Source of the DNA: an uncultured Bacteroidota bacterium
GTDB taxonomy: Bacteria > Bacteroidota > Bacteroidia > AKYH767-A > JABDAW01
DNA length: 64,000 nt
Assembly (NCBI GenBank): GCA_903844645.1
Contig: CAIMUP010000090.1
Coordinates: 1-64,000 of the forward strand
Direction of reading: 5' to 3'
In this document: positions 1 through 64,000 of the stretch, piece by piece
How positions within the stretch are numbered: the stretch's first letter is position 1
Layout of the letters: the number at the start of each line of letters is the position of its first letter
The notes under the pieces: model-generated
What the model saw: the letters and a program-made list of their open reading frames with translations, nothing else
Databases searched by the model: none
What the model was told of the DNA's origin: nothing
Position numbers and translations under genes: made by a program

Positions 1-46
1 CGAAGTCAATGGAAACAGAACAACCTTGAAATTGGTGATCGAATAA
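1..46 (+). CDS. Possible 3' end of an upstream gene (partial)
   Basis: Frame 2 reads EVNGNRTTLKLVIE and stops at 44-46. It looks like an amphipathic C-terminal strand and is followed 26 bp later by a strong terminator, as expected for the end of a plus-strand gene. A second frame stops at 49-51, so the reading frame is not certain. The product cannot be named from 14 residues. Confidence 0.35.
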   Translation, partial: EVNGNRTTLKLVIE

Positions 47-72
47 TCTGACCAAGTAATCAAAACAATAAA

Positions 73-103
73 GGGGGCTTATAGAAATATAAGCCCCCTT
101 TTT
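73..103 (+). terminator. Rho-independent terminator
   Basis: An 11-bp perfect stem (73-83 with 88-98, five G:C pairs at the base) closes a GAAA tetraloop and is followed by a T run at 99-103. It probably ends the gene entering from the left edge. The A-rich left side could let it work on the minus strand as well. Confidence 0.85.
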
Positions 104-125
104 CGTTTGGAATTAATTTTCCTTA

Positions 126-285
126 AATTCCCCGTCATAGAATTCATGACGACGAAGTCTATCTGATGATTAGACTCATGTTTTGGAGACTTGTACAACT
201 TTTCAGGAAAGTTAATTAACTTTTCACGAGACTTGTACAAGTCCCGAAAACCTACCTTTGAGGATGAATTCATAACGATTTTTTC
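126..285. repeat. 21-bp periodic array A (degenerate, palindromic)
   Basis: This gap lies between a terminator and the first complete gene. Units near 190-255 share the register gagacttgtacaacttttc, then a ttaattaa variant, then cttgtacaagtc. The palindrome cttgtacaag recurs, and ttaattaa is itself a palindrome. Two gaattc sites at 140-145 and 266-271 lie exactly 126 bp (6 x 21) apart. The left one is the centre of a near-palindrome at 134-150. The minus strand reads as imperfect heptads, which I treat as a by-product of the 21-bp period and not as a gene. Confidence 0.7.
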
Positions 286-404
286 ATTTCAGATTTATTA
301 GACTTCTTCCGCATTACCCTCTTTTTTTCACTATGCGCTATCATATCGGCAGCAATCGTGAGGGAATGACGGATTTGAGCTTTATAAAACACCTTGCCAT
401 TTTC

Positions 405-412
405 TACTTTTG
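405..412 (+). promoter_or_regulatory. Bacteroidota -7 box TACTTTTG
   Basis: Matches TAnnTTTG exactly, 30 bp upstream of the ATG at 443. It is the probable promoter of the TMTC-like gene. Confidence 0.6.
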
Positions 413-442
413 CCGACTAAATAAAATATCCCGCGAGATACC

Positions 443-2377
443 ATGAGTAAAAATCATAAAATTCCGAAGCCGAAACCAACTACAATCGCTGCTGATTTTA
501 ATGCCCTCGGGAAACTCAAAATTTCTTTGGGAATCATCATTGCCGCCTTCGCTTTTATGCTCTATGTCCAGAGTATTTCGTTCGATTATACCCTTGATGA
601 TGAAACTGTGATCACAGGAAATAATGTTACCAAGAAAGGCTTGGCAGCTGTGCCCGAGATACTAACGACGGATTACTGGCACGGTTACGAACAGAACTTA
701 ATGGTCCCGCAATACCGCCCTTTTTCGATGCTTTTATTCGCTGCCGAATGGCAATTCTTCCCTAATAATCCGATGATGTATCATCTGATAAATGTCCTTT
801 TATATGCCCTTACTTGCATGTTATTATTTACCTTGCTTTGTAAGTTATTGGAGAAACATCTTGCAGGAATGGGGCTTCTTTTTTCGTTTGTTTGTACGAT
901 GCTCTTTGCGGCTCATCCTGTGCATACCGAGGTGGTGGACAGTATTAAAAGTTTGGATGAAATAGCCTGCCTTTTGTTCGGGATTCTTGCCATAAAACTA
1001 CTATTTAATTACGAAGAAAAACATAGGAAAAGAGATTTAATAACAGGTTGCATCTCTTATTTTTGTTGCTTGATGTCGAAGGAATCAGGCATTACTTTTC
1101 TCTTGCTGATCCCTCTCGTACTATTTGTTTTTACGGCTATTAATAAGAAACAAATCGGGAGAATAGCATTCATGCTTGCAGGTGTTTCAGCCATCTTTTT
1201 CCTGATTCGTTCGCTTGTGTTGGCATCCGTTTCGTCCTCTGTATTTGAGTTCCCGTTAGTGCAAACATTATTTAATGCCCCCGATGTAATCACCCAAAAG
1301 GCGACCTCTGTTTTCATATTATTGAAGTATATCTTGTTGTTGGTTTGTCCGTATCCACTTACTTCCGACTACTCTTTCGCTCAAATTCCTTTTCATACCT
1401 TCACTGACTTGACTATCATTCTTAGCATCGTTATTTATTTAGGAATGCTTGTTTATGGCTTATTATATATTAGGAAAAGGACTGTGTTATCTTTCGCAAT
1501 TCTGTTTTATTTAATCACAGTAGCACCGGTATCGAACCTGTTATTATTAATTACTGTCCCGATGGCTGAGCGTTTCATGTATATTCCTTCATTGGCATTC
1601 TGTATGGCTTTGACTTATTTATTAATAAAAGTTACGAAGAGCGATGGCATCAAAAATCAAATAACTACTGTCGGTAACATGCTTACTAATTATTCTAAAT
1701 TATTCGTAATGGTATCTGCTATTCTACTATTTTATTCTGCCATCACTCTTGTCAGAAACCCTGATTGGAAGGATAATCCAACCATCGAAAGGCATGATAT
1801 TCTTGTCTCGAATAATTCTGCGAAGGCACATTTTAATTGGGGTAATACCATTATTAATACCTTGTTGCCGAAGGAACAAAACCCTGATGGGCAGCGGAAA
1901 TTACAGGATGCCGCAATTGTTGAATTCAATAAAACGATTGCTATTTATAAGAACTATACGGAGGCTTATTACAATCTCGGGCTTTGTTATTTCAACAAAG
2001 AAGATTACAAGAATACGATTAAAAACTTTGAAGCGGCGAAGGCTCTATATCATCATCCGAATGCTATTTTATATAATAATCTGGCAAATTCGTACGCCAC
2101 TATCGGTGAATTCGACAAGGCTCTGATGCATGCCGATACCGCTATCGCGATTAATAAAGAGATGGAGATGGCTCATATCAATCGTGGTTTTATTCTGTAT
2201 AAAATGGGTAGGATGGAGGATGCTATAGTGGAAAATAAGGAGGTTTTGCGGCTTAATCCGCAGAATATGGAAGCTTGTAAAAACATTGGGAGCTGTTATA
2301 AATCGTTAAACGATACGTTGAAAGCGAAGGAATACTTTAAAAAAGCCAACCAGATGATGAGTGGGCAAGGGAGGTAA
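443..2377 (+). CDS. TMTC-like (DUF1736/GT-C type) membrane protein with TPR repeats
   Basis: The 644-residue protein has a short basic N-terminus, a first membrane helix at about residues 27-45, an acidic loop FDYTLDD (D52, D53) of the type that carries catalytic Asp in GT-C glycosyltransferases, then about ten hydrophobic segments to residue 440. The loop motifs YRPFS and HPVHTEVVDSIKS resemble the conserved loops of TMTC/DUF1736 proteins, O-mannosyltransferase relatives. Residues about 460-640 form four or five TPRs (for example NNLANSYATIGEFDKALMHA). The likely place is the inner membrane with the TPRs outside the membrane domain. The glycosyltransferase activity is inferred from the family and no substrate can be named. 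Two paralogues lie at 44288-48349. The following gap holds array B. Confidence 0.8.
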   Translation: MSKNHKIPKPKPTTIAADFNALGKLKISLGIIIAAFAFMLYVQSISFDYTLDDETVITGNNVTKKGLAAVPEILTTDYWHGYEQNLMVPQYRPFSMLLFAAEWQFFPNNPMMYHLINVLLYALTCMLLFTLLCKLLEKHLAGMGLLFSFVCTMLFAAHPVHTEVVDSIKSLDEIACLLFGILAIKLLFNYEEKHRKRDLITGCISYFCCLMSKESGITFLLLIPLVLFVFTAINKKQIGRIAFMLAGVSAIFFLIRSLVLASVSSSVFEFPLVQTLFNAPDVITQKATSVFILLKYILLLVCPYPLTSDYSFAQIPFHTFTDLTIILSIVIYLGMLVYGLLYIRKRTVLSFAILFYLITVAPVSNLLLLITVPMAERFMYIPSLAFCMALTYLLIKVTKSDGIKNQITTVGNMLTNYSKLFVMVSAILLFYSAITLVRNPDWKDNPTIERHDILVSNNSAKAHFNWGNTIINTLLPKEQNPDGQRKLQDAAIVEFNKTIAIYKNYTEAYYNLGLCYFNKEDYKNTIKNFEAAKALYHHPNAILYNNLANSYATIGEFDKALMHADTAIAINKEMEMAHINRGFILYKMGRMEDAIVENKEVLRLNPQNMEACKNIGSCYKSLNDTLKAKEYFKKANQMMSGQGR

Positions 2378-2504
2378 ATGGTTTCTTTTTGATATATTCT
2401 AAGTAATTTTAATCAAAATTTTGGTCTGAAATCGGGAGTTCGTCGAATTTCCATTTTCCGGCAAGTTTCCGGCTCTTTTTTCAGGTAGTTTTTTGTCTTT
2501 TTTC

Positions 2505-2825
2505 TGTTGGCGGAACCGGAACCGTACAAAAACTGGAGTTTATGCCCATTGTCTTTAATCCGATTGACCATAAACTGGAGTTTATGACCATTGTCTTTAA
2601 TCCGATTAACCATAAACTGGAGTTTATGACCATTGTCTTTAATCCGATTGACCATAAACTGGAGTTTATGACCATTGTCTTTAATCCGATTGACCATAAA
2701 CTGGAGTTTATGACCATTGGCGGAACCGGAAGTGTATAGAAACTGGAGTTTATGCCAAACTGCCTCTCCGAGAATGTGCGGAAACTGGACTTTTTGCCCA
2801 TCTGAAGCTCTTAATTCCTGCGGAA
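2505..2825. repeat. 42-bp (2 x 21) tandem array B
   Basis: Seven units begin with aaactggag at 2530, 2572, 2614, 2656, 2698, 2740 and 2782, exactly 42 bp apart. Each unit is a 21-bp half starting aaactggagtttatgaccat and a second half with gtctttaatccgattgacc. A flanking block ttggcggaaccgga occurs at 2507-2520 and 2717-2730, 210 bp (10 x 21) apart. The array fills the gap between two plus-strand genes. Both strands are open as 14-residue repeats, but no initiation signals are seen. The rest of the gap (2378-2504 and 2826-2994) holds nothing I recognise. Confidence 0.95.
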
Positions 2826-2994
2826 AGGTTTTTCACTCCGTTTATCCTATGCTGCCACTAATGGGACTTTCAAATACCTTATCGGGCACTAATTTTGAAA
2901 GAGAACAGTTAGAATAGTAGAACCAAATATGGGTTTCAAAAGTCGGTAAAAAAATTTATTTCAATAAAGAGGATATTATTAATATTATTTTTAG

Positions 2995-3002
2995 TAATTT
3001 TG
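2995..3002 (+). promoter_or_regulatory. -7 box TAATTTTG
   Basis: Exact TAnnTTTG match. It ends 11 bp before the ATG at 3014 and 23 bp before the ATG at 3026. Because transcription should start a few bases after the box, the second ATG is the better start. Confidence 0.6.
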
Positions 3003-3025
3003 TTGCTCCGAAAATGGAAATCACG

Positions 3026-5242
3026 ATGGATAAACGGTTACTGACTTTGATTCTTTTTGTTGCCCTCGCAGGGCTTCCATTTGATGGATTCAGCACCCAT
3101 ATTGTAGGCGGCGAAATGAATTATAAATACCTTGGTAATAATAAATACGAGATACGGATGACCGTATATCGCGACTGCCTCCACGGGGTTCCGCCGTTCG
3201 ATGATCCGCTGTCTATCGGCATCTTTAATTCTGCGAATCAGTTGGTAGATTATTCGTATCATTTCACAGGGATTTACCCCCAAGGTTCGAATGTTTTTTA
3301 TAACGATACCTTGATGAACGATACCTCCTTCGGATTCCTCACCTTCCCCCGCGATTCCGAGACAGTGCCGAACATAATTACCAACCCCTGCGTGATACCT
3401 CCGGTGGATGTTTGCTATCGCGTTTGTCATTATATTGATACCCTCACCTTGCCTTTTATTCCTGGCGGATATCAATTGGTTTATCAGATATGTTGCCGGA
3501 ATATTACCATCCTCAATATCGTAAATCCGAACGGTACTGGCGATACCTTCGTGAGTTTTATTAATGATAGTTCGGTGGTGATAGATAATGGCAATCCGGT
3601 ATTTAATAATCTGCCACCGACCTTTATTTGTGTGGGTATTCCTTTTACATTTAATCACTCCGCCACCGATCCTGATGGCGATTCATTGGCATATCATCTG
3701 TGCAATCCCTTTGGCTTTGCTCCGGTGAATACAACGCAGCCCCAACCTCCACTGAATCCGCCTTATCTTAACATAAACTGGCAGAATCCTTATAGTCTCG
3801 CGAACCTTTTAGGCGGTGTCGCGATGCACATTGATTCTCTTACCGGATGGCTTACCTGTACCCCGAATACGATAGGGCAATTTGTGTATGGTGTTTGTGT
3901 TTCGGAGTACCGGAATGGGGTATATTTAGGCGATACCCGAAGAGATTATCAGGTGAATGTCGTTGCATGTGAATTAGAAACCGTTGCCAGCATCCAATCT
4001 CCGTTAATAGCCTGCGGAACTGACGTTGCATTGTTCCAGAATAACAGCCACGGAGCTATCCGAAGTTATCACTGGGACTTCGGTGTGAATGCCTTGAGTA
4101 ACGATACCTCCAACCTCACCAGCCCCATTTATACCTACCCCGATACCGGCATTTACCATGTGATATTAATCGCTTACGACTCCCTGAATGCCGGTTGCAA
4201 CGACACCAGTTTCGGTACCGTCGAGATACTTCCTCCTTTTGTAGGAGGGTTTGAATTTACGTTAGCCCCATGCACCAATATTGTCTCCTTTCAAGATACT
4301 ACCCATACCTACGATGGCTTGCCCAACAAGTGGTCTTGGGCATTTGGTGATGGCGGAATTGATTCCATAAAGAACCCTTTCCATACCTACGCCTACGATG
4401 GTGGTGCTGATACCATAACTTTCATTGTGAGAACCTCGAAAGGCTGTGTTGATACCTTAAAAGGCTGGGTTTCCTTTCCGAAGCTCGTGAAGTCGAAGTT
4501 CACCGATAGTATCGCTTGCGCAGAAAATTGTAATGGCTCTGCCGAAGTTTCTTCATCGGGAGGAACGCCGCCTTATATCTATCAATGGAGCACTTCGCCG
4601 CCACAATTTGGGGCTACTGCCTCGAATCTTTGTGCGGGATGGGCGTATTGCACTGTTACCGATGCCCAAGGTTGCAAACATGTGGATAGTGTTTTCGTGA
4701 AATCCTACATCAATAATGCCGATGCTTCTGCAACTGCGAAGCCAGATACCATCTTTGATTTCCAAAGTACTACCCTCCATGCAAATCCTGCGAGCGGCTA
4801 CCTTTATAATTGGTCGCCTTCGGCTGGATTGAGCAGCTCCAGCAGTGCGAATACTACTGCGCATCCTAAACATACGACGACTTATTATGTTACGATTACC
4901 GATTACAATGGCTGTGGACAGGTCGTGGATTCGGTGCAGGTTGTCGTCCTGCAATTACATTGCGATGCTACCGACATCTACGTTCCGAATGCTTTTACTC
5001 CCGACGGAAACGGGGTAAACGATGTATTATATGTTCGCAGCCGCGGCTTGGCGACGTTGTACTTCGTTATTTATAATCGTTGGGGGCAAAAGGTATTTGA
5101 GACCAACGATTTCAGCAAAGGTTGGGACGGAACGTATAACGGAATGCCTGCCGCTCCCGATGTCTTCGATTATTACCTCGAGGCGACTTGCATCAACCAA
5201 AAAACCTTCTTTAAAAAGGGCAATATTACTTTGATAAGATAA
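3026..5242 (+). CDS. T9SS type B sorted secreted protein with PKD-like domains
   Basis: The protein is about 738 residues from the ATG at 3026 (an in-frame ATG at 3014 adds four residues). It has a signal peptide (MDKRLLTLILFVALAGLPF), then THIVGGEMNYKY, a start shared by many secreted Bacteroidota gliding-motility-type proteins. Two PKD-like domains follow (YHWDFGVN and WSWAFGDGG), then an SprB-like repeat region (GGTPPYIYQWS) and a C-terminal type B (CHU_C) domain containing VPNAFTPDGNGVNDV and YNRWGQKVF. Type B domains direct secretion through T9SS with a PorP/SprF partner, and such a gene follows directly. Export to the cell surface or medium is likely. The binding target or function is unknown. 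Confidence 0.88.
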   Translation: MDKRLLTLILFVALAGLPFDGFSTHIVGGEMNYKYLGNNKYEIRMTVYRDCLHGVPPFDDPLSIGIFNSANQLVDYSYHFTGIYPQGSNVFYNDTLMNDTSFGFLTFPRDSETVPNIITNPCVIPPVDVCYRVCHYIDTLTLPFIPGGYQLVYQICCRNITILNIVNPNGTGDTFVSFINDSSVVIDNGNPVFNNLPPTFICVGIPFTFNHSATDPDGDSLAYHLCNPFGFAPVNTTQPQPPLNPPYLNINWQNPYSLANLLGGVAMHIDSLTGWLTCTPNTIGQFVYGVCVSEYRNGVYLGDTRRDYQVNVVACELETVASIQSPLIACGTDVALFQNNSHGAIRSYHWDFGVNALSNDTSNLTSPIYTYPDTGIYHVILIAYDSLNAGCNDTSFGTVEILPPFVGGFEFTLAPCTNIVSFQDTTHTYDGLPNKWSWAFGDGGIDSIKNPFHTYAYDGGADTITFIVRTSKGCVDTLKGWVSFPKLVKSKFTDSIACAENCNGSAEVSSSGGTPPYIYQWSTSPPQFGATASNLCAGWAYCTVTDAQGCKHVDSVFVKSYINNADASATAKPDTIFDFQSTTLHANPASGYLYNWSPSAGLSSSSSANTTAHPKHTTTYYVTITDYNGCGQVVDSVQVVVLQLHCDATDIYVPNAFTPDGNGVNDVLYVRSRGLATLYFVIYNRWGQKVFETNDFSKGWDGTYNGMPAAPDVFDYYLEATCINQKTFFKKGNITLIR

Positions 5243-5364
5243 TAGGATGGACGGAATCGAATCTTTTAATGGAGCAATGAATCAGTATTTAATGATGAAA
5301 AGAATTTTATTCATCTTCGACAAACTTTTTATTGAGGCAACAAACTTTTGTAGTCGGGTAGTGT

Positions 5365-5515
5365 CATTTTTTACTCAAGTGAACCCAACATTTTTTCAAG
5401 TGGATTCAACATTTTTTCAAGTGAACCCAACATTTTTTCAAGTGAACCCAACATTTTTTCAAGTGAACCCAACATTTTTTCAAGTGGATTCAACATTTTT
5501 TCAAGTGGATTCGCA
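5365..5515. repeat. 21-bp tandem array C
   Basis: The core caacattttttcaagtg recurs with cattttt at 5389, 5410, 5431, 5452, 5473 and 5494, exactly 21 bp apart. An upstream copy at 5365 is displaced by 3 bp. Units vary between gaaccc and gattc in the spacer. The array lies in the 342-bp gap between the type B cargo gene and its probable PorP/SprF partner. No terminator or clear -7 box was found in this gap, so the array may be transcribed as part of the operon. The rest of the gap (5243-5364) contains nothing recognised. Confidence 0.95.
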
Positions 5516-5584
5516 CCTGATTTGGCTAACATTTCTGTGCATTCTTCCGTTCAACCCACTCCGTCAAACAGTACCAGGTATTTA

Positions 5585-6610
5585 ATGAGAAAATTCGCCA
5601 TCATCTTGCTTTTAACGACCACCGTTCTGACGACTTCGGCGCAGGATATTCATTTCTCCCAATTTAATGCCGCTCCGCTCAATCTGAACCCTTGCAATAC
5701 CGGCTTGTTCGATGGCGATTATCGTTTTATTCTCAATCATCGCAATCAATGGAGCTCGATTACCATCCCATTCAATACTTATTCCGGAGCATTCGACATG
5801 GTTTTGCCCACCAAAGAGTGGAAAATCAAGAACCTACCCTCCGGTATTTGGGGAGCCGGAATCGTATTAAACAGCGATAATGCAGGCGACGGTTCATTAA
5901 GTTTGATAGAAGCCAAAGTGTCCTTATCATACACTCAAAAGATTAAAAAAGATTCGACTATGTTCCTCTCTTTTGCCCTCCAACCAGGCATTACGAATAA
6001 GAGTATCAATAATAATAAACTCCAGTTCGATAATCAATGGGATGGCGATGCCTACAACCCGAATCTCCCTACCGGAGAGGCATTTCAGCGTAACAGCATG
6101 ACCTATACCGATATTAATATGGGCATCCGCTGGCATTATAAATTGAAACAACGCAGCGCAATCACGCTTGGCTTGGCGTATGATCATTTTGGGAAGCCCG
6201 TGGAGACTTTTCAGAGCAGTTATAATTCCGTTTTATACCCAAAAATCGCATTTCATGCCATAGGGCAGTTCATGGTCAGTGATCAATTTGACTTACTCCC
6301 GACCTGGCTTTATGAAAAGCAAAATACCTTCTCCGAAGCCATCATGGGAGTTAATGGAAAATATATTGTTGATGCAGAACAAAACACGAATCTTTACATG
6401 GGCTTGTTTGTTCGCTTTAATGATGCGGTAATCCCGATGGTGAGCATGGATTATGCCAGCTTTACCTTGGGAATAAGTTACGATATCAACACTTCGCAAT
6501 TGAAAGCGGCGAGCAACGGGCACGGCGGATTGGAGATTTCGTTGTGTTATATCATCAAGAAGTTCCGCCCCATTACTCCAGGGAAAAAGATCTGTCCGGT
6601 TTATTTGTAG
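5585..6610 (+). CDS. PorP/SprF-family outer membrane protein
   Basis: The protein has 341 residues from the ATG at 5585, which begins a signal peptide MRKFAIILLLTTTVLTTSAQ. An upstream in-frame ATG at 5522 would put repeat-derived residues before the signal peptide and is rejected. The mature start DIHFSQFNAAPLNLNPCNTG and the following NHRNQW are typical of PorP/SprF proteins, which form outer membrane beta-barrels. These proteins pair with type B cargo and with T9SS export or surface retention. The position between a type B cargo gene and an OmpA/TPR protein supports this role. Confidence 0.9.
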   Translation: MRKFAIILLLTTTVLTTSAQDIHFSQFNAAPLNLNPCNTGLFDGDYRFILNHRNQWSSITIPFNTYSGAFDMVLPTKEWKIKNLPSGIWGAGIVLNSDNAGDGSLSLIEAKVSLSYTQKIKKDSTMFLSFALQPGITNKSINNNKLQFDNQWDGDAYNPNLPTGEAFQRNSMTYTDINMGIRWHYKLKQRSAITLGLAYDHFGKPVETFQSSYNSVLYPKIAFHAIGQFMVSDQFDLLPTWLYEKQNTFSEAIMGVNGKYIVDAEQNTNLYMGLFVRFNDAVIPMVSMDYASFTLGISYDINTSQLKAASNGHGGLEISLCYIIKKFRPITPGKKICPVYL

Positions 6611-6625
6611 AACGGTATTGATTGT

Positions 6626-8566
6626 ATGAAATACTTTTTTCTTCTGTTCCTTTTCCTGTCATCAATTTCAGTTTCTTTTTCCCAGAATAATGTTCAATAT
6701 ATAAAAGCCGGCGACCAAGCCTTCGCTGATGGCGATTATCCCAGTGCTGCGGCTTATTATCGTTTAATTTTGGATAATGATTCCACCATTCTGGACATTG
6801 CTTATAAATATGCGGAAGCTTCGAGGCTATGTTCTGATTATAAAACAGCAGAACGATGGTATAAGATTGTCAATATAAAAGATCAAGGCGAAACCTTTCA
6901 CGAATGTACGTTTTGGTTGGGTTTTATCGCCAAAGAAAATGGGAAATACAAGGAAGCCAAACGGCAATTTGAACGCTTCGCAAAGAAGTATAACAAAGTA
7001 AATAATTACTTCTATCAGAAGGCAAAGAATGAGATTGTTTCTTGTGATTCTGCCATTACATTAAGTGCCGATGCTTTACCGATTATCATCCGCCATCTTG
7101 ATCCTAAGATTAATACCAACAACTCCGAGTTCGCGGCATATCCTTTGGGCGATAGTGTGTTATATTTTTCTTCCTTTCGTGGTGATACTTTGAATAGTTT
7201 GGACCTTACTGCCCGCATTTTTAAATCAATAAAAGACAGCAGTAAGGAAGACAGCGACTGGCAATTGGCAAAGCAGATAGATACCCTACTTCAATCCTCG
7301 GAATACCATGAAGGCAATGTTTGTTTCAGTAGTGATTACAAACGGTTTTACTTTACAAGATGCAAAGTGGAGAGTGGGAACAAAACTATTTGTGAGATAT
7401 ATGTACGACAGTATAAAGAAAATAAATGGGGTAATCCTGTTCGCTTGAATGATGATATAAACCTGAAGAAATATACCTCCACTCAACCCAACATTGCATT
7501 AAACGGAAGCGATGGAGAGATACTTTATTTTGTTTCCAATCGTCCGGGAGGCAAAGGAAAGCTGGATATTTGGTTCTCAACCATATCTAAGGAAGGAGTG
7601 TATGGAAAACCTACCAACATGGGTGATAAAATTAATAGTATTGATGATGAAGTATCGCCCTTTTATCATGCTGTTACCAAAACCTTTTACTTTAGTTCTA
7701 ATGGTCATTATGGAATGGGGGGCTTTGATATCTTTAAGACGAAAAGAGATTCTCTTGGACAATGGAAAGCAGTGAAAAACTTAGGGCAGCCATACAATAC
7801 CCGCTTCAACGATCTTTATTTCTCATTAAATGAAAAAGGAAATAACGGATATATAACCTCTAACCGAACCGGTTCTTTCTTTAAGAAGAATGAACATTGC
7901 TGCGACGACATTTTTACATTTGCTTTGTCGGTAAAAGATTCTATTCTTATTCCGCCGAAGAAGGATATTGAGAAAGAGATAAAACTATTGGTACCTATTA
8001 CCTTGTTTTTCCATAACGATGAACCGGATAACAATACCCTTGATACGGTTACGAAGAAGAATTATAAACTTACCTACGATGCCTATCTGGCTTTGCTGGA
8101 GAAATATAAAAATGAGTATTCCGCAGGATTAAAAGGTGATGAAAAACACGATGCCGAGGAAGATATTACGGACTTCTTCGAGGACTCTGTAGTCTATGGT
8201 TTCAATCGGTTAGAGAAGTTTTCCGTTTTGTTATTGCAAAACCTAGAGCAAGGTAAAGAATGTATGGTAACGCTCAAAGGTTATTGCAGCCCTTTAGCAA
8301 GTACAGACTACAATATTCATCTTGCGAAGCGAAGAGTATCGTGTTTGCGGAATTACTTTAACGATTATCAAAACGGAGTATTTAAACGGTTTATGGAAGG
8401 TACAAATCCGTTGCTTAATTTTACTTTAGAGGCTATCGGAGAATTAGATATTGATCCGACAATCAGCGATAATCCGATGGATCAAAAGAATTCTGTATAT
8501 AGTCGTAAAGCCGCTAAAGAAAGGAAGATCCAAATCATCGCTATCTCTACCGGAGCGAAGAATTAA
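6626..8566 (+). CDS. PorE-like TPR/PD40/OmpA-type protein
   Basis: The 646-residue protein has a signal peptide ending near SFSQ and then TPR-like helices (GDQAFADGDYPSAAAYY). Four or five PD40 beta-propeller blades follow between about residues 170 and 430 (for example VLYFSSFRGD, ILYFVSNRPGGKGKLD, TFYFSSNGHYGMGGFD). A C-terminal OmpA-like module contains VTLKGYCSPLASTDYN followed by LAKRR. This domain order resembles PorE of the T9SS, a periplasmic peptidoglycan-binding protein. It starts 15 bp after the PorP/SprF gene and probably shares its transcript. The OmpA part is divergent, so peptidoglycan binding is inferred. It could be a cassette-specific paralogue and not the core PorE. Confidence 0.82.
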   Translation: MKYFFLLFLFLSSISVSFSQNNVQYIKAGDQAFADGDYPSAAAYYRLILDNDSTILDIAYKYAEASRLCSDYKTAERWYKIVNIKDQGETFHECTFWLGFIAKENGKYKEAKRQFERFAKKYNKVNNYFYQKAKNEIVSCDSAITLSADALPIIIRHLDPKINTNNSEFAAYPLGDSVLYFSSFRGDTLNSLDLTARIFKSIKDSSKEDSDWQLAKQIDTLLQSSEYHEGNVCFSSDYKRFYFTRCKVESGNKTICEIYVRQYKENKWGNPVRLNDDINLKKYTSTQPNIALNGSDGEILYFVSNRPGGKGKLDIWFSTISKEGVYGKPTNMGDKINSIDDEVSPFYHAVTKTFYFSSNGHYGMGGFDIFKTKRDSLGQWKAVKNLGQPYNTRFNDLYFSLNEKGNNGYITSNRTGSFFKKNEHCCDDIFTFALSVKDSILIPPKKDIEKEIKLLVPITLFFHNDEPDNNTLDTVTKKNYKLTYDAYLALLEKYKNEYSAGLKGDEKHDAEEDITDFFEDSVVYGFNRLEKFSVLLLQNLEQGKECMVTLKGYCSPLASTDYNIHLAKRRVSCLRNYFNDYQNGVFKRFMEGTNPLLNFTLEAIGELDIDPTISDNPMDQKNSVYSRKAAKERKIQIIAISTGAKN

Positions 8567-8672
8567 AGCTTCCAACACTTTCTTCCACATCACGAACCTT
8601 CTATTCCTTTATATTATCAGGGGAGGGGAGGATTGAAGGGGAGATTTTATTAACATGAAAAGAGATTGCTTT

Positions 8673-9299
8673 TTAATTTATATTTGTGTCTTTACTTCCT
8701 GTTGAAACATTTTGTTTATGAACCATAAACTTGACGATAAGATCGGAAACATCCTTTGCATGATCATCATATAACTTTAATAAATCAGCGGTTTTTACTT
8801 CTACATCTTTGTTTGTTTCTCTCATCTTTTCAATTGCTTTTTCTAAATTCTCAATATCATCTTTAGCTACTTTCTTTTTTCGCATTTTCTTTATTAATAT
8901 TTCCCCTGCTTTTATTCTATCTTCAGAATGAATTGGAAGATTCTCTGAAAATTTTGTGCCACATTTAGGACATTCATATACTGCATAGCTAAAACCTTCA
9001 TCTCCCACTTTTTCTCCCACAGGTTTCAATGCTGTAAAGAATTTACATTGGGTACATGTTACATCTTTATATTCTAACAAATGTCTTAGTTTATTTGCTT
9101 CTGTTTCTTTGTAGAATTTATTTCTGCTAATCGCTAAAGAAATTAAACCTTCCTTTATGCCTTCATATTCTTCGACATTTGCTTCGGCTGCTTTCTTATC
9201 ATTTTCGGATAGTTGTGGAAAGTTTGTTGATACTTCTATCGTCCACTTTAATAATTCAAACAACTCCTTTTCATCATCTGTATATATTTCTTCTTCCAT
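8673..9299 (-). CDS. Hypothetical zinc-ribbon protein
   Basis: The 208-residue cytosolic protein has no signal peptide. Two CxxC knuckles (CTQC and CPKC, 29 residues apart) in the middle form a probable zinc ribbon. The flanking parts are charged helices, and the C-terminal half (about 130-200) is rich in K and E and could form a coiled coil. I do not recognise the family. It is monocistronic, with its own -7 box at 9317-9324, and converges with the PorE-like gene 106 bp away. No function is assigned. Confidence 0.75.
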   Translation of the reverse strand: MEEEIYTDDEKELFELLKWTIEVSTNFPQLSENDKKAAEANVEEYEGIKEGLISLAISRNKFYKETEANKLRHLLEYKDVTCTQCKFFTALKPVGEKVGDEGFSYAVYECPKCGTKFSENLPIHSEDRIKAGEILIKKMRKKKVAKDDIENLEKAIEKMRETNKDVEVKTADLLKLYDDHAKDVSDLIVKFMVHKQNVSTGSKDTNIN

Positions 9300-9316
9300 T
9301 TATAATAAATTTTTTG

Positions 9317-9324
9317 CAAACATA
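9317..9324 (-). promoter_or_regulatory. -7 box TATGTTTG (minus strand)
   Basis: The plus strand reads CAAACATA. It lies 17 bp upstream of the ATG at 9299 and matches TAnnTTTG. Confidence 0.55.
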
Positions 9325-9698
9325 CAAAAACGCGCGGACGACAATAATGGAATCTTATAAAATGATATTAGACCAACAAGTTTATTAATATAATAATTCT
9401 CTTCAAGGGATTAAACATTCCAAGGAAACAAAAGAATACCCCTTCCTTATCTCATTCTCCCATTCCTTGGTAATATTCCGGAATTAATAGCCCTGACATT
9501 TTTATCGGGGTAGGAGGGAGGAGGAAGCAATAGTGGCTTTAGCCACGTCATTTAATAGAAATGGCGAATGCCAGTATAGCTTTCGTAGAATAAATACACT
9601 CGAAAGGAGGTTGGGCAGCACCTTTCGGGTGATAGATATACTTGCCGGATAGAAAGCCATTATATTGTTATTTTATTAGGTTTGTTATTCTTAAATGT
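9325..9698. other. Non-coding stretch with a small hairpin
   Basis: No gene is supported here. A perfect hairpin gtggctttagccac lies at 9533-9546. It is followed by moderately G/C-rich sequence with ctcgaaaggagg and cctttcgggtgatag, which form weaker complementary pairs. The block 9530-9660 looks like a decayed dispersed (REP-like) element, but only one copy is in the window, so this is a guess. Confidence 0.35.
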
Positions 9699-9914
9699 TA
9701 GTCTTAAGTTCAAAAAACTTAGTACTAAGTTGGCGAAACTTAGTACTAAGTTGGCGAAACTTAGTACTAAGTTGGAAGAATTTAGTACTAAGTTGGCGAA
9801 ACTTAGTACTAAGTTGGAAGGATTTAGTACTAAGTTGGCGAAACTTAGTACTAAGTTGGAAGGATTTAGTACTAAGTTGGAAGGATTTAGTACTAAGTTT
9901 CGCCAACTTAAGAC
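9699..9914. repeat. 21-bp tandem array D with 12-bp palindromic core
   Basis: Nine units at 9716, 9737, 9758, 9779, 9800, 9821, 9842, 9863 and 9884 each carry the palindrome cttagtactaag (or tttagtactaag) and a 9-bp spacer, mostly ttggcgaaa or ttggaagga. The array is bounded by the inverted pair gtcttaagtt (9699-9708) and aacttaagac (9905-9914). It lies in the 947-bp gap downstream of fabI and upstream of the zinc-ribbon gene. Four reading frames are open across it, all of low complexity. Confidence 0.97.
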
Positions 9915-10210
9915 CAAGTTTTTGACATTTATAAGGTAATTACCACTCCAACCAACCCAATTTTCCCCGTTTGGCATCCCTCTCTGGCTATTATCTATGC
10001 GACCCAACATCCTGATAGGTATTTCTCCTTTCAGTGATTTCTTTTTTCAGGTTTAATAAAATAACTTTCAAAAAGCTGGAAGGAGAAAAACCTTTCAGGA
10101 TGGTGCGTCTTTCAATAAGCGTTGAATAAATTTTCATTAATCATTTTATGATTGCGACCCTTTATGGGAGCAACAATAAAATGATGAGAAGGATAATTAT
10201 GAATGATCCG

Positions 10211-10238
10211 ACATTCATAATTTAACATTCATAATTTA
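10211..10238. repeat. 14-bp (2 x 7) A/T-rich repeat at the fabI 3' end
   Basis: Two adjacent copies of acattcataattta lie 8 bp from the fabI stop codon. The stretch 9915-10210 before it has no gene. It contains an imperfect inverted pair, cattttatgattgc with gcaacaataaaatg, at about 10142-10183. Confidence 0.7.
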
Positions 10239-10246
10239 TAATTTCT

Positions 10247-11062
10247 TTATTGCTCGAGGAATTTATCCATTACCTCCTGACTAACTCCTGTAAAGGAAAA
10301 GCCGCCGTCATGAAAGAGATTTTGCATCGTTACCATCCTCGTTAAATCGGAGAATAAGGTGATGCAATAATCTGCACATGCCTCCGAGCTTGCATTACCT
10401 AAGGGCGACATCATATCTGCATAATTGAAGAAACCATCAAATCCCTTCACGCCGCTACCAGCTGTTGTTTTGGTAGGAGATTGGGAAATAGTATTAATAC
10501 GTACTTTCTTCGCTTTTCCATAATGATAGCCGTAGCTTCGAGCAATGGATTCGAGCATTGATTTGGCATCCGCCATGTCGTTATAATCCGGGAAGACGCG
10601 CTGTGCAGCAATGTATGTAAGCGCAACAACAGAACCCCATTCATTAATAGCATCCAGCTTCTGCGCTACTTGCAAAACCTTGTGCAAAGACATGGAGGAA
10701 ATATCAATCGTCTTATGATAATACTCATAATCCAAGGAAGTGTAATGCTTGTTCTTCCTTACGTTTGGCGACATACCGATGGAATGCAAAACGAAATCTA
10801 TCTTGCCGCCGAATATCTCGGAAGACTTGTTAAATAGATTTTCTAAGTCGGGAATAGAAGTAGCATCCGCGCCGATAACCTCACAGTTACACTCCTTGGC
10901 TAATTCATTAATAGTCCCCATTCGTAATGCTATCGGAGCATTCGTAAGAATGATTTTCGCACCTTCCTGATGTGCACGTTGGGCTACTTTCCACGCAATG
11001 GAATTAGGGTCAAGCGCACCAAAGATGATTCCTTTTTTACCTTCCAATAAATTGTAGTTCAT
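10247..11062 (-). CDS. fabI: Enoyl-[acyl-carrier-protein] reductase FabI
   Basis: The 271-residue protein performs the last reduction of fatty acid elongation (trans-2-enoyl-ACP to acyl-ACP, NADH-dependent). It is an SDR-fold enzyme with the divergent FabI nucleotide-binding loop GALDPNSIAWKVA, the core LHSIGMSPN, and the FabI pair of tyrosines at about Y150 and Y160 followed by K167 (LTYIAAQR and YNDMADAK). The length is normal for the family. It starts 12 bp after recN and is the last gene of the porD-recN-fabI operon. Nothing is unusual. Confidence 0.95.
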   Translation of the reverse strand: MNYNLLEGKKGIIFGALDPNSIAWKVAQRAHQEGAKIILTNAPIALRMGTINELAKECNCEVIGADATSIPDLENLFNKSSEIFGGKIDFVLHSIGMSPNVRKNKHYTSLDYEYYHKTIDISSMSLHKVLQVAQKLDAINEWGSVVALTYIAAQRVFPDYNDMADAKSMLESIARSYGYHYGKAKKVRINTISQSPTKTTAGSGVKGFDGFFNYADMMSPLGNASSEACADYCITLFSDLTRMVTMQNLFHDGGFSFTGVSQEVMDKFLEQ

Positions 11063-11074
11063 AATAGTATTTGT

Positions 11075-12736
11075 TTATACGTTTAATAATTCTTTTGCAT
11101 TCTCCATCGCAATGCTGGTGGGCTTTTCGCCACTCAACATCTTCGCGATTTCTATAATCCGTTCCTCTTCGTTTAATCTCTTCATTCGAGTAAACGTCTT
11201 ATTGTTCTTTACTTCTTTATATACCCAAAAATGACTCTCTCCTTTGCTCGCAATCTGTGGAAGATGCGTAATCGTAATCACTTGGTGTTTTGTGGATATA
11301 GTTTGCATCACATTCCCAACTTTATTCGCCACTTCGCCAGAAACCCCCGAATCAATCTCGTCAAAGACAATCGTCGGCAACGACATTAATTGAGCAATGA
11401 TAGCTTTCAAACAAAGCGTCAATCTTGACAACTCCCCGCCAGATGCTACTTTCTGAATTTCCTGGTATTCCACACCTTTATTCGCAGAGAACAAGAACCG
11501 AATTTTATCTATTCCGGTTGCATTGAAAAGCCCGTTAGGTAATACTTCGTGATTGATTTTAAGCACGGCATTATTCATCATCAAATCATTGAGTAGTTCC
11601 TTAACTTTCTTCTCTATTTGAGGAATAACTTTCACTCTGCTTTGGGAAATCTTATTCGCCAGAGCAATCAACTTCTCCTCTACCTTTGCCAACTCTTTCT
11701 TGAGTTCTATAATCTCATCCTCCATAGAATTTATCCCTTCCAACTTGATTCTTAAAGACTCTTGCAGGCTCAATAATTCATCCACCGTATTCAACCGGTG
11801 CTTCTGTTCGAGGTGATAAATATGATTCAAGCGTTCATTAATCACTTCAATCTGCGAAGGATTAAATGTCGTTTCATCTTTCAGTTCATCCACCTCATTG
11901 GAAATATCTTTCAGCTCGATAACGACAGAATTTATACGCTCAAAAAGCTCCGAGAACTTTGTATTAAACCTCGTCAGCGTGGATAGTATCTTCACGATTT
12001 CATTTCCTTCCAACACCAAAGAGTTTTCGCCTTCATTCAGTAAATAATTTATCCTTTCCAAGCCCGAACGAATAGCTTCCGCATTATTCAATGCTGCTAA
12101 TTTCTGTTCTAATTCAGTTTGCTCACCTTGGACAAGGTTCGCTTCATTCAATTCATTAAACTGAAATTGAAAGTAGTCCACATCCTTTACTAATCGGTCG
12201 TTCTCAGCAATCTTATTATCTAATGTAATCTTCAATTTACCGAATGTAACATACAATTCCTTATACTCCTTAACCAATGCGCCGTTCTTTGCAAAGGCAT
12301 CCAAGTACGAAAGTTGAAACGCGGCATTATTGATAGATAAATTCTCGTGCTGCGAATGAATATCCACCAGGTTTGCAGACAAATCCTTGAGAATATTCAG
12401 TGTAACAGGCGTATCATTCAAGAAGGTTCGCGACTTCCCTTCTGGACTAATTTCTCTGCGTATAATTGTGGTGCTTTCATAATCCAAATTATTCGCTTCA
12501 AAGTACCCTTCGAGGTTATACTCATCAATATTAAACTCCCCCTCGATAATACATTTCTTCTCCTTATTCAATAAAACAGAAGTATCCGCCCGCTGCCCCA
12601 ATATCAAACCCAAAGCACCAAGGAGGATAGACTTTCCAGCACCTGTCTCACCCGTAACGATATTCAATCCCAAAGAAAAATGAATATCCAGAGTGTCTAT
12701 TAAGACATAATTTTGTATGACGAGTCTTGCCAACAT
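11075..12736 (-). CDS. recN: DNA repair protein RecN
   Basis: The 553-residue SMC-like ATPase acts in recombinational repair of double-strand breaks. The Walker A motif GETGAGKSILLGALG is near residue 35, long coiled-coil helices run from about 160 to 380, an ABC signature-type segment VASGGELSRLTLCLKA is near 435 and Walker B TIVFDEIDSGVSG is near 465. The usual family length is about 550. It follows porD by 6 bp, so the two are cotranscribed. Confidence 0.96.
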   Translation of the reverse strand: MLARLVIQNYVLIDTLDIHFSLGLNIVTGETGAGKSILLGALGLILGQRADTSVLLNKEKKCIIEGEFNIDEYNLEGYFEANNLDYESTTIIRREISPEGKSRTFLNDTPVTLNILKDLSANLVDIHSQHENLSINNAAFQLSYLDAFAKNGALVKEYKELYVTFGKLKITLDNKIAENDRLVKDVDYFQFQFNELNEANLVQGEQTELEQKLAALNNAEAIRSGLERINYLLNEGENSLVLEGNEIVKILSTLTRFNTKFSELFERINSVVIELKDISNEVDELKDETTFNPSQIEVINERLNHIYHLEQKHRLNTVDELLSLQESLRIKLEGINSMEDEIIELKKELAKVEEKLIALANKISQSRVKVIPQIEKKVKELLNDLMMNNAVLKINHEVLPNGLFNATGIDKIRFLFSANKGVEYQEIQKVASGGELSRLTLCLKAIIAQLMSLPTIVFDEIDSGVSGEVANKVGNVMQTISTKHQVITITHLPQIASKGESHFWVYKEVKNNKTFTRMKRLNEEERIIEIAKMLSGEKPTSIAMENAKELLNV

Positions 12737-12742
12737 GGTTTA

Positions 12743-13642
12743 TTACCTCCCTCCACTTATCTTTTGGTACTTACTTCCGTTTGCGGGATCCATCTCATTA
12801 AAATATGCCACTACCTTACTCTTTTCATCGGGCAAGCCATTAGAAAATATATTCACCAACTCGTCTGCCTTAGTATCGAAATAAATCTTAAAGAGGAACG
12901 ACCCGGGTTTGTTCTTGAAGGCATTATAAACAAGCTCCATACAGTTCGTAATCACCTTTCGCCCATCATCCGCCTTCTCCGACATGATGTCCAAACCAAG
13001 GCGATGAAATTTATAATTTGCCTCCCGAACGCCCTTGAATTGCGGGTCTAAGAGATTATCAATATACCAATACCGATTCTTCGTGCTCTCATACGCCTTC
13101 CAGCCTTTCTCGACTTCTGATTGGCAGAAGTTGACGATATTTTGCGCCTTATTAAGATAAATAGTACCCCCATTATTGGAATAAGAATCGTAGTCCAAAC
13201 CAATTACGATGTAAGCATAATACGCCAAAACAGAGGTCAGGTTGCCCATATCCGTCTGGTCATTATAATCCAGCGGCGTATTCTCTTGATACACGATATT
13301 AAAATCCGCATCCAGATAATTAATCAACGGAGAGTTATACGAAGTCCCAAAAACTGGTCGCCGAGCCTGCACCTGTATCGTCCCGTTGAAAACGCCTTGC
13401 GACGGCATACTTTGGAAATTAATCATAAAAGTACATTCAATCCGCTCCTGATTCAAAAAAGCATCATCGGTCCATTTTCTGTTGTTCAAAAACTCGGTGA
13501 TAGACGTCTTCAAAGTCTCAAAAACCTTCTTATCAATGCCCGTAATCGTCGGAGCGTTCACCTGCACCGTCGCGTTTAATTCCTGCGCATTCCCCGAAAT
13601 CGAGACCACCGCCAGCAACATTATTATCAGTATTCTTTTCAT
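12743..13642 (-). CDS. porD: PorD / DUF4835 family protein
   Basis: The protein is about 299 residues from the internal ATG at 13642, which starts a signal peptide MKRILIIMLLAVVSISGNAQ. An ATG seven codons upstream (13663) is possible. The start ELNATVQVNAP, the segment FLNNRKWTDD and the tail ending near KYQKISGGR match the DUF4835 family, also called T9SS protein PorD, found in Bacteroidota between coaBC and recN. The expected place is the periplasm or outer membrane periphery. Its exact role in type IX secretion is not known to me. Confidence 0.88.
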   Translation of the reverse strand: MKRILIIMLLAVVSISGNAQELNATVQVNAPTITGIDKKVFETLKTSITEFLNNRKWTDDAFLNQERIECTFMINFQSMPSQGVFNGTIQVQARRPVFGTSYNSPLINYLDADFNIVYQENTPLDYNDQTDMGNLTSVLAYYAYIVIGLDYDSYSNNGGTIYLNKAQNIVNFCQSEVEKGWKAYESTKNRYWYIDNLLDPQFKGVREANYKFHRLGLDIMSEKADDGRKVITNCMELVYNAFKNKPGSFLFKIYFDTKADELVNIFSNGLPDEKSKVVAYFNEMDPANGSKYQKISGGR

Positions 13643-13703
13643 TTTATTAGTTATATTTTTCATTTTTACACTTAAAAACCTAATTTATACGCTTATCGGA
13701 CAC

Positions 13704-13762
13704 CTTCCGCCAACTGGCGGAAGACTCGCGCCAGTTGGCGGAAGACTTGCGCCAATTGGTAA
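13704..13762. repeat. Short 21-bp tandem array E
   Basis: Three units start with cgccaactggcg, cgccagttggcg and cgccaattgg at 13708, 13729 and 13750, exactly 21 bp apart. The spacer is gaagactcg or gaagacttg. The core cgccaNNtggcg is an inverted repeat. It sits in the 177-bp gap between coaBC and porD, inside what is probably one operon. Confidence 0.9.
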
Positions 13763-13795
13763 AATCCCAGAAATTACCGCTATTTATCCTCCCCC

Positions 13796-13828
13796 AATTC
13801 ATAATTAATAATTCATAATTCATAATTT
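13796..13828. repeat. 7-bp A/T-rich repeat over the coaBC 3' end
   Basis: Four heptamers aattcat, aattaat, aattcat and aattcat run into the last codons and stop of coaBC (stop at 13820-13822). They resemble the repeats at 10211 and 22306. Confidence 0.75.
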
Positions 13829-15022
13829 CCCTACCCTCCCGATAATATAATTCACAATGTCCGCCGCCACCTCCTTTTTGTTCTTCAAATCAAAATTAAT
13901 GACCTTATTGGATGCATCAATAATGGAAATCTTATTCGTCGCGCCCTGAAATCCTGCGCCCTTATCCGCCAAAGAATTCACCACAATCATATCCAAGTTT
14001 TTCCTTTTTAATTTCAACATCCCGTTCGCAATCGCGTTCTCGGTCTCTAACGCAAAGCCGCATAAAAACTGTGTCTTCGTCTTCATCCCACCCAATTCAA
14101 ACAGAATATCTTTCGTCGGCGAGAGCTTTATCGTCAGCGATTTCTCTTTCTTCTTAATCTTTTCGCTTTGCTTGATGGAGGGTTTATAATCAGCCACCGC
14201 AGCAGCCATTACGGTAATATTTTTTCCTTTGAAATTATCCATGCAAGCCTGATGCATCTCCGTCGCGGTCGTTACTTTTATTAATTTAATTTTAGGGCTG
14301 ATGGTCAATGAAGTCGGTCCGCTGATTAATGTAACCTCAGCACCCTTCTCAGCCAATTCCGTGGCAATCGCATACCCCATTTTCCCCGACGAATGATTGC
14401 CGATAAACCGCACAGGGTCTATGGCTTCATACGTAGGACCTGCGGTAACCATCGCCTTCTTCCCTTTTAATGGCAGAGTCTTCGCGACTTCATTTTGAAT
14501 GAAAGCGAGGATGTTTTCCGGCTCTTCCATCCTTCCCTCACCGTTCAATCCACTCGCCAATTCCCCGCTATTAGGCGGAATAATAACATTCCCAAACGAC
14601 TTCAAAGTAGCAATATTCTTCTTGGTAGATCCGTGCATCCACATATCCTCATCCATAGCCGGCGCAATGAAAACGGGGCATCTCGCAGAAAGATAAGTTG
14701 CCAACAACAGGTTATCACAAATGCCATTAGCCATCTTCCCAATCGTATTTAATGAAGCGGGCGCAATCACCATCAAATCCGCCCACAACGCAAGCTCTAC
14801 ATGGTTGTTCCACTCGCCATTTTCATTCTTTATAAAATCTAAGTAACACGGATTCTTGGACAGCGTAGCCATCGTAACCGGCGTGATAAAATCCACAGCC
14901 GAACGGGTCATAATCACCCGCACCTCGGCACCTGCTTTAACGAAGAAACGGGTAAGCGTTGCGGCTTTGTAAGCAGCAATACTTCCCGTAACTCCCAGCA
15001 ATATTTTCTTTCCATTCAGCAT
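13820..15022 (-). CDS. coaBC: Bifunctional phosphopantothenoylcysteine decarboxylase / phosphopantothenate-cysteine ligase
   Basis: The 400-residue enzyme catalyses two steps of coenzyme A synthesis: coupling of 4'-phosphopantothenate to cysteine and decarboxylation to 4'-phosphopantetheine. The N-terminal flavoprotein (CoaC) half has KILLGVTGSIAAYKAA, the active-site motif PAMDEDMW and the conserved NPCYLDF region. The C-terminal CoaB half begins near residue 190 with KAMVTAGPTYEAIDPVRF and carries NHSSGKMGYAIA. The length is normal. It lies downstream of rpoZ with a 45-bp gap. The last residues and stop are formed by the A/T-rich 7-bp repeat. Confidence 0.96.
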   Translation of the reverse strand: MLNGKKILLGVTGSIAAYKAATLTRFFVKAGAEVRVIMTRSAVDFITPVTMATLSKNPCYLDFIKNENGEWNNHVELALWADLMVIAPASLNTIGKMANGICDNLLLATYLSARCPVFIAPAMDEDMWMHGSTKKNIATLKSFGNVIIPPNSGELASGLNGEGRMEEPENILAFIQNEVAKTLPLKGKKAMVTAGPTYEAIDPVRFIGNHSSGKMGYAIATELAEKGAEVTLISGPTSLTISPKIKLIKVTTATEMHQACMDNFKGKNITVMAAAVADYKPSIKQSEKIKKKEKSLTIKLSPTKDILFELGGMKTKTQFLCGFALETENAIANGMLKLKRKNLDMIVVNSLADKGAGFQGATNKISIIDASNKVINFDLKNKKEVAADIVNYIIGRVGKL

Positions 15023-15067
15023 GTTTCAGCGAAAAGTAGTATGGAATATTGCCTACAGTTTCAAAGA

Positions 15068-15454
15068 TTAATATCTGTTGTATCTTACTGGTGGTGCAGC
15101 AGCCAATGCCGCGGCTTTAGCAATTTCATCTTCCGTCATGAATCGGTGATACACCTTTCCATCCAGAAACTCTTGCACAGCAATCAAGGTAGGTTTCGGA
15201 ATCCGCTCGTATTGTTTCGACAAAGCTATTTGCTCGTCGTTCTCGAAAATCTCATCAAGGGTATCCATAGCTGGGGCAGAAAATTCGCTTAGCTTACCGG
15301 ATAATTCTTCCTTCAGTTCCGCGGCAATCTGATTCGCTCGCTTGGAGATAATCGCAATGGATTCATAAATGTTCTCTGTCGTGGTATCAAACTCACGCAA
15401 ATCGCGGGTAACGGTCGTAACGGCTACCTCTTTGTAATTGGTGTTGTGGCTCAT
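15068..15454 (-). CDS. rpoZ: RNA polymerase omega/Rpb6-type subunit
   Basis: The 128-residue acidic protein has the Bacteroidota omega pattern: TRDLREFDTTTENIYESIA followed by KRANQIAAELKEEL, which matches the omega helix (RANQIA, equivalent to the R-x-x-Q-L region of E. coli omega). The C-terminal part (EQIALSKQYERIPKPT) is also usual in this group. It is placed between bamD and coaBC as in many Bacteroidota. It would stabilise the RNA polymerase beta' subunit. Confidence 0.88.
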   Translation of the reverse strand: MSHNTNYKEVAVTTVTRDLREFDTTTENIYESIAIISKRANQIAAELKEELSGKLSEFSAPAMDTLDEIFENDEQIALSKQYERIPKPTLIAVQEFLDGKVYHRFMTEDEIAKAAALAAAPPVRYNRY

Positions 15455-15497
15455 CTTTATTAAATATTAGGGGTAAATATATATTATTCTGTATTTC

Positions 15498-16319
15498 TTA
15501 TCCTCCTGCGAGGCGTTTCTTTTCCAATTGCTTTAAGGCATCGGCATAGTAGCCTTCTGCTTCTTTCACAAACTTGCTTTTCGGGTTGTTATCGATGAAA
15601 ATGGTGTAGTTCGCGACGGCTGCTTTGTATCGTTCTTCTTTTTTGGTGTCTATACTTTTATTAGCCCAAAGGTAGTAGGATTTAACTGTGAGAAACTGGC
15701 TTTCTTCCTTATACTTCGTCTCTGGATAATTCTTCACTAAGTTCTTAAAACAGACCACGGCTGCCCGAAAATCGCTCATCTTGTAATACAATTTCCCTAT
15801 TTCATATTCTTTCTTTTGCAATTTCTCCCGCAATAAATCTATCAATTGGTTGCATTGGTCCACCTTGGTGCTTTTGGGGTATTTGTTAGCGAATAATTGC
15901 AGTTGAAGCATCGCCTTTCTGGTATTTGTTTGATCTAAATACGGGTTCGGGGAATCCAAATAAGAGCAAAAAGCCGATAAAAAACTACATTCCTCGGTAA
16001 ACTTACTATTCGGAAACGTGGTTACGAAGTTCTCAAAATAAAAGCTCGCCTCCTCGTTGTCGCCTAATTGGTAATAGCAATTGGCATAGTAATAATAAAT
16101 CATTTCGTACTTGCTCGTGCCTTTGCTGATGGTCAGCAATTGCTCAAAAAGAGGCTGCGCATGCTCGTAGTTATGGGCTTCGTAAAACTTCACCGCCATA
16201 TCGTATTTCTGTTCGTTATTCGTACTCTTCAACAGCTTCTGATATTTACTGCAAGACGACAGCCCTATTACTAATAGGAGTAAAATGGTATTAACTACGA
16301 AACCCGTTTTCTTTTTCAT
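15498..16319 (-). CDS. bamD: Outer membrane assembly lipoprotein BamD
   Basis: The 273-residue lipoprotein starts at the ATG at 16319. Its signal sequence ends in the lipobox LSSC. TPR-like helix pairs cover the mature part (EAHNYEHAQPLFEQLL, YYYANCYYQLGDNEEASFYF, FAVCFKNLVKNYPETKYKE-type segments), as expected for BamD, the partner of BamA in beta-barrel insertion. A longer reading from 16364 is rejected because the -7 box at 16325-16332 would then lie inside the gene. With that box only 5 bp separate promoter and ATG, so the mRNA may be leaderless. It heads the bamD-rpoZ-coaBC cluster. Confidence 0.92.
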   Translation of the reverse strand: MKKKTGFVVNTILLLLVIGLSSCSKYQKLLKSTNNEQKYDMAVKFYEAHNYEHAQPLFEQLLTISKGTSKYEMIYYYYANCYYQLGDNEEASFYFENFVTTFPNSKFTEECSFLSAFCSYLDSPNPYLDQTNTRKAMLQLQLFANKYPKSTKVDQCNQLIDLLREKLQKKEYEIGKLYYKMSDFRAAVVCFKNLVKNYPETKYKEESQFLTVKSYYLWANKSIDTKKEERYKAAVANYTIFIDNNPKSKFVKEAEGYYADALKQLEKKRLAGG

Positions 16320-16324
16320 GGGCG

Positions 16325-16332
16325 CAAATATA
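16325..16332 (-). promoter_or_regulatory. -7 box TATATTTG, 5 bp before the bamD ATG
   Basis: The plus strand reads CAAATATA. It matches TAnnTTTG and leaves only cgccc before the ATG, so transcription probably starts at or next to the start codon. Confidence 0.6.
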
Positions 16333-16415
16333 CTATTATCTTCAGTAATTCTAAATGTATTCATTATTTATGTAGTAATTGGATTTGGGTGAATAGATGT
16401 CAATGCAACGAGTTT

Positions 16416-16500
16416 CCCAGATATATCTGGGAAGACTCCAGATGTATCTGGAATGACTCCAGATGTATCTGGAATGGCTCTGGATATATATATAAATTCT
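16416..16500. repeat. 21-bp array F with ccagatNtatctgg palindrome
   Basis: Palindromic cores ccagatatatctgg, ccagatgtatctgg and ccagatgtatctgg start at 16417, 16438 and 16459. A decayed fourth copy (ctggatatatata) falls in register at 16480. The spacers are gaagact and gaatgact-like. The array lies in the 313-bp divergent gap between bamD and the SPT-like gene. The remainder of that gap holds the two promoters. Confidence 0.93.
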
Positions 16501-16584
16501 AAAGTGAACCTATCCAAACGATGTTGAGGTCCCCCCATGTAACGTTTGAGGAAGAAGATTATCTTTGTTTGCATCCCGATTTTA

Positions 16585-16592
16585 TATTTTTG
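16585..16592 (+). promoter_or_regulatory. -7 box TATTTTTG with TTTG 17 bp upstream
   Basis: TTTG at 16564-16567 and TATTTTTG at 16585-16592 fit the Bacteroidota -33/-7 pair. The GTG start at 16633 is 40 bp downstream. Confidence 0.65.
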
Positions 16593-16632
16593 CCCCGACA
16601 TAAATTTTATTATTAATTAAGAAAGACATAAC

Positions 16633-17874
16633 GTGGATTTATTTGAAAAATTACAACAGAACAGAGGTCCCCTCGGGATGCACGCCAAAGACGCTCATGG
16701 ATATTTCACTTTCCCGAAGCTCGAGGGCGATATTGGGAATAAAATGATCTTCCGTGGGAAGACCCGTTTGATTTGGAGTTTGAACAATTATCTCGGCTTG
16801 GCGAACCATCCCGAAGTGCGCCGTGTGGATGCCGAAGCTGCTGCACAATACGGAATGGCAATGCCGATGGGTGCTCGGATGATGTCTGGCAATTCAAATC
16901 TTCATGAGAAATTGGAAGCAGAATTATCTTCTTTTATGAATAAAGAAGCTACCATTTTGTTGAATTTTGGCTACCAGGGAATGGTCTCCGCCATAGATGC
17001 TTTGGTGGATCGGCACGACGTGATTGTCTATGATGCCGAGGCTCATGCTTGCATTATGGATGGGATGCGATTACATATCGGGAAGCGGTTTGTATTCCCT
17101 CATAATGACATTGAGAATCTCCAAAAGCAACTGGAACGGGCTACTGCATTAACAGAAGCAAGCGGCGGTTGCATCCTTGTTATCACCGAAGGAGTCTTTG
17201 GAATGTCCGGCGATCAAGGCAAGCTGAAAGAGATTATCGCATTGAAAAGTAAATATAATTTCCGCCTCCTCGTGGATGATGCACACGGCTTCGGTACGAT
17301 GGGCAAGACTGGCGCCGGAACAGGGGAGGAGCAAGGTGTTCAAGAGGGGATAGATATTTATTTCGGGACCTTTGCGAAGGCGATTGCGAGCATCGGGGCA
17401 TTCATCTCAAGCACGCAGTCTGTCGTGGAATATCTTTATTACAATATGCGTTCCCAGATCTATGCCAAGTCCTTGCCGATGCCCTTGGTGGCGGGTGCTT
17501 TGAAACGCCTTGAATTACTAAGAACCCAACCCGAATTAAAAGATAATCTATGGAAAATAGTTCATGCCCTGCAAACAAATCTCAAAGCTGCGGGCTTCGA
17601 CATTGGTAATACTCAAAGTCCCGTTACACCGGTCTATCTCAATGGCACCATCCCAGAGGCTACCAATCTGATTCTTGACCTCCGCGAGAATTACGATATT
17701 TTCTGTTCAATGGTGGTCTATCCTGTCGTTCCCAAAGGAGTTATCATGCTGCGCCTGATCCCTACTGCCGTGCATACTTTGGAGGATGTGGATTATACCA
17801 TCGAGTCCTTCTCCAAGATACTTATTAACCTCAAAGCAGGGAAATATATTGGCGACCGGATTGTAACGGCGTGA
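16633..17874 (+). CDS. spt: Serine palmitoyltransferase-like alpha-oxoamine synthase
   Basis: The 413-residue PLP enzyme belongs to the alpha-oxoamine synthase group (SPT, KBL, BioF). It starts at a GTG giving MDLFEKLQ, the usual N-terminus of the Bacteroidota form. Motifs are WSLNNYLGLANHPEV, GMAMPMGARMMSGN, VDDAHGFGTMG and the PLP-lysine segment FGTFAKAIASIGAF near residue 245. In Bacteroidota this enzyme condenses serine with an acyl-CoA as the first step of sphingolipid synthesis. BioF or KBL activity cannot be excluded from sequence alone, but there are no biotin or threonine genes nearby. It is probably monocistronic. Confidence 0.82.
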   Translation: MDLFEKLQQNRGPLGMHAKDAHGYFTFPKLEGDIGNKMIFRGKTRLIWSLNNYLGLANHPEVRRVDAEAAAQYGMAMPMGARMMSGNSNLHEKLEAELSSFMNKEATILLNFGYQGMVSAIDALVDRHDVIVYDAEAHACIMDGMRLHIGKRFVFPHNDIENLQKQLERATALTEASGGCILVITEGVFGMSGDQGKLKEIIALKSKYNFRLLVDDAHGFGTMGKTGAGTGEEQGVQEGIDIYFGTFAKAIASIGAFISSTQSVVEYLYYNMRSQIYAKSLPMPLVAGALKRLELLRTQPELKDNLWKIVHALQTNLKAAGFDIGNTQSPVTPVYLNGTIPEATNLILDLRENYDIFCSMVVYPVVPKGVIMLRLIPTAVHTLEDVDYTIESFSKILINLKAGKYIGDRIVTA

Positions 17875-17905
17875 GGAATGGAGTTTTAATCATCATTCAT
17901 TTTTC

Positions 17906-17913
17906 TAATTTTG
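17906..17913 (+). promoter_or_regulatory. -7 box TAATTTTG
   Basis: Exact TAnnTTTG match, 30 bp before the ATG at 17944. It overlaps a TTG at 17911 and so excludes that codon as a start. Confidence 0.65.
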
Positions 17914-17943
17914 TCGCTGAATAAATTAATAAATCATACAATA

Positions 17944-19737
17944 ATGAAAACAGTTTACCTAATCCTAATCGCCTTTGTTTGCGCTACAATTGCTACTGCC
18001 CAAACTATCCCTACCACCAAGCGAGTGCTATGGTCTAATGCCGGTAGCTTCCAGAATAATCCTGTTATCACGACCCAGCTTAATGTGATGAACTTCGGTG
18101 CTCATGCCGATTCCGTTACCGATGATGCCCACGCTATTGATAGTGCCATAACATCGTTGAATGGGCATGCCGGAATCCTTTATTTTCCTCCAGGAAACTA
18201 TCTGGTGAAGTCCACCTTGAACCTCCCGGATAGTATCATTCTGCGTGGTAATTGCTACGATTCGGCACACTTGGTATTCAGCCTCAATGGTGGAGCGATA
18301 GATTGTATTGATGCGCAAACCAATCAAACAGGGGTGTTTAGAAACATCATATCGGGGTATCAAAAAGAAAGTATCACAATCGTTCTGGATAGCACCACCG
18401 GCTTCGCTGTCGGCGACTATTGCGAGATTCAAGAAACCAACGGCACATGGAATACCGTCCCTATAAATTGGGCTGTGAACTGTGTAGGGCAGCTCATCCA
18501 CATCATTGGAATTAATGGGAATACCCTCACGTTTGAGAACCCTTTGCGCATCACTTATTCATCTTCATTAGTTCCTAAAATAAGGAAGTGGACACCTCGC
18601 GTTTTTGTGGGGATAGAAGATTTAAGTATTACCCGTGTGGATGCCGGATTGCCAAGTACAGGCTATGCCATCAACTTCTACAATGCCCTGAATTGCTGGG
18701 TGAAAGGTGTGGAAAGCAGCCACAGTGTAGGTGCTCATGTTACCTTAAATGTCAGCAGCAACATTACTGTTTCGGGATGTTATTTCCATGATGCTTTTGC
18801 CTACGATGGCAGCGGCACGAGGGGTTATGGAGTGATGATGATTCAGCATACCGGGCAGTGTTTGATAGAGAATAATGTCTTCAATCATCTTCGTCATTCG
18901 ATCATCGTGAAGCAGGGAGCTAATGGGAATGTTGCGGGATATAACTATGCTGCGAATGGCTACCGTACCGAGTTCCCGACTGATGCAGGTGCTGATCTAT
19001 GTGCGCATGGTCACTACTCTTTTGCGAATTTATTTGAAGGAAATATCGTGAATAATATCATGATAGATTCCACGTGGGGACCTACCGGACCTTACACTAC
19101 TTTCTATCGCAATCGCGCTGCGGGGTATGGCGTTATTATGACCCCGGGTCCGTCGGTTACTTCTGATAGTTTGAACTTCCTCGGCAATGAAACCACCAAC
19201 AGTGCCATCTTCCACGGGCTGTATAGTTTGGCTGGTACCAACCATCTGCAATATGGCAACAATATCTTAGGAGTTATTACGCCGTCCAGCACCGTGGTTA
19301 CGGATACTTCTTACTACCGGACATCGTTTGCCGACTTCTTCAATGCTGCTCCTTATCCCCCGACAGTAGGCATGCCGAATGTTCCTAACTCGGGAACAAA
19401 TCCTGCGATGCACCGCGTTATTGCCGGAGGAAGAATCACTGTTTCGCCGAATCCTCCCTGTATCACGACCGAGATTCCGGCATTAAATACTGCTGATGAA
19501 ATCTTTGTTTATCCCAACCCTGCCTCCACGAATATCTTTATAAAATGGAATGCTTTTACTCCTTCTTATCTTGAAATTATAGGGTTGGATGGAAGGAAGA
19601 TATACTCCACCAATGTCGCTGCCGGCAAGAGTTTGATAGAGATCAGTACGGCAACTATCTCGCAAGGAATCTATTTCCTTCGCATACTAAATGACAAGGA
19701 AGTGGTGGTTAAAAAAGTGGTTATCGAGAGATACTAA
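17944..19737 (+). CDS. T9SS type A secreted protein with pectate-lyase-like beta-helix
   Basis: The 597-residue protein begins with a signal peptide MKTVYLILIAFVCATIATAQ. The segment LNVMNFGAHADSVTDDAHAI followed by AGILYFPPGNYLVKSTL is the start of a Pectate_lyase_3-type right-handed beta-helix, which continues to about residue 480 with many short strands (SSNITVSGCYFHDA, NVFNHLRHSIIVKQGA). The C-terminal 75 residues (IFVYPNPASTNIFIKW to the final KKVVIERY) are a type A T9SS sorting domain. It is therefore exported by T9SS and probably acts on or binds polysaccharide. The substrate and any catalytic activity are not shown. Its stop lies 5 bp from the stop of the convergent type A gene. Confidence 0.88.
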   Translation: MKTVYLILIAFVCATIATAQTIPTTKRVLWSNAGSFQNNPVITTQLNVMNFGAHADSVTDDAHAIDSAITSLNGHAGILYFPPGNYLVKSTLNLPDSIILRGNCYDSAHLVFSLNGGAIDCIDAQTNQTGVFRNIISGYQKESITIVLDSTTGFAVGDYCEIQETNGTWNTVPINWAVNCVGQLIHIIGINGNTLTFENPLRITYSSSLVPKIRKWTPRVFVGIEDLSITRVDAGLPSTGYAINFYNALNCWVKGVESSHSVGAHVTLNVSSNITVSGCYFHDAFAYDGSGTRGYGVMMIQHTGQCLIENNVFNHLRHSIIVKQGANGNVAGYNYAANGYRTEFPTDAGADLCAHGHYSFANLFEGNIVNNIMIDSTWGPTGPYTTFYRNRAAGYGVIMTPGPSVTSDSLNFLGNETTNSAIFHGLYSLAGTNHLQYGNNILGVITPSSTVVTDTSYYRTSFADFFNAAPYPPTVGMPNVPNSGTNPAMHRVIAGGRITVSPNPPCITTEIPALNTADEIFVYPNPASTNIFIKWNAFTPSYLEIIGLDGRKIYSTNVAAGKSLIEISTATISQGIYFLRILNDKEVVVKKVVIERY

Positions 19738-19742
19738 TCCCT

Positions 19743-20702
19743 TTACATCTTCACCACCTTCCTCACGACCTTCTCGTTATCCATCATCACTTCGAGGAAG
19801 TAGATTCCTTGGGGCAGTGAGCTTATGTTTAAGGTTTCGAGTTTAAGGTTTAAGGTATGTGTGGGCAGCATCTTTTCTCCCAACATATCATAAAGATTAA
19901 GGATGCAGGATTTTATGTTAGTAGCGGGGAGGGAGATGGTGAGGAGATCGGTGGCGGGGTTGGGGAAGATGGAAATAGGGTCTTCTTTATTTAAAATCTC
20001 ATTAATACCTACAGTTATTAAATCGCAATTGCCGGATGTATTATAATTGGGATAATATGTTGTATCGTTTTGGGAGAAACATATTAAATCTCCGCCGCTT
20101 TCAAACGAATATAGTTCTTCTAATAATCCATGAGTGCTTCCAATTCCTTCAATAATTGAGGATGGCATACCACAGCCTCCGATATTATAATTCCAACGTT
20201 TACGATAATGTGTTCCTATTAAAACAGAATCTATGGAGGAAATAGTGTCGTTATAAAAGCAATGATTATTGAATCCGACATGCAGTGTATCACCCACATT
20301 TAAAGTAAAATCGTATAATATAGTATCTGTAATTGAACCATTGATGAAATAAACTTTTCGGGTAATTAAATCTTCTCTTAATGCCCCCATATATTGATTT
20401 TCTATGCAAGTAGGCATGTTAAAATTACAACCGAGATTACCATCGTAATTATAGTCGGAGCCAGTTTTCATAATTTTATGATAGTTACAACCTCCAATAA
20501 TGGTGTCGCCTGAAATTTGATATTGACATTTGTAGCAACTAAAACAAAGGGTAGATGTTGTTACCATTGCTCCCGTAAAAAAATCTACCCGCCAAGTTGC
20601 ATTGGAAAAGGGGAAAGGATGGTAAACGTTGGTTTGCCCATCAGCATTCATTCCATACAAGAACGCTGCAACAAGAATCAGATTTGTTAAGATTTTTTTC
20701 AT
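19743..20702 (-). CDS. T9SS type A secreted protein of unknown function
   Basis: The protein has 319 residues from the ATG at 20702 (signal peptide MKKILTNLILVAAFLYGMNA). An upstream TTG reading is ruled out by the -7 box at 20738. The N-terminal part contains CFSCYKCQYQISGDTIIGGC and several other Cys residues, likely disulfides in the exported form. The C-terminal part, from ISIFPNPATDLLTISLP to VVRKVVKM, is a type A sorting domain. The middle domain (IEGIGSTHGLLEELYSFESG) resembles a segment frequent in secreted Bacteroidota proteins, but I cannot name a function. Confidence 0.85.
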   Translation of the reverse strand: MKKILTNLILVAAFLYGMNADGQTNVYHPFPFSNATWRVDFFTGAMVTTSTLCFSCYKCQYQISGDTIIGGCNYHKIMKTGSDYNYDGNLGCNFNMPTCIENQYMGALREDLITRKVYFINGSITDTILYDFTLNVGDTLHVGFNNHCFYNDTISSIDSVLIGTHYRKRWNYNIGGCGMPSSIIEGIGSTHGLLEELYSFESGGDLICFSQNDTTYYPNYNTSGNCDLITVGINEILNKEDPISIFPNPATDLLTISLPATNIKSCILNLYDMLGEKMLPTHTLNLKLETLNISSLPQGIYFLEVMMDNEKVVRKVVKM

Positions 20703-20737
20703 TCTATTAGTATTAATTAGACTTATTTTTATCGCAG

Positions 20738-20745
20738 CAAAACTA
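20738..20745 (-). promoter_or_regulatory. -7 box TAGTTTTG (minus strand)
   Basis: The plus strand reads CAAAACTA. It lies 35 bp upstream of the ATG at 20702. Confidence 0.55.
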
Positions 20746-20810
20746 CTAATATTATCTGGAAAGACAAAACGCACTCCTATTAATAAGGTCAATTTTCGGG
20801 GTTTTTCATG

Positions 20811-21085
20811 ACAAGAACCTGTTTTTTATACTTAAAAATGCCAAAACAAGAACCTGTCGTGGCACAATATTATTGTATAATGGCATGACAGGTTCTTGTC
20901 GAGGCATTATACAACTATTTTATGTCATAACAGGTTCTTGTCGAGGCATAATACAAAAATTTTAGGGCACGACAGGTTCTTGTCGAGGCATTATACAACT
21001 ATTTTATGCCATAACAGGTTCTTGTCGAGGCATAATACAATTATTTTTAGCCTCGACAAAAACGTGTAAGGGCATTATACAAAAT
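20811..21085. repeat. 42-bp (2 x 21) tandem array G with inverted copies
   Basis: The block acaggttcttgtcgaggcat recurs at 20888, 20930, 20972 and 21014, exactly 42 bp apart, with a degenerate copy in register at 21056. A reverse-oriented copy, acaagaacctgtcgtggca, sits in register at 20846. Another reverse copy starts at 20811, 7 bp out of register. The second half of each unit is tatacaa plus tttta(t/g) and a g(c/t)ca(t/c) block. The array occupies the 567-bp divergent gap between a type A cargo gene and an unknown gene. The right flank to 21218 is A/T-rich and holds nothing else. Confidence 0.95.
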
Positions 21086-21218
21086 TAAAGGTTTCAGAAC
21101 AAATTATGGTTTTGAAACTTCTTATTTTTCTTCGCCATAAACTTTTTTTGAGATGAATAAAAAAAACTTTTTTTGAGGTAATCAAAATAATACTTGCAGG
21201 ATTGATAATAATAAAATG

Positions 21219-21226
21219 TATATTTG
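21219..21226 (+). promoter_or_regulatory. -7 box TATATTTG
   Basis: Exact TAnnTTTG match with TTG at 21194-21196 (22-bp spacing). The ATG at 21270 is 43 bp downstream. Confidence 0.6.
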
Positions 21227-21269
21227 CGCCCAGTAATTAAATAAACCAAGTACCAAATATTTCAATAAA

Positions 21270-22247
21270 ATGGCAGCAGTAGCACACGATAATCCGATAG
21301 ATTACATCTTTGATTTCTATAACGACAGAGAATTTATAGACATCCGTCTCTTGAATCATGCCCGCGATCATTCGCAAAAAGTTCACCTGAATTTGAGCGG
21401 ATTGGTAGGCTCCCTGGATGCCCCCACGCTTGCTGCTGTCAACTCCTTCAGCCTCTCCATCGGTGCTGGCGAAAACGAATTAACGATACAGCGAGGAAAG
21501 ACTTCGCTGAAGGATATTATGTTGATGCACTTCGTGTTGGATTGTCGTTTTATTTTTCCTTCTTTGAAGAATCTTTTCCGCGCCACTCCTGAGATTTATT
21601 TGGAATTTGCGCCACATGGATTGGATGAATTTAACCACCTAACTACCGAGCATGCCGAAGTGGTTATTCATCGCGTATCACTCGCCTGCCATGCTCACGA
21701 AGCCGCCATAAGCTTGGCTGTGGCAACGATTTTTTATAATTACGATACCAATTATCCGCTTGCCCGCAACGTGCAATTGGGAGCCATGGGAACGTATGTC
21801 GCAGACAAAGTTTTGATAGAAGCAGCAAGGAATTTATTGGTCAATCAGTTGATCTTTAATATTGGTTTTTGCATTGATGCTTTCAGGAGCAATCGCGCGG
21901 GAGCATTGGCATTGTTTGACTTTAGCAAGCTGTATGTTCATCACAATACTCCGCACCAATATATTAACGTGAATGCCCTCCACGGAGCCAATACCAATGC
22001 ACCGGAAGCCAATGTTATTTCAGGCAAAAGAGTGAAGGGAAATAATCAACTTGGCGATGGACCGGTAATCATGTCCATCGGCTTGACAGCCGGAGCGGCA
22101 CCAGGGGTGAAGAGAAAAGTAATTAATGCCCGTTCGTCAGCATCAGCCCTGGCAGATGATATTCGTAATGATGACGGTAATTTCCTGAATTATCACAATG
22201 CCAATCTCTTCGACATTACGATAGGAACAGATATTTATGATGCGTAA
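21270..22247 (+). CDS. Conserved-looking hypothetical protein
   Basis: The 325-residue soluble protein has no signal peptide and no clear membrane helix. I do not recognise the family. It has a polar N-terminus (DYIFDFYNDREFIDIRLLN), a mostly helical middle (EAAISLAVATIFYNYDTNYP) and a Gly/Ala-rich region around PVIMSIGLTAGAAPGVKRK. It has its own promoter and ends in a strong terminator, so it is monocistronic. Codon usage looks like that of its neighbours. No function is proposed. Confidence 0.75.
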   Translation: MAAVAHDNPIDYIFDFYNDREFIDIRLLNHARDHSQKVHLNLSGLVGSLDAPTLAAVNSFSLSIGAGENELTIQRGKTSLKDIMLMHFVLDCRFIFPSLKNLFRATPEIYLEFAPHGLDEFNHLTTEHAEVVIHRVSLACHAHEAAISLAVATIFYNYDTNYPLARNVQLGAMGTYVADKVLIEAARNLLVNQLIFNIGFCIDAFRSNRAGALALFDFSKLYVHHNTPHQYINVNALHGANTNAPEANVISGKRVKGNNQLGDGPVIMSIGLTAGAAPGVKRKVINARSSASALADDIRNDDGNFLNYHNANLFDITIGTDIYDA

Positions 22248-22271
22248 TTTCATCAGGAATTAAAAAAAGAG

Positions 22272-22303
22272 AAAGCCCTCGAATAGGAACATTCGAGGGC
22301 TTT
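22272..22303. terminator. Bidirectional terminator
   Basis: A perfect 13-bp stem (22272-22284 with 22291-22303) contains gccctcgaat and attcgagggc. It ends in TTT on the plus strand, with an A run on the left. It lies between convergent genes. Confidence 0.85.
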
Positions 22304-22305
22304 GT

Positions 22306-22340
22306 CGTAATTTGTAATTCGTAATTCGTAATTCGTAATT
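22306..22340. repeat. 7-bp repeat (cgtaatt x5) at the prc 3' end
   Basis: Five heptamers (cgtaatt, one variant tgtaatt) run directly into the stop codon of the protease gene at 22339-22341. Confidence 0.85.
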
Positions 22341-24468
22341 ACTTCAAGTCATTCACGACCATAGTCGCCTCATGGATGTAGGGGTCTTTCTTTAAGTTCT
22401 TCAACCACTCTTTATTGCGAGAAACCTTGATAGTATCAGATTCTATGGCAGGCAGATCAACGGCGAGGTTACTAATGTTTTCGTCCTTGATCTCGGTATA
22501 AATATCATCAAACTTCTTGTTCTCGTCCTTCACTATCTTCTGTTCTTTCTTATACTTTTCGAGGTTCAGGGTGGAGGATGTTTTATCGGTTTGCTTCTTG
22601 TACTTCTCCGCCTGCTGCCCGATTAATTTGAAGGAAGCATTACTCTGGATACGTTGCTTGCTGTTGGCTTTGGCTCTGTCGTAAGCACCGATTCCTTTGT
22701 TCCAGGAGGTATAATTGGCAGGTTTAATTTCGTCCCACGGCATCGGGTAATCCGATTCCTTTTCACCACGGTCAATCAGGCTGTAAGCATCCGGCACGAT
22801 GATGTCGGGAGTAACGCCCTTTAATTGCGTAGCACCGCCATTGATGCGGTAGAACTTTTGCACCGTCATCTTCACCGACCCGATAGGTTTTAAATCCTCG
22901 TAATCAGGCTTCAGATAATCATCCATGTTATAGATTCTTTGCACCGTTCCTTTGCCATACGTTTGGGTGGTCCCGATGATGATGGCACGGTGATAATCCT
23001 GCATCGCAGCAGCCATAATCTCGGAAGCCGAAGCACTGGAAGTATTGACCATAATAACTAACGGACCATCGAAATAAACAGCGGTATCTCTGTCCTCCAA
23101 AACATAAGGACTACCATTGCGGCTCTTTACCTGTACCATCGGACCGGACTTGACGAATAAGCCCGCCATATCCACCACATCCTGCAATGAACCACCACCA
23201 TTATCCCGCAAATCTATGACGATTCCATCCACGTTTTCTTTCTTTAATTTCAAGACTTCCTTCTTCACATCGTCAGAACAATTCCTGCCACCTGTCTTGT
23301 TGAAATCAGCATAGAACACCGGCAGACGAATGTATCCTATCTTATTTTTATTATTGATAATAGCCGACTGTGCGTAAGTCTCTTCTATTAAAACTATATC
23401 GCGAATAATCGTGATAACGAGGATGCTGTTGTCCACCTTCTTCACCGTCAACCGAACCTCTGTACCCTTCTTTCCACGAATCAATTGAACGGCATCGTCG
23501 AGGCGCATACCTTCTATATCCACAGGCTCTTTGTCGCCTTGCGCCACCTTCATAATGATGTCGCCAGCCTTTAATATCCCTTGACGAGCAGAAGGGCTGC
23601 CGGGGATGATATTGGTAACCTTTATCTGCCCATCCTTTTCTTGTAATTGCGCACCGATACCCTGCAACTGCCCCGACATTTGAATGTCAAAAGAAGCTTT
23701 CTCTTTGGGAGCTAAATATTCCGAGTGCGGGTCATATACATTAGCAATGGTATTGAAAAATACTGATGTCCAATCCTTCTCCACATACTCATCCAGCCGC
23801 TTGAACCAATCATCGTTGCTCTTCAAAACTTTCTTGCGGGCATCGGCTTCCATCTCTGCAAAAGTCATGGACTTTACGCTCGTATCTTTTGTTTCTTTCG
23901 CTTTATCCTGGATGTCTTGCAGCTCATTCAAACGTCCCATTGCCTGAAACTTCATAGACTTGCGCCATGCTTCTTTCAATTCATTTTTATCCTTGGCATA
24001 AACTTTTTTCTTGGCATCTGTTTCGATGGATTCATCTTTAGTGAAATCAATAGGAGAAGCGAGGAACTCTTTATAATATTCCTTAGCTTCCTTCTGACGC
24101 TTTTTAATGATTTCTAAGGAAAGATTAAAGAATTCAAAGCTCCCACCCTTGATCTCATCATCCAATTGCTCGCGATACCGCTTTAATTTATCAACATCCT
24201 CTTGAAGGAAAAAGGTTTTGTTATAATCCAAACGCTTCATGTAAAGGTCATACACCTTCTCGGAAAACGCATCATTAATCTGCATATCGAGGTAATGTTC
24301 CTGCCCGAATCCTTGCAGCATGACTTGCATTAAAATATCATTCTTCGATTCCTTTTTGAAGGTGGCATAACACGCAAACAAAGAGAAAATAAGTAGTACC
24401 GAGACCACCTTCACCATCCTGTTCTTTTTCATTCTTTCTAAATAAGATTTAAGATTTTTATTCTTCAT
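22339..24468 (-). CDS. prc: Tail-specific carboxy-terminal processing protease (S41)
   Basis: The 709-residue protein is membrane-anchored or periplasmic, with one hydrophobic segment at about residues 19-35 (VVSVLLIFSLFACYATF). A PDZ domain runs from about 240 to 330 (IIPGSPSARQGILKAGDIIM). The S41 domain has DLRDNGGGSLQDVVDM, the nucleophile segment NTSSASASEIMAAAMQDY and the catalytic Lys in TYGKGTVQR. The N-terminal helical part and the C-terminal DUF3340-like tail fit the Prc/Tsp subgroup. These proteases trim or degrade periplasmic proteins from the C-terminus. It has its own promoter at 24500. Confidence 0.94.
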   Translation of the reverse strand: MKNKNLKSYLERMKKNRMVKVVSVLLIFSLFACYATFKKESKNDILMQVMLQGFGQEHYLDMQINDAFSEKVYDLYMKRLDYNKTFFLQEDVDKLKRYREQLDDEIKGGSFEFFNLSLEIIKKRQKEAKEYYKEFLASPIDFTKDESIETDAKKKVYAKDKNELKEAWRKSMKFQAMGRLNELQDIQDKAKETKDTSVKSMTFAEMEADARKKVLKSNDDWFKRLDEYVEKDWTSVFFNTIANVYDPHSEYLAPKEKASFDIQMSGQLQGIGAQLQEKDGQIKVTNIIPGSPSARQGILKAGDIIMKVAQGDKEPVDIEGMRLDDAVQLIRGKKGTEVRLTVKKVDNSILVITIIRDIVLIEETYAQSAIINNKNKIGYIRLPVFYADFNKTGGRNCSDDVKKEVLKLKKENVDGIVIDLRDNGGGSLQDVVDMAGLFVKSGPMVQVKSRNGSPYVLEDRDTAVYFDGPLVIMVNTSSASASEIMAAAMQDYHRAIIIGTTQTYGKGTVQRIYNMDDYLKPDYEDLKPIGSVKMTVQKFYRINGGATQLKGVTPDIIVPDAYSLIDRGEKESDYPMPWDEIKPANYTSWNKGIGAYDRAKANSKQRIQSNASFKLIGQQAEKYKKQTDKTSSTLNLEKYKKEQKIVKDENKKFDDIYTEIKDENISNLAVDLPAIESDTIKVSRNKEWLKNLKKDPYIHEATMVVNDLK

Positions 24469-24499
24469 AGTTACTAATTTGATTACATTTTTCAGGCTG

Positions 24500-24507
24500 C
24501 AAAAATA
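24500..24507 (-). promoter_or_regulatory. -7 box TATTTTTG (minus strand)
   Basis: The plus strand reads CAAAAATA. It lies 31 bp upstream of the prc ATG at 24468. Confidence 0.6.
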
Positions 24508-24582
24508 GTTAAAAAGAAGGTATTAACAGGTATCCGGCGGGTTAAACTTTGGTTAATTGAAATGGATGTTAATAGGAATATG

Positions 24583-24590
24583 TATTTTTG
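24583..24590 (+). promoter_or_regulatory. -7 box TATTTTTG
   Basis: Exact TAnnTTTG match, 23 bp before the ATG at 24614. TTG at 24557-24559 gives a 23-bp spacing. Confidence 0.6.
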
Positions 24591-24613
24591 CATCCTAAAT
24601 AAATAATAATATC

Positions 24614-25183
24614 ATGAAAAGTATTCTTAAATCAGTGCTCTTATTCGTCGTGCTAATGCCCTCTTTGTCTTTTATTCCGCAGAAGGATGGCGATAAAATT
24701 GTTTACGATAAAAATAAACCATTAGTGTGGAGCGATTTCCTTGGGAAACCCGACAATTCTTCGGGAACGCAAGCCTATACGTTCAGCGAGATGTCCTCGA
24801 CTTGCTCGTGGATGGATGACAGTGCGACCATTAATCTGACTCGTTTCTTCGATAAGCATAAATCGTGGGTGAAGATGGATAAGGCTAACGATTACCTCTT
24901 GAAACATGAGCAGGGGCACTTCGATTTGACAGAGATTTATTACCGAAAATTAGTCAAGAAGTTGAAGGAATACAGATTCACGGCGAAAACTTTTAGTACG
25001 GATTTCAACAAGATAAACTCCACCAACTCCAGTGACTTAAACAAGGAGCAGGATTTGTATGACAAGGAAACGAATCATTCGATAATTGAACTTAAACAGA
25101 AAGAATGGGATGCGCGAATTGCCACTCATCTGAAGGATTTGGAGGATTATACGGCTACTAAAGTGGTGGTGCACCTGCATTAA
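24614..25183 (+). CDS. Secreted DUF922-like putative metalloprotease
   Basis: The 189-residue protein has a signal peptide (MKSILKSVLLFVVLMPSLSF). The start of the mature part, PLVWSDFLGKPD, and the motif LLKHEQGHFDLTEIYYRKL are typical of DUF922-type proteins. HEQGH has the spacing of a zinc HExxH site, which suggests but does not prove a peptidase. The last 26 bp overlap the 3' end of the convergent ACC-deaminase-like gene. It was not placed in any pathway. Confidence 0.75.
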   Translation: MKSILKSVLLFVVLMPSLSFIPQKDGDKIVYDKNKPLVWSDFLGKPDNSSGTQAYTFSEMSSTCSWMDDSATINLTRFFDKHKSWVKMDKANDYLLKHEQGHFDLTEIYYRKLVKKLKEYRFTAKTFSTDFNKINSTNSSDLNKEQDLYDKETNHSIIELKQKEWDARIATHLKDLEDYTATKVVVHLH

Positions 25184-26084
25184 ATAATCCGCCTGTATGG
25201 AGGACAACGAGGGTGCTCCCTTTCGGGAAATAGCCTTGTTTTATCAAGTCGAAAACAGCATAAAATAACTTGCCGGTATAAACATATTCAATGGGGATGA
25301 AGTGGTTCCTGATGAAGTCCTGGATGAAGCCATTTAAAGCGTCATTAGTCTTCGCATATCCTCCAAAATGATAGTCGAAATGGAGCGCGAAATTCTCCTT
25401 TACCCCAAGCTGATCGCTAAACTGATTCCGCATATTGGTGATGCTTTGTTGCATAAATTCTGCACCTTTTAATACGGGTATTCCGATGGCTTTTTGGTTG
25501 TCGTTCAGCGACAGGGAAATGCCTGCGAGGGTAGTCCCGGTGCCGCATGCAAGGGCAATATAATCGAACGGGATTTCTATTTCATTACTCATTTCCATAC
25601 AACCTTTGATGCCATGAATATTGGCTCCGCCTTCGGGAATTAAATAGAAGTCGCCATGCTGTTTTGTAAGGGAGGAAATAAACGCTTCGGTATCTTTTAT
25701 TCGATAGCGTTCTCGGGTAATATAATGCAATTCCATGCCACACTCGATAGCGAACGTAAGCACATTATTTAAGGGAATGGTTTCTTCGCCGCGAATGATG
25801 CCGATGGTTTTTATGCCATGCTCTTTTCCGATGGCGGCGGTTGCGATAATATGGTTGGAATAAGCTCCGCCAAAAGTGAGGATGTTGTCTTTATTTTGCG
25901 CCTTACATTCCGCTATATTGTGTTTTAATTTAAATATTTTATTCCCCGAAACATGGGGGTGCATCAGGTCGAATCGTTTGACGAATACCTTTAGTTGATG
26001 GGCATCAAACAAAGAATCTTGCAATTCTTGGAGCGGGGTAGGAGGGATGGTCATCGCGAAATCGGTCGGAGGGAGATTCATCAT
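25158..26084 (-). CDS. 1-aminocyclopropane-1-carboxylate deaminase / D-cysteine desulfhydrase family enzyme
   Basis: The 308-residue fold-type II PLP enzyme has the PLP-lysine segment PHVSGNKIFKLKHNI near residue 45, the serine/asparagine loop FGGAYSNHIIATAA and the phosphate-binding ALACGTGTTLAGIS. The family members deaminate ACC or release H2S from D-cysteine. The two cannot be told apart here, and in bacteria outside the rhizosphere the D-cysteine desulfhydrase role is more common. Its -7 box is at 26100-26107. Two adjacent ATGs are possible starts. Confidence 0.88.
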   Translation of the reverse strand: MMNLPPTDFAMTIPPTPLQELQDSLFDAHQLKVFVKRFDLMHPHVSGNKIFKLKHNIAECKAQNKDNILTFGGAYSNHIIATAAIGKEHGIKTIGIIRGEETIPLNNVLTFAIECGMELHYITRERYRIKDTEAFISSLTKQHGDFYLIPEGGANIHGIKGCMEMSNEIEIPFDYIALACGTGTTLAGISLSLNDNQKAIGIPVLKGAEFMQQSITNMRNQFSDQLGVKENFALHFDYHFGGYAKTNDALNGFIQDFIRNHFIPIEYVYTGKLFYAVFDLIKQGYFPKGSTLVVLHTGGLFNAGAPPL

Positions 26085-26099
26085 TTTATTTTAATGGGG

Positions 26100-26107
26100 C
26101 AAAATTA
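26100..26107 (-). promoter_or_regulatory. -7 box TAATTTTG (minus strand)
   Basis: The plus strand reads CAAAATTA. It lies 15 bp upstream of the ATG at 26084. Confidence 0.55.
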
Positions 26108-26194
26108 AGGATCGCGGGGGAGGTGGCGAAGTTTTTTAAGGAGCTTTCAACGGGAATCACTTGTTTTTTTAGACGTTTGAGCTTCATCCTGGCA

Positions 26195-26365
26195 AAACGT
26201 AGCTCTGTTTCGGGCAAACAGAGCTAGGTTTTCCGGAAACATAGCTACGTTCTGGCGAAACATAGCTACGTTCTGGCGAAACATAGCTACGTTCTGGCGA
26301 AACATAGCTATGTTCTGGCGAAACATAACTACGTTTTGGTGAAACATAGCTACGTTTTGTCAGGA
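26195..26365. repeat. 21-bp tandem array H
   Basis: Eight units with aaacatagctacgttctggc start at 26195, 26216, 26237, 26258, 26279, 26300, 26321 and 26342, exactly 21 bp apart. The two left units are variants (aaacgtagctctg and aaacagagctagg) in register. The core holds tagcta and agct palindromes. The array occupies the 448-bp divergent gap. The right flank 26366-26486 carries a small hairpin (aagacc/ggtctt at 26414-26430) and nothing else recognised. Confidence 0.96.
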
Positions 26366-26486
26366 TTGAGCTCAAACCTGGAAAAAGGGATTTCAAACGG
26401 TTTGCATTGTAAAAAGACCTTCACGGTCTTAAAATCGCCCAAAGGGAATCAGAATCGCTCCCTTTTTCTATTTACCATAAGTTTTC

Positions 26487-26494
26487 TAAATTCG
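26487..26494 (+). promoter_or_regulatory. Variant -7 box TAAATTCG
   Basis: Differs from TAnnTTTG by one base. The identical octamer precedes the genes at 43239 and, on the minus strand, 43006, which supports it as a real variant. The ATG at 26533 is 38 bp downstream. Confidence 0.4.
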
Positions 26495-26532
26495 CCGCCT
26501 GAACAAAAATATATATTCTTAATAGATAGCTA

Positions 26533-27021
26533 ATGAAAAAAATCGTAATCGTAATTGTGTTTAATTGTATTTTAATCGGCGGAGCCACCGCCCAAGTCAG
26601 GAATTATCTGATGAATGAAGACGATACCGTCCAGATGTACCATATAGATAGTATGCTGGCGAATTGTTTGAACAACTTTCAGTCGCCTGAAGACCTCGTA
26701 ACCTGCCTCAAGACGCACCGCAAATTGTGGGAAGACAGCCTCGATAATTCCTATCGGAAGCTGATGGCATTAGTTGATACTTCTATTCAGAATCGCCTGA
26801 TGGTAGCGGAATTTAGTTGGAAGAACGACATGGAAAACGACATCAAATTGTGGGAGAGTATTTACGACAGCAACCCGCATTGGTATGGCGAAGAAACCTC
26901 GAACAGCATGCTTCAATACTTCCTCGACCGTACCCGAGAACGGGCATTGGATATGCGGTTTTTCCTGAAAGATTTCATGCTCCGCAAGAAGCTCAAGAAC
27001 ATACCCCCACCGAGATATTAA
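26533..27021 (+). CDS. Secreted LprI/DUF1311-like protein
   Basis: The 162-residue protein has a signal peptide (MKKIVIVIVFNCILIGGATAQ). The region CLNNFQSPEDLVTCLKTHRK, then SLDNSYRKLMALVD and LMVAEFSWKNDMEND, follows the LprI N-terminal pattern (Cys, then N-x-x-Y-x-x-L, then an A-x-x-x-W segment). LprI of mycobacteria is a lysozyme inhibitor, but most family members are uncharacterised. The next gene starts 17 bp downstream and is probably cotranscribed. Confidence 0.65.
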   Translation: MKKIVIVIVFNCILIGGATAQVRNYLMNEDDTVQMYHIDSMLANCLNNFQSPEDLVTCLKTHRKLWEDSLDNSYRKLMALVDTSIQNRLMVAEFSWKNDMENDIKLWESIYDSNPHWYGEETSNSMLQYFLDRTRERALDMRFFLKDFMLRKKLKNIPPPRY

Positions 27022-27038
27022 ACTAAACAAAATAGATC

Positions 27039-27683
27039 ATGAAAAGAATAATTTTATTAATTACCGTCATTGCCGTTACCTCCGTTGCATTTGGGCAGAA
27101 TGCGAAGTATGTTTCCTCCATGGAAAAAACTATTGCCACCATAGATACCTCGAAAAGCGTGGCATCGCTACGGTTGGTTTGTAATTCTTTTGAACGCATC
27201 GCCAATGCAGAAAAGAAAGAATGGCTTCCTAATTATTACATCGCATACTGCTATATGTTGATGGCAACGTATGACAAGAGCAATGATAACATAGATGATT
27301 ATTGTGACAAAGCAGATGGTTTCATCGCCAAAGCAGACTCTTTAAAGCCGGATAATTCGGAGATATATGTCCTAAAAGGATGGGCATCTTCCTCCCGCAT
27401 CCGTGTGAATCCGATGGCAAGAGGACAAAAATACGGTATGGCATCGGCAGGTTTCCAAGAGAAAGCAAAGAGTTTGGATGCTACCAACCCCCGTCCTTAT
27501 TTTATGTTGGGCATGGGGAAATACTACACTCCGTCAGCCTTTGGAGGAGGGAAAGATAAAGCCCTTCCGTTGTTTGAGGAAGCAGTAAAAAGATATAAAT
27601 CCTTTAAACCAGTATCCAGCATTATGCCGCATTGGGGCGAAAAACAAGCCACCGATATGCTTGCGGATTGCAAAAAAGATTAA
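27039..27683 (+). CDS. Secreted TPR-like hypothetical protein
   Basis: The 214-residue protein has a signal peptide MKRIILLITVIAVTSVAFGQ. The mature part is helical with TPR-like spacing (NYYIAYCYMLMATYDKSNDN, SEIYVLKGWASSSRI, ARPYFMLGMGKYY-type segments) and a conserved-looking AFGGGKDKALPLFEEAVKRY. Proteins of this form are common as short periplasmic TPR proteins in Bacteroidota. No function is known. It is the second gene of a two-gene operon. Confidence 0.75.
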   Translation: MKRIILLITVIAVTSVAFGQNAKYVSSMEKTIATIDTSKSVASLRLVCNSFERIANAEKKEWLPNYYIAYCYMLMATYDKSNDNIDDYCDKADGFIAKADSLKPDNSEIYVLKGWASSSRIRVNPMARGQKYGMASAGFQEKAKSLDATNPRPYFMLGMGKYYTPSAFGGGKDKALPLFEEAVKRYKSFKPVSSIMPHWGEKQATDMLADCKKD

Positions 27684-28014
27684 TGTAATCCAGCCAGACA
27701 TGAATCCGGTTGAGAAGCGTTATTTTTAAGTAACTCTGCTGAGCCTTCCTGTTTTATTTGGAATTCCTTCCTATCCCATGGGATGCCCGTTGCGGCTATC
27801 CTGCATGTATGCCGTTTTTGGTAAAAGCGATTCCGTAGAATTCCTTATAATTTTTATCAGACAGCAAGTCCTTGCCCCAATCTGTCATTAAATTTGTTTA
27901 ATGCCGTTCGCCCCTTCCGACTGATTCCACGAATTAAATACCGATGTCTTGACCTTCACGGAATCAAATTAAATACTTTTCTTAAACTCTGGCGAAGCCA
28001 TCGGGAGGAAACAA
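27684..28014. other. Non-coding stretch left of array I
   Basis: No open gene, promoter or RNA is recognised. There are scattered partly complementary pieces (ttccgtagaattcc at about 27830 and cacggaatcaaatt at about 27957) that could be remnants of older repeats. I see no exact period here. Confidence 0.3.
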
Positions 28015-28320
28015 ATGGTTTATAGCAATCCTTTGCACAGCATCGTAGTAAATGACTCCATTTACTACGATGCTGTGCAGAATATTGTTATAAATGGGAT
28101 GGTATCAACACTCCTATATATAAGGAGTGGGTTATACCTTATTATATATAGTATTCGCCATGCGGGGATCGGGATGAAACAAATGATATATAGCAATCGG
28201 GAGAAGAAAATAGGTTCATATCATATGATATGGAGTTATTTTCCTCTCGCCACCGCCTCATATCATATGATATGGAGCAATCCCGAGAAGGAGATAGGTA
28301 TATATCATATGGTATGGAAA
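28015..28320. repeat. 42-bp phased array I with tatcatatgata palindromes
   Basis: The palindrome atatcatatgatat recurs at 28218 and 28260, with a variant (tatatcatatggta) at about 28302. The shared atg lies at 28183, 28225, 28267 and 28309, all 42 bp apart. Weaker copies in the same register are at 28015 (168 bp = 4 x 42 upstream) and 28099. Units also share a gcaatc(c/g)(c/g)gagaag block. The array lies in the 815-bp convergent gap between a TPR-like gene and an MBL hydrolase. The right flank 28321-28498 holds nothing recognised. Confidence 0.9.
28034..28079. repeat. Perfect hairpin with 21-bp arms inside array I
   Basis: The arms 28034-28054 and 28059-28079 are exactly complementary and are separated by only four bases (actc). 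Each arm begins tgcacagcatcg or ends with its complement. There is no T run, so a simple terminator role is not supported. Confidence 0.95.
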
Positions 28321-28498
28321 AAAAAGTGAATTTCAAAATTACAAACCAAGCTATTTTATCCCGAAATAACGAATGAATTTCATCATACCATGACACTCCC
28401 TTCCCGCTCTTACAGGGCGATTCAGGTCATTGCATGGTTCATCCTGAATGCCGTAAACATCCCGCTGAATAAAATGAAAAATAGGGGAGGGAGGATTT

Positions 28499-29341
28499 TT
28501 AAAACAAATCCGACAATCGGAATACATCCTTTACCCGAATGCCTTTATCGGTTCTTTGCAAGGTGCAGCACTCGTTGTATGGGTCGTGTTCGAAGAATAA
28601 AACGTAATCGTTGTCCACCGCCTTCTGGAGGAATGCCTCCTTTTCCACCATCGTCACCAAGGGGCGGGAATCGTAACCCATCACGAAGGGAATCGGGATG
28701 TGGGCTGTGGAAGGAATCAAATCGGCAACGAAAGCCACCGTCCGACCATTGCATTGGATGTGCGGAATCATCATTGCCTCGGTATGTCCGTTGGCATACA
28801 TTGCCTTGAATCCGGTAGCGATCTCCTGTCCTTCCTCCGCGAATTTCAACTGACCGGAATCCTTGATTGGGAGAATATTCTCCTTCAAAAACGAAGCCTT
28901 CTCTCGTGCATTTGGGTTCGTCGCCCATTCCCAATGTCGGGCATTGCTCCAATAGGTGGCGTTCTTGAAGGTCGTTTCATAGCCCGTTCGGTCGTGGTTC
29001 CACCGGATGCTTCCGCCACAATGGTCGAAGTGCAAATGGGATAAAAACATATCGGTAATATCATCGAAACCGAAGCCGAAGGCATTCAAAGATTTCTCCA
29101 AAGTGTCCTCTCCGTTCAGGTAGTAATGTTTGAAGAAATGCTCACTTTGCTTCGTACCGTTCCCGTTATCAATCAAGATAAGGCGATTGCCGTCCTCGAC
29201 CAGTAGGCATCGCAAAGCCCAGTTGCATAAATTGTTTTCGTCGGCAGGGATTAATTTATTCCAAATAACCTTAGGCACTACGCCAAACATAGCCCCGCCA
29301 TCCAGCTTGAAAAAGCCGGTGTTGATAGTATGCAGTTTCAT
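28499..29341 (-). CDS. MBL-fold metallo-hydrolase
   Basis: The 280-residue protein starts at the ATG at 29341 (MKLHTINTGFFKLDGGAMFG). The zinc-binding motif HLHFDHCGG (HxHxDH) is near residue 95, further ligands are in YANGHTEAM and FEHDP. The family is broad (quorum-quenching lactonases, glyoxalase II-like and others), and the substrate cannot be deduced. It starts 10 bp after the RRM gene and is probably cotranscribed with it. Confidence 0.87.
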   Translation of the reverse strand: MKLHTINTGFFKLDGGAMFGVVPKVIWNKLIPADENNLCNWALRCLLVEDGNRLILIDNGNGTKQSEHFFKHYYLNGEDTLEKSLNAFGFGFDDITDMFLSHLHFDHCGGSIRWNHDRTGYETTFKNATYWSNARHWEWATNPNAREKASFLKENILPIKDSGQLKFAEEGQEIATGFKAMYANGHTEAMMIPHIQCNGRTVAFVADLIPSTAHIPIPFVMGYDSRPLVTMVEKEAFLQKAVDNDYVLFFEHDPYNECCTLQRTDKGIRVKDVFRLSDLF

Positions 29342-29351
29342 AAAAGAAAAC

Positions 29352-29621
29352 TTACTTCCGTTCCTTCGGTTCGCGTGGTTCGCGGTCTTCGGCAATGGCT
29401 ACTTTCAGCTTCTTACCGTTAAAATCTATCCCATTTAATTCCGAAATTGCTCTCGCAGCCTCGTCTTCATTAGGCATTTCTATGTAACCAAAACCTTTGT
29501 TGTTCCCCGGTCTTCTATCAGGAATCAATTCTACGGAACCTACCGTTCCAAACTTTTCAAATTCATCTCGGATGACGCTTTCTTGCATATCATACTGGAG
29601 ACCTCCTACAAATAATTTCAT
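29352..29621 (-). CDS. RNA recognition motif (RRM) RNA-binding protein
   Basis: The 89-residue protein is one RRM domain: RNP2 is LFVGGL near the start and RNP1 is NKGFGYIEM near residue 45, followed by an acidic/basic tail rich in E, R and K. Such single-RRM proteins are common in Bacteroidota, where they are thought to act as post-transcriptional regulators in place of Hfq-type chaperones. It has its own -7 box at 29647 and leads into the MBL hydrolase gene. Confidence 0.92.
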   Translation of the reverse strand: MKLFVGGLQYDMQESVIRDEFEKFGTVGSVELIPDRRPGNNKGFGYIEMPNEDEAARAISELNGIDFNGKKLKVAIAEDREPREPKERK

Positions 29622-29646
29622 GTTGTCTTATTTTTAATTAATGCCG

Positions 29647-29654
29647 CAAAGATA
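29647..29654 (-). promoter_or_regulatory. -7 box TATCTTTG (minus strand)
   Basis: The plus strand reads CAAAGATA. It lies 25 bp upstream of the RRM ATG at 29621 and only 12 bp from the stop of the next gene. Confidence 0.6.
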
Positions 29655-29666
29655 GTAAATTCCCCG

Positions 29667-30473
29667 TTACTGTTCCAATATATCCATAAAATACCGAAAC
29701 CCGATAGCCGGTGAGCTACCTCGATACATTATCTTCCCCGCTATCTGTAACGCCTCTTTTCTATCCCGAAAACAGCCGCCCTTTGTGTAGCCTTTCGGAG
29801 TGATCATTTCCGATACATTGCCACAGATATTATACAACCCGAAACCATTCTCGGGATTAGAAATAGACGGACGAAGCATCACCAAAGCATGTTGCGGACG
29901 GGGTGTATTGCTACCGCCTTCCTCCGGTTCGTTGCTGTCGAAATTATAATAGTACCGCCCATTCGCATCCTTCAATGAATCGCCATTGGTATAGATGCCG
30001 CCAATCTTTGGATTCCGAGCCGCCAGCATCCATTCGTCCTCGGTAGGCATCCGAAACCGAACCTTTTTGTAGATCTTACTCGGCATGGCATTATATTTTT
30101 CCGTCAGCCATTTGCAGAATAATTCCGCCCCCTCAAAACTCACATTCACTACCGGATGTTCGCGATACTGCGGCATCAGATGATAGGTCATCATCAATTC
30201 TTCCGAATGAAAATCCGGCGGATGAACCCACCCCGTAGAATCAATTTGCGCCACAAGGAATTGCGGATTGTCATGAATCATCGGCTCCTCCAAAAACGAC
30301 TGATACATCGCATTCGTAACCTCTATCTTCCCGGCATACAGGGTGTCGGTAATCTTCGCCACCGTCTGTTCGATCTTATTCGCATCCCAAAGGAACACCC
30401 CTTCTTGCCCATAAACATTCGCCACCGCATAAACGAGCAGGCAAATCACTTGTACTATTCTTTTCATCATCAC
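29667..30473 (-). CDS. Secreted FGE/SUMF1-domain protein (GldJ/GldK-like)
   Basis: The protein has up to 268 residues. Three successive ATGs are available, and MKRIVQVICLLVYAVANVYGQ from the third gives a clean signal peptide without a lipobox. The domain has the usual FGE pattern: KIEVTNAMYQSFL, HPVVNVSFEGAELFCKWL, RFRMPTEDEWMLAARNP, GFGLYNICGNVSEM and a final SPAIGFRYF. Related T9SS/gliding proteins GldJ and GldK carry this domain but are longer lipoproteins, so this is a related periplasmic or secreted paralogue. A catalytic Cys pair of true formylglycine-generating enzymes is not evident. Confidence 0.83.
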   Translation of the reverse strand: MMMKRIVQVICLLVYAVANVYGQEGVFLWDANKIEQTVAKITDTLYAGKIEVTNAMYQSFLEEPMIHDNPQFLVAQIDSTGWVHPPDFHSEELMMTYHLMPQYREHPVVNVSFEGAELFCKWLTEKYNAMPSKIYKKVRFRMPTEDEWMLAARNPKIGGIYTNGDSLKDANGRYYYNFDSNEPEEGGSNTPRPQHALVMLRPSISNPENGFGLYNICGNVSEMITPKGYTKGGCFRDRKEALQIAGKIMYRGSSPAIGFRYFMDILEQ

Positions 30474-30497
30474 TATTTAATAAAATTGTTTCGGCGG

Positions 30498-30505
30498 CAA
30501 AAGTA
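30498..30505 (-). promoter_or_regulatory. -7 box TACTTTTG (minus strand)
   Basis: The plus strand reads CAAAAGTA. It lies 24 bp upstream of the first ATG at 30473. Confidence 0.6.
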
Positions 30506-30700
30506 GTGCATTTTTATTTAATGAAAGAATAGGGGAGAAGACCCCAAAATCCCAAAGCCGTCCCCATTTTAAGGTTTAAGGTTAAGGTTTCGGAACACGC
30601 CAACAACCTTAAACCCTTATGGCGCATCCCCAGCTGCCTCCCACCAAGAAGCCCCAATGAAGGCGGTAAGCGTGCCGAAATGCCTAAAAGTAGCGTTCCT

Positions 30701-30918
30701 TTGCCTCGAGGCAAAGGAGTAAAACTACGAGGCAACGGAGTTATGCCTTGAGGCAACGGAGCTATGCCTTGAGGCAACGGAGTTATGCCTTGAGGCAAAG
30801 GAGTTATGCCTTGAGGCAAAGGAGCAATGCCACGAGGCAACGGAGTTATGCCTTGAGGCAAAGGAGCAATGCCACGAGGCAACGGAGCTGCGCCATGAGG
30901 CAACAGAGCACAACTTTG
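30701..30918. repeat. 21-bp tandem array J
   Basis: Ten units with aggcaacggagttatgcctt start at 30709, 30730, 30751, 30772, 30793, 30814, 30835, 30856, 30877 and 30898. The flanks of each unit are complementary (gcctt-g-aggc), so every junction can form a short hairpin. The left end has the perfect palindrome ttgcctcgaggcaa at 30701-30714. The array lies in the 507-bp divergent gap. The left flank 30506-30700 contains no recognised feature. Confidence 0.97.
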
Positions 30919-30968
30919 AGGAATTTGAGGAATAAAACAGGGCTGCAGCGTATTTTTAGATTTTTTTA

Positions 30969-30976
30969 TAAATTTG
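30969..30976 (+). promoter_or_regulatory. -7 box TAAATTTG, 4 bp before the ATG
   Basis: Exact TAnnTTTG match ending four bases (cgcc) before the ATG at 30981. The mRNA would start at or next to the start codon. Confidence 0.6.
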
Positions 30977-30980
30977 CGCC

Positions 30981-32018
30981 ATGAATTATTTACAAAGACT
31001 CCTTATATATAGTGCTCTGTTGGGGGCATTTTCTTCTTGCAAGAACGAACTGGATGTGAACGCGCCGTGGAAGGAAACGACCGTGGTTTATGGCTTGTTA
31101 AGCCCTACCGATTCGGTGCAATACATCAAGATTAATAAAGCATTCCTCGGACCGGGCAACGAATTATCGTATGCTAAGATCGCGGATTCCGTTAATTATC
31201 CCGACATCCTGAAGGTTACGATTCAGAGGTTTAAAAAAGACGGGACGAAGGAAAGCCCTGTGCAATTAATCCGCGATATGAGCATCCAAAAAGATACAGG
31301 AATATTTATGAGCGATGCCGGGACAAATGTATTATATAAGTGGCTGACCCCGACCGGAACGATTGATAAAGAAAACCAGTATCTGTTGACCATTATCAAT
31401 ACCCAAAGCGGCAAAATGGTTACCGGATTCACGTCTATCGTTGGAGATATCAGTTCCCCAAATACGCCTACTGTGCCTTGGTCTTCCAAGACTTTGACAC
31501 TGACGAACCATCCTAACAACAATGTTAAGATAGGGTGGGGAACGGCTGCCAGCGGGAAGATTTACAACTTGGTTATTCGCATTTTTTATAAAGAAAAGGA
31601 TTTATCTACCAATAGTTTCTTCCCGAAGTATCTCGATTGGGCTTTCGGCAATCAGGAAGCATTGGATACTTTAGGCTCTAACGGCAATCCTGGGGAGAGT
31701 TTGGAGCAAGACTTCGAGGGAGATCAGTTTTACCAATATGTCGCAAACAAACTTGCCGACATGCCCTCCGGTAGCCGCCATCTTGATTCGATAAGTTTTA
31801 TCTGGAGCGTCGGTACGTTGGATTTGGATACCTATATTCAGGTCTATCAGCCCAGTATTGGCATTGTTCAAGAGAAACCTCAATATACAAACCTCAATGG
31901 CGGCATCGGAATCTTCTCGAGCCGCAGTACCTACACCGTTCATGGCTGCAAATTGAACCAAAACTCACAAGACACGCTGATATTAGGTCCGATGACTGCC
32001 AGCAAGGGCTTCTTTTAA
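30981..32018 (+). CDS. DUF4249-like lipoprotein
   Basis: The 345-residue protein starts with a lipoprotein signal (MNYLQRLLIYSALLGAFSSC, lipobox FSSC). The segment LDVNAPWKETTVVYGLLSP followed by IKINKAFLGPGN resembles the start of DUF4249 proteins, which are outer membrane lipoproteins of Bacteroidota often near TonB-dependent receptors. The rest is predicted beta-rich. No receptor is adjacent here. The ATG lies only 4 bp after the -7 box and no other Met is available in the signal region, which suggests a leaderless mRNA. Confidence 0.75.
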   Translation: MNYLQRLLIYSALLGAFSSCKNELDVNAPWKETTVVYGLLSPTDSVQYIKINKAFLGPGNELSYAKIADSVNYPDILKVTIQRFKKDGTKESPVQLIRDMSIQKDTGIFMSDAGTNVLYKWLTPTGTIDKENQYLLTIINTQSGKMVTGFTSIVGDISSPNTPTVPWSSKTLTLTNHPNNNVKIGWGTAASGKIYNLVIRIFYKEKDLSTNSFFPKYLDWAFGNQEALDTLGSNGNPGESLEQDFEGDQFYQYVANKLADMPSGSRHLDSISFIWSVGTLDLDTYIQVYQPSIGIVQEKPQYTNLNGGIGIFSSRSTYTVHGCKLNQNSQDTLILGPMTASKGFF

Positions 32019-32090
32019 TCTCATTCCTTTAATTAATACCTCAAATAGTTTCTAAATTTTTACCACAACTAATAATTAATACATAATAAT

Positions 32091-32657
32091 ATGAATAAAA
32101 CAACTTCCCAGCCCCGCACTTTAGTCCTTGTCTCTATGATTTTTATCGCTGCCATTGCCAGATTAATCCCACACCCCTGGAACTTCACGCCGATAGCCGC
32201 CATGGCACTCTTCGGAGGCGTCTATTTCAGCAATAAACTTCAGGCTTTTGCCGTAACCATCCTCTCGTTATTACTAAGCGATGTGCTGACCATTGTTTTC
32301 ATTAATAATTCGTTCACATCCCTCTCAAAATATATGGTTTCATTAGGCGAATTATCCATTATTGCCGGGTTTATCATTACGGTTTCATTGGGAATTATCA
32401 TCAGCAACCGGACATCCGTCCGAAACCTGATCGGTGCCTCGCATTGTTCCTCCGTAATATTCTTTTTACTGACCAATATGGCAGTGTGGAATAACGACCC
32501 TTTGTATCCTCAAAACTTTTCCGGTTTAATCGCCTGTTATGTTGCCGGATTACCCTTCTTCCGCAATGAAATCTTAGGCGATTTATTCTATACCGCAGTC
32601 CTTTTCAGCAGTTTCTTCATCGTCAGAATGAAATTCCCGAGGGTTGCCGAGGTATAA
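32091..32657 (+). CDS. DUF6580-like integral membrane protein
   Basis: The 188-residue protein has about five membrane helices. The pattern IARLIPHPWNFTPIAAMALFGGVYF near the N-terminus and the conserved aromatic block TNMAVWNNDPLYPQNFSG are typical of DUF6580 proteins, which resemble ECF-type substrate-binding (S) components. A vitamin or cobalt transport role has been suggested for relatives, but there is no ECF ATPase gene in the window. It follows the lipoprotein gene by 72 bp. Confidence 0.78.
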   Translation: MNKTTSQPRTLVLVSMIFIAAIARLIPHPWNFTPIAAMALFGGVYFSNKLQAFAVTILSLLLSDVLTIVFINNSFTSLSKYMVSLGELSIIAGFIITVSLGIIISNRTSVRNLIGASHCSSVIFFLLTNMAVWNNDPLYPQNFSGLIACYVAGLPFFRNEILGDLFYTAVLFSSFFIVRMKFPRVAEV

Positions 32658-32850
32658 GTTTTCCTTGGGAAATATCTTTGGCGTGAAGGGAAATTCAAAA
32701 TCCTGAATCCTACTTTCATTCCATTTTTAAGAGGAACAATTATCCGATTCCTTTTCAGGAGGTTGCAAACGACCCCATTTCGGGTGTTACTCTATTCCCT
32801 AATATAATCCGTTAATTTGCGTTCATAAGAACAACTAATAAATTAAAAAG

Positions 32851-34407
32851 ATGGAAAAAATAAAGATTCTTTGGGCAGACGACGAGATAGATTTGTTGAT
32901 GCCCCACATCCTCTTCCTAAAAGAAAAAGGATACGACGTAACGACCGCAAACAATGGCGACAAGGCTTTGGAATTAATGAAAGAAAAAACCTTCGACATT
33001 GTCTTTCTGGATGAAAATATGCCCGGCAAATCAGGCTTGGAGACCCTTGCCGGAATCAAAAGGATCTATCAGGATGTACCCGTAATCATGATTACCAAAA
33101 GCGAGGAAGAACATATTATGGATGAAGCAATCGGTTCGCAGATTGCGGACTTTTTAATTAAGCCCGTGAACCCTAACCAGATTTTATTGGCAATTAAAAA
33201 GAACCTCGAGAACAAGCGGTTGATCAGTGAGAAAACAAACATGGATTATCAGCAAGAGTTCCGTCAAATAGGCATGTCGCTGGGCGATAGGATGGACTTT
33301 AAACAATGGGCAGAGGTGTATAAAAAGTTGATTTATTGGGAGCTACAACTCGAGAAGAGTGCCGATGAAAGCATGTACGAAATCCTGACCATGCAGAAGA
33401 ACGAAGCCAACAACCTGTTCTGTAAATATGTCGAGAAGAACTATTGCAACTGGGTAAAGAAGCCTGACGAAGGTGCTCCGATCATGTCAAATACCTTGAT
33501 GAAGAAACGCGTATTTCCTTTGTTGGAGAATACCGAAGAACCGGTGTTCTTCCTCTTGATTGACAACCTTCGCTACGACCAATGGAAGGTGATTCAGCCG
33601 TTGCTGACCGAGTATTTCAAGGTCGTGGAAGAAGACTCCTACTACGGCATCCTTCCCTCCGCGACGCAGTATGCAAGGAATGCTTTGTTTGCCGGATTGA
33701 TGCCCTCCGAGATAGAAACTCGCTTCCCGAAAATGTGGAGCAATGATGAGGATGAGGGTGGTAAAAACTTGTACGAAGAACAATTTTTAGCTGATCAAAT
33801 TACTCGGAATAGAAAGAATTATAAAATGTCGTACACTAAAATTACGAACCACAATGCCGGTAAAGATTTGGTGGATAATATCAACAACATGATGCAGAAT
33901 CAGCTCAATGTTATTGTCTATAATTTCGTGGATATGCTCTCCCATGCCCGCACCGAAATGGAGGTCCTTCGCGAGCTTGCCGATGACGAAGCCGCGTACC
34001 GTTCTATTACCCTGTCATGGTTCGAACATTCCCCGTTGTTCGAGGCTTTGAAGAAGATTGCAGATAAAAAAATCAAGCTCGTGATCACCACCGATCATGG
34101 AACTATTAAGGTGCGTGAACCGATACAAATTGTGGGAGATAGAAACACAAATACCAACCTCCGATACAAGCAAGGAAAGAACCTGAATTACAAGAAGAAC
34201 GAAGTCTTCGAAATCAAGAAACCGGAGGATGCCATGCTGCCGAAATTACATTTAAGCAGTGCTTATGTATTCGCGATGGGAGATAAGTTTTTCGCCTATC
34301 CGAACAACTATAATTACTACGTTAATTATTACACCAACACCTTTCAACATGGCGGCGTTTCCATGGAGGAAATGATTATTCCCTTCATTTATTTACGGTC
34401 GAAATAG
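32851..34407 (+). CDS. porX: T9SS response regulator PorX
   Basis: The 518-residue protein has an N-terminal receiver domain (D10, D11, phospho-acceptor D54 in FLDENMPGKSG, K in LIKPVNPNQ). A helical linker follows, then a C-terminal PglZ/alkaline-phosphatase-like domain from about residue 220. Metal-binding segments are LLIDNLRYDQWK, ILPSATQYARNALFAG, VDMLSHARTEME and TTDHGTIKV. PorX with its kinase PorY and a SigP-type sigma factor controls T9SS gene expression in Porphyromonas, and the PglZ domain acts on cyclic or linear oligonucleotides in described members. A weak -7-like gttaatttg lies near 32813. No PorY gene is nearby. Confidence 0.95.
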   Translation: MEKIKILWADDEIDLLMPHILFLKEKGYDVTTANNGDKALELMKEKTFDIVFLDENMPGKSGLETLAGIKRIYQDVPVIMITKSEEEHIMDEAIGSQIADFLIKPVNPNQILLAIKKNLENKRLISEKTNMDYQQEFRQIGMSLGDRMDFKQWAEVYKKLIYWELQLEKSADESMYEILTMQKNEANNLFCKYVEKNYCNWVKKPDEGAPIMSNTLMKKRVFPLLENTEEPVFFLLIDNLRYDQWKVIQPLLTEYFKVVEEDSYYGILPSATQYARNALFAGLMPSEIETRFPKMWSNDEDEGGKNLYEEQFLADQITRNRKNYKMSYTKITNHNAGKDLVDNINNMMQNQLNVIVYNFVDMLSHARTEMEVLRELADDEAAYRSITLSWFEHSPLFEALKKIADKKIKLVITTDHGTIKVREPIQIVGDRNTNTNLRYKQGKNLNYKKNEVFEIKKPEDAMLPKLHLSSAYVFAMGDKFFAYPNNYNYYVNYYTNTFQHGGVSMEEMIIPFIYLRSK

Positions 34408-34432
34408 TTGAAGGGTTTAAACAAAAATACCC

Positions 34433-34858
34433 ATGAAAATTTATTACAACGACAACTACATCAGCATTGATGAGTATGCCATTCATAAAAAACGAACCAT
34501 CCCATACATGCTCCGAAAATTTAATAAAGGTGAAATCCCTGGGCTATCTATTGGCGGTATTCGGCTTTGTTCCAAAGAAAATCCGACCGCTCATTGGTAT
34601 CATTATGGGATGGAGGATGAAAAAATTTATTTGCCCGAACGACCAAAAATATTGGTGCTTGAAAACATGATAACGGTCCAGAATTATGCGCATAAAGTTA
34701 ACAGAATGGCTGATGCTGTTTACGATCTTATCCTGAATCGAAAGATGCAATGTTGCATCATTTCAGGAATCGTTTTTGTCGATAGAGGTATTACCATTCA
34801 CCAAGAACTCCTTGAAATATCCGGAAAGAAAGATCACATTCATAAGCGCAGGCAATAA
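34433..34858 (+). CDS. Small protein with two excisionase/MerR-like HTH segments
   Basis: The 141-residue protein starts 25 bp after porX. It contains two similar segments: SIDEYAIHKKRTIPYMLRK with GEIPGLSIGGIRL near residues 11-45, and TVQNYAHKVNRMADAVYDLI with MQCCIISGIVFVDRG near 82-120. Both follow the excisionase-type pattern (helix, turn, helix, then K-G-x-I-P and a beta wing). This suggests a small DNA-binding protein with duplicated HTH domains. That is my inference from pattern, and the second copy is degenerate. No integrase is nearby. Confidence 0.65.
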   Translation: MKIYYNDNYISIDEYAIHKKRTIPYMLRKFNKGEIPGLSIGGIRLCSKENPTAHWYHYGMEDEKIYLPERPKILVLENMITVQNYAHKVNRMADAVYDLILNRKMQCCIISGIVFVDRGITIHQELLEISGKKDHIHKRRQ

Positions 34859-34972
34859 ATTGTCGCCAAGGTTTTCCGCAGCACTTTTCTTAGGAAAATT
34901 TTATTCGGAATCGTAAACAGTTGCTCCTTTTGAGGTAAAATAATATCTGATATTTCATTCACCAGAAGAATT

Positions 34973-35191
34973 ATTGCCGATGCAACTTCTTCTATCGCAG
35001 ATGTGGGAAGTATTATCTGCGATGCAACTTCTAACATAGCAGATGTGTGAAATATTATCTGCGATAAAACTTCTAACATAGCAGATGTGTGATGTAATAT
35101 CTGCGATATAATTTCTCACATCGCAGATAATATTCCACATATCTGCGATACCATTTCTAACATCGCAGATGGTGAATTAATTATCTGTCAT
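34973..35191. repeat. 42-bp (2 x 21) tandem array K with inverted pairs
   Basis: The palindrome-like atctgcgat occurs at 35015, 35057, 35099 and 35141, exactly 42 bp apart, with degenerate copies in register at 34973 (attgccgat) and 35183 (atctgtcat). In the second half of most units its complement, atcgcagat or atagcagat, appears, so each 42-bp unit contains a potential hairpin. The array lies between the double-HTH gene and an unknown gene, both on the plus strand. The flank 35192-35487 contains no recognised feature. Confidence 0.94.
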
Positions 35192-35499
35192 GGAAGAAGT
35201 TGGATGGGCTATAAATCTTTGCACGGAAGGGAAAATATGAATTATTTTTTTTAGAAATTTACTGCTGCTTTCCCTTTCAACCATTGGGTTTTCATTAATT
35301 ATAGTGCGGCTGGTGATGCTAACTATTTTTGTGGAATAAAATTTACTTCTGCTCTTTTCAATAACAATTATTGGAATGGAATTTCTTCTCACGGTTTACA
35401 TTTCTCTTTCTTTTTTATTAATAAAAACAGCCGTTGAATAGGGTAGATGTGGACTATCATCTTTCCCATTATTGTTGAAAATATTTGTAGTATTGCAGC

Positions 35500-36018
35500 A
35501 TGATAAATAATGAAAACAAGAAGCAATGGTTTAGGATTAAGGACAAGCATCTTGCGTTATTGGCAAGTTATAAGGAAAATGGGGAAAGGCATAAAAAATT
35601 GATGGAAGATTTGGGAGTGCTTCTTGCAAAATTTACTAACATTATTGATTCCCTTGAACTGATTGGCGAAACAGATATTGGGGGAGTAAGTTCAGAAATG
35701 ATACTTCTAAAAAGAATTGAACCGGTACATGATTATACTTGTGGTTTCGTCGAGCGTCATATGGAATTTGTTTCTTCAAAACCTTTCTCCGATTTTGCTA
35801 ATGCCATTAATTACACGTTTGTAGATAGGATGAATGAATTGAATCAAGCTATCCATAGCAACAAATATTCAAACAGCCATGTGAAGAAAATATTCGCTGC
35901 CTGTGAAAAGGAAATTGATGAAATGATCATCGAATATCCTACCTACGAAAAGATAGTTGAAGACTTTATCGAGGAATTTGAGGAGATAAAAAAGGTTGCG
36001 GATTTGCAGAATGATTAA
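35500..36018 (+). CDS. Hypothetical cytosolic helical protein
   Basis: The 172-residue protein has no signal peptide or membrane helix and appears all-helical with many E, K and N residues. The end (KIVEDFIEEFEEIKKVADL) may be a coiled coil. I do not recognise the family. A weaker -7-like TAGTATTG at 35488-35495 ends four bases before the ATG, so a leaderless mRNA is possible. It converges with rho at a distance of 6 bp. Confidence 0.65.
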   Translation: MINNENKKQWFRIKDKHLALLASYKENGERHKKLMEDLGVLLAKFTNIIDSLELIGETDIGGVSSEMILLKRIEPVHDYTCGFVERHMEFVSSKPFSDFANAINYTFVDRMNELNQAIHSNKYSNSHVKKIFAACEKEIDEMIIEYPTYEKIVEDFIEEFEEIKKVADLQND

Positions 36019-36024
36019 CCCCTT

Positions 36025-37653
36025 TTACCCCTTCATGGAGTTGATGAACTCCTCGTTGTTGCGGGTGTCTTTCATCCTATCGAGGATGAATTGAATCGCT
36101 TCTAAGGGGTTCATATCGGCAAGGTGATTGCGAAGAATCCATATCTTTTGAATAATTTCTTTATCCAATAAAAGGTCATCGCGGCGCGTGCTGGAGGACA
36201 CCAAATCTATAGCCGGAAAAATACGTTTGTTGGAGATTTTTCTATCTAATTGCAACTCCATATTTCCGGTCCCTTTAAACTCTTCAAAGATTACTTCATC
36301 CATTTTAGAACCGGTATCAATCAAGGCAGTTGCGATAATGGTCAACGAGCCGCCATTCTCTATCTTCCGCGCTGCCCCGAAGAACCTTTTAGGACGGTGC
36401 AAAGCATTGGCTTCAACGCCACCGGAAAGAACCTTGCCGGAGGAAGGCGACACGGTATTATAAGCCCTCGCAAGGCGAGTAATGGAGTCTAATAAAATAA
36501 CCACATCGTGCCCACATTCTACCATGCGCTTGGCTTTTTCTAAGACAATATCGGTAATTTTTACATGGCGATCCGCCTTCTCATCGAAGGTAGAGGAAAT
36601 AACTTCGGCACGGACAGAACGAGCCATATCGGTAACCTCTTCGGGGCGTTCATCAATCAATAAAATGATGAGATATATCTCCGGATGGTTCGCGGCAATG
36701 ACGTTCGCAATCTCTTTTAACAACACCGTCTTACCGGTCTTAGGTTGCGCTACTATCAGCCCTCTTTGTCCTTTGCCGATAGGGGTGAAGAGGTCTATCA
36801 CACGGGTCGAAAGCGTACTCTTGGCTCCCGAAAGATTGATCTTTTCAAAAGGAAATAAGGGCGTTAAATAATCGAAAGGAACACGGTCGCGAACCACCTC
36901 GGGCTCTTGCCCATTAATTAATTGCACAGTCAGCAAAGGGAAGTATTTCTCACTTTCTTTAGCGGGGCGGATGTTGCCTTGAACGGTATCTCCGGTCTTT
37001 AATCCGAAGAGTTTAATTTGTGATTGCGAAACGTAAATATCATCTGGCGAAGCCAAATAATTATAATCCGATGACCGCAAGAAACCATTGCCATCAGGCT
37101 GAATTTCTAACACCCCTTCGCTAACGATGATGGCACTGAAATCGTAGGTTGCAGTCTCCTGAACTCGCTTGTAATTAAAGTTTTTCCCTTGCTCAATAAC
37201 TTCGGAATCGGTGGTCGGATACATCTCTAAAAAGACATCTTTCGCAACATCAACACTCGGGTTTGCGGGATCTATAACGGTTACTCCTTCGGTAATTTCG
37301 GCAAGGGGAGTTTCTTCTGGGATTTCAATTATTTCAGGTATCTTTTCTTCTTCTGGAGCAGGCGTTTCGGCAACTGGTTCGGGGGTGGTAACTCGTCTTC
37401 TTTTTAATTTAATTTTTGGTTCGGTAACAGGTTCTGGGGTCGGTTCAGGAGCAACTTCATCGGGAATGATTGCCTCGGCTTCTGGCGGTGTTTCGACAGG
37501 TTTTGGCTCCACCGTTTTGCCGGCATAAGTTTCGAGAATAGCATGAACTAATTCCGACTTTTTCCTTGTTTCATAATCCGGAATGTTCAGGTCTTTGGCG
37601 ATGTTTTTCAGCTCCGAAACGAGCATTTCATTTAATTGGTCATTCGTGTGCAT
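36025..37653 (-). CDS. rho: Transcription termination factor Rho
   Basis: The 542-residue protein has an N-terminal Rho_N (SAP-like) domain at about 1-45. A Pro/Glu/Val-rich acidic-basic linker runs from about 50 to 165. The cold-shock RNA-binding domain follows ([20 protein letters not shown]), then the ATPase with Walker [16 protein letters not shown], Walker B region [17 protein letters not shown] and the secondary RNA site near GTGNMEL. It is longer than E. coli Rho (419) because of the linker, which is usual for Bacteroidota. It terminates untranslated transcripts. It is divergent from the DUF4293 gene, with array L between. Confidence 0.97.
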
Positions 37654-37838
37654 TCAATTTTTATTAAGTTTATTTATGGGGAGAAAAATTTATGTGAGGG
37701 CGCGAACCGTCAGCGTGATTGTGGCTGCAATATTAAGATATTTTTGGGAAATAAAAGGAGTGTAGAATAACATAAAACGAAAAATCTTATGCCACAACGA
37801 TTTTGCAAAAAGCGGAAAACAGCGAAATAGGTGAAAAT

Positions 37839-38045
37839 GTTCTTTTGGGAGATAAACAGTATTGTAAAGTCTTCAAAAGAGTTCTTTTGGAGCATTAGCA
37901 CTATTGCTAAACCTTCAAAAGAACATTTTTGGAGCATTATCTAATTAGGAAAGTTCCCAAAACAACTGTTCGACTACTTTCCTAATTAGATAAAGCTCCA
38001 AAAGAACTCTTTTGACTACTTTGCTAATTTGTTAACGTTCCAAAA
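37839..38045. repeat. 42-bp array L folding into a large inverted repeat
   Basis: Forward units share ttcttttgggag/ttcttttggagc, with ttttgg at 37843, 37885 and 37927, 42 bp apart. In the right half the units are in reverse orientation (agctccaaaagaac). The central inverted repeat has 24-bp arms at 37931-37954 and 37976-37999 (one mismatch), which extend by about four more pairs, with ctaattag inside each arm. The array lies in the 503-bp divergent gap between rho and the DUF4293 gene. The left flank 37654-37838 contains nothing else recognised. Confidence 0.92.
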
Positions 38046-38127
38046 GAGAATTCCCCGTTATAAACCTCTAAAAAAGCCTTCCGAAAACTACCCATTCCAC
38101 TCCTTTATATATATGCCTTAAACTTTT

Positions 38128-38135
38128 TACTTTTG
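38128..38135 (+). promoter_or_regulatory. -7 box TACTTTTG
   Basis: Exact TAnnTTTG match, 21 bp before the ATG at 38157. It overlaps a TTG at 38133 and excludes it as a start. Confidence 0.65.
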
Positions 38136-38156
38136 CCCGCTCTAAATATTTATCTT

Positions 38157-38537
38157 ATGATTCAAAGAATTCAGTCGGTTTATTTGTTATTAGTTGCGGT
38201 GATTAGTGTGGTGATGTTGTTTGTACCTATAGAACATACAGAACTTATAGATTTGAGAAATTATGTCTATGCTTTAGAAATATTTATTGGTGCAAGTGCC
38301 TTCGTTACCATCTTTCTGTATAAAAGAAGAAAGCATCAGATAAAACATTGTTGGTTACTTATAATTCTTCAGATTATAATATTGGGGTTTTATTTTCTCT
38401 TTTTCTCATCACCTGATAGATCACATTATTATATTGGGGCTTATCTTTTAATCGTCTCCATCATCCTCTGTTTCCTTGCCAAACGAGCCATCAAGAAAGA
38501 TGATGAATTAGTTCGTTCAGCCGATAGATTAAGGTAG
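38157..38537 (+). CDS. DUF4293 family membrane protein
   Basis: The 126-residue protein starts MIQRIQSVYLLLVAVISVVM, the usual DUF4293 beginning, and has four membrane helices. The family lies next to rho in many Bacteroidota, as here, but its function is unknown. The end (KRAIKKDDELVRSADRLR) is the conserved basic tail of the family. Confidence 0.9.
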   Translation: MIQRIQSVYLLLVAVISVVMLFVPIEHTELIDLRNYVYALEIFIGASAFVTIFLYKRRKHQIKHCWLLIILQIIILGFYFLFFSSPDRSHYYIGAYLLIVSIILCFLAKRAIKKDDELVRSADRLR

Positions 38538-38552
38538 GATAAAAGGGAGAAT

Positions 38553-39137
38553 TTATCCCCCATAAGCCTGCTCGAAACGGGCTTGGTAATACTTCATTTT
38601 CTTACCCGATTCATCCTCGATTCCATAGATAACCCGTATCAACGTAATCTGCGTCCACCAGGTATTATGGATGAAATTTTTGCCATCCGTCGTCGTCATA
38701 TATTCCGCCATGCCGCCATACGCTTTATACAGTTTCCCAACAAATTCTTCATGGGCTTTATCGTTAGCCGGCTTATCCAACCAAACGACAAACCCGAAGA
38801 TATTTTCGTTCTTCGGCTTGTCATTATCATCCGATTCAGATTGAAAATACACCTCAATACGCTGCACTTTTAATCCGAAATAATCTTCCATCTTCGCCTT
38901 CTTCAAATCCACCATCCAACCAGACGAAACCATGCCGCCAAATTGGTTTTTATAACTCGTATCCAGCAATAGCTTCCGTTCGGTTTTAATTAAATAAGGC
39001 TTCACATCCTCCATCTTTTTATTGATGGCAAGCACCCCGAAACCCTTGTCCACATCGGGCTTCGCAACGAATTCGCTTTGCGCAATTAAAGAAGAATAAA
39101 TAAAGAGAACTAAGCCAGCGAGTATTATATTTTTCAT
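38553..39137 (-). CDS. Secreted hypothetical protein
   Basis: The 194-residue protein has a signal peptide MKNIILAGLVLFIYSSLIAQ. The mature part looks alpha/beta and is rich in aromatic residues (NTWWTQITLIRVIYG). It shows a pattern of an early GFGVLAINKKMEDVKPYL and a late IYGIEDESGKKMKYYQ. I do not recognise the family. It converges with the DUF4293 gene 15 bp away and has its own -7 box. Confidence 0.72.
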   Translation of the reverse strand: MKNIILAGLVLFIYSSLIAQSEFVAKPDVDKGFGVLAINKKMEDVKPYLIKTERKLLLDTSYKNQFGGMVSSGWMVDLKKAKMEDYFGLKVQRIEVYFQSESDDNDKPKNENIFGFVVWLDKPANDKAHEEFVGKLYKAYGGMAEYMTTTDGKNFIHNTWWTQITLIRVIYGIEDESGKKMKYYQARFEQAYGG

Positions 39138-39178
39138 TTTATGAATTATTTAATAGTTTAATACAAAATTTATCGAGG

Positions 39179-39186
39179 CAAAGATA
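39179..39186 (-). promoter_or_regulatory. -7 box TATCTTTG (minus strand)
   Basis: The plus strand reads CAAAGATA. It lies 41 bp upstream of the ATG at 39137. It is divergent from the glmM promoter 35 bp away. Confidence 0.6.
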
Positions 39187-39221
39187 GCTATTGATTGATA
39201 AAATTCTCCCTTCCTTTTTCT

Positions 39222-39229
39222 TATTTTTG
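39222..39229 (+). promoter_or_regulatory. -7 box TATTTTTG
   Basis: Exact TAnnTTTG match. It lies upstream of the TTG at 39251 but downstream of an earlier in-frame TTG at 39191, so it decides the glmM start. Confidence 0.65.
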
Positions 39230-39250
39230 CGCCGCATAAAACAAAATCAA

Positions 39251-40666
39251 TTGGCACTAATTAAATCAATTTCAGGAATCAGAGGAACGATAGGAGGGAA
39301 GCAAGGTGAAAATCTCACACCTCTTGATATAGTTAAATTCACGACTGCTTACGGGCTTTGGCTCATAGAGGGGAATAAGGGAATAGGGAATAAAGGTATA
39401 AAAGTGGTCATTGGGCGCGATGCTCGGATCTCTGGGCAGATGGTGAGTTCCATCGTGGCTTCAACGCTGATGAGTATCGGGATTGACGTTATTGATCTCG
39501 AACTTTCCACGACTCCTACAGTGGAAATCGCGGTGCCTATGGAAGATGCGGAAGGTGGAATTATCATCACGGCATCCCATAATCCCAAGCAATGGAATGC
39601 GCTGAAGTTATTAAATAGCAAAGGCGAATTCATCTCGGAGGCTGATGGGCTGGAGATTTTGCGCATTGCCGATGCCGAGGGTTTTAATTACGCGACCGTC
39701 GGGAAATTGGGCAACTACAGTACCGATAACTCATACTTTAAGAAGCATATTGATAAGATTCTCGCGCTTCCCTTGGTGGATGTCAAAGCTATCAAAGCGA
39801 AGAATTTCAAGGTCGTGATTGACTGCGTGAATTCCACGGGCGGCATCGTCGTTCCGATGCTTTTGGAGGCACTTGGGGTGGAGGTTATTTTATTAAATTG
39901 CGATCCGACCGGTGAATTTGCGCACAACCCAGAACCATTGCCGGAGCATCTTAATGAATTGGCGAAATTAGTTAAGAAAAATAACGCCAATCTTGGCATT
40001 GCTGTTGATCCCGATGTTGATCGCCTCGCGTTTATTTCCGAAGACGGCGAGCCGTTTAATGAAGAATACACCCTCGTCGCCGTCGCGGATTATATCCTGA
40101 AACATCGGCATGGCAGCAACACGGTTTCCAATCTTTCATCCACCCGAGCCTTGAATGATATCACATTAAAACATGGCGGAAATTACTTCGCATCTGCTGT
40201 CGGCGAGGTAAATGTTGTGGAATTAATGAAGGCGCAAAATGCGGTGATTGGCGGTGAGGGGAATGGCGGCGTAATTTATCCAGAACTGCATTATGGGCGG
40301 GATGCCTTGGTCGGGATTGCGCTGTTTCTGTCGCATTTGGCGAAGTTCGGCAAGACTTGCTCGATGTTGCGCACCAATTATCCGAGCTACTATATTTCTA
40401 AGAATAAAATCGAATTGACTAATGGAATTGACGTGGATAATATCCTGATCGAGATTCAAAAAAAATACAAAAAGCAACCGATTAATACCGTTGACGGCGT
40501 GAAAATCGAGTTCGACAAAGAGTGGGTGCACCTGCGGAAATCGAATACCGAACCGATTATCAGGATTTATGCCGAGAGCCAGTTCCTTACGACTGCCGAA
40601 AAGTTGGCTGGGAAGATTATTTCTGACATTAAGGACATCATTTCAAGCAATGGTTTTGGGAAATAA
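39251..40666 (+). CDS. glmM: Phosphoglucosamine mutase
   Basis: The 471-residue protein converts glucosamine-6-phosphate to glucosamine-1-phosphate for UDP-GlcNAc synthesis. It starts at a TTG giving MALIKSISGIRGTIGG, the usual N-terminus. Motifs are the phosphoserine loop TASHNPKQWNALK near residue 100, the Mg site DPDVDRLAF, the sugar loop GEGNGGVIYPELHYGRDA and the phosphate-binding KSNTEPIIRIYAE near the end. Phosphomannomutase activity is an alternative for this family. It is probably cotranscribed with the cysteine desulfurase only if transcription passes array M. Confidence 0.92.
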   Translation: MALIKSISGIRGTIGGKQGENLTPLDIVKFTTAYGLWLIEGNKGIGNKGIKVVIGRDARISGQMVSSIVASTLMSIGIDVIDLELSTTPTVEIAVPMEDAEGGIIITASHNPKQWNALKLLNSKGEFISEADGLEILRIADAEGFNYATVGKLGNYSTDNSYFKKHIDKILALPLVDVKAIKAKNFKVVIDCVNSTGGIVVPMLLEALGVEVILLNCDPTGEFAHNPEPLPEHLNELAKLVKKNNANLGIAVDPDVDRLAFISEDGEPFNEEYTLVAVADYILKHRHGSNTVSNLSSTRALNDITLKHGGNYFASAVGEVNVVELMKAQNAVIGGEGNGGVIYPELHYGRDALVGIALFLSHLAKFGKTCSMLRTNYPSYYISKNKIELTNGIDVDNILIEIQKKYKKQPINTVDGVKIEFDKEWVHLRKSNTEPIIRIYAESQFLTTAEKLAGKIISDIKDIISSNGFGK

Positions 40667-40711
40667 GCTGATAATGAGTGGATATGGAATAGTATGCCCC
40701 GTTTTGAAACA

Positions 40712-40880
40712 AGTCTGGAGAGGCTATAGACCAGTCTGGAGAGGCTACAAACCAGTCTGGAGAGGCTACAAACATGTCTGGAAAGGCTACAAACATGTCT
40801 GGAAAGGCTACAAACATGTCTGGAGAGGCTACAGACCAGTCTGGAGAGGCTACAGACCAGTCTGGAACGGCTACAGACAA
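40712..40880. repeat. 21-bp tandem array M
   Basis: Eight units with agtctggagaggctacagac start at 40712, 40733, 40754, 40775, 40796, 40817, 40838 and 40859. The variation is mostly agtctgg/tgtctgg and gag/gaaag. The array starts 45 bp after the glmM stop, in the 355-bp gap to the cysteine desulfurase. The rest of the gap to 41021 contains no clear promoter. Confidence 0.96.
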
Positions 40881-41021
40881 TTCCCTGTCGAGCAACTATT
40901 ATTCCTGGGCAAAGGTCTATTTTTATCTGATAAAAGGACATTAATATTTAATGTCGGAATGAATCATTTAATAACAGATAAAACGCTGATAAACACCACT
41001 AAAATAATTATTCCTTAAAAA

Positions 41022-42158
41022 ATGAAAGTATATTTAGATAATGCAGCAACAACGCCTCTAAATCAAGAAGTTATAGAGGCAATGCTCCCGATTATGGAGT
41101 TTAAATTTGGGAACCCTTCTTCGATACATTCTTACGGTCGGGAGGTGAGAAGTATCATCGAAAATGCCCGAAAATTGGTTGCCAAGCAATTGAATGTTTC
41201 GCCTTCGGAGATATTTTTTACGTCGAGCGGGACGGAAGCTAATAATATGGCAATACGCTGTACGGTTCGGGATTTAAAAATCAAGCATGTGATAAGTTCT
41301 CGCATCGAGCATAATGCTGTAACTCATACAGTTGAAGAATTGGAAAATCAGGGTTTGATAAAATTGAGTTATGTAAATATTGATGAAAAGGGGTATGTGG
41401 ATTTGGAACATTTGGAAGAATTATTGAAGACGAATGAGCGGTCGTTTGTGTCGTTAATGCATGCAAATAACGAGATCGGGACGCTATTGCCGATTGAGAA
41501 AGTGGGAGAACTTTGTAAGCAATATGATGCCGTTTTTCATTCTGATACTGTGCAAACGATGGGGCATTATGTGCATGATTTGAGGAAATTAAACGTTCAT
41601 TTTGTGAATTGTTCGGCTCATAAGTTTCATGGACCGAAGGGCGTGGGGTTTATTTATATTCATCATGATGTAAAAATTCATCCGTTCATTTCGGGAGGGG
41701 CGCAGGAGCGCAATATGCGTGGCGGCACGGAGAATGTTTATGGCATCGTGGGTTTGGCAAAGGCTTTTGAGATTGCATATCGCGACTTGGAACAGGATTC
41801 AAACCATATTAAAGACCTGAAACATTACATGATGAACCAATTAAAAGAAGCGATTCCAAGAATTCGCTACAACGGCGATCCTGAAAACGGTCTTTATACG
41901 GTTTTGAATGTTTCGTTTCCACCTATAGAGGGTGCTGAAATGCTGCTTTTCAACTTAGATATTAAAGGAATTGCGGTTTCTGGAGGCAGTGCATGTTCAT
42001 CGGGAAGTAATATTGGCTCGCATGTTTTGGGAGGAATTCATGCCGATCCGAATCGTCCTTCAGTGCGGTTTTCTTTTTCCAAGTACAATACCAAAGAAGA
42101 AATTGATTATACGGTTTCAGTTTTGAAGGAACTTTTTCCGGTGCAGGTTGCCGGGTAG
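41022..42158 (+). CDS. iscS: Cysteine desulfurase (IscS/NifS type)
   Basis: The 378-residue fold-type I PLP enzyme mobilises sulfur from cysteine for Fe-S clusters or tRNA thiolation. It starts MKVYLDNAATTPLN, has the PLP Lys at about 201 (FVNCSAHKFHGPKG) and the persulfide Cys at about 325 in GGSACSSGS. The short loop around this Cys places it near the NifS/IscS group and not the SufS group. No other isc gene is in the window. Confidence 0.93.
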   Translation: MKVYLDNAATTPLNQEVIEAMLPIMEFKFGNPSSIHSYGREVRSIIENARKLVAKQLNVSPSEIFFTSSGTEANNMAIRCTVRDLKIKHVISSRIEHNAVTHTVEELENQGLIKLSYVNIDEKGYVDLEHLEELLKTNERSFVSLMHANNEIGTLLPIEKVGELCKQYDAVFHSDTVQTMGHYVHDLRKLNVHFVNCSAHKFHGPKGVGFIYIHHDVKIHPFISGGAQERNMRGGTENVYGIVGLAKAFEIAYRDLEQDSNHIKDLKHYMMNQLKEAIPRIRYNGDPENGLYTVLNVSFPPIEGAEMLLFNLDIKGIAVSGGSACSSGSNIGSHVLGGIHADPNRPSVRFSFSKYNTKEEIDYTVSVLKELFPVQVAG

Positions 42159-42355
42159 GGAGTTTTTCCAAATTAAAGTTTCAATTATAATAGGTGGGTT
42201 GTGAGGACTTTATAGCAAGGTTCTTAACGGCACTTCCGAATAGTCTTATTTAACATAATATTAATTATAAAACGGAATAGTATATTGAAAAGAACAATTA
42301 AGGAATATCATTTTTTACCCTAAACAGACTGATTATGAGAGATTAAAATGTCGCT

Positions 42356-43006
42356 TTACTCCCGCCAATCCTTATCCTCGAGCAAAGGAACAAATCTGAA
42401 TTCCTTAAATTCTTCCTTCTCAAATGAATCTTCTGAAACCTTATCCAAAACGGTCATTATTTGTACCGAACCTTCACCGACAGGAATTACCAAAATACCG
42501 CCAATCTGGAGTTGTGATTTCAAATCTTCAGGAATAAATGGTGCGCCGGCGGTAACTAATATTTTATCAAACGGAGCATAATTCGGTAAACCTTTATAAC
42601 CATCGCCGTAGTATAATTTGGGATTATATCCCAGATTTGGCAGCAGGATTTTTGCTTTATCAAACAACGATTTTTGCCGTTCGATGCTATAAACCTTGGC
42701 TCCAAGCTCCATTAAAACCGCTGTTTGATACCCCGAACCGGTCCCGATTTCCAATACCTTTTCCCCTTTTTTTATCCTTAATAAAGCCGTTTGATACGCT
42801 ACTGTGTAGGGCTGCGAAATGGTTTGTCCGGCTCCGATTTGGAACGCCGTATCTTTATACGCGAACTCCAAAAAGGCTTCATCCATAAAAAGATGCCGAG
42901 GCACGGTTTCGATGGCTTTTAATACGTTTTCATCCAAAATCCCCTTCAGTTTCAGCTCGCCGACCAGCTTTTTCCGGAGTCCTTTATGCTTAAAAGTGTC
43001 TGTCAT
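42356..43006 (-). CDS. pcm: Protein-L-isoaspartate O-methyltransferase
   Basis: The 216-residue SAM-dependent enzyme repairs L-isoaspartyl residues. The substrate loop GAGQTISQPYTVAYQTALL and the SAM motif VLEIGTGSGYQTAVLMELG are clear, and TAGAPFIPEDLKSQL followed by GGILVIPVGEG is the usual C-terminal region. It has a variant -7 box TAAATTCG at 43036. The 197-bp gap 42159-42355 to the cysteine desulfurase holds no recognised feature. Confidence 0.95.
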   Translation of the reverse strand: MTDTFKHKGLRKKLVGELKLKGILDENVLKAIETVPRHLFMDEAFLEFAYKDTAFQIGAGQTISQPYTVAYQTALLRIKKGEKVLEIGTGSGYQTAVLMELGAKVYSIERQKSLFDKAKILLPNLGYNPKLYYGDGYKGLPNYAPFDKILVTAGAPFIPEDLKSQLQIGGILVIPVGEGSVQIMTVLDKVSEDSFEKEEFKEFRFVPLLEDKDWRE

Positions 43007-43035
43007 TACCTATAATTATTGCGTTTTTAAGGCTG

Positions 43036-43043
43036 CGAATTTA
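43036..43043 (-). promoter_or_regulatory. Variant -7 box TAAATTCG (minus strand)
   Basis: The plus strand reads CGAATTTA. It lies 29 bp upstream of the pcm ATG. The same octamer is used at 26487 and 43213. Confidence 0.4.
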
Positions 43044-43057
43044 ATAATGTCGGCTGA

Positions 43058-43180
43058 CATTACTCCAATGTGTGCCTGCATTGCTCCTTTCTTGGTCGGG
43101 ATTGCTCCAATCCCGACCAGCATTACTCCAATGCGGACACGTTTTGGAGCTATGTAGGCACACATTGGAGCAATGCAGAT
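43058..43180. repeat. 21-bp array N arranged as nested inverted repeats
   Basis: Units cattactcc, cattgctcc, gattgctcc and cattactcc start at 43058, 43079, 43100 and 43121, exactly 21 bp apart. The register continues with reverse-oriented copies at 43142 and 43163 (ttggagc). A central hairpin pairs ggtcgggatt (43094-43103) with aatcccgacc (43109-43118). An outer pair, ctccaatgtgtgcc (43063-43076) with its exact complement at 43157-43170, encloses it. The gap is divergent and only 232 bp long. Confidence 0.93.
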
Positions 43181-43212
43181 TCAACAAAGCCTCATTACTC
43201 CTTCCAAATCCC

Positions 43213-43220
43213 TAAATTCG
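43213..43220 (+). promoter_or_regulatory. Variant -7 box TAAATTCG
   Basis: One base from TAnnTTTG, 18 bp before the ATG at 43239. Confidence 0.4.
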
Positions 43221-43238
43221 CCCCCAAAATAAAATTAT

Positions 43239-44207
43239 ATGGTGAAGATAGGTTTGATTGGTGCGGGGCATCTCGGAAAAGTGCATTTGAGGCTTTTGAA
43301 GGAGATTGCGGAAATTGAATTAATCGGTTTTTATGATGACGACAGCGCGACTTCTTACATGGTCGAAAAGGAATTTGGAATCGAAGGATTCACGAGTTTC
43401 GAGAAGCTCGCGGAGGCAGCCGATGCCCTCGACATCGTTACCCCCGCGATGGTTCATTACGAATATGCCAATGCCGCTTTGCGGATGTCGAAGCCGATTT
43501 TTGTGGAGAAGCCCCTCACCTACTCGACTGATGAGGCGCGGGTTTTGGTCGCTTTGGCTTCCGAAGCCAATGTCTGTGTCCAGGTCGGGCATGTCGAACG
43601 ATTCAACCCTGCATTTGTCGCGGCGCAACCGTTTATTAAGAATCCGATGTTCATCGAAACGCATCGAATGGCGCAATTTAATCCTCGCGGAATGGACGTT
43701 TCCGTCGTGATGGATGTGATGATTCACGACATAGATTTGGTTCTGAATATTGTGAAATCGCCAGTAAAAAGAATTACCGCCAGCGGCGCATCCATCATCG
43801 GCAAAACGCCGGATATGGTCAATGCTCGGCTCGAATTTGATAACGGCTGTGTCGCCAATCTTTCGGCATGCCGCATCGCAATGGGAAATAAAAGAGAGAT
43901 GAAAATTTTTCAGAATAATGCATTTATTTCGGTGGATTTATTAAACAAAAAAACAGAAGTCATAAGCCTCAAAATAGCTGCCGGAACGATTGATGGCATG
44001 GAATTAAATGAAGAATTAAATAGCGGAATCGGAAGCCGGATTCTTAAGTTTGAAACTCCTATGATTCATGAAACGAATGCCATAAAGACTGAATTAGAGG
44101 GCTTCGCTCATGCCATAATTAATAACACAGACCCTATAGTTACCGTCGAAGATGGCTTCGAAGCAGTCAGCATCGCCAATAAAATAGACCTCAAAATTCG
44201 GAATTAA
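43239..44207 (+). CDS. Gfo/Idh/MocA family oxidoreductase
   Basis: The 322-residue NAD(P)-dependent dehydrogenase has the Rossmann motif IGLIGAGHLGKVHLRLL at the start, the family signature FVEKPLTYSTDEARVLV near residue 90, and VGHVERFNPAF. The conserved catalytic-region segment VMDVMIHDIDLVLNIV follows. The substrate is unknown. Bacteroidota members next to cell envelope genes act on nucleotide sugars or inositol-type compounds, but there is no supporting neighbour here. It ends in a clear terminator. Confidence 0.9.
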   Translation: MVKIGLIGAGHLGKVHLRLLKEIAEIELIGFYDDDSATSYMVEKEFGIEGFTSFEKLAEAADALDIVTPAMVHYEYANAALRMSKPIFVEKPLTYSTDEARVLVALASEANVCVQVGHVERFNPAFVAAQPFIKNPMFIETHRMAQFNPRGMDVSVVMDVMIHDIDLVLNIVKSPVKRITASGASIIGKTPDMVNARLEFDNGCVANLSACRIAMGNKREMKIFQNNAFISVDLLNKKTEVISLKIAAGTIDGMELNEELNSGIGSRILKFETPMIHETNAIKTELEGFAHAIINNTDPIVTVEDGFEAVSIANKIDLKIRN

Positions 44208-44235
44208 GAAGGCACATTTAATTATAAATAAAAAA

Positions 44236-44269
44236 GGGACTCACATTGCTGTAAGTCCCCTCTTTTTTA
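44236..44269. terminator. Bidirectional terminator
   Basis: The stem gggact/agtccc (44236-44241 with 44254-44259) is extended by further pairs after one mismatch. T runs lie to the right and A runs to the left. It separates convergent genes. Confidence 0.8.
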
Positions 44270-44287
44270 TGATTTAACTAAGCTATT

Positions 44288-46273
44288 TTATTTCGGAACC
44301 ATTTCGAAATACTTCCTTGCGTTAGTGGTATCGCCCATGTAGTAATAAGTGGTGGATAAAAACTTGATGGATTCGATGTCATTAGGGTCCATTTGCAGCG
44401 ACTTGTTGAGGTATTTAAAAGCATTAGGATAGTCCTTCAAATTCATGTATGCGCACCCCAAATAACTGTAAGGCTTTTCGTATGCGGTATCTATTTTTAT
44501 CGCGGCTTGGCTGGCGGCAATCGCCTCTGAATACATGGCTTTGTTGAGGTAGCAGAAGGCTTTGTTTTTATAAGCCTTAGCGTAGTCAGGATTGTATTTA
44601 ATAGCTGAATCAAGGTAGCGCAAAGCCTTATCAAACTCCCTGGTTTTAGTATATAAAACTCCTAAGTTGCAGAAGACTAAGGTGTCTGGGTTTGTATCTA
44701 TTTTGAGCAATGTTTCATAGGTATTTATTTCGCTTGGAAAGTCCTGCCTTTCTTCATAACATTTTGCTAAATTTTTGTAAGCATCAGGGTATATCGGCAT
44801 AATCTTTAAGGCTGTGGAAAATTCTTGTTGTGCTCTGTCTAAATAACCTGTTTTTTGGGTCATCTCCTTTGCATTTCCAAAGAGATCGTAGAAGGCTACG
44901 CACCCGTAATTATAGTGTGCTCTTGCGCTCTTATCAGAATTCTCCAAATCATGTTTGAATAACTCGGCATTGCTTTTCCAATACTTACTTCTGGCAACGG
45001 TTTTGGAAGTATATGCAATAAGAATAATACCGGTAATAAAAAGAACGAGAAGGTTAGAAATAACGAATTGATTGAGGTTAGCGAAATTCGTTTTAACAGA
45101 CTCTGATTTGGTATATTTAATTAATAAAAAAGCAAGCAACATACAGAAGCCTAATGAAGGGATGTATAAGAACCGTTCAGCCATCGCAGTACCTATCAAT
45201 AAGAAGATGTTTGAGACCGGAACAAGCATGATTAAAAACAATAATATTGCGAATGCAGGGATGCTTTTCTTCCAAATGTTTAGTGCTGCATAGATTGTTA
45301 TTCCAAGGTATAATGCAATTGAAATGATTGCTGAAGGATCGGTAACCTTCTGAATAGGAATTTGCGCAAAAGAATAGTCATACGAAAGAGGATGTGGAAA
45401 TATCAACAGTAATACATATCTTAACAAAATAAAAAATGCTGTTGCCTTCTGACTTATCATATCTTGCGCGGCAAGTAAAGAGTTATTCAATGGAGAATCG
45501 AAGCCTATTTTGGTAAGGTTTTCAAAGACTTTATATCGTACTAAAAAAAAGACAGCAACAATAACAACAAGCGAAGAAGCAAGCATTAAATTCTTCTTTA
45601 AATCCATGTTTGTAAAAGTAAAAATCACTAAAGGAATTATTAGTAAAAAGCCTATGCCTGTTTCTTTTGAAAACATAGAAAGAATAAAACTAAATCCTGC
45701 TCCAACTAATAATAAAATTGAATTTCTTTCATGGTATTTAAGGATAAAAAATAGTGATAACATTCCAAAGAGAAAACATAATATCTCATCCATACTCTTA
45801 ATGCTATTAACTACTTCGGTATGTATCGGGTGGGCTGCATACAACATCGTACAAATAAAAGGAAGAAGTATATTTTGCTTCTTAAAGATAGTACATAGCA
45901 CTATAAATAATACCCAACAAGAAAGGGCATACATAATAACATTAATTAAGTGAAACCATTTAGCTTTATCATGAAAGAAATGCCACTCTATCGCCATAGC
46001 TACTAATGGTATCGGACGGTAAACAGGTCCTCTAACTTTTATATCAAAACCATACCAATAATCTGTGGTTAGTATCTTGGGAATGCCATGAAATCCTTGA
46101 GTAACTAATCTGTTTTGTCCCACGACTGTGGAATCATCAAGCGTGAAGTCGAAAGTAATACTTTGGGCATATAATAGGAATGCAAAGACTGCAATGATAG
46201 CTCCCAAGACTATTTTCAGTGTACGGATATCTTTTGGATTGATGATGATTTTAGTTGTTTTCTTTTGTTTCAT
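44288..46273 (-). CDS. TMTC-like membrane protein with TPR repeats (paralogue 2)
   Basis: The 661-residue protein is a homologue of the genes at 443 and 46289. It has a first membrane helix at about 19-36, the acidic loop FDFTLDDSTVV, YRPIPLVAMAIEWHFF, and the loop HPIHTEVVNSIKSMDEILC. About ten hydrophobic segments follow, and the C-terminal 190 residues carry five or six TPRs (for example AYKNKAFCYLNKAMYSEAIA). The likely function is glycosyl transfer to protein or envelope acceptors, inferred from the TMTC/DUF1736 family. It is the second gene of a two-gene operon (15-bp gap). Confidence 0.8.
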   Translation of the reverse strand: MKQKKTTKIIINPKDIRTLKIVLGAIIAVFAFLLYAQSITFDFTLDDSTVVGQNRLVTQGFHGIPKILTTDYWYGFDIKVRGPVYRPIPLVAMAIEWHFFHDKAKWFHLINVIMYALSCWVLFIVLCTIFKKQNILLPFICTMLYAAHPIHTEVVNSIKSMDEILCFLFGMLSLFFILKYHERNSILLLVGAGFSFILSMFSKETGIGFLLIIPLVIFTFTNMDLKKNLMLASSLVVIVAVFFLVRYKVFENLTKIGFDSPLNNSLLAAQDMISQKATAFFILLRYVLLLIFPHPLSYDYSFAQIPIQKVTDPSAIISIALYLGITIYAALNIWKKSIPAFAILLFLIMLVPVSNIFLLIGTAMAERFLYIPSLGFCMLLAFLLIKYTKSESVKTNFANLNQFVISNLLVLFITGIILIAYTSKTVARSKYWKSNAELFKHDLENSDKSARAHYNYGCVAFYDLFGNAKEMTQKTGYLDRAQQEFSTALKIMPIYPDAYKNLAKCYEERQDFPSEINTYETLLKIDTNPDTLVFCNLGVLYTKTREFDKALRYLDSAIKYNPDYAKAYKNKAFCYLNKAMYSEAIAASQAAIKIDTAYEKPYSYLGCAYMNLKDYPNAFKYLNKSLQMDPNDIESIKFLSTTYYYMGDTTNARKYFEMVPK

Positions 46274-46288
46274 ATTTTTGTTTTATAA

Positions 46289-48349
46289 TTATTTCTGTTG
46301 TTCTATTTTTAAGCGATTAGACTTTTCAATAAAGGGTTGCGCCTTTGCAGTATCACCACTCATCTGATAGGTTAACCCTAAGAAGAATATTGTTTGGACA
46401 TCTGTAGAATCAATTTTATAGGATTGCGTAAAGTAATTTATAGCCTTAGGAAAGTCCTTCAAATTACCATAGGTGCTTCCCAGGTTTCGTAATGCTTCTG
46501 CATACTTTTTATTCTGTTCTATCGCCTTTTCAAACTCTGGAATTGCTTCTGGATACCTGCCTAATCCAGCTAATGCATTACCCCTATTATTATGTGCTTC
46601 TGCAAAATCATCCTCATATTTCAACGCGGTATCTAAGATAGTCAAAGCCTTCTGGAATTGCCCTGTCTTGCCATAAACTAACCCTAAATTATTAAATACT
46701 TTAGGGTTCGGCTTTGGATATAATTGCCTAGCGATTTCATAATTCCTAATCGCCTCTAAATTGTTTTCTTTATCCATATAACATAAACCTAAATTAAGAT
46801 AAGCATCTGGATAAAGATCGAATATCTTAACCGCTTTATTAAATTCTACTATTGCTTGATCCAATAATACACCTTTCCGGGCGGTATTCTTTTCTTCAGG
46901 ATATTTATTTAATAAGATAGCACTTCCCCAGTTGTAGTGCGCTCTTGCGGAGCCATCAGCGGCGGCTACATCAGCACCAAATAACTCTACATTATCCTTC
47001 CAATAGCTGCTTCGTGAATAGGTTTTAATGGAATACAATCCGCAGAGAATAAACACTAATATAAATAGAGAAGTATTGGCTGATAAAAATTGTGGGATGG
47101 TATTAAATCGGCTTTTCACAGCTTCTGTCTTGGTTAGTTTTATCAAAAAATAAGTAACCATCATGCAAAAGGCAAGCGAAGGAATATACATAAATCGTTC
47201 TGCCATAGTGGAGCCGATAATAAAGAATACATTACACACTGCCGCTAATGGAAGTATGTATATAATAATAGCAAAGGCGAAGAAATTCTTAGTCCTGATT
47301 TTGATGGCTGCATAGATGCCGATGGCTGCATATACAACGATTCCTAACAAGGCTGGAAGATCGCTAAGTGTTTGTATTTTTATTTCTGAGAAAGAATAAT
47401 CGTAGGATAAAGGATGTGGTAAAACTAAGAGAAAGATATAGCGCAAAAGAATATAGAATGCCGTGGCTTCGCGGTTTATCCAACTTTTTGTTGCCATCAT
47501 GGTATTATCTATGGCTAATAGTTCTCGCTTGGTGGTGATGGATTCTAAAATTTGTGATCGTATAAAAATATAGCTCCCAACAAGCACAATTAATACTCCG
47601 AATACCACTCCTATTTTCTTCCAGTTAGTATCCGGCAGCATGAATAATATTAAGGGAAGAATTATAAAGAAGCACAAGCCGGTTTCTTTTGATAACATGG
47701 CAAGGAAGAAGCTGATGCCGCCTGCTATCAGCATCAAAATAGTGTTCTTAGAAACATAATATCTTATAAAGCTATGTGCCGCGATTAATGCAAATAAAAA
47801 ACAAAGTATTTCATCCCTGCTTTTAATACTGTCAACTACTTCTGTATGGATTGGATGGGTAACATACAAAAGGCTGCATACAAAAGGAAAGACGAGATTC
47901 TGATGCTCGAAAAGTTTGCATAATAAGAAGTATAATAACCAACAAGTAAGGGCATACAATAGCACATTGATCAAATGACTAACCTTCGGATTATCATCAA
48001 AGATTTGATATTCTATGGCGAACATAATAAGCGATGTGGGGCGGTATGCAGCATCTTTCGATTCATTGAAACCATACCAATAGCCATGACTGATGATGGT
48101 CGGGATGGCTGCAATACCTTTTTTCGTAACCTTATTTTCGCGGATTACAGTACCATCATCGAGCGTATAACCGAAGTGAATACTTTGAGCATAGATCACA
48201 AAAGCAAGCACTGCTATAATTATTCCGAGGCTTGTTTTCAATCGCTTCAGCGAAGTTGCATCGCCGATAATATCATGCCGTTTCGCAACGGTTTTAGTGT
48301 TCGTTTTTGCTTTATTATTCTTAGAAATTGGTGTAGTATGTTTTGCCAT
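46289..48349 (-). CDS. TMTC-like membrane protein with TPR repeats (paralogue 3)
   Basis: The 686-residue protein is the first gene of the operon. It has a longer polar N-terminus (KNNKAKTNTKTVAKRHD), a first membrane helix near 38-55, the loop FGYTLDDGTVI, YRPTSLIMFAIEYQIF and HPIHTEVVDSIKSRDEILC. The C-terminal 200 residues have about six TPRs (VFNNLGLVYGKTGQFQKAL, AEAHNNRGNALAGLGRYPEA-type). The membrane part of all three paralogues keeps the same order, and the TPR parts differ most. A -7 box is at 48382. Confidence 0.8.
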   Translation of the reverse strand: MAKHTTPISKNNKAKTNTKTVAKRHDIIGDATSLKRLKTSLGIIIAVLAFVIYAQSIHFGYTLDDGTVIRENKVTKKGIAAIPTIISHGYWYGFNESKDAAYRPTSLIMFAIEYQIFDDNPKVSHLINVLLYALTCWLLYFLLCKLFEHQNLVFPFVCSLLYVTHPIHTEVVDSIKSRDEILCFLFALIAAHSFIRYYVSKNTILMLIAGGISFFLAMLSKETGLCFFIILPLILFMLPDTNWKKIGVVFGVLIVLVGSYIFIRSQILESITTKRELLAIDNTMMATKSWINREATAFYILLRYIFLLVLPHPLSYDYSFSEIKIQTLSDLPALLGIVVYAAIGIYAAIKIRTKNFFAFAIIIYILPLAAVCNVFFIIGSTMAERFMYIPSLAFCMMVTYFLIKLTKTEAVKSRFNTIPQFLSANTSLFILVFILCGLYSIKTYSRSSYWKDNVELFGADVAAADGSARAHYNWGSAILLNKYPEEKNTARKGVLLDQAIVEFNKAVKIFDLYPDAYLNLGLCYMDKENNLEAIRNYEIARQLYPKPNPKVFNNLGLVYGKTGQFQKALTILDTALKYEDDFAEAHNNRGNALAGLGRYPEAIPEFEKAIEQNKKYAEALRNLGSTYGNLKDFPKAINYFTQSYKIDSTDVQTIFFLGLTYQMSGDTAKAQPFIEKSNRLKIEQQK

Positions 48350-48381
48350 GCCCGATGAATATTCTTAAATCTTTGCGGCTA

Positions 48382-48389
48382 CAAACATA
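48382..48389 (-). promoter_or_regulatory. -7 box TATGTTTG (minus strand)
   Basis: The plus strand reads CAAACATA. It lies 32 bp upstream of the ATG at 48349 and probably drives both TMTC-like genes. Confidence 0.6.
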
Positions 48390-48463
48390 CTAAATGGATG
48401 GGTATAAAAATAGCATTATATTGCACATTTCCGAACCGATAAATCCACAATGCCGACCCTTTA

Positions 48464-49183
48464 TTATCCCTCAATGCTTAACTTTGCTGACAAATCGCTT
48501 AATGAATTATTCCCGTTTTGAGAATAAGCATAAACTTCCATATCCTCACCTCTTCCTGTACCTTTTATAGTTGTGTTCTTGCCCTTTGCATTCACCGATT
48601 TGAATCGTACATTACCCATTTTTTTCATTTCAATAATCACCTCCTCATTCACGATGCTCACCTTGGCGTTCATAGATTTCTCCAATATAATAAAGTGCGT
48701 ATGCATGGGGTTATAATTCTTGCCATTGATAACAGTAATAATAATTTCCCCACCCCTTCCACTTTTCCAACTTAATTTAGGCTTCGGAGGCTTTGACTTC
48801 CTACTTTTAAACAGTTTTCTATTACTCAAAAACGAGCTTGCAATATTCGCCACCACATCTTCAATAATATTATAGTTGGCAGCATCATTACTAATCACCT
48901 CTATCTTATTTGCATACGAATGAATCCATTCTTTCCCTTTCGCAACCTTTGCTCTTGTCATCAATACTTTACCTCCATTGATTCGGAGTTTACAGTTTGT
49001 ATTTGCGACTCCTATCGAATCGGCAATGGCAATACCTTCATCATAAAATGTATTATCAATCGCAGGATGTTTAAACAAATCCGAACGCTTACCGTTACTG
49101 ATGCAGGACAACATATAATCCATCAAAGTAATGGGTTTAATAATCCGCGTGAACTTCATACGCTTTACAAGTAAGTACATCAT
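48464..49183 (-). CDS. Hypothetical protein
   Basis: The protein has up to 239 residues. ATGs at codons 1, 2 and 9 are possible starts, and MKFTRIIKPITLMDYMLSC from codon 9 is plausible. There is no good signal peptide. The second half looks beta-rich (GGEIIITVINGKNYNP, NEEVIIEMKKMGNVRF). It includes a short basic Lys/Pro stretch (KSRKSKPPKPKLSWKSGRGG). I do not recognise the family. It is monocistronic, and its upstream gap holds array O. Confidence 0.65.
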   Translation of the reverse strand: MMYLLVKRMKFTRIIKPITLMDYMLSCISNGKRSDLFKHPAIDNTFYDEGIAIADSIGVANTNCKLRINGGKVLMTRAKVAKGKEWIHSYANKIEVISNDAANYNIIEDVVANIASSFLSNRKLFKSRKSKPPKPKLSWKSGRGGEIIITVINGKNYNPMHTHFIILEKSMNAKVSIVNEEVIIEMKKMGNVRFKSVNAKGKNTTIKGTGRGEDMEVYAYSQNGNNSLSDLSAKLSIEG

Positions 49184-49312
49184 TACTTTTCTTTCTATAC
49201 TAAATTAATAAAGGTTCAACACTGGTTTTTCGGTATAAGATTACGGTTTACGATGAAGGATACTAAAAGGTTTCCATACCTATACATGATTCAGCACAGG
49301 GAATACTCCCTT

Positions 49313-49506
49313 AAGATAAATCATATATGAATAATGAAAAGAGTATGTTCGCAGCGGAGAAAAGTATCTTCCCTTCGGAGAAAACTATATTGAATTCTAA
49401 AAAGGTAGCTATCCCTTCCCACCTGCAATATCTAAATTCCTGCCAGCTATGTATAAATTCTTTGGAAAGTATATACTCTTTTCATTATTCATATATGATT
49501 TATCTT
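49313..49506. repeat. Perfect 34-bp inverted repeat around 21-bp periodic DNA (array O, left part)
   Basis: The arms 49313-49346 and 49473-49506 are perfectly complementary over 34 bp (containing catatatgaataatg and its complement), with 126 bp between them. The internal DNA shows a decayed 21-bp period (ggagaaaagtatcttc, ggagaaaactatattg and so on), and the plus strand gives heptads such as AEKSIFP. The distance arm to arm is 160 bp. No transposase or target duplication is seen. Confidence 0.9.
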
Positions 49507-49511
49507 TAGGG

Positions 49512-49735
49512 AGCACTAAATTATCTCTGGGGAGCACTAAATTATCTCTGGGGAGCACTAAATTATCTCTGGGGAGCACTAAATTATCTCTAGGGAGCAC
49601 TAAATTATCTCTGGGGAGCACTAAATTATCTCTGGGAAGCACTAAATAAACTCTAGGGAAAATTGAATTAACTTTAACCAATATAGAATTTCATACAGCC
49701 AATATAGAATTCTATACATCTTATATACAATGCCT
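49512..49735. repeat. 21-bp tandem array O (right part)
   Basis: Seven units with agcactaaattatctctggg start at 49512, 49533, 49554, 49575, 49596, 49617 and 49638, exactly 21 bp apart. A second 21-bp pair follows, ccaatatagaatt at 49678 and 49699. Both parts lie in the 742-bp divergent gap between a hypothetical gene and the DUF5916 gene. The remaining right flank to 49877 holds nothing recognised. Confidence 0.96.
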
Positions 49736-49902
49736 CATTCCTTATATTATACAACCTTTAGTGCATACTAAATTCGTTACATCCGATATTTACATAAGTA
49801 ATGAATGGCAATAACCACGCGGGATTATAGGTGCTTGATTCGGAATAATATATTTAACCAACATTTAACGGCAATACTTTGGCTGGTATCGTATTAGTTC
49901 CC

Positions 49903-49910
49903 TAATTTTG
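49903..49910 (+). promoter_or_regulatory. -7 box TAATTTTG with TTTG 21 bp upstream
   Basis: TTTG at 49878-49881 and TAATTTTG at 49903-49910 are the best -33/-7 spacing for Bacteroidota. The ATG at 49926 is 15 bp downstream. The box overlaps the TTG at 49908 and rejects that start. Confidence 0.7.
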
Positions 49911-49925
49911 CAGCGAAACAAAACT

Positions 49926-52379
49926 ATGAACAGACTACTTTTAATTTTAGCAATACTGGTATCGCTCGGAAATGCTGTAATAGCAGGCGATTCCAACAAA
50001 TCATTAGTCGCAGTAAGGACTCCTACGCCGCCAAAGATAGATGGAATCCTCGATGACGATGTGTGGAAACTGGCGGTAATAGTGGATGATTTCGTAATGA
50101 ATGAGCCTACCGAAGGAATGAAACCGACTTATAAAACAGTGGTACGATTACTGTACGACGACGATGCTATTTATGTATCTGCAATGCTCTACGATGCCCA
50201 TCCCGACAGTATTATGCACGAACTCGGTAATCGCGATGACGATTTGAATGCAGATGAATTCCGGTTGTTATTTGATACCTATAATAAGCATCAAGATGCC
50301 TTCGAATTCGATGTATGGGCGAGCGGTGTGCAGGGTGATTTAAAATTTTCTGATGCTACCTTTAATGCTGTATGGGAAAGTGCGGTAAAAATCGGTACAG
50401 AAGGCTGGAGTTTAGAGATACGAATCCCCTACTCTGCCATACGTTTTCCAAAAACGAATGAACAAACATGGGCAGTCCAATTTACCCGCAGCATAAGGCG
50501 TAGTCGCGAGTTCGATCAGTGGTGTCTTACGCCAAAAGGGAAACCAAACTCGCTGAATTATTGGGGACTTATGACCGGAATAACAGACATCCATGCGCCA
50601 TTGCGATTGTCGCTCACGCCATATATAGCAGCTTATTTGGATAACACACCCGTTTATGATGAGAACAATAAACTTGTTTACACCAAGTCATTTTCTTATG
50701 CCGGAGGAGCAGATATTAAGTACGGAATTGATAGACGCTTTACGCTGGATATGACGCTACTGCCCGATTTCGGACAAGTACAAAGCGATAACAGAGTGAA
50801 AAACCTGACGCCATTTGAGATTGTTTTCGATGAGAACAGACCTTTCTTTAAAGAAGGATTTGATCTCTTCGGGAAGGATGGTGTATTCTATTCGCGACGT
50901 ATTGGCAGAACACCAACACAATACTCCGACGTGGCAAATAACCTCCTACCAGGCGAAACAATATTGAGTAATCCATCGCAAACAAAACTATTAAATGCAA
51001 CCAAAGTTTCCGGTCGGACAGACAAAGGACTTGGCATCGGAATCTTTAATGCCGTAACCGATAATATGTATGCTACGGTGCAAGATAGCATCGGAAATAA
51101 AAGAAGAATATTAACCGAACCGCTGGCAGATTATACCGTCTTTGTTTTAGATCAGAACCTAAAAAATAATGCAGATATTTATTTTATAAATGGTAATACC
51201 CTACGTAGTAAAGGCTTTGGTAACGCCAATGTAAGCGATGTCGGATTCAGTTTTCAGAACAAAAACAATACATTAGAATGGCGCGGCGGCACTACCGTAA
51301 CACAACGATACGGAGCGATAGATAGTCTTCAGAATAAAAGTAAAGACGATGTCGGAAAGCAATATTCTTTACTGTTTCATAAGATAAGCGGCGACTTCAG
51401 ATATAGTGTAAGTACCGAAGCGACTACACCCAATTTTAATAGGAATGATTTAGGAGTGAGCCGATATACTAACTACCAAAGTTACGAAACAACTATAGAA
51501 TATAACAAGTATCAACCCTTCTGGATTTGTAAAGAAACGTACAATAATATTACCATCACAAAAGTAGAAAACTATACTACCCGGCAGCAAGAATCTGTTA
51601 ACATAAATTTCAATTCATTTACTGTGATGAGAAGCCATTGGGGCTGGGATTTCGGTGGTGGATTCACGCCGGTAACAGGTCTTGATTTCTATGAGCCACG
51701 TATCGAAGGAAAATATTATAGAACCCCTAAATATTTATACTTTTATGGCAGCGGAAGTTCACCATACAATAAAAGAATAGCATGTGATTTCGGTGTTCGA
51801 TATAATCAAGCTGCGGCAACCAATTCAAGATCGTTCGGGTATAGTATCTCCCCGATAATAAAGTTTAGTGATAAGCTCTCCTTGCGCCATACCACGGACT
51901 TTGATCACTATAGTAATGATTTAGGCTATGCTAATTTCGATGCCAATGGTAGTAGTATTTTCGGGAGCAGAGATATTTATACCGTGGTCAATACGCTATC
52001 TTTAAAATACATATTTAAGAACGATATGTCGTTAAGTTTAAGAGGGCGACATTACTTATCCAATGGCGTTTATCATCGGTATTATTCTCTGTTGGATGAT
52101 GGTACACTCTTAGCGAATGATGCTTATTCGGGCATGAATAATTTCAACAGCAATTTCTTTAATATTGATCTGGTTTATTCATGGCAATTCTCTCCGGGAA
52201 GTACTATGAATATTGTGTATAAGAATGCTATTGACAGGGAAGATATTGTTGGCAATGCAGACTATTATCCTAACCTGCATAACGCCCTGAATTCGCCACA
52301 AACGAATAGTATTTCAATCAAGGTTTTATATTATCTCGACTATCAGTATCTTCTTAAAAGCAGAACTAAAACTAAGTAA
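49926..52379 (+). CDS. DUF5916 outer membrane protein with CBM9-like N-terminal domain
   Basis: The 817-residue protein begins with a signal peptide (MNRLLLILAILVSLGNAVIA). The N-terminal domain at about 30-200 has the CBM9-like start PPKIDGILDDDVWKLA and the pattern DDDAIYVSAMLYDA. The DUF5916 segment EIVFDENRPFFKEG and FYSRRIGR follow, and then a long beta-strand region that probably forms an outer membrane barrel to the C-terminus. Carbohydrate binding is inferred from the domain only. It converges with the regulator gene 17 bp away. Confidence 0.88.
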   Translation: MNRLLLILAILVSLGNAVIAGDSNKSLVAVRTPTPPKIDGILDDDVWKLAVIVDDFVMNEPTEGMKPTYKTVVRLLYDDDAIYVSAMLYDAHPDSIMHELGNRDDDLNADEFRLLFDTYNKHQDAFEFDVWASGVQGDLKFSDATFNAVWESAVKIGTEGWSLEIRIPYSAIRFPKTNEQTWAVQFTRSIRRSREFDQWCLTPKGKPNSLNYWGLMTGITDIHAPLRLSLTPYIAAYLDNTPVYDENNKLVYTKSFSYAGGADIKYGIDRRFTLDMTLLPDFGQVQSDNRVKNLTPFEIVFDENRPFFKEGFDLFGKDGVFYSRRIGRTPTQYSDVANNLLPGETILSNPSQTKLLNATKVSGRTDKGLGIGIFNAVTDNMYATVQDSIGNKRRILTEPLADYTVFVLDQNLKNNADIYFINGNTLRSKGFGNANVSDVGFSFQNKNNTLEWRGGTTVTQRYGAIDSLQNKSKDDVGKQYSLLFHKISGDFRYSVSTEATTPNFNRNDLGVSRYTNYQSYETTIEYNKYQPFWICKETYNNITITKVENYTTRQQESVNINFNSFTVMRSHWGWDFGGGFTPVTGLDFYEPRIEGKYYRTPKYLYFYGSGSSPYNKRIACDFGVRYNQAAATNSRSFGYSISPIIKFSDKLSLRHTTDFDHYSNDLGYANFDANGSSIFGSRDIYTVVNTLSLKYIFKNDMSLSLRGRHYLSNGVYHRYYSLLDDGTLLANDAYSGMNNFNSNFFNIDLVYSWQFSPGSTMNIVYKNAIDREDIVGNADYYPNLHNALNSPQTNSISIKVLYYLDYQYLLKSRTKTK

Positions 52380-52396
52380 CCCGAAGGAGAGTTTTA

Positions 52397-53059
52397 TTAA
52401 CCCTGAATCAACTCTCCTAACAGCCGTTTGGTAACGGTTTGGCTCAATGTTTCATTAAGTTTCTTGCCATAACTAATGACCATTGTTCCATCAAAAGGTT
52501 CTATTGATTTTACCTTTACTTTTAATCCTAATTTCAATTCACGACTGTTCAAAAACTTCAAGAATTCTTCCGAAGAATCTATCACGGCAGTAAGTTTTAA
52601 TGCCTCCCCAACCCTGCAATTACTAAGCTTAGAATACTTCTTCCATTCTATCTTTCCATTCTTATCAGGTATCGGCGAACCATGAGGATCTATCTTCGGG
52701 TAGCCAAGCATTTCATCCATTTTCTCAAAGAAATCAGGCGAATGAGTATGTTCTAATTGCTCTGCTATTTCATGAACTTCCTCCCATCCAAAGTTCATTA
52801 CCTGAACCAAGAACATTTCCGTCAGCCGGTGTTTACGAATAATGATGCCAGCTTCTTTCTTTCCTCGTTCGGTTAATCGTAAGGGTTTATAACTCTCATA
52901 ATGCACCAGTTTTTTAACTGCCAGCTTCTTCATCATGCTGGTAACGGTGGGCATCTTGATGTTTAACCGCTTCGATAAATCTATAACATTTACCTCCCCT
53001 GATTCATTTGCCAAGACAAACAATGTCTTTAAATAGTTTTCCTCTGTCAGTGAATTCAT
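52397..53059 (-). CDS. DtxR/MntR-family metal-dependent repressor
   Basis: The 220-residue protein has an N-terminal winged HTH (about 1-65), a dimerisation/metal domain with RKHRLTEMFL (H77) and HEIAEQLEH (E100, E103, H104), and a C-terminal FeoA/SH3-like domain. The E-x-x-E-H pattern matches MntR (E99, E102, H103), while DtxR has C-x-x-E-H, so manganese sensing is likely. However, N8 and K11 replace the D8 and E11 of Bacillus MntR. It is divergent from the Nramp transporter. Its -7 box ends 5 bp before the ATG, so its mRNA may be leaderless. Confidence 0.9.
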   Translation of the reverse strand: MNSLTEENYLKTLFVLANESGEVNVIDLSKRLNIKMPTVTSMMKKLAVKKLVHYESYKPLRLTERGKKEAGIIIRKHRLTEMFLVQVMNFGWEEVHEIAEQLEHTHSPDFFEKMDEMLGYPKIDPHGSPIPDKNGKIEWKKYSKLSNCRVGEALKLTAVIDSSEEFLKFLNSRELKLGLKVKVKSIEPFDGTMVISYGKKLNETLSQTVTKRLLGELIQG

Positions 53060-53064
53060 AGATG

Positions 53065-53072
53065 CAAAACTA
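53065..53072 (-). promoter_or_regulatory. -7 box TAGTTTTG, 5 bp before the regulator ATG
   Basis: The plus strand reads CAAAACTA. It is part of gcaaaactactaaa at 53064-53077, the exact complement of the block at 53141-53154 over the divergent promoter. Confidence 0.6.
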
Positions 53073-53126
53073 CTAAAAAGATTAAAATAATTTGTTATAA
53101 ACTAACTAAGGAGAGAAATAATTTTG

Positions 53127-53140
53127 TTAGATGAATCTAA
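53127..53140. promoter_or_regulatory. Palindrome ttagatgaatctaa between -33 and -7 (candidate operator)
   Basis: Six-bp perfect arms around ga lie exactly between TTTG (53123-53126) and the -7 box (53146-53153) of the Nramp gene. The TTAG...CTAA half-sites resemble DtxR/IdeR-type operators. Binding by the neighbouring repressor would block transcription. This is an inference from position and symmetry. Confidence 0.6.
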
Positions 53141-53145
53141 TTTAG

Positions 53146-53153
53146 TAGTTTTG
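53146..53153 (+). promoter_or_regulatory. -7 box TAGTTTTG with TTTG 19 bp upstream
   Basis: TTTG at 53123-53126, 19 bp, TAGTTTTG: consensus Bacteroidota promoter. The ATG at 53200 is 46 bp downstream. Confidence 0.75.
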
Positions 53154-53199
53154 CCACCCGAATAAAAATGATTTTATCGGCTAATAAAACAATCATTCC

Positions 53200-54639
53200 A
53201 TGGTAATAAAGAATAAGAATAACAGTAGTTCCTTATCCGAGGTAAATTCATCGGTAGATATTGAATCGAAGAAAGGTGTTTGGGGTAAACTAATTGCATT
53301 TATGGGTCCTGCATACTTAGTAAGCGTGGGCTATATGGATCCAGGGAACTGGGCTACTGATATTGCTGGCGGAAGCAGCTTCGGATACAAACTAATTTGG
53401 GTATTATTGATGAGTAATCTAATGGCATTATTACTGCAATCCCTAAGTTCGAGATTAGGATTGATAAGAGGCAAAGATTTAGCCCAAGCATCACGAGAAA
53501 CATACAACCCATTGGTGAATTTTTGCCTATATATTCTTGCGGAAATAGCCATTGCAGCCTGCGATTTAGCAGAGGTATTGGGCATGGCAATAGGTTTGCA
53601 ATTACTGTTTAAATTACCCTTGATATGGGGAGTAAGTTTAACCGTATTAGACACTCTTTTACTCTTGCTTCTCATTAATTATGGCATAAGAAAATTGGAA
53701 GCCGTTATCATTACTTTAATAGCGTTGATAGGCGTTGCATTCCTGATAGAAATGTTGCTGGCAAAGCCCATTATTACAGATGTTTTGCAAGGATTTATCC
53801 CGATGCTGCCCGACAATCCGAATCCTTTGGGCAGCACGGCGTTATATATCGCCATAGGTATTATCGGGGCGACCGTAATGCCGCATAATTTATACCTGCA
53901 TTCGTCATTAGTGCAGACTAGGAAGTTTGATAGGACGAATGCCGGTATCAAACGTGCTATTAAGTTCAATTTCTTCGACTCTCTCATCGCTCTTAACCTC
54001 GCATTCTTCGTAAATTGTGCGATACTTATTCTTGCTGCGGCGACGTTCTTTAAAAACGGCATGTTCGAGGTGGCAGACATCAGCCAAGCTCATAGTTTTT
54101 TAGCTCCATTATTAGGGAGCGAGGTGGCTCCGGTAGTGTTTGCGATCGCATTAATCGTTGCCGGACAAAGCTCTACCATTACCGGAACATTGGCAGGGCA
54201 AATCGTGATGGAAGGCTACTTAAATCTACACATTAAGCCGTGGATTCGGAGATTAATTACCAGATTATTAGCCATCATTCCGGCATTAATTACGATCACT
54301 TTTATCGGAGAGAAAGCTATCGGCAGTTTGTTGATATTAAGCCAGGTGATCTTGAGTTTACAATTAGGATTTACCATCATTCCGCTCATTCATTTCGTTA
54401 GTGATAAAGAAAAAATGGGGACTTTTGCGATTCGTCTTCCAATAAAAATACTGTCGTGGCTGTGCGCATTAATTATTGTAGCATTAAATGCAAAATTACT
54501 GATAGAACAAATTCATAGTTGGATAATTGATGCCGGAACAAACGCCTCTATCTATTATTTTACCGTCGTTCCTATCGCGATTATGGCGAGCATGTTGCTA
54601 TTATACATTACTTTTTACAAGCAGATTCATCGTTCTTAA
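53200..54639 (+). CDS. mntH: Nramp-family divalent metal ion transporter
   Basis: The 479-residue inner membrane protein has eleven or twelve helices. Helix 1 carries the DPGN metal motif (VGYMDPGNWATDIAGGS) and helix 6 carries IIGATVMPHNLYLHSSL, both diagnostic of Nramp/MntH. These symporters import Mn(II), Fe(II) or related ions with protons. It is divergent from a DtxR/MntR-type repressor with a palindrome in the promoter, which supports manganese uptake. A hydrophilic N-terminus of about 27 residues is present. Confidence 0.95.
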   Translation: MVIKNKNNSSSLSEVNSSVDIESKKGVWGKLIAFMGPAYLVSVGYMDPGNWATDIAGGSSFGYKLIWVLLMSNLMALLLQSLSSRLGLIRGKDLAQASRETYNPLVNFCLYILAEIAIAACDLAEVLGMAIGLQLLFKLPLIWGVSLTVLDTLLLLLLINYGIRKLEAVIITLIALIGVAFLIEMLLAKPIITDVLQGFIPMLPDNPNPLGSTALYIAIGIIGATVMPHNLYLHSSLVQTRKFDRTNAGIKRAIKFNFFDSLIALNLAFFVNCAILILAAATFFKNGMFEVADISQAHSFLAPLLGSEVAPVVFAIALIVAGQSSTITGTLAGQIVMEGYLNLHIKPWIRRLITRLLAIIPALITITFIGEKAIGSLLILSQVILSLQLGFTIIPLIHFVSDKEKMGTFAIRLPIKILSWLCALIIVALNAKLLIEQIHSWIIDAGTNASIYYFTVVPIAIMASMLLLYITFYKQIHRS

Positions 54640-54666
54640 ACAATCTATTTGCCCGAACGAAACAGT

Positions 54667-55150
54667 ACTGCTATTGCTATTAAAATAACTGCCATTGCTA
54701 TTATAATAACTACTGTTACTATCATGAATACTGCAATAACTATTGTAATAACTGCAATAACTATTGTAATAACTGCCATTACTATGGTAATAACTGCTAT
54801 CACTATGGTGATAATAGCTTTTACTATCTCTTTCGTCCGTCATCATATATGAAAACGTATAATTGTTATCGTAAGGACACTTATTACATATGAAATCATC
54901 GCCGTCACCATAGAAAATGTCGCCGAAGGTATCGTGATGGTCATATTTACGATGGTGAAAGCAATAATTACTATCCCGATTGTCCGTTATCATATATGAT
55001 GACGGGTAAAAGTGTATGCCTTCGTCATTATTTAATATAGAATGACGCGAATGTTGAATACTAGCAATCGGAGAGCCTATAACTATGCTCTGATCCAGTA
55101 TCCTATTGCCATTATCAAGTATCGTATTCCCATTATCAAGTATACTTTTC
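54667..55150. repeat. Long 21-bp periodic array P (about 23 periods)
   Basis: The left part has actgc-starting units at 54667, 54688, 54709, 54730, 54751, 54772, 54793 and a variant at 54814, based on actgcaataactattgtaat. The period continues through degenerate sequence: gtccgt followed by catcatatatga or tatcatatatga recurs at 54835 and 54982 (147 bp = 7 x 21). It ends with ccattatcaagtat at 55109 and 55130. The minus strand reads heptads (ILDNGNT, YNSYCSY-like) for about 480 bp. It fills the 567-bp convergent gap after mntH. No terminator is seen. Confidence 0.94.
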
Positions 55151-55206
55151 ACAAGGAATAGGTAACAAAATCGCGGAAAACAGCTACTCTCCCTATAAAA
55201 CTGTAT

Positions 55207-55497
55207 TTAATGCAAAAGAAACTGCAATATCAACGCTTTTTGATCATCATTAATCTTGGCTTTGTGTTGCATATCGTCCAAATTTACCTTCCATTCGGCA
55301 GCCGTATATTCATTCGGAAGATGGAGGTTATGACAACCGCTGCATCGGTGTACATAAAGGCTTCTGCCCTGCTTTAATTCCTCAATTGGGATCACATTTT
55401 CTTTGCCATCAGGCTCATTTTTAGGGATATATAATGAAGGTTTGCACCCCACGATGCTCAAAAAAATGATGCCTACTATGAACAATACTTTTTTCAT
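55207..55497 (-). CDS. Small c-type cytochrome lipoprotein
   Basis: The 96-residue protein has a lipoprotein signal (KKVLFIVGIIFLSIVGC) and one heme-binding CSGCH motif near residues 52-56, with HNLHLPNEYTAAEWKVNL after it. A Met (DDMQHKAK) could be the second axial ligand. It is a short monoheme cytochrome on a membrane. Its start overlaps the end of the outer membrane protein gene by 4 bp (ATGA), so translation is coupled. The function is probably electron transfer, in a pathway that cannot be named. Confidence 0.88.
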   Translation of the reverse strand: MKKVLFIVGIIFLSIVGCKPSLYIPKNEPDGKENVIPIEELKQGRSLYVHRCSGCHNLHLPNEYTAAEWKVNLDDMQHKAKINDDQKALILQFLLH

Positions 55498-56318
55498 AAA
55501 TTAAAACTTAAAACTACCCTTGTTTCAAACCGTTCATGGTTATCTAAAACCATGGTTTCAGGCGCAGTATCGGTTTTATGAATGTTCTGCAGTTGCGGCA
55601 AGAAGTTAATGTTGATCAACCACCCACTTCCGTTGATATATAAGGAAGGTCCGGCATAAATAATGGAGTTTTCCCAGCCGTTTGCATCACTAATATCGTT
55701 GAGGTTCTTAGCCTCAAACCCGAACCCGAAACCTTTACTGAAATAGTGCATATAACCAAGGTCAAACTCGATAGGACTCGCCCAGGTAGTGAACACTTTT
55801 CCCTTCGCAGCATCGAGCGAAAGGCGGTATGTATAGACGGCATTGAGGGCGATCAAGTTCTTACCGAATTTTTTATCCATAATAATCTTGGACTCAAACT
55901 CGAACTCGTCAGGCTCTATCTCAATTTCATGGTACAAAGCCACGCCGACCGTGTTCGCAACAGGGTCCGAGAGCTTCCACTTCCATTCATTGCTGATGCC
56001 GATTCCCTTTTCGTTCGTCAGCCCATCAGTAGCCATCGAAGGGTCTCCTTGAGTGTTGTTATCGGTGTTGAAATAGAGGGAAGTCTGCACATTTTTCCCA
56101 AGCCCAATCTCAAATTCAAAGCGATTATCCAAGCCGAAATAGAAGTTAGGTTTATGCCCGTTCCGAGAGGTTGCCCAAAACTCGAAATCCCTTGCGCCAT
56201 AAGGCAATACGTTTGTTTGATAGGTCGTCGCAAACACCCTGTCTTGGGCTTCGCATCGGATGGATAAAAATGAATAGAGAACGACGAAAAAGGCGATGGT
56301 TACACTAATTTTTTTCAT
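55494..56318 (-). CDS. Outer membrane beta-barrel-like hypothetical protein
   Basis: The 274-residue protein has a signal peptide (KKISVTIAFFVVLYSFLSIRC region ending near EAQ). It then has alternating hydrophobic strands (EFEIGLGKNVQTSLYF, VGVALYHEIEIEPDEFEFE, GPSLYINGSGWLININF) and ends in a Phe-Asn-Leu strand, consistent with an outer membrane barrel. I cannot name the family. It is coupled to the cytochrome gene downstream and preceded by an AraC-type regulator. Confidence 0.75.
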   Translation of the reverse strand: MKKISVTIAFFVVLYSFLSIRCEAQDRVFATTYQTNVLPYGARDFEFWATSRNGHKPNFYFGLDNRFEFEIGLGKNVQTSLYFNTDNNTQGDPSMATDGLTNEKGIGISNEWKWKLSDPVANTVGVALYHEIEIEPDEFEFESKIIMDKKFGKNLIALNAVYTYRLSLDAAKGKVFTTWASPIEFDLGYMHYFSKGFGFGFEAKNLNDISDANGWENSIIYAGPSLYINGSGWLININFLPQLQNIHKTDTAPETMVLDNHERFETRVVLSFNL

Positions 56319-56424
56319 TAATTTTATGTGTTAAGTTATACTGATTTTCAAGGTTGCAAAATACGGTAAAAAGAGTTGGTCTATTATTCTTAAAAACGGA
56401 ATATAATTAACCGAAAGCGGAATA

Positions 56425-57180
56425 TTAATTCTTGTGGAGATCGCTCGGAAAGATGCCGGTTATCTTCTTAAAAGCAGTGCTGAAATTACTCAAGCTCGAG
56501 TAGCCAATCTCCTCTGCCACGTGGGATACGGAGAGATCGGTAGTAGTTAATAACAGCTTTGCTTTCAGCATCCTTTGCTCCTGAATATAATCGTAAACGG
56601 TCATTCCGAACAGCTCCTTAAAACCTTTCTTAAGATAACATTGATTAGTGCCTACCAGCAAAGAAAGTTCGGCTATTGTAGGAGGATTTTGCAGACGATT
56701 TAAAAGGATTTCTTTTGCTTTTAAAATCTTTTCTTTCTCTATCGACTTGTTTAAGAACTTACACGAGGCGCAATCGGGTTGATTCATCGTGTTGCACTTC
56801 TCAAAACATAATAAAAGTGCTAATGCCTTGCTTTCGATAAACATATTCCGAAACATTCCGGTTAGTTTACAATTAATAATATCATGCAAAATCATTTGCG
56901 TAGTACAACATATTTCGTGATCTTGTGCTTCAGGGAACCGGTTAATATCGAAGGATTCGGAAAAAGAAAAGTTCTTTAAATAATCTATGCTAAAACTAAT
57001 TTTAATATTATAAGAAATTTGTGAATCAGGCAATATTATACCGCAATCAGATGCTGAATAATGAAACATCATAATCACCTGTTCATTATCTCTACTAAGA
57101 AATGAGGCGTTCTCTTGTTTACTAAAAAGATTCTCTACAGAATAATAAAGCCCTTCTTTGATTTTACTGGTACTAATCAT
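56425..57180 (-). CDS. AraC-family transcriptional regulator
   Basis: The 251-residue protein has an N-terminal sensor part with five Cys residues (EICCTTQ, CFEKCNTMNQPDCASCKFL). A C-terminal double HTH of AraC type follows from about residue 155 (IAELSLLVGTNQCYLKKGF and DLSVSHVAEEIGYSSLSNF then FSTAFKKITGIFPSDL). The MNQPDCASCKFL cysteines could bind metal or sense redox. It is the first gene of a set AraC - outer membrane protein - cytochrome c. The -7 box ends only 5 bp before the ATG. Confidence 0.9.
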   Translation of the reverse strand: MISTSKIKEGLYYSVENLFSKQENASFLSRDNEQVIMMFHYSASDCGIILPDSQISYNIKISFSIDYLKNFSFSESFDINRFPEAQDHEICCTTQMILHDIINCKLTGMFRNMFIESKALALLLCFEKCNTMNQPDCASCKFLNKSIEKEKILKAKEILLNRLQNPPTIAELSLLVGTNQCYLKKGFKELFGMTVYDYIQEQRMLKAKLLLTTTDLSVSHVAEEIGYSSLSNFSTAFKKITGIFPSDLHKN

Positions 57181-57185
57181 GGGGG

Positions 57186-57193
57186 CAAAATTA
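57186..57193 (-). promoter_or_regulatory. -7 box TAATTTTG, 5 bp before the AraC ATG
   Basis: The plus strand reads CAAAATTA. Only ccccc separates box and ATG. The upstream gene's stop is at 57211, so this promoter lies in a 30-bp gap. Confidence 0.6.
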
Positions 57194-57210
57194 ACATTAT
57201 TGCTGTTAAT

Positions 57211-58359
57211 TTAATTTGTATTTAATATCTTTGGTTGTACAAATTCGAGGACAGCATGGATGATATAATCTAATTGCTCTTCATCCATTTCGGTGTGAAT
57301 AGGAAGTGATAAAACGGTCTTGCAAAGCTGCTCGGTAACAGGGAAGTCGCCATCTTTGTATCTCGGATCAAGATAAGCCTTTTGCACATGCAGCGGGAGC
57401 GGATAATATATCATCGTAGGGATACCTTTAGCAGCAAGATGTTTGCGCAATTCATCGCGGTCAACATCAAGAATTTGCAAGGTATATTGATGATAAACGT
57501 GGGTAGAATAATTGCTCACTTCAGGAGTAATTATACTGGTATATTCCTTGAAAGTACGATCGTAATAAGCAGCAACCTTCTGTCTTGCGACAGCATATTC
57601 ATTGAGATGGCGCAACTTCACACGAAGGATGGCAGCTTGTATGCTATCGAGGCGTGAATTAACACCGATTTCATCGTGGTAATATTGAACGCTTTGCCCA
57701 TGGTTACCAATCATCCGAATCTTCTTTGCAAGTTCATCATCGTTAGTAAATAATGCACCGCCATCGCCGTAAGCACCGAGATTCTTTGAAGGAAAAAATG
57801 ATGTACAGCCAATAGTTCCTATTGTTCCTGCTTTCATTACAGTAGAATCAGAGAAAGTATATTCAGCACCTATTGCCTGTGCTACATCCTCAATCACGGC
57901 AAGATTATGTCGCTTTGCAATATCCATTACACCCTCCATATCCACACATTGTCCAAAGAGATGAACAGGCACAATAGCCACTGTCTTAGGGGTTATGGCA
58001 GCTTCAATAGCATTAAGATTAATAGAGAAATTGTCTTTGTAAACATCTACCAACACAGGCTTCAATTTTAATAAACCAATCACCTCGGCAGTAGCTGCAT
58101 AAGTGAAATCGGCAGTAATAACTTCATCCCCTGGTTTAAAATTGAGAGCCATCATCGCTATCTGCAACGCATCCGTTCCATTGCCGCAAGGAATGACATG
58201 TTTGACTCCAAGATATTGCTCTAATTCTTGCTGAAATAGCTTTACTTCGGGACCATTGATGAATTGACAAGACTCCAGCACGCCAGCAACCGCGGTATCT
58301 ACTTCTTCTTTAATCTTGTGGTATTGACCATGCAGGTCAACCATGTGAAATTTGTTCAT
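57211..58359 (-). CDS. DegT/DnrJ/EryC1/StrS-family aminotransferase
   Basis: The 382-residue PLP-dependent aminotransferase of sugar nucleotides has PCGNGTDALQIAMMAL near residue 60, the conserved VIEDVAQAIGAEY and the PLP-lysine segment FFPSKNLGAYGDGGALF. A family end (LPIHTEMDEEQLDYI) is present. Members make amino sugars for O-antigen or capsule. No sugar-nucleotide genes are next to it, so its substrate is unknown. Its own -7 box is at 58380. Confidence 0.92.
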   Translation of the reverse strand: MNKFHMVDLHGQYHKIKEEVDTAVAGVLESCQFINGPEVKLFQQELEQYLGVKHVIPCGNGTDALQIAMMALNFKPGDEVITADFTYAATAEVIGLLKLKPVLVDVYKDNFSINLNAIEAAITPKTVAIVPVHLFGQCVDMEGVMDIAKRHNLAVIEDVAQAIGAEYTFSDSTVMKAGTIGTIGCTSFFPSKNLGAYGDGGALFTNDDELAKKIRMIGNHGQSVQYYHDEIGVNSRLDSIQAAILRVKLRHLNEYAVARQKVAAYYDRTFKEYTSIITPEVSNYSTHVYHQYTLQILDVDRDELRKHLAAKGIPTMIYYPLPLHVQKAYLDPRYKDGDFPVTEQLCKTVLSLPIHTEMDEEQLDYIIHAVLEFVQPKILNTN

Positions 58360-58379
58360 ATTTTATAAATTTAAAGTCG

Positions 58380-58387
58380 CAAAAGTA
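58380..58387 (-). promoter_or_regulatory. -7 box TACTTTTG (minus strand)
   Basis: The plus strand reads CAAAAGTA. It lies 20 bp upstream of the ATG at 58359. Confidence 0.6.
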
Positions 58388-58488
58388 TTAATTCGTTGGG
58401 TAACGGAAAAGAAACCGATAAATTATTTGATGATTAATTTCTTAATCTTGCACCAATAAATTTCTGCTGCAACTACTACTCTTAATTA

Positions 58489-59703
58489 ATGATCAAGACT
58501 CTGAATCGCTTCGTTTCCCTTCTTCTTTTTCTGTTTGTGGCGCATGATTATAAGGCACAAGATACGATAAATAATCATCCTACAAATGTCTATATCGAAC
58601 CCGCTATTATGATTGGAAAGATCGTTCCTACCAAGATGCCATATCCCCTATCTAATGGGGTTTCGAGTTGTTTCATAGATGTTGGCTTCATTAATAAATC
58701 TGCAAATAAATATTGGGTTTCATACTATAATTTTCCTTCTACTGGTGTTTCGTTTTCCTCCACTAATCTTGGCAACGAACATATATTCGGCAATGCAATA
58801 AGTATCGCTCCATTCATTCAATTCAAATGGGCAAGGCATACTTTCAAGACCTCATATTTCAAATTTGGCATCGGCAGTTCCTACTTTACTAAGCATTATA
58901 ACTCACGAAACAACTACGACAATGTGATGATTGGTTCGCCCTTTACCTGGAACTTTCAGATAGTAGGTTATCGTTATATTTATACAAGCAATTCAATGAA
59001 TTTAAGGGCTGGTATTGCCTATCTTCACAATTCTAACGGACACATCCAATTGCCAAACAATGGGCTGAATAGTGCTATGTTCAGCCTCGCAGCACAAGTC
59101 TTTACCAATAAATCTTATGGGAATAATTTATACTCCCCCGATTCATTTTCTATTGACCATACCAGGCATTCCTTTCTACAGATAAGAGAGGGAAATGGCG
59201 TTCAGGAATTCGGTGGAAGAAATGGTCCTACGGGCAGCACCAAGAAAGGTGTCTATACCGCCGCTTTATCCTATGGAATTATTTTTAACCAGCAGATAAA
59301 GGTTCGTGCAGGAATAGCCTATCGTTATTATCAGCATTATTACGAATACATCACCCAAGCCCCTGATACAGCATTTCTCAAACATTCCAAATGGAATGCC
59401 TCGAATGTTTTTGCATTCATAGGGTTTGAATTTTTGGTAGGGCGTTTCTCTATTGATGTGGAGGAGGGCATCAATATTTACAAACCCTTTTATCCTACGT
59501 TTTTTAATCTTTATGAACGAGGTAATAAGGTTGATTTTTTCCTGAAGAAATGGATACCGTCGCGGATGGGCTTGGATTATTATGTTATTAATATCAAGAA
59601 AAAGCCAAGGAACAATTTCTTTATTGGGGCATACATCAATGCCAACTTCGGACAGGCAGATTTTTCTGAATTGACCGTAGGCTTTTGTCATGCTTTAAAG
59701 TAA
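58489..59703 (+). CDS. PagL-like acyloxyacyl hydrolase (lipid A deacylase)
   Basis: The 404-residue protein has a signal peptide ending near YKAQ. The region around residue 180 (LRAGIAYLHNSNGHIQLPN) contains H-x-S-N, the catalytic pattern of PagL-type lipid A 3-O-deacylases, followed by a glycine/asparagine turn. Other parts are beta strands (FGIGSSYFTKHYNSRNN). It is longer than PagL but similar to forms named acyloxyacyl hydrolase in Bacteroidota. A variant -7 box TAATCTTG is at 58443-58450. Lipid A is the likely substrate, by inference. Confidence 0.8.
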   Translation: MIKTLNRFVSLLLFLFVAHDYKAQDTINNHPTNVYIEPAIMIGKIVPTKMPYPLSNGVSSCFIDVGFINKSANKYWVSYYNFPSTGVSFSSTNLGNEHIFGNAISIAPFIQFKWARHTFKTSYFKFGIGSSYFTKHYNSRNNYDNVMIGSPFTWNFQIVGYRYIYTSNSMNLRAGIAYLHNSNGHIQLPNNGLNSAMFSLAAQVFTNKSYGNNLYSPDSFSIDHTRHSFLQIREGNGVQEFGGRNGPTGSTKKGVYTAALSYGIIFNQQIKVRAGIAYRYYQHYYEYITQAPDTAFLKHSKWNASNVFAFIGFEFLVGRFSIDVEEGINIYKPFYPTFFNLYERGNKVDFFLKKWIPSRMGLDYYVINIKKKPRNNFFIGAYINANFGQADFSELTVGFCHALK

Positions 59704-59736
59704 AGCTTGAGAATTGTTATCTAAAATGAGCTGCAC

Positions 59737-61533
59737 CTATTGTGGTATAATCTCAAATAACTCGTTTGCACCAACCACCTCCGAAGTTGCCTCAAGCAGG
59801 TTATTATTTTGCTGGTTGAGTTTGATATATTTATTATTGCTCGCTGCTTTTATTGCGAATTTATTATTTGGAAAAGACTCCACAAAAAATGTTTCCCAAT
59901 TACCGGCTTGGTCTCTGTTCGCCGTTAATTGTGGATGTTCATAAGGGTCGGCATAGACGAATTTATTATTCCAGGAATGCAGATGACACGTTCCAAAATC
60001 TTCCATATCCATTCTGAAAATTTCCCAATTATTGGGTTTTCGCCTGTCCGCAATTAATTTATTTTGGACATCCAAATCTGCAGAAACAAACATCCCATTA
60101 GCTGCTTTGAAAGAAACATTCTTGAATTTTCCACCCTGTAAAAATGGGAATGTAGCCGTAAAATTCCGTTCAGGTTCCCCCATAAATGCCTTTTCAATAT
60201 CAGGATGATTCAAGGATTCGGCATATCCGGCGGGCCAGGTAAGTCTTCCAAAAATTAGTTTATAAGTTTTGAAAGTCATATCCGAATAATGTAACAGAGA
60301 AGTTTGTTCTTGTAAACATTGGAATTGATTGAGAACGACACAAAGACCAATAAAAATGGTGATTGCATAATTTCGCCATTTATTCGCTTTCCCGAATTCC
60401 TGAATAAAACAACCGATTGGTAAGGCGAGTATTGCATAAGATTCTATCATGGCTCTAATACCGAAACTACCTCCATACCACCAGCACCACCAGCTAAAAA
60501 CAATGATAGCATTTATCACAAAAAAGAAAGAGGTAGCCATCGCGAATTGTCGTCCCTTTTTCCATACGAAGATAAATCCGGGTATAACTAACAAAAGTAC
60601 CGGCGCATAAATAAACATTCCATTTCGGAAGCTGAAAAATCCATCCAAAACATGGGGATGGCTAAAATAGAAATGTTCCTTTTGATAGGAGTAATAAATG
60701 AAATGTCCGGTCTGGATTTTCCAAATAATTAGCTGCGGAAGTATTCCTATCCCGAAAGCAAGGATTGCGACCAGAATGTTCATTTTGTTTTGCGTCATTA
60801 ATTTCATTTTATCCATCAAAGAACTTCGGTTATAGACCCCGAAAAGTAGCGGAAAAAGGACAATAACGACATTATTCGGTCGCATAATAGTTATTAAACC
60901 AAGCAAAAGCCCAAGGAGAATGGAATCGCGAAGGGTACTTTTATGATGCCATTGGATGGTTTTCCAGATGAAAATACTAAACAAACAAAAACTGAAAACA
61001 TGTGGATTACTGAAGGCGTAGGTGGAATAATAATAAATATTCGTTGCCAGCCCAAGCCCAACGATAGTGAAGGACGTGGTACGTTCATCGAAAAAATGGG
61101 AGAGAGTTTTATGTTGATAGACAAGCCCTATCATCAAATAAAAAAAGGTAGCAAGGCAAATAAACAAAGAATAGGTATCGGTATATCCGTTGGCTGGTCC
61201 ATTTGTAATTAGTTCATAAAAATGTGCCATTAAAAAGAAAGGTGTGAGCATAATTGCAAATCCACTGGACATCTTCGAAACGTGGCGTTTATTCGGCGTG
61301 GTCAAGGTCCAGGAGGAGCGAAAAACTTCTATTGGCAATTTATTATTGACATAATTAAAGGTGAGATCGTGGTAAATAAATGTTGCTGGAAGGTAGATAT
61401 AATAGAAATTCAGGTCGTTGGAAATGACGCGGTCATGCGGAGTCCACTGCTTATTGATTAATAAGGCAGACCAAATAAAAAGAAGCACGAAAAGCAACGA
61501 AAGTTTTGAACTGCCTAATTGTTTTAATCGCAT
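59737..61533 (-). CDS. GT-C-like polytopic membrane protein with C-terminal fascin-like trefoil
   Basis: The 598-residue protein starts at the ATG at 61533 (MRLKQLGSSKLSLLFVLLFI). An upstream ATG at 61692 would begin in array Q and is rejected, as the -7 box at 61576 lies between the two. The first 460 residues hold about ten membrane helices and loops such as DLNFYYIYLPATF and SYQKEHFYFSHPHVLDGF, resembling GT-C glycosyltransferases. The last 130 residues (VSFKAANGMFVSADLD to ASNNKYIKLNQQN) have the repeat pattern of fascin-type beta-trefoils (NG-x-F/Y-V, WE-x-F). Such domains bind sugars or other ligands. It is convergent with the PagL-like gene. Confidence 0.75.
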   Translation of the reverse strand: MRLKQLGSSKLSLLFVLLFIWSALLINKQWTPHDRVISNDLNFYYIYLPATFIYHDLTFNYVNNKLPIEVFRSSWTLTTPNKRHVSKMSSGFAIMLTPFFLMAHFYELITNGPANGYTDTYSLFICLATFFYLMIGLVYQHKTLSHFFDERTTSFTIVGLGLATNIYYYSTYAFSNPHVFSFCLFSIFIWKTIQWHHKSTLRDSILLGLLLGLITIMRPNNVVIVLFPLLFGVYNRSSLMDKMKLMTQNKMNILVAILAFGIGILPQLIIWKIQTGHFIYYSYQKEHFYFSHPHVLDGFFSFRNGMFIYAPVLLLVIPGFIFVWKKGRQFAMATSFFFVINAIIVFSWWCWWYGGSFGIRAMIESYAILALPIGCFIQEFGKANKWRNYAITIFIGLCVVLNQFQCLQEQTSLLHYSDMTFKTYKLIFGRLTWPAGYAESLNHPDIEKAFMGEPERNFTATFPFLQGGKFKNVSFKAANGMFVSADLDVQNKLIADRRKPNNWEIFRMDMEDFGTCHLHSWNNKFVYADPYEHPQLTANRDQAGNWETFFVESFPNNKFAIKAASNNKYIKLNQQNNNLLEATSEVVGANELFEIIPQ

Positions 61534-61575
61534 TGGAGAAGCATGAATTTGAATATTGCCGAGTTTTAGGGTGGG

Positions 61576-61583
61576 CAAATTTA
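61576..61583 (-). promoter_or_regulatory. -7 box TAAATTTG (minus strand)
   Basis: The plus strand reads CAAATTTA. It lies 42 bp upstream of the ATG at 61533 and downstream of the ATG at 61692, which decides the start. Confidence 0.6.
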
Positions 61584-61636
61584 GGTTTATTAATGGTAAT
61601 TTAGATTTATTAACCGAAAAGATTCCAAAATATGGT

Positions 61637-61835
61637 CTTCCGACAACCGTCTGGAGTCTTCCGATAACCGTCTGGAATCTTCCGACAATCATCTGGAGTC
61701 TTTCGATAACCGTCTGGAATCTTCCGACAACCGTCTGGAGTCTTCCGACAACCGTCTGGAACCTTCCGACAACTGTCTGGAGTCTTCAGACAACCATCTG
61801 GAGTCTTCCGACAACTGTCTGGAGTCGTCATTTTG
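61637..61835. repeat. 21-bp tandem array Q
   Basis: Nine or ten units with cttccgacaaccgtctggag start at 61637, 61658, 61679, 61700, 61721, 61742, 61763, 61784 and 61805. Variation alternates gagt/gaat/gaac and cgacaa/cgataa. It lies in the 344-bp gap upstream of the GT-C/fascin gene and downstream of the next minus-strand gene. Frames on both strands are open through it. Confidence 0.96.
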
Positions 61836-61877
61836 GAAATTAAAGATATGATTTGGGATGATTATTCGAGGGCTTCA

Positions 61878-63188
61878 TTAATCCACCTTTAAATGGTGAA
61901 AATTGAAGTAGTCATTAATCAACCAAAAGTAATCCCAATCGTCTTTTCCATAAAAGCAGTACCACCAAAAGTCGTAAATCCCCATGGTTATATTGCAAGA
62001 GATATAGACGAATATTCCGGTTATTAAAAAGAGCATCCATTTCTTTTTTTGGATAAAATAATTGAGGGTTATTACAAATGGGAATGCGAATAATGTTAAA
62101 TAATCGAGGAAGCCGCGATGGCTGAAAGCGCAACCTAATGAGGGGGAAGACCATGACGCATAAATGAGGGTGATTGCTATAAAATAAAACAATATTATAT
62201 ATCCGTTTTGTAATTTTTGCTGAATGAGAAAGAGTGTGCATAGGGTGAAGATGATAAATAATGGGGTATAAATATATAGCCCGTTGCAGGCACCAAATAA
62301 TACGAGCATCCATTTGGGATTGGAAAGGTTGGTGAAATGTTCTCCCGGATACATTGGGGAAAAGATGCTGCCGTGCAAATATTGATTGTATAAAAATTGA
62401 GGGGTTAAGAAGGCAAGTATCATGAGGAGAAAGTATGCCATGTATTTAATATCGAAGAGGATTTTTTTGGAGAATGATATGGAGTCTTTGACACTTTTAT
62501 AATCCCAAAATGGCAGTAAGAGAACCACCATTCCATTAAGTAATCTGATAGAAATTATGAAACCAAACATGATTGGCAAAAGCCATTTACACCAGTCGCT
62601 TGGGTTTCTTTTGAAGATATGGATACAGTATAAAAAACAAGCGATAAAACAAAAAGAAACGGTGTGGGAATAGCAAGGCGATTTTAGTGTATAAAAAATA
62701 AGATTGGTTCCGAAGTAAAGAGGTATTAACGAAATAAAAGCGATGAATGAATTGACATATCCGGAAAAGAGCAGAAAACTAAACAACAAACCTAATACGC
62801 AATAAAAAACGGCTGCTATCCTGACCGCACGATGGTAATCTCGTGAGAATCCTGATTTATCCTTAGCTACCAAATGTGCACCGAGAAAGAATGGCGAATA
62901 CGCCATAGCAACACCAAGCGGGTATTTGCTGATTACTTTATTGTTCTCTAATTGAAACCCGTTGCCGCAATTTTGAGAGATGCTGTCAGGGAAATCATCA
63001 GCTTTAAAATCATAAATAAAGAATGCGGGTAAATACACATAGTAGCCCGCAGCATCGGCATTGATCACATTTCTGATTCCAGAATACTCTCGAATCAAGG
63101 TATCGTCGTGAAGGGTTTTGTTAATTAATATAATACCGAAAACGAGGATGCAAATGATGCATAATTTATGAATGATTCTTTTATTCAT
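61878..63188 (-). CDS. Polytopic membrane protein, GT-C-like
   Basis: The 436-residue protein has about eleven membrane helices with short loops. The first loop contains YSGIRNVINADAAGYYVYLP, similar in style to the loop DLNFYYIYLPATF of the neighbouring gene. Loops later read GLYIYTPLFIIF and SWSSPSLGCAFSHRGFLDYL. It overlaps the upstream gene by one base (TAATG), so the two are translationally coupled. It is a close homologue of that gene (both end INDYFNFHHLK). A sugar-transfer role is inferred only from fold similarity. Confidence 0.7.
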   Translation of the reverse strand: MNKRIIHKLCIICILVFGIILINKTLHDDTLIREYSGIRNVINADAAGYYVYLPAFFIYDFKADDFPDSISQNCGNGFQLENNKVISKYPLGVAMAYSPFFLGAHLVAKDKSGFSRDYHRAVRIAAVFYCVLGLLFSFLLFSGYVNSFIAFISLIPLYFGTNLIFYTLKSPCYSHTVSFCFIACFLYCIHIFKRNPSDWCKWLLPIMFGFIISIRLLNGMVVLLLPFWDYKSVKDSISFSKKILFDIKYMAYFLLMILAFLTPQFLYNQYLHGSIFSPMYPGEHFTNLSNPKWMLVLFGACNGLYIYTPLFIIFTLCTLFLIQQKLQNGYIILFYFIAITLIYASWSSPSLGCAFSHRGFLDYLTLFAFPFVITLNYFIQKKKWMLFLITGIFVYISCNITMGIYDFWWYCFYGKDDWDYFWLINDYFNFHHLKVD

Positions 63189-64000
63189 TATTGAGATTTT
63201 AAATGGTGAAAATTAAAATAGTCGTTGATTAACCAAAAGTAATCCCAATAACCTTTTCCATAATAACAGTACCAGTAAAATGCGTAGATATGTAATGTTA
63301 ATGAACAAAACAAATACACAACAATTCCTGTAATGATAATTACGATATACTTTTTATTCTTCAATAAAGAATCCATTGTCCATACAAAAGGGAAGGCGAA
63401 TAATCCAATGTAATCGGTAAATACTCTATGACTAAAGCAACAGATACCCATCGTGGGAGTGTACCAAGATGCATAAATCAATCCTATTGTAAAGAAAAAG
63501 AATAGTATCAATAACCCATTCCTAAACTTTTCTTGTAAGGAATATAAATTGCAAATGGTGAACAATAAAAATAAAGGGGTATAAATGTAAAGACCATTTT
63601 CGGCACCGAATAAAACAACTTTTAAACGGGGATGCGCAATATTAGTGAAGTGTTCGCCAGGGTATGGTTCTGACCAAATAGTTCCATGCAAATAGATATT
63701 ATAAAGAAACTGCGGGGTTTGAAAAAGCAATACACAACAGATAAAAGCAATGATGAATTTATAATCCTTAAAAAGCTTTTTGGAATAGGTAAGAAGGTCT
63801 TTTAGATTAGTATAATCCCAGAATGGAATCAATAAAATTACAATACCGTTGATAATTCTTACCGACATTATAAATCCGAATAAAAACGGCAAACACCATT
63901 TACACCAATGTCGGGGATTCCGTTTAAAGATAGCGACACAATACACAAATCCAGTTATTAAACAAAAAGAAATAATGTGAGAAAATGCTGGTATCTTCAA
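63188..64000 (-). CDS. Polytopic membrane protein, GT-C-like (5' end outside the window)
   Basis: This is the C-terminal 270 residues of a gene whose start lies beyond position 64000. It aligns with the neighbouring gene at 61878 over this length: FSHIISFCLITGFVYCVAIF, WCKWCLPFLFGFIMSVRIIN, PYPGEHFTNIAHPRLKVVLF and the final INDYFNFHHLKSQ. It therefore represents a tandem duplication. The function is as uncertain as that of its neighbour. Confidence 0.7.
   Translation of the reverse strand: MKIPAFSHIISFCLITGFVYCVAIFKRNPRHWCKWCLPFLFGFIMSVRIINGIVILLIPFWDYTNLKDLLTYSKKLFKDYKFIIAFICCVLLFQTPQFLYNIYLHGTIWSEPYPGEHFTNIAHPRLKVVLFGAENGLYIYTPLFLLFTICNLYSLQEKFRNGLLILFFFFTIGLIYASWYTPTMGICCFSHRVFTDYIGLFAFPFVWTMDSLLKNKKYIVIIITGIVVYLFCSLTLHIYAFYWYCYYGKGYWDYFWLINDYFNFHHLKSQ

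Follow-up and report, generated by a model that had tools for sequence, protein, structure and literature searches.

An inverted repeat joined to a 21-bp minisatellite at a gene junction, one of many arrays of equal period and differing sequence in a Bacteroidota genus

The tandem array described here, array O, lies in the gap at positions 49184-49907 of the window, by which we mean the whole 64,000-nucleotide stretch of DNA that was analysed, from an uncultured Bacteroidota bacterium. The gap is a divergent intergenic region, bounded by a minus-strand gene for a 239-aa protein and a plus-strand DUF5916/CBM9-like gene. An inverted repeat lies approximately 120 bp upstream of the start of the 239-aa gene and runs into the array. 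The features of the region are as follows.

48464-49183, minus strand: gene for the 239-aa protein, predicted to be a helix bundle plus a fibronectin-III-like domain, of a family confined to this genus in the genomes searched
49306-49346, plus strand: left arm of the inverted repeat, free of mismatches in 49313-49346
49321-49330, no strand: left copy of the palindrome TCATATATGA
49347-49472, plus strand: interior of the inverted repeat, decayed DNA with a 21-bp period
49473-49513, plus strand: right arm of the inverted repeat
49489-49498, no strand: right copy of the palindrome TCATATATGA, 168 bp (8 × 21) from the left copy
49500-49646, plus strand: seven fresh units of TTATCTCTGGGGAGCACTAAA
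49647-49730, plus strand: decayed units in the register of the fresh ones, including the pair at 49678-49718
49879-49910, plus strand: Bacteroidetes-type promoter (TTG...TAATTTTG), about 150 bp past the array and belonging to the DUF5916 gene
49908-52379, plus strand: DUF5916/CBM9-like gene

The original prediction described perfectly paired 34-bp arms, and these are present (49313-49346 and 49473-49506); with one mismatch allowed they are longer than claimed, reaching 41 bp at 98% identity (49306-49346 and 49473-49513) with exactly 126 nt (6 × 21) between them. The perfect inverted repeats in 40 shuffled versions of the gap reached at most 12 bp, and folding of the 208-nt inverted repeat as single-stranded DNA gave a z-score of −9.0. 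The DNA enclosed by the arms is periodic, as had been proposed: its identity at lag 21 was 0.50, compared with 0.26-0.28 at lags 19, 20, 22 and 23, and this value was equalled in none of 5,000 shuffles. The right arm was said to lead into seven fresh units. The units are there, but the arm overlaps them rather than simply abutting, as the first unit begins 14 bases before the arm ends, and the inverted counterpart of these 14 bp lies in the left arm. In its head-to-tail, near-identical units, array O resembles a bacterial minisatellite, or VNTR.

Older and younger units are indeed neighbours in this gap, but the suggestion that the gap collects different units seems the poorer reading. The third 21-bp pair on which it drew exists (90% identity). 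Neighbouring 21-bp rows from 49626 to 49710 match at 14/21, 14/21 and 15/21 positions, changing stepwise in a single register, and because the third pair shares that register through intermediate units, it looks like a drifted portion of one array rather than a member of a collection. When the DNA from 49311 to 49710 is written in rows of 21, T stands first in nearly all rows and A last in most. When the phase of the DNA between the arms was tested, the true phase came second of 21 as is and third when inverted. These ranks are at most suggestive of a register common to the interior and the array.

We surveyed arrays with Tandem Repeats Finder, in 545 kb first and then in 1.18 Mb (approximately 31% of the genome). 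The smaller sample held 165 non-overlapping arrays, 135 of them with a period divisible by 21, and the larger held 282 arrays with such periods (21, 42, 63, 84 and 126 bp), which extrapolates to approximately 914 per genome. Arrays made up 3.7% of the bases in the sampled DNA, and the unit sequence was individual to nearly every array. Noncoding DNA showed an excess of identity at lags 21, 42, 63, 84 and so on (0.342 at lag 21 versus approximately 0.275), whereas coding DNA showed a mere trace of the lag-21 excess. A lag-21 array was found in 76 of 228 gaps, compared with 0-2 gaps for each of lags 19, 20, 22 and 23, and in 2 of 194 coding genes. Around the arrays a weak 21-bp register reached approximately 200 bp further. 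Arrays occurred between genes in all orientations, and we saw no preference for a gap orientation that would point to a promoter or terminator role. Tandem arrays in bacterial gaps are already known; in the literature that we searched we found no report of arrays sharing a period while differing in sequence.

Many arrays have higher-order units of 42 and 63 bp, in which copies two apart were more alike (0.87) than neighbours (0.77). By analogy, such units may resemble satellites that are renewed through local exchange. Mismatches were grouped in patches within copies. The ratio of indels to mismatches was 0.054 in 21-bp arrays, about as in other arrays (0.066), and therefore gives no sign of selection actively keeping phase. 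Units showed a mild pattern of a conserved block and a variable block, with column variation autocorrelated at lag 1 and anticorrelated at lags 8-10. Two candidates for a shared basis were rejected: a motif common to the units was at most weak (EM log-likelihood 496 versus 458-479 in shuffles), and palindromic units were only mildly enriched (mean stem 3.9 versus 3.4).

Counting inverted repeats with arms of at least 18 bp, and mirror repeats as a control, we found that the 235 kb of gaps held 140 inverted repeats, whereas the 834 kb of coding DNA held 2; mirror repeats were absent. An inverted repeat was present in 49 of 142 array gaps (35%) versus 18 of 232 others (8%; P about 2 × 10−10, gap lengths pooled). 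Of these 49 gaps, 43 had an arm that overlapped periodic DNA. Arm lengths in gaps reached approximately 100 bp. Most arms appear to occur in their own gap only, and the inverted repeats of other gaps were unrelated in sequence to the one described here. One gap with a 42-bp array contains a perfect 97-bp inverted repeat (C98 23499-23762). A dispersed REP-like hairpin, CAAGCATCCTGACAGGCAATCGCCCCTTCGCGATTTCCTGTAAGGT, was also seen, often inverted around 21-bp arrays (C1 8876-9014, 23690-23830 and 27075-27501; C3 3501-3842).

The palindrome that is carried by both arms of array O, TCATATATGA, has 15 copies in the 3.84-Mb genome, all within seven clusters (pairs or triplets). The spacings in these clusters are 84, 114, 147, 168 (several times) and 190 bp, which at 10.5 bp per turn correspond to 8.0, 10.9, 14.0, 16.0 and 18.1 turns. 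Its core, CATATATG, occurred 13 times in 545 kb, with 12 of the 13 in such clusters. Four palindrome clusters lie upstream of 239-aa family genes, one of them formed by a longer palindrome with the same core. The longer palindrome GATCCATATATGGATC stands upstream of a 239-aa family gene in three copies exactly 84 bp apart (C104 88935-89122, L015). Two palindrome pairs are located between convergent genes, a setting that fits an operator less readily. Upstream of the gene on contig C135, a 190-bp pair is matched, at almost unchanged positions for both sites, upstream of its 63% identical relative in another species, and the DNA between the paired sites is unconserved across the two species. This conserved pair is a phylogenetic footprint, which is the best evidence of function at these sites. 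A dimeric protein probably binds the palindromes. Three duplicated gaps, approximately 80% alike, each contain a TCATATATGA pair and a 21-bp array, with two 21-nt gaps between copies (window 54640-55170; C13 about 55600-56160, L033; C62, L012:2206-2760).

Array density was 2.5 per 10 kb in this genome and 2.2 and 1.7 per 10 kb in two congeners, compared with 0.3 in the sister genus (two marginal cases) and nearly none in the rest of the order. The array class is confined to the genus among the sampled relatives. Other Bacteroidota have 7- and 14-bp arrays as a modest background. In samples of the sister genus (G003, L102-L105), we noted several short 8-bp arrays with differing units, as though a second lineage kept to a fixed period of its own. 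In a small sample of 55 conserved junctions between genes, arrays were present at four in this genome and at none in relatives. The gaps at these four junctions measured 11, 56, 0 and 166 bp in the relative versus 357, 358, 324 and 1,525 bp in this genome, with the 1,525-bp gap also containing a 239-aa family gene (C13 70212-70961). The absence of arrays and the shorter gaps at the relatives' junctions indicate that the arrays are recent additions specific to the lineage. In the two congeners, the DUF5916 orthologue has a different neighbour and no array in front of it.

The 239-aa family is likewise restricted to this genus among 41 genomes searched. The genome has nine copies besides the one next to array O, and 17 of 20 family copies examined have a strong 21-bp array at most 700 bp upstream. 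We considered this family as the maker of the arrays and rejected it, the prediction being an FN3-type protein. The distribution that the arrays and the family have in common is a single genus-level event and hence no proof of array-making.

Approximately 900 arrays with one step and, in nearly all cases, their own sequences point to a genus-specific process that writes repeats of two helical turns between genes. We propose that copies would arise when DNA synthesis slips or switches template. Switching within one strand would add direct copies of 21 bp, whereas crossing to the opposite strand would add an inverted copy and so generate an inverted repeat joined to an array; old copies would then decay in register while a central stretch is renewed. 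Turnover of direct copies is suggested by the higher-order 42- and 63-bp units and by the two 21-nt gaps between copies of the duplicated sister gaps. Template switching may well be the source of the copies. At array O, the arms would have formed around the TCATATATGA pair, whose spacing of 8 × 21 bp keeps both palindromes on one helical face and which a dimeric protein probably binds. We consider it about evenly balanced whether array O is such a locus of genus-specific minisatellites, made by slippage or template switching, with arms grown around the palindrome pair. The unit length that is common to unrelated sequences is beyond what ordinary slippage fixes, and this counts against slippage; two helical turns are the obvious lead for the 21-bp step.

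In a different account, the ruler of two helical turns is a dedicated enzyme or protein-DNA filament specific to the genus, which would write the 21-bp repeats at junctions or protect them, the arrays being its products or its binding platforms. One period across unrelated sequences, the presence of arrays in one genus only among the sampled genomes, the conserved and variable blocks of the units and the siting of arrays where relatives have a very short gap or none would all fit such a ruler. However, we identified no candidate enzyme, any motif across units is weak at most and indels occur in the arrays without being purged, and we regard this account as unlikely. The same caution applies to a genus-specific machine with a two-helix-turn ruler that makes and renews 21-bp repeats from any intergenic sequence, and whose strand switches give the inverted repeats; this, too, is a doubtful prospect. 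A structured RNA, with the long-stem hairpin serving as a terminator, attenuator or small RNA, would be consistent with the strong predicted fold of the 208 nt (computed for single-stranded DNA) and with how common long stems are in gaps. A divergent gap needs no terminator, however, no Rfam match reached the gathering score and the inverted repeats of other gaps share no sequence with this one, all of which make an RNA element improbable.

The position of the inverted repeat upstream of the 239-aa FN3 gene, its 41-bp arms and 126-bp loop in a divergent gap, and the similar palindrome pairs that precede three other 239-aa family genes in the genome together recall a phase-variable, invertible promoter segment, and invertible promoters are known in Bacteroidetes (PMC10939037, PMC3090145). 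We think inversion quite unlikely here: serine recombinases are absent from all three congeners, the genome has five tyrosine recombinase matches but none on the contig of array O, and the interior has the same orientation in the three duplicated sister-gap copies. Moreover, the sole Bacteroidetes-type promoter found in the gap sits outside the segment; a search of 49306-49513 for promoters of the TAnnTTTG type, and that type only, found none. The original prediction had itself raised the ends of a known insertion sequence or MITE as the finding that would overturn it. The near-perfect, terminal-like inverted repeat of approximately 208 bp overall has that appearance, and in one other gap (C141) TCATATATGA is likewise enclosed in an inverted repeat related to this one. 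Nevertheless, the genome has no second full copy of the arms (the best match elsewhere is a 43-bp partial one), the arms are unmatched in plasmid and viral contig collections, the outer flanks GGGAATA and CACTAAA form no target-site duplication and the right arm terminates within an array unit; a mobile-element origin is accordingly very unlikely. Hardly credible, finally, is translation of the arrays into heptad-repeat peptides (21 bp being seven codons). The main periods are all multiples of 3, several arrays are crossed by open frames, the seven units of array O differ only synonymously in one frame, and an apparent third-position pattern in a sister gap had prompted this coding reading. 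It was rejected by a codon-position test, in which 105 arrays lacked the signature (z = −0.9); in addition, arrays lie mostly outside called genes, and the frame through array O is ended by TAA at 49647.

Bacterial gaps are usually short and streamlined, and here approximately 4% of the sampled genome consists of arrays that are alike in period only. A fixed step in unrelated sequences calls for a ruler, which could be a polymerase, a filament or selection on helical phase. With three array-bearing related species to set against nearly array-free close relatives, the question is open to comparative genomics, and the paired TCATATATGA palindrome offers a concrete candidate binding site.

The closest known systems each share part of this pattern. 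TAACTGA heptamer direct repeats occur between genes in Beggiatoaceae, Cyanobacteria and some Bacteroidetes, with one heptamer sequence across many sets, and relatives of two of the Bacteroidetes have shorter gaps without them (PMC4679880). Like the arrays here, they are mostly intergenic, head-to-tail and lineage-restricted, but there it is the sequence that recurs, whereas the arrays here have only the 21-bp period in common and vary in sequence by locus; the unit of array O is TTATCTCTGGGGAGCACTAAA, so array O is not a TAACTGA repeat. Bacterial VNTRs and minisatellites, exemplified by the intergenic tandem repeats of Planctomycetota (PMC9426551), are similar in their intergenic arrays, slippage-compatible growth and higher-order units, but differ from the single period over approximately 900 arrays of unrelated sequence and the frequent long inverted repeats found here. 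In the Mpi or Tsr systems of Bacteroides, inverted repeats likewise flank a short segment upstream of genes, whereas here a serine invertase is absent, no promoter was found inside and the arms occur at this locus only. Intergenic palindromes, clustered in some cases, are also typical of REP/BIME elements and MITEs, but the arms of array O have no dispersed full copies, and the REP-like hairpin of this genome lies in other gaps. The iterons of plasmid origins are, like the arrays here, direct repeats of about two helical turns; they have one sequence, one initiator and one origin, whereas the 21-bp arrays occupy hundreds of loci with differing sequences.
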